Assembly (NCBI GenBank): GCA_001507935.1
Contig: LGET01000115.1
Location: forward strand, 1-5,377
Direction of reading: 5' to 3'
DNA length: 5,377 nucleotides
Origin: Thermococcales archaeon 44_46
GTDB taxonomy: Archaea > Methanobacteriota_B > Thermococci > Thermococcales > Thermococcaceae
The number at the start of each line of letters is the position of its first letter. Position 1 is the first letter of the stretch. Positions 1 through 5,377 of the stretch are shown here, one piece after another. Position numbers and translations under genes: made by a program. The notes below the pieces were generated by a model, which saw only the letters and a list, made by a program, of their open reading frames with translations, searched no databases and had not been told where the DNA came from.

Positions 1-66
1 AAGACCCGCTTTAACTTGGGTCTAAATGAGACCCCTCAAACCTTTCCGCCGTTGGCGAGGGGTTAA
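1..66 (+). CDS. tnpB: Possible C-terminal tail of TnpB (RNA-guided nuclease of IS200/IS605), 5' end outside window
   Basis: Frame 1 is open from the first base to a TAA at 64-66 and would encode a 21-residue tail ending in PPLARG. In IS605-type elements tnpB commonly stops a few tens of bases before the right-end hairpin, and this stop lies about 40 bases before the end at 106, which fits. TnpB tails are poorly conserved, and none of the catalytic RuvC residues or the zinc finger would fall in this part, so the protein cannot be proved from what is visible. Reading the sequence just left of the window would settle it. The alternative is that 1-66 is non-coding and belongs to a short non-autonomous element. 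Confidence 0.35.
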
Positions 67-106
67 CTCGTTGGAACCCTCGCCCTTCACGGCGGGAGGA
101 GGTCAG
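29..106 (+). ncRNA. Candidate 3' scaffold of the TnpB guide RNA (omega RNA/reRNA)
   Basis: Positions 31-37 (ACCCCTC) and 57-63 (GAGGGGT) form a perfect 7-bp stem, enclosing CGCC 47-50 / GGCG 54-57, which shares G57 with the outer stem. A second hairpin (81-84 with 91-94) sits at the element end. Known of the family: TnpB guide RNAs overlap the 3' end of tnpB, contain the right-end stem-loops, and take the bases just outside the right end as guide. Here that guide would begin at 107, in ribA. That this RNA is made is inference; no promoter or expression evidence is visible, and the stems were found by eye. Confidence 0.33.
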
Positions 107-514
107 TGTGGAAGCCAATTAGCAAATGCTCTAAAAATGATAGCTCAGGAAGGAGGAATTTTGCTCTATCTAAGGCAAGAAGGGAGAGGCATTGGTCTAA
201 AGAATAAAATCAAAGCCTACGAACTCCAGGATAGGGGATTTGACACGGTTGAAGCGAATAAAATGCTTGGCTTTAATGAAGATGAGAGGGATTTCAGTGT
301 TGCCTGCCAACTGCTCAAAGCTTTAGGAGTCTCAAAAGTTAAGCTTTTGACAAACAATCCAAAGAAGATTAAAGCTTTGGAAGAGTTTGGAATAGAGGTT
401 GTTGAAGTTATTCCGATTTTTGGAGAAGTTAACGAGATTAACAGATCTTATTTAGAGGTTAAGATGCTCAAGCTTGGACATAATTTAAAATCGCTTTTGG
501 AGGGAAAAGAATGA
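107..514 (+). pseudogene. ribA: GTP cyclohydrolase II (RibA or RibA domain of RibBA), C-terminal part, interrupted by the IS end
   Basis: GTP cyclohydrolase II opens the imidazole ring of GTP, releasing formate and pyrophosphate, in the first step of riboflavin synthesis. The 135 residues from 107 match the C-terminal two thirds of the family: [12 protein letters not shown] (GTP-binding), [16 protein letters not shown] (with the conserved Tyr), FNEDERDF (with the catalytic Asp and Arg) and LLTNNPKKI. The first residue, Cys in CGSQ, corresponds to the third zinc ligand (Cys67 of E. coli RibA). The preceding HSECLTGD...RCD segment with the other two zinc cysteines is missing and is replaced by IS sequence. 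The frame happens to stay open through the element end back to an ATG at 26 (an in-frame TAA lies at 23-25), so 27 foreign residues could be fused to the fragment, but the product should lack a zinc site and be inactive. The next in-frame ATG is at 137. Related genomes often carry RibBA fusions, so the missing 5' part could be longer than RibA alone. The stop overlaps the ribH start (ATGA, 511-514). Confidence 0.85.
499..503 (+). promoter_or_regulatory. Shine-Dalgarno sequence of ribH
   Basis: GGAGG lies inside the end of ribA, 7 bases before the ATG at 511. It supports that start and independent ribosome entry at ribH even if ribA translation fails. Confidence 0.75.
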
Positions 515-969
515 TTTATGAAGGTGAATATAAGGGCGAAGGCTTGAAAATAGGTATAGTTGTAAGCAGATTTAATGATTTGCTGACTAAGGAGCTTTTA
601 GATGGAGCATTGGACTGTCTTAAGAGACATGGTGTCAAAGATTTAGACATCTTTAAGGTTCCTGGAGCATTTGAAATCCCATTTATCACAAAAGAACTAG
701 CAAAAAAAGAGAAATACGATGCGATTTTAGCGTTAGGAGCTGTCGTTAAAGGAGAAACGTATCACTTCGATTTGGTTGCCAATGAAGTTGCAAAAGGAGT
801 AGCCCATATAAACTTAACCTACGAAACTCCTGTAATATTTGGTGTTATAACCGTTGATGATGGGTTGCAAGGATTAGATAGAGCTGGAATAAAGTCAAAT
901 AAAGGTTTTGAATATGCTTTAGCTACTTTAGAGATGGCAAATTTAAGAAAGAAAATAAAAAACATTTAG
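511..969 (+). CDS. ribH: 6,7-dimethyl-8-ribityllumazine synthase
   Basis: RibH condenses 5-amino-6-ribitylamino-uracil with 3,4-dihydroxy-2-butanone 4-phosphate to give lumazine, the penultimate step of riboflavin synthesis; the family forms cytoplasmic pentamers or 60-subunit shells. At 152 residues it has the usual full length. Visible family motifs are GIVVSRFND (15-23), VPGAFEIPF (50-58), [13 protein letters not shown] (75-87) with the likely catalytic His85, [20 protein letters not shown] (107-126) with the phosphate-binding region, and the C-terminal [16 protein letters not shown] (130-145). The start is fixed by the GGAGG at 499-503 and the ATGA overlap with ribA. It is the last gene of the + strand operon and its stop overlaps the convergent purO stop. 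Because ribA upstream is interrupted, ribH expression may depend on read-through from the insertion element or on a promoter within it; I see no obvious promoter between 107 and 510. Confidence 0.96.
952..962 (-). terminator. Oligo-T terminator of the thiC-purC-purP-purO operon
   Basis: Just past the purO stop, the - strand reads T6 (962-957), A, then T4 (955-952), inside the last codons of ribH on the opposite strand. Oligo-T tracts in the transcript end transcription in Thermococcales without needing a hairpin. This is predicted from base composition only. Confidence 0.5.
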
Positions 970-1562
970 TTTTTGTTTTTTATTCCTATCCTAAACCCAT
1001 CTCCAGAGTCAAGGACTCCAACCGCCAAAACTGGATGGGCGAACTTTAATTTTAAAACCCTCTCAGCCAGCTCCTCCTCATCGCCAAAGTCTAAGCTCAG
1101 GGTTTCAATGCCCTCAACATTGTATGTAGCGGTGAAAAATGCCCTTCCTTCCTCAAGCTCAACTTTTTTCACCCAAAGCTCATCCCTTCCAGCGAAGCCC
1201 AAAAAAGCCTTATCTTTATACTTTTGTATCACTCCCCCAATCCTTGGCGTATTCAAGGTATCTCTCTCATAATCCATAGCATCCAAAATGTGAATTAGGG
1301 CCTTTTTTGGCTTTTCCCACTCCAAAGCTTGAGCAATGAACGTTGTGTGAGAGCCATTGCTAACCACTGCATAGTCCTTGAAAATTTTCACGGCTGTGTA
1401 GCTCACATATGGATTGTTTGTCTCCGTTATATTTATCACCTCAACTTCGTCTCCCCTAAGTTTTGCTGTTCTATTGGGAAAAGAGCGAGAACTAACACGA
1501 TAGAAAGCGAAAGGTTTACCCTCTTTTAATCCAACGCCAACCATTCTCCCAACGTATCTCAT
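966..1562 (-). CDS. purO: IMP cyclohydrolase, archaeal PurO type
   Basis: PurO closes the ring of FAICAR (5-formamidoimidazole-4-carboxamide ribotide) to IMP, the last step of purine synthesis. It is an archaeal enzyme with an NTN-hydrolase-like fold, unrelated to the bacterial PurH. The 198 residues match the family's usual length. Motifs seen are YVGRMVGVG (3-11), VSSRSFPNR (23-31), NPYVSYTAV (50-58), VSNGSHTT (67-74), DYERDTLNTPRIGG (97-110) and LGFAGRDEL (121-129). The start at 1562 has GAGGTGAT at 1573-1566 with a three-base spacer and overlaps the purP stop as ATGA, so translation is probably coupled. It is the last gene of the - strand operon and its stop overlaps ribH by four bases. 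Confidence 0.95.
   Translation of the reverse strand: MRYVGRMVGVGLKEGKPFAFYRVSSRSFPNRTAKLRGDEVEVINITETNNPYVSYTAVKIFKDYAVVSNGSHTTFIAQALEWEKPKKALIHILDAMDYERDTLNTPRIGGVIQKYKDKAFLGFAGRDELWVKKVELEEGRAFFTATYNVEGIETLSLDFGDEEELAERVLKLKFAHPVLAVGVLDSGDGFRIGIKNKN
970..981 (+). terminator. Oligo-T terminator of the rib operon
   Basis: T5 (970-974), G, T6 (976-981) begin directly after the ribH stop and lie within the 3' end of purO. With the T-tracts on the other strand at 952-962 this makes a compact two-way terminator for the converging operons. No strong stem-loop is present. Confidence 0.55.
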
Positions 1563-2491
1563 GTTATCACCTCATCCAAGCGGTTCTCATCTAACGCTAA
1601 GCGAATCTCTTTGGCAACCCTTTGACCCATCATAATCTCCTCGCCCCAATAAAGTGAGGAATACCAGTGCTTGGCATTACTTCCACCGTCTATGCGTGAT
1701 GCAAAACCTATGCATCTAAACTCACCATCATAAGCAAAATGCAAGGAAAAAGGTCCTATAACCCCGGGAGGCTCAAGCTTTTCCATTGCTTCAACGAAAG
1801 CCAAGCCATAGTCATAGAGCTCTGGCAGGAGGGATTCTCTCAAAGCTATGGATTTGTTCCCAACTATTGTGTAAGGCAAATCTTTGAAGGGCATTCTCTT
1901 GTTTGCATCCGCTATAACCAATCGTTCATCAACTCCGAAAAGCTCAAGCCTCTCTAAAATAGGCGAATAGAAGAAGTGAACGTAAATGAAGACACCATCT
2001 ACAAAGTGCTCAATTCTATAGTTCTCCTTAACATCTTTTAGCTTTCCCTCTAATTCGTGCCCATAAGCTATGAAGTGTCCACTCCCACCTTTAGGACCTT
2101 CAATTCTGACGAAGTAAAGCTCATCTCCTCTAACCTCATCCAAATCAAAGCTTTCAACTTGAGGAATATCAGCCTTTTGCAAAATCTTGTCAACAAGCTC
2201 AAACTTTGTTTCCCACTTCAAAAACCTCTTGTTTCCAAAGAACTTAGCTTTGCTACTCTCTATCATATCAATACCGAGATAAGCCACAAAAGAGCCGTGA
2301 GGGACTATTATTCCGTCATCACTCAGTATCTCTTCCATATTAGCGGTGACTCTAAGGTCATCAACTATTGGAAGTGAAGAGTAGAAGCTCTTCCTCTTTG
2401 GAGAAACATAGAGACGGGTTTTGAAACCTTCTTTCTTTGCTCCCATCATTATCTGCAAAGCCGAATGGGAGGCTATGGTTGAGATGATCAT
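1559..2491 (-). CDS. purP: PurP-family ATP-grasp protein (FAICAR synthetase family), short and divergent
   Basis: PurP makes FAICAR from AICAR, formate and ATP in archaea that lack PurH. The 310 residues follow the PurP pattern throughout: TIASHSALQIMMGAKKEGF (5-23), VPHGSFVAYLGID (63-75), FFGNKRFLKWE (84-94), GPKGGSGHFIA (132-142), HFFYSP (172-177), GNKSIALRESLLPE (211-224), GPFSLHF (246-252), SRIDGGSNA (265-273) and MGQRVAKEI (288-296). An in-frame TGA (2494-2492) sits directly before the ATG, so no longer N-terminus exists in this frame; GGGGGTGA at 2503-2496 is the ribosome site and ATGA overlaps purC. Compared from memory with the Methanocaldococcus and Pyrococcus enzymes (about 361 and 334 residues), it is shorter. 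It has Gly262 where they have the Glu of FE(M/I)SAR, His251 where they have Gln or Glu, and changes in the glycine-rich loop. It may be a second PurP subtype rather than the classical enzyme. Position between purC and purO supports a purine role. Confidence 0.85.
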   Translation of the reverse strand: MIISTIASHSALQIMMGAKKEGFKTRLYVSPKRKSFYSSLPIVDDLRVTANMEEILSDDGIIVPHGSFVAYLGIDMIESSKAKFFGNKRFLKWETKFELVDKILQKADIPQVESFDLDEVRGDELYFVRIEGPKGGSGHFIAYGHELEGKLKDVKENYRIEHFVDGVFIYVHFFYSPILERLELFGVDERLVIADANKRMPFKDLPYTIVGNKSIALRESLLPELYDYGLAFVEAMEKLEPPGVIGPFSLHFAYDGEFRCIGFASRIDGGSNAKHWYSSLYWGEEIMMGQRVAKEIRLALDENRLDEVIT

Positions 2492-3147
2492 TCAATCACC
2501 CCCAAAAGCTCTTCTTGCTTTAGAAGCTTTCCCCCTTTCATCACCCTAATAGTATCACCGCTTATCTCATCTATAACCAAGAGTTCGTCGTTTTTTCGCC
2601 CAAACTCAAGCTTGAAGTCGATTATCTCAAATCCTTTGCTTTTGAAAAATTCTTTCAAAATTTGAGCAACTTTTCTTGTTGTTTTTTTCATCTCCTCAAT
2701 CTCTTCCTTGGTTGCAATGCCGAGCGTTTCTGTAACCTCTTCACAAATGAGAGGATCACCTAAGGCATCGCTTTTTAGTGTAAATTCAACAATGTCTAAA
2801 TCGCTGAGGGGCTTAACTAATTCACCGTAGCGCCTTAAGAAACTTCCATAAGCTTTGTAGCGGTAGATTACCTCAAGGGGTATCCTTTCGGCTTTTAAAA
2901 ACTTCGCCCTTCTTTCATCAAGCCTCTCGACAAAGTGAGTTTTTACACCCCTCTTTTCCAACAATTTGAAGAAAAACTCTGTTTGTTTCAAAACTACACT
3001 TCCTTTGCCTTTTCTTCCTCCAATTACCTCATTTCCACCGGTATCTTCCTTTTCGCCAAAGCCCAAGATGCTGTCTTTAAAGTAAAAAATCAAAAACTCG
3101 CCATCTTCATAAACGTCTTTTGTCTTTCCCCTATAGATAAGCTTCAT
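2488..3147 (-). CDS. purC: Phosphoribosylaminoimidazole-succinocarboxamide (SAICAR) synthase
   Basis: PurC joins aspartate to CAIR using ATP, giving SAICAR on the way to IMP. With the chosen start it has 219 residues. It shows GKTKDVYEDG (7-16), which is the ATP-site N-terminal motif, GKGS (47-50), SAICAR signature 1 as IPLEVIYRYKAYGS (89-102), signature 2 as IIDFKLEFG (175-183), and DEISGDTIR (193-201). The more usual form of the last motif is DEISPDT. The protein ends soon after it, so the C-terminus is shorter than in bacterial enzymes. An earlier in-frame ATG at 3177 would add MTCLGKRVKL, but the ATG at 3147 is preferred: it is preceded by GGGTGA (3158-3153) at five bases, and family members start at this point. 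It begins inside the last six codons of thiC, so the two are translated as a coupled pair. Its product needs PurB, not encoded here, before PurP can act. Confidence 0.93.
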   Translation of the reverse strand: MKLIYRGKTKDVYEDGEFLIFYFKDSILGFGEKEDTGGNEVIGGRKGKGSVVLKQTEFFFKLLEKRGVKTHFVERLDERRAKFLKAERIPLEVIYRYKAYGSFLRRYGELVKPLSDLDIVEFTLKSDALGDPLICEEVTETLGIATKEEIEEMKKTTRKVAQILKEFFKSKGFEIIDFKLEFGRKNDELLVIDEISGDTIRVMKGGKLLKQEELLGVIE

Positions 3148-4435
3148 CAGCTTCACCCTTTTTCCTAAGCATGTCATTTATGAGGCGTATCGCACACAGC
3201 TCCCCGCACATTGAGCAGGCTTCTGTAGAAGTCGGTCTATTTTTTCTTATCTCATCAAAGCGTTCTTTGTCCACTGCAAACTTAAATTGCTTCTCCCAGT
3301 CCAGAGAACCTCTCGCCAGGCTCATGGTGTAGTCCCTCCTCCACTCCTCCTCGAAGCGTGTTAGGTTCACAGCATGGGCAGCAAGCTTTGTTGCTATTAC
3401 CCCAAGACGCACGTGTTCTCTATCAGGCAAACCTAAGTGCTCCGCCGGTGTGACATAACAGAGAAAGTCCGCCCCATTCAAAGCGGCTATTGCCCCTCCA
3501 ATGGCTCCAGCTATATGGTCGTAGCCCGGAAAAATGTCCGTTACCAAGGGACCAAGGACGTAGAATGGAGCGTTATCAGTTGCGACCTTCGCTATTTTTA
3601 TCTGCATTGGAATTTGGTCTATTGGCACGTGTCCGGGCCCCTCAACCATAGTTTGAACTCCAAACTCTCTTGCCCTTCTCACCAAGCGCCCCAAGGTAAA
3701 GAGCTCACTCATTTGAAGCTCATCCCCAGCGTCCGGGAGTCCCCCTGGCCTCAGGCCATCGCCCAGGCTCAAGACCACGTCGTATTCCTTAGCAAGTTCC
3801 AAGAGATAATCATAGTCCTTATAGAAAGGGTTCTCACTCTCCCAGTGAATCATCCAAGCCGCTAAGAAAGTTCCTCCTCTCGAAACCATGCCAACAGTTC
3901 TCTTAACCCTTTTCATCTTTTCCACAACTTCTTTAGTAACTCCAACATGTATCGTCGCGTAATCAACACCATCCTTGAAGTGCTTCTCCACGGCATTCCA
4001 CATGTCATCTTCGCTCATTTCAATGATAGCCTTACCCTTTGCCAGCATCTCCTCAGCGGCTTGATAAATTGGGACTGTTCCAACTGGAACATCTACAGCT
4101 CTCATAATTTCCCTTCTAATTTTATCCAAATCACCACCCGTTGAGAGGTCCATTATGGTGTCGGCCCCGTACCTCACAGCTATTCTAGCCTTCTCTATCT
4201 CTTCTTCAACATTCACTATGTCCCTTGAGGTTCCAATGTTTGCATTGACTTTAATCCTCACACCTTTGCCCACGGCAACAGGTTTAACCCAATCGTGATT
4301 GACGTTTCTAAAGATAACAGTGTAACCCTTAGCTACGTTTCTCCTAAGCTTTTCAACACTTATGTTCTCCTGCTTGGCTATAAAGTTCATTTCCTCCGTT
4401 ATTATCCCACGTTTGGCTTCTTCCATCTGGGTCAT
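3131..4435 (-). CDS. thiC: Phosphomethylpyrimidine synthase (HMP-P synthase)
   Basis: ThiC is a non-classical radical-SAM enzyme that rearranges aminoimidazole ribotide (AIR), an intermediate of purine synthesis, to hydroxymethylpyrimidine phosphate for thiamine. With the ATG at 4435 it has 434 residues, the length of the short archaeal form. It shows IITEEMNFIAKQENI near the N-terminus, GYTVIFRN, KVNANIGTS, GADTIMDLSTGGDL, PVGTVPIYQA, TIHVGVT, VSRGGTFLAAWM, SLGDGLRPG, VEGPGHVP, YVLGPLVTDIFPGYDHI, GAIGGA, CYVTPAEHLGLP and, at the C-terminus, the iron-sulphur cysteines CSMCGELC (407, 410, 414). Upstream TTG (4456) and ATG (4447) codons in frame are less likely, because GGTGG at 4445-4441 lies five bases before 4435 and overlaps the 4447 start. 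It is the first gene of the operon, divergent from thi4, and overlaps purC by 17 bases. No TPP riboswitch fits upstream. Confidence 0.96.
   Translation of the reverse strand: MTQMEEAKRGIITEEMNFIAKQENISVEKLRRNVAKGYTVIFRNVNHDWVKPVAVGKGVRIKVNANIGTSRDIVNVEEEIEKARIAVRYGADTIMDLSTGGDLDKIRREIMRAVDVPVGTVPIYQAAEEMLAKGKAIIEMSEDDMWNAVEKHFKDGVDYATIHVGVTKEVVEKMKRVKRTVGMVSRGGTFLAAWMIHWESENPFYKDYDYLLELAKEYDVVLSLGDGLRPGGLPDAGDELQMSELFTLGRLVRRAREFGVQTMVEGPGHVPIDQIPMQIKIAKVATDNAPFYVLGPLVTDIFPGYDHIAGAIGGAIAALNGADFLCYVTPAEHLGLPDREHVRLGVIATKLAAHAVNLTRFEEEWRRDYTMSLARGSLDWEKQFKFAVDKERFDEIRKNRPTSTEACSMCGELCAIRLINDMLRKKGEADEAYL
3153..3158 (-). promoter_or_regulatory. Shine-Dalgarno sequence deciding the purC start
   Basis: GGGTGA on the - strand, inside the thiC coding end, lies five bases before the ATG at 3147. 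This favours the 219-residue PurC over the 229-residue reading that begins at 3177. Confidence 0.65.
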
Positions 4436-4516
4436 CCTAACCACCATATATAACAAGGTTTTTAAGTTTCAATACTAAGTTTTAGTCGAGCTTTATGAAT
4501 TTTTCGGGTGGTGGAA
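4436..4516. promoter_or_regulatory. Divergent thiC/thi4 promoter region with central palindrome
   Basis: Only 81 bases separate the two start codons. ACTAA (4474-4478), GTT, TTAGT (4482-4486) forms a five-base inverted repeat centred at 4480, within about four bases of the midpoint. TATA-like tracts flank it. On the + strand, GGTTTTTAAG (4457-4466) could serve thi4 with a start near 4490. On the - strand, GAAAAATTCATAAAG (4505-4491) could serve thiC with a start near 4470; ACTTAAAAAC (4468-4459) is an alternative that would leave almost no leader. In the first arrangement the palindrome lies between TATA and transcript start for both genes, which suits a shared repressor site, for example for the ThiN-domain regulator ThiR known from archaea. 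The protein and the binding are inference. Confidence 0.45.
4506..4514 (+). promoter_or_regulatory. Shine-Dalgarno sequence deciding the thi4 start
   Basis: GGGTGGTGG precedes the ATG at 4517. In-frame GTG codons at 4508 and 4511 lie within this site and would leave no ribosome site of their own, so the ATG at 4517 is preferred. Confidence 0.65.
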
Positions 4517-5275
4517 ATGCTAAGGGATGTAACCATAAGCAGGGCGATAATTGAAACCTACTTCAAAGAGCTCTTAGAGCACTTAAACCTCGACGTTGCT
4601 ATAGTTGGAGCCGGTCCATCGGGAATGGTAGCCGCTTATTATCTTGCCAAAGGCGGCGCAAAGGTGGCAATCTTTGAGAAAAAGCTGAGCATAGGGGGAG
4701 GAATATGGGGAGGAGGAATGGGCTTCAATAAGATAGTTGTGGAAGAAGAGGCTAAGGAAATCCTCGAGGAATTTGGAGTAAGGCATGAAGAATTTGAGGA
4801 AGGCTATTATGTTGCCGATGCCATCGAAGTGGCAACAACAATAGCGAGCAAGAATATAAAAGCTGGGGCAAAGATATTCAACATGGTTGAGGTCGAGGAT
4901 TTAGTTGTTAAGGAGAACCGCGTAGCTGGAATAGTCATAAACTGGACACCCGTTAAAATGACGGACCTTCACGTTGATCCGCTAACAGTTGAAGCCAAGT
5001 TTGTGATTGATTCTACAGGTCATGGAGCACAGGTAACCCAACTCCTTGAAAAGAGAGGTTTAATAGAGAGGGTTCCCGGCGAAAGTGCGATGTGGGCGGA
5101 GATGGGAGAGAAGCTAACGGTGGAGCACACCAAAGAAATCTACCCCGGCTTATACGTCACAGGAATGGCGGCTAACGCTGTTGCCGGAGCGCCGAGGATG
5201 GGACCAATATTCGGTGGAATGTTCTTAAGCGGAAGAAAAGCTGCTTTCGAGATACTTGAAAAGCTTAAGAAATAA
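4517..5275 (+). CDS. thi4: Thiamine thiazole synthase, archaeal sulphide-dependent Thi4 type
   Basis: Thi4 builds the thiazole (ADP-thiazole) half of thiamine from NAD and glycine plus sulphur. The 252 residues match the archaeal family from end to end: [11 protein letters not shown] at the N-terminus, the dinucleotide-binding VGAGPSG (30-36) followed by FEKK (53-56), [13 protein letters not shown] (60-72), [12 protein letters not shown] (101-112), INWTPVK (141-147), LHVDPLT (151-157), STGHGAQV (166-173) and [20 protein letters not shown] (216-235). His152 in LHVDP occupies the place of the yeast Thi4 cysteine that donates its own sulphur once. Enzymes with His there use free sulphide and turn over repeatedly, which fits a sulphide-rich anaerobic habitat; the functional reading is inferred from characterised relatives. 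It is transcribed away from thiC, which makes the pyrimidine half, so this intergenic region controls both branches of thiamine synthesis. Confidence 0.96.
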
Positions 5276-5289
5276 ATGACATTCATCAG

Positions 5290-5294
5290 TTTTT
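5290..5294 (+). terminator. Probable oligo-T terminator of thi4
   Basis: T5 follows the thi4 stop by 14 bases, with a further pyrimidine-rich stretch and T4 up to about 5312. No stable hairpin is evident. It separates thi4 from the promoter that follows. Confidence 0.4.
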
Positions 5295-5316
5295 GCTCTC
5301 TCCTACTATTTTAATC

Positions 5317-5330
5317 GCAAATTTTATATT
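5317..5330 (+). promoter_or_regulatory. TATA-like promoter of a gene starting beyond the window
   Basis: The tract GCAAATTTTATATT has the purine-rich element plus TTTTATAT form of an archaeal BRE/TATA box. Transcription would start near 5350, about 20 to 30 bases before the end of the window, and a ribosome site follows at 5368, so the spacing fits a short leader. Confidence 0.5.
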
Positions 5331-5367
5331 CAAGTTTTAACTTTAAATTAATTGGAAGCATTAACTT

Positions 5368-5375
5368 GAGGTGAT
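5368..5375 (+). promoter_or_regulatory. Shine-Dalgarno sequence of a downstream gene outside the window
   Basis: GAGGTGAT is nearly the full complement of the archaeal 16S rRNA tail. No start codon at proper spacing remains inside the window, so a + strand gene should begin within a few bases after 5377. Its identity cannot be told from here. Confidence 0.6.
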
Positions 5376-5377
5376 TG

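Follow-up and report, generated by a model that had tools for sequence, protein, structure and literature searches.

Ends of an IS200/IS605-family tnpB element type at two cuts in the riboflavin operon of Thermococcales archaeon 44_46

The window analysed here, a whole contig of 5,377 bp (C205), belongs to the assembly of Thermococcales archaeon 44_46, a fragmented, metagenome-like bin of 1.70 Mb in 272 contigs that is 79% complete. On the forward strand it begins with a remnant of ribBA and an intact ribH, followed on the reverse strand by an IMP cyclohydrolase-like gene, a DUF1246/DUF1297 gene, a SAICAR synthetase gene and thiC; the last gene, thi4, lies again on the forward strand. Its riboflavin proteins have their closest named relatives in Thermococcus, Palaeococcus and Pyrococcus. 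Compared with the near-identical genome G002, positions 107–4249 contain 3 mismatches and the other 71 of the 74 lie within 4250–4485, while neither the ribBA remnant (0 of 134 codons) nor ribH (0 of 152) shows a codon difference. Window 4486–5318, which holds thi4, has no counterpart at the same place in G002, where ~25 bp are found instead; genome G003 carries thi4 at the corresponding place. The features at the start of the window are as follows.

1..106, forward strand: right end of an IS200/IS605-family tnpB element (tnpB end, hairpins and cut site), identical in 106 of 106 bases to the right end of a complete element in G002 (L177)
1..66, forward strand: last 21 codons and stop of the tnpB frame; the TnpB match covers 1–63, and the L177 frame ends at the equivalent of window position 63
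103..106, forward strand: TCAG, the putative right cut site and the last bases common to the copies, its role suggested by the TCAA of IS608
107..126, forward strand: ribBA sequence, the predicted guide of the tnpB-bound right-end RNA by analogy with ISDra2
26..514, forward strand: 162-aa chimeric open frame of 27 element codons and the ribBA remnant, predicted to be a non-working enzyme
107..514, forward strand: 3′ remnant of ribBA, residues 255–389 (G002 numbering), GTP cyclohydrolase II without its first half
511..969, forward strand: ribH (lumazine synthase; PF00885), intact

The homology to GTP cyclohydrolase II starts abruptly at the Cys codon of CGSQ at position 107, as the initial annotation had noted, and the PF00925 profile is matched over positions 58–165 of 165 only. 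In G002, ribBA is intact and encodes a 389-aa fusion of DHBP synthase and GTP cyclohydrolase II, reading AAGTGTGAC^TGTGGAAGC straight through the break (TGTGAC^TGTGG; the caret marks the joint). The joint in the window is at codon 255, the Cys of CGSQ, which we take to be one of three zinc-binding cysteines, as in bacterial RibA, with the other two in the lost part. Six of the seven intact loci examined in relatives carry SECLTGDTLAS(L or F)KCD directly before CGSQL, and the seventh carries SKCLTGDTLASLRCD. Given these sequences in intact relatives, the DNA before 107 is foreign to ribBA; that 1–106 might instead be native to intact genes was ruled out by the G002 ribBA and the seven loci. The initial annotation had expected a lost SECLTGD...RCD segment of ribA ending in GAT. 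Six of the seven loci have Lys-Cys-Asp rather than Arg-Cys-Asp, and all seven have GAC before the break point; GTP cyclohydrolase II is indeed cut, but as part of a fused ribBA gene.

A 142-aa piece of the chimeric frame is also encoded on another contig of 22,154 bp (a protein cluster of three members, one contig), which likewise begins inside the right end, lacks the left side and possibly derives from the same raw data. A scan of genome contigs with the RibA remnant yielded at least 80 loci, mostly bacterial and one from Thermococcus (71% identical), which were uninformative on the junction. The sole PF00925 match in the 44_46 genome (79% complete) is the cut one, and this genome gave no match to PF00926 (DHBP synthase). 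Of the complete DHBP synthase and GTP cyclohydrolase II domains that a working RibBA requires, only PF00925 positions 58–165 were found.

The DNA in front of the break is the right end of an IS200/IS605 tnpB element, as first proposed. Window 1–63 matched TnpB at 81% over 21 residues (E 9e-4, TnpB search), and the GC content of 1–106 is 57.5% vs 36.4% for 107–969. Folded as single-stranded DNA, 1–107 had a z of −4.23, with none of 200 shuffles folding as well. The stretch terminates in GGAGGAGGTCAG, the last bases before the ribBA joint being GGTCAG. Since parts of 1–107 have 13 other matches in the 44_46 genome (80–99% identical, several partial), this is element sequence and not a chance resemblance. 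Twelve of the 13 matched stretches end in GTCAG (AAGTCAG in C48, GGTCAG in the rest) with unrelated DNA beyond; in the 13th, C123b, GGTCAG follows 23 bases further on. TnpB frames or frame ends lie upstream of several of these copies. Rfam gave no match at gathering score in the whole window.

The complete element in G002 (L177:200–1669) is 1,470 bp long, and its last 106 bases are those of window 1–106. It codes for a single 435-aa TnpB (PF01385 OrfB, PF07282 zinc-ribbon-like, NF040570), and no Y1 transposase was found within it. The window shows only the last 21 tnpB codons of its own copy; the domains were found in the identical-ended G002 copy. The element is of an already known kind and belongs to a known family. 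The Y1 transposase TnpA occurs five times in G002 and was not found in the 44_46 genome (79% complete). A tnpA+tnpB element whose ends resemble these (left ~81%, right ~92% identical) is present five times in G002 and is a likely source of TnpA; the left ends C161 and C26 of 44_46 are like those of its copies.

Several further observations concern the same family in these genomes. Other right ends in 44_46 run directly into coding frames, namely those of a 2-hydroxyacid dehydrogenase (L029:151–414), an NCS1/CytX-like permease (L030:87–536), an alpha-amylase-like protein (L026:3443–3802, reverse strand) and an unnamed protein (L025:156–605); at the last three of these loci the insertion is absent from G002. 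Contig C143 of 44_46 (L135) has two more TnpB-like frames of 422 and 351 aa, which are distant from the family (36% and 23%). Five micro-elements of 45–48 bp (L036, on C190 of 44_46 from ~2850; L256, L260, L261 and L262) consist of TTAC or TGAC and then a single hairpin in which the start of a left end passes straight into the right-end finish GGAGG[T/C]CAG. They resemble relics of this family reduced to the smallest size that could still move.

The operon is cut at a second place. The G002 region with ribD, ribE and ribBA (L037 3900–6520) gave one match in the 44_46 genome, contig C100, which follows G002 up to a site in ribD with 1 mismatch in 1,430 bp. There C100 breaks at GACAGCTTTTAC and enters a left end that agrees with that of L177 in 84 of 84 bases, after which the contig stops; ribD of G002 reads through the site as GACAGCTTTTAC^GTGGAGG. 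The cut lies nine codons before the end of the gene, and RibD in C100 lacks the final 9 residues and ends instead in a tail encoded by the element. A protein search with this chimera returned 5,985 proteins; among the best 120, the one identical cluster ends at 92% of the query, short of the element tail, and no entry covers more than 96%. The left end carries a subterminal hairpin (CCTCGCCC-TTCA-GGGCGGGG), as the right end does by its fold score. The initial annotation had proposed looking for the left end next to the 5′ part of ribA; a left end of the same type exists, but the only one found in the 44_46 genome is this one, in ribD and not in ribBA. In G002 the ribD and ribBA cuts are 1,326 bp apart (L037 5330–6655) and enclose the end of ribD, ribE and the first two thirds of ribBA; the two element ends face the same way. 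No match to L037 5330–6520, which covers all but the last 135 bp of this gap, was found in the 44_46 genome. Given the near identity to G002 around both cuts, the event is recent.

To characterize the target, 45 of the listed left ends were read, of which 43 were distinct. The bases before them were TTAC in 35 cases, TGAC in 6 and neither in 2 (C48 and one in G006). The TTGAT-type target suggested at the outset preceded none of them and must be dropped; the ribBA site is TGTGAC. Left ends with the guide AAAG, the four bases before the left hairpin, followed TTAC in 28 of 30 cases, neither motif in 2 and TGAC in none, while those with CAAG or CAAC followed TGAC in 5 of 6 cases and TTAC in 1 (Fisher p 2e-5, which overstates the number of independent events because copies are related by descent). 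Outside this test were AAGG (twice), AATG and AAGA, all with TTAC, TAAA with TGAC, and two ends without a guide read, both at TTAC. An earlier count, with a pattern requiring TNAC, had given 27 of 27 for AAAG with TTAC and 5 of 6 for CAAG/CAAC with TGAC. Across the family, left guide and target covary as IS608 pairing predicts, and the two joints fall at the cut site of the element and immediately behind a TNAC. The ribD site fits the AAAG guide of the element; the ribBA site does not, since AAAG was paired with TGAC in 0 of 30 cases, and no left end was seen there.

Insertion in the family leaves no target duplication, as had been supposed: C161 ends in ATCTTAC followed by a left end, C218 starts with a right end followed by TCTTCC, and the empty site in G002 reads ATCTTAC^TCTTCC. 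Other empty sites in G002 read GCATTTAC^ (C259) and ACGTTTAC^ (C230), and that of C125, read in the more distant G007, is GAGCTCAC^; none was found for the C213 copy. Identity to G002 around these sites is a mosaic, with 99–100% at the C218, C259 and C230 flanks, 95% at C181 and 93% at C125, a pattern such as recent exchange between close lineages would leave. At the C181 and C125 sites the right end is present in G002 too.

We consider it likely, with a probability of about two in three, that one element now stands in place of the end of ribD, the whole of ribE and the first two thirds of ribBA; riboflavin synthesis would then be abolished. What the sequences show is the family to which the element belongs, both junctions (the right one, and the left one in ribD on C100), an uninterrupted operon in G002, and that the gap DNA was not found in the assembly. 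Both ends match L177 in the same orientation and no other ends of the gap were found, so that the end on C100 and the end in the window would belong to one copy. The interior of the element is not assembled, and the pairing of its ends therefore rests on inference.

The same junctions would also arise if two elements of the same type had inserted separately in ribD and ribBA and the stretch between them, ribE plus the 5′ part of ribBA, survived on a short contig left out of the bin. We regard this as the less probable course, yet one that deserves weight. The middle piece would measure ~1.5 kb, and as the shortest of the 39 contigs sized (of 272) has 2,710 bp and none below this was seen, it would be missing anyway. 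For two of the three other insertions tested (C259 and C230), the assembly lacks the left flank as well; for the third, C218, it contains this flank as C161, which terminates in the left end exactly at TTAC. The left ends of C181 and C259, whose right ends are closest to that of the window, were likewise not found in the 44_46 genome. Moreover, the ribBA joint is immediately preceded by TGAC, which resembles a target used by the wider family, TGTGAC being a TNAC site. Against this stand the absence of TGAC from the 30 left ends with an AAAG guide and the need for two insertions 1.3 kb apart in one orientation, a coincidence that we estimate to be improbable. A shortened RibBA was not seen either, none below 384 aa being found among 68 protein clusters, which counts for little as short contigs may be absent from the database. 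A mixed population, in which the interrupted allele was assembled while other cells keep the operon intact or have regained it by precise excision, would suit a fragmented, metagenome-like bin and the precise excision of IS200/IS605 elements described for IS608 and ISDra2 in excerpts of PMC5934647 and PMC8612924. It is improbable, since PF00925 matched nothing in the genome but the cut gene and no contig with an intact joint was found. Least credible of all is an assembly error that joined a repeat end wrongly to ribBA: contigs do break at these repeats, but the joint lies at the natural end of the element, directly after what is TGAC in a relative, and recurs on the 22,154-bp contig, albeit possibly from the same raw data.

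As to how a single element could have come to span the gap, we suggest that it entered at TTTTAC in ribD, a target that would match its AAAG left guide, and that TnpA supplied in trans then joined its right end to TGTGAC^TGTGG in ribBA, throwing out the stretch between them as an adjacent deletion. The TCAG and TGAC joints would seem to suit a transposase better than random repair. We offer this only tentatively: with the right end joined to an imperfectly matching TGAC, a single step would have removed 1,326 bp and with them the core of the operon, and the new joint of TTTTAC and ribBA guide would be a matching target of the element's own TnpB nuclease, locking the deletion. By analogy with known TnpB proteins, TnpB guided by the ribBA sequence would cleave sites that had been re-joined, holding the element in place. 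Recombination between two direct copies is a less likely route. Deletion by short homology was rejected: GTGGAGG after the ribD site and TGTGGAAG after the ribBA site share GTGGA, one base out of step, and a joint made by recombination there would be expected to lack the T at window 107. Titles and abstract openings, from a literature in which subscription journals are mostly absent, yielded no account of adjacent deletion by IS200/IS605 transposases or of these Thermococcales elements.

GTP cyclohydrolase II is cut however the ends pair. With the left end in ribD and not in ribBA, ribE and the ribB domain are probably affected as well, and the lesion is better seen as a probable deletion across the operon than as a simple insertion in ribA. 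Precise excision, which the initial annotation had seen as a way to restore the gene, could then not do so. No second GTP cyclohydrolase II was found in the 79%-complete genome. The cell would now have to import riboflavin; the one ECF-type match in the 44_46 genome is BioY-like by Pfam (PF02632), and hence no riboflavin importer was identified. PF00925 was present in 12 of the 41 genomes searched and in 4 of 13 in the genus, counting the broken one, and a table in PMC2816203 (excerpt) lists riboflavin synthesis for one Pyrococcus species out of three; the group is thus known for repeated loss, or patchy gain, of the pathway. In 44_46 the loss of the riboflavin operon seems to have been caught early, with a near-identical genome still retaining it. 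Had one element indeed deleted 1.3 kb of adjacent DNA, gene loss could also come directly from a transposon family known for clean and precise movement.

The complete G002 element resembles the tnpB-only elements of the IS1341-type group in carrying tnpB and no tnpA, whereas the same genome also holds the five tnpA+tnpB copies with similar ends. IS608 of Helicobacter pylori inserts 3′ of TTAC, with a left guide AAAG, a right cut site TCAA and no target duplication (excerpts of PMC5934647). The present element shares the TTAC target, the AAAG guide 5′ of the left hairpin, a right cut site TCA(A/G) and insertion without duplication; unlike IS608, it is archaeal, its identical-ended G002 copy has tnpB only, and a second group pairs CAAG/CAAC with TGAC. 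Natural copies of these elements include two groups between which left guide and target have changed in concert, in agreement with the IS608 pairing rule. In ISDra2 of Deinococcus radiodurans, the right-end RNA ends in ~16 nt of flanking DNA that serves as guide (excerpts of PMC8612924), and studies of ISDra2 and of plasmids describe TnpB guided by the flank as cutting empty sites (excerpts of PMC8612924 and of the preprint PMC11870625). The element described here is alike in being a tnpB element with a flanking-DNA guide predicted from its right end, whereas the target is TTGAT in ISDra2 and TTAC or TGAC in the Thermococcales family.
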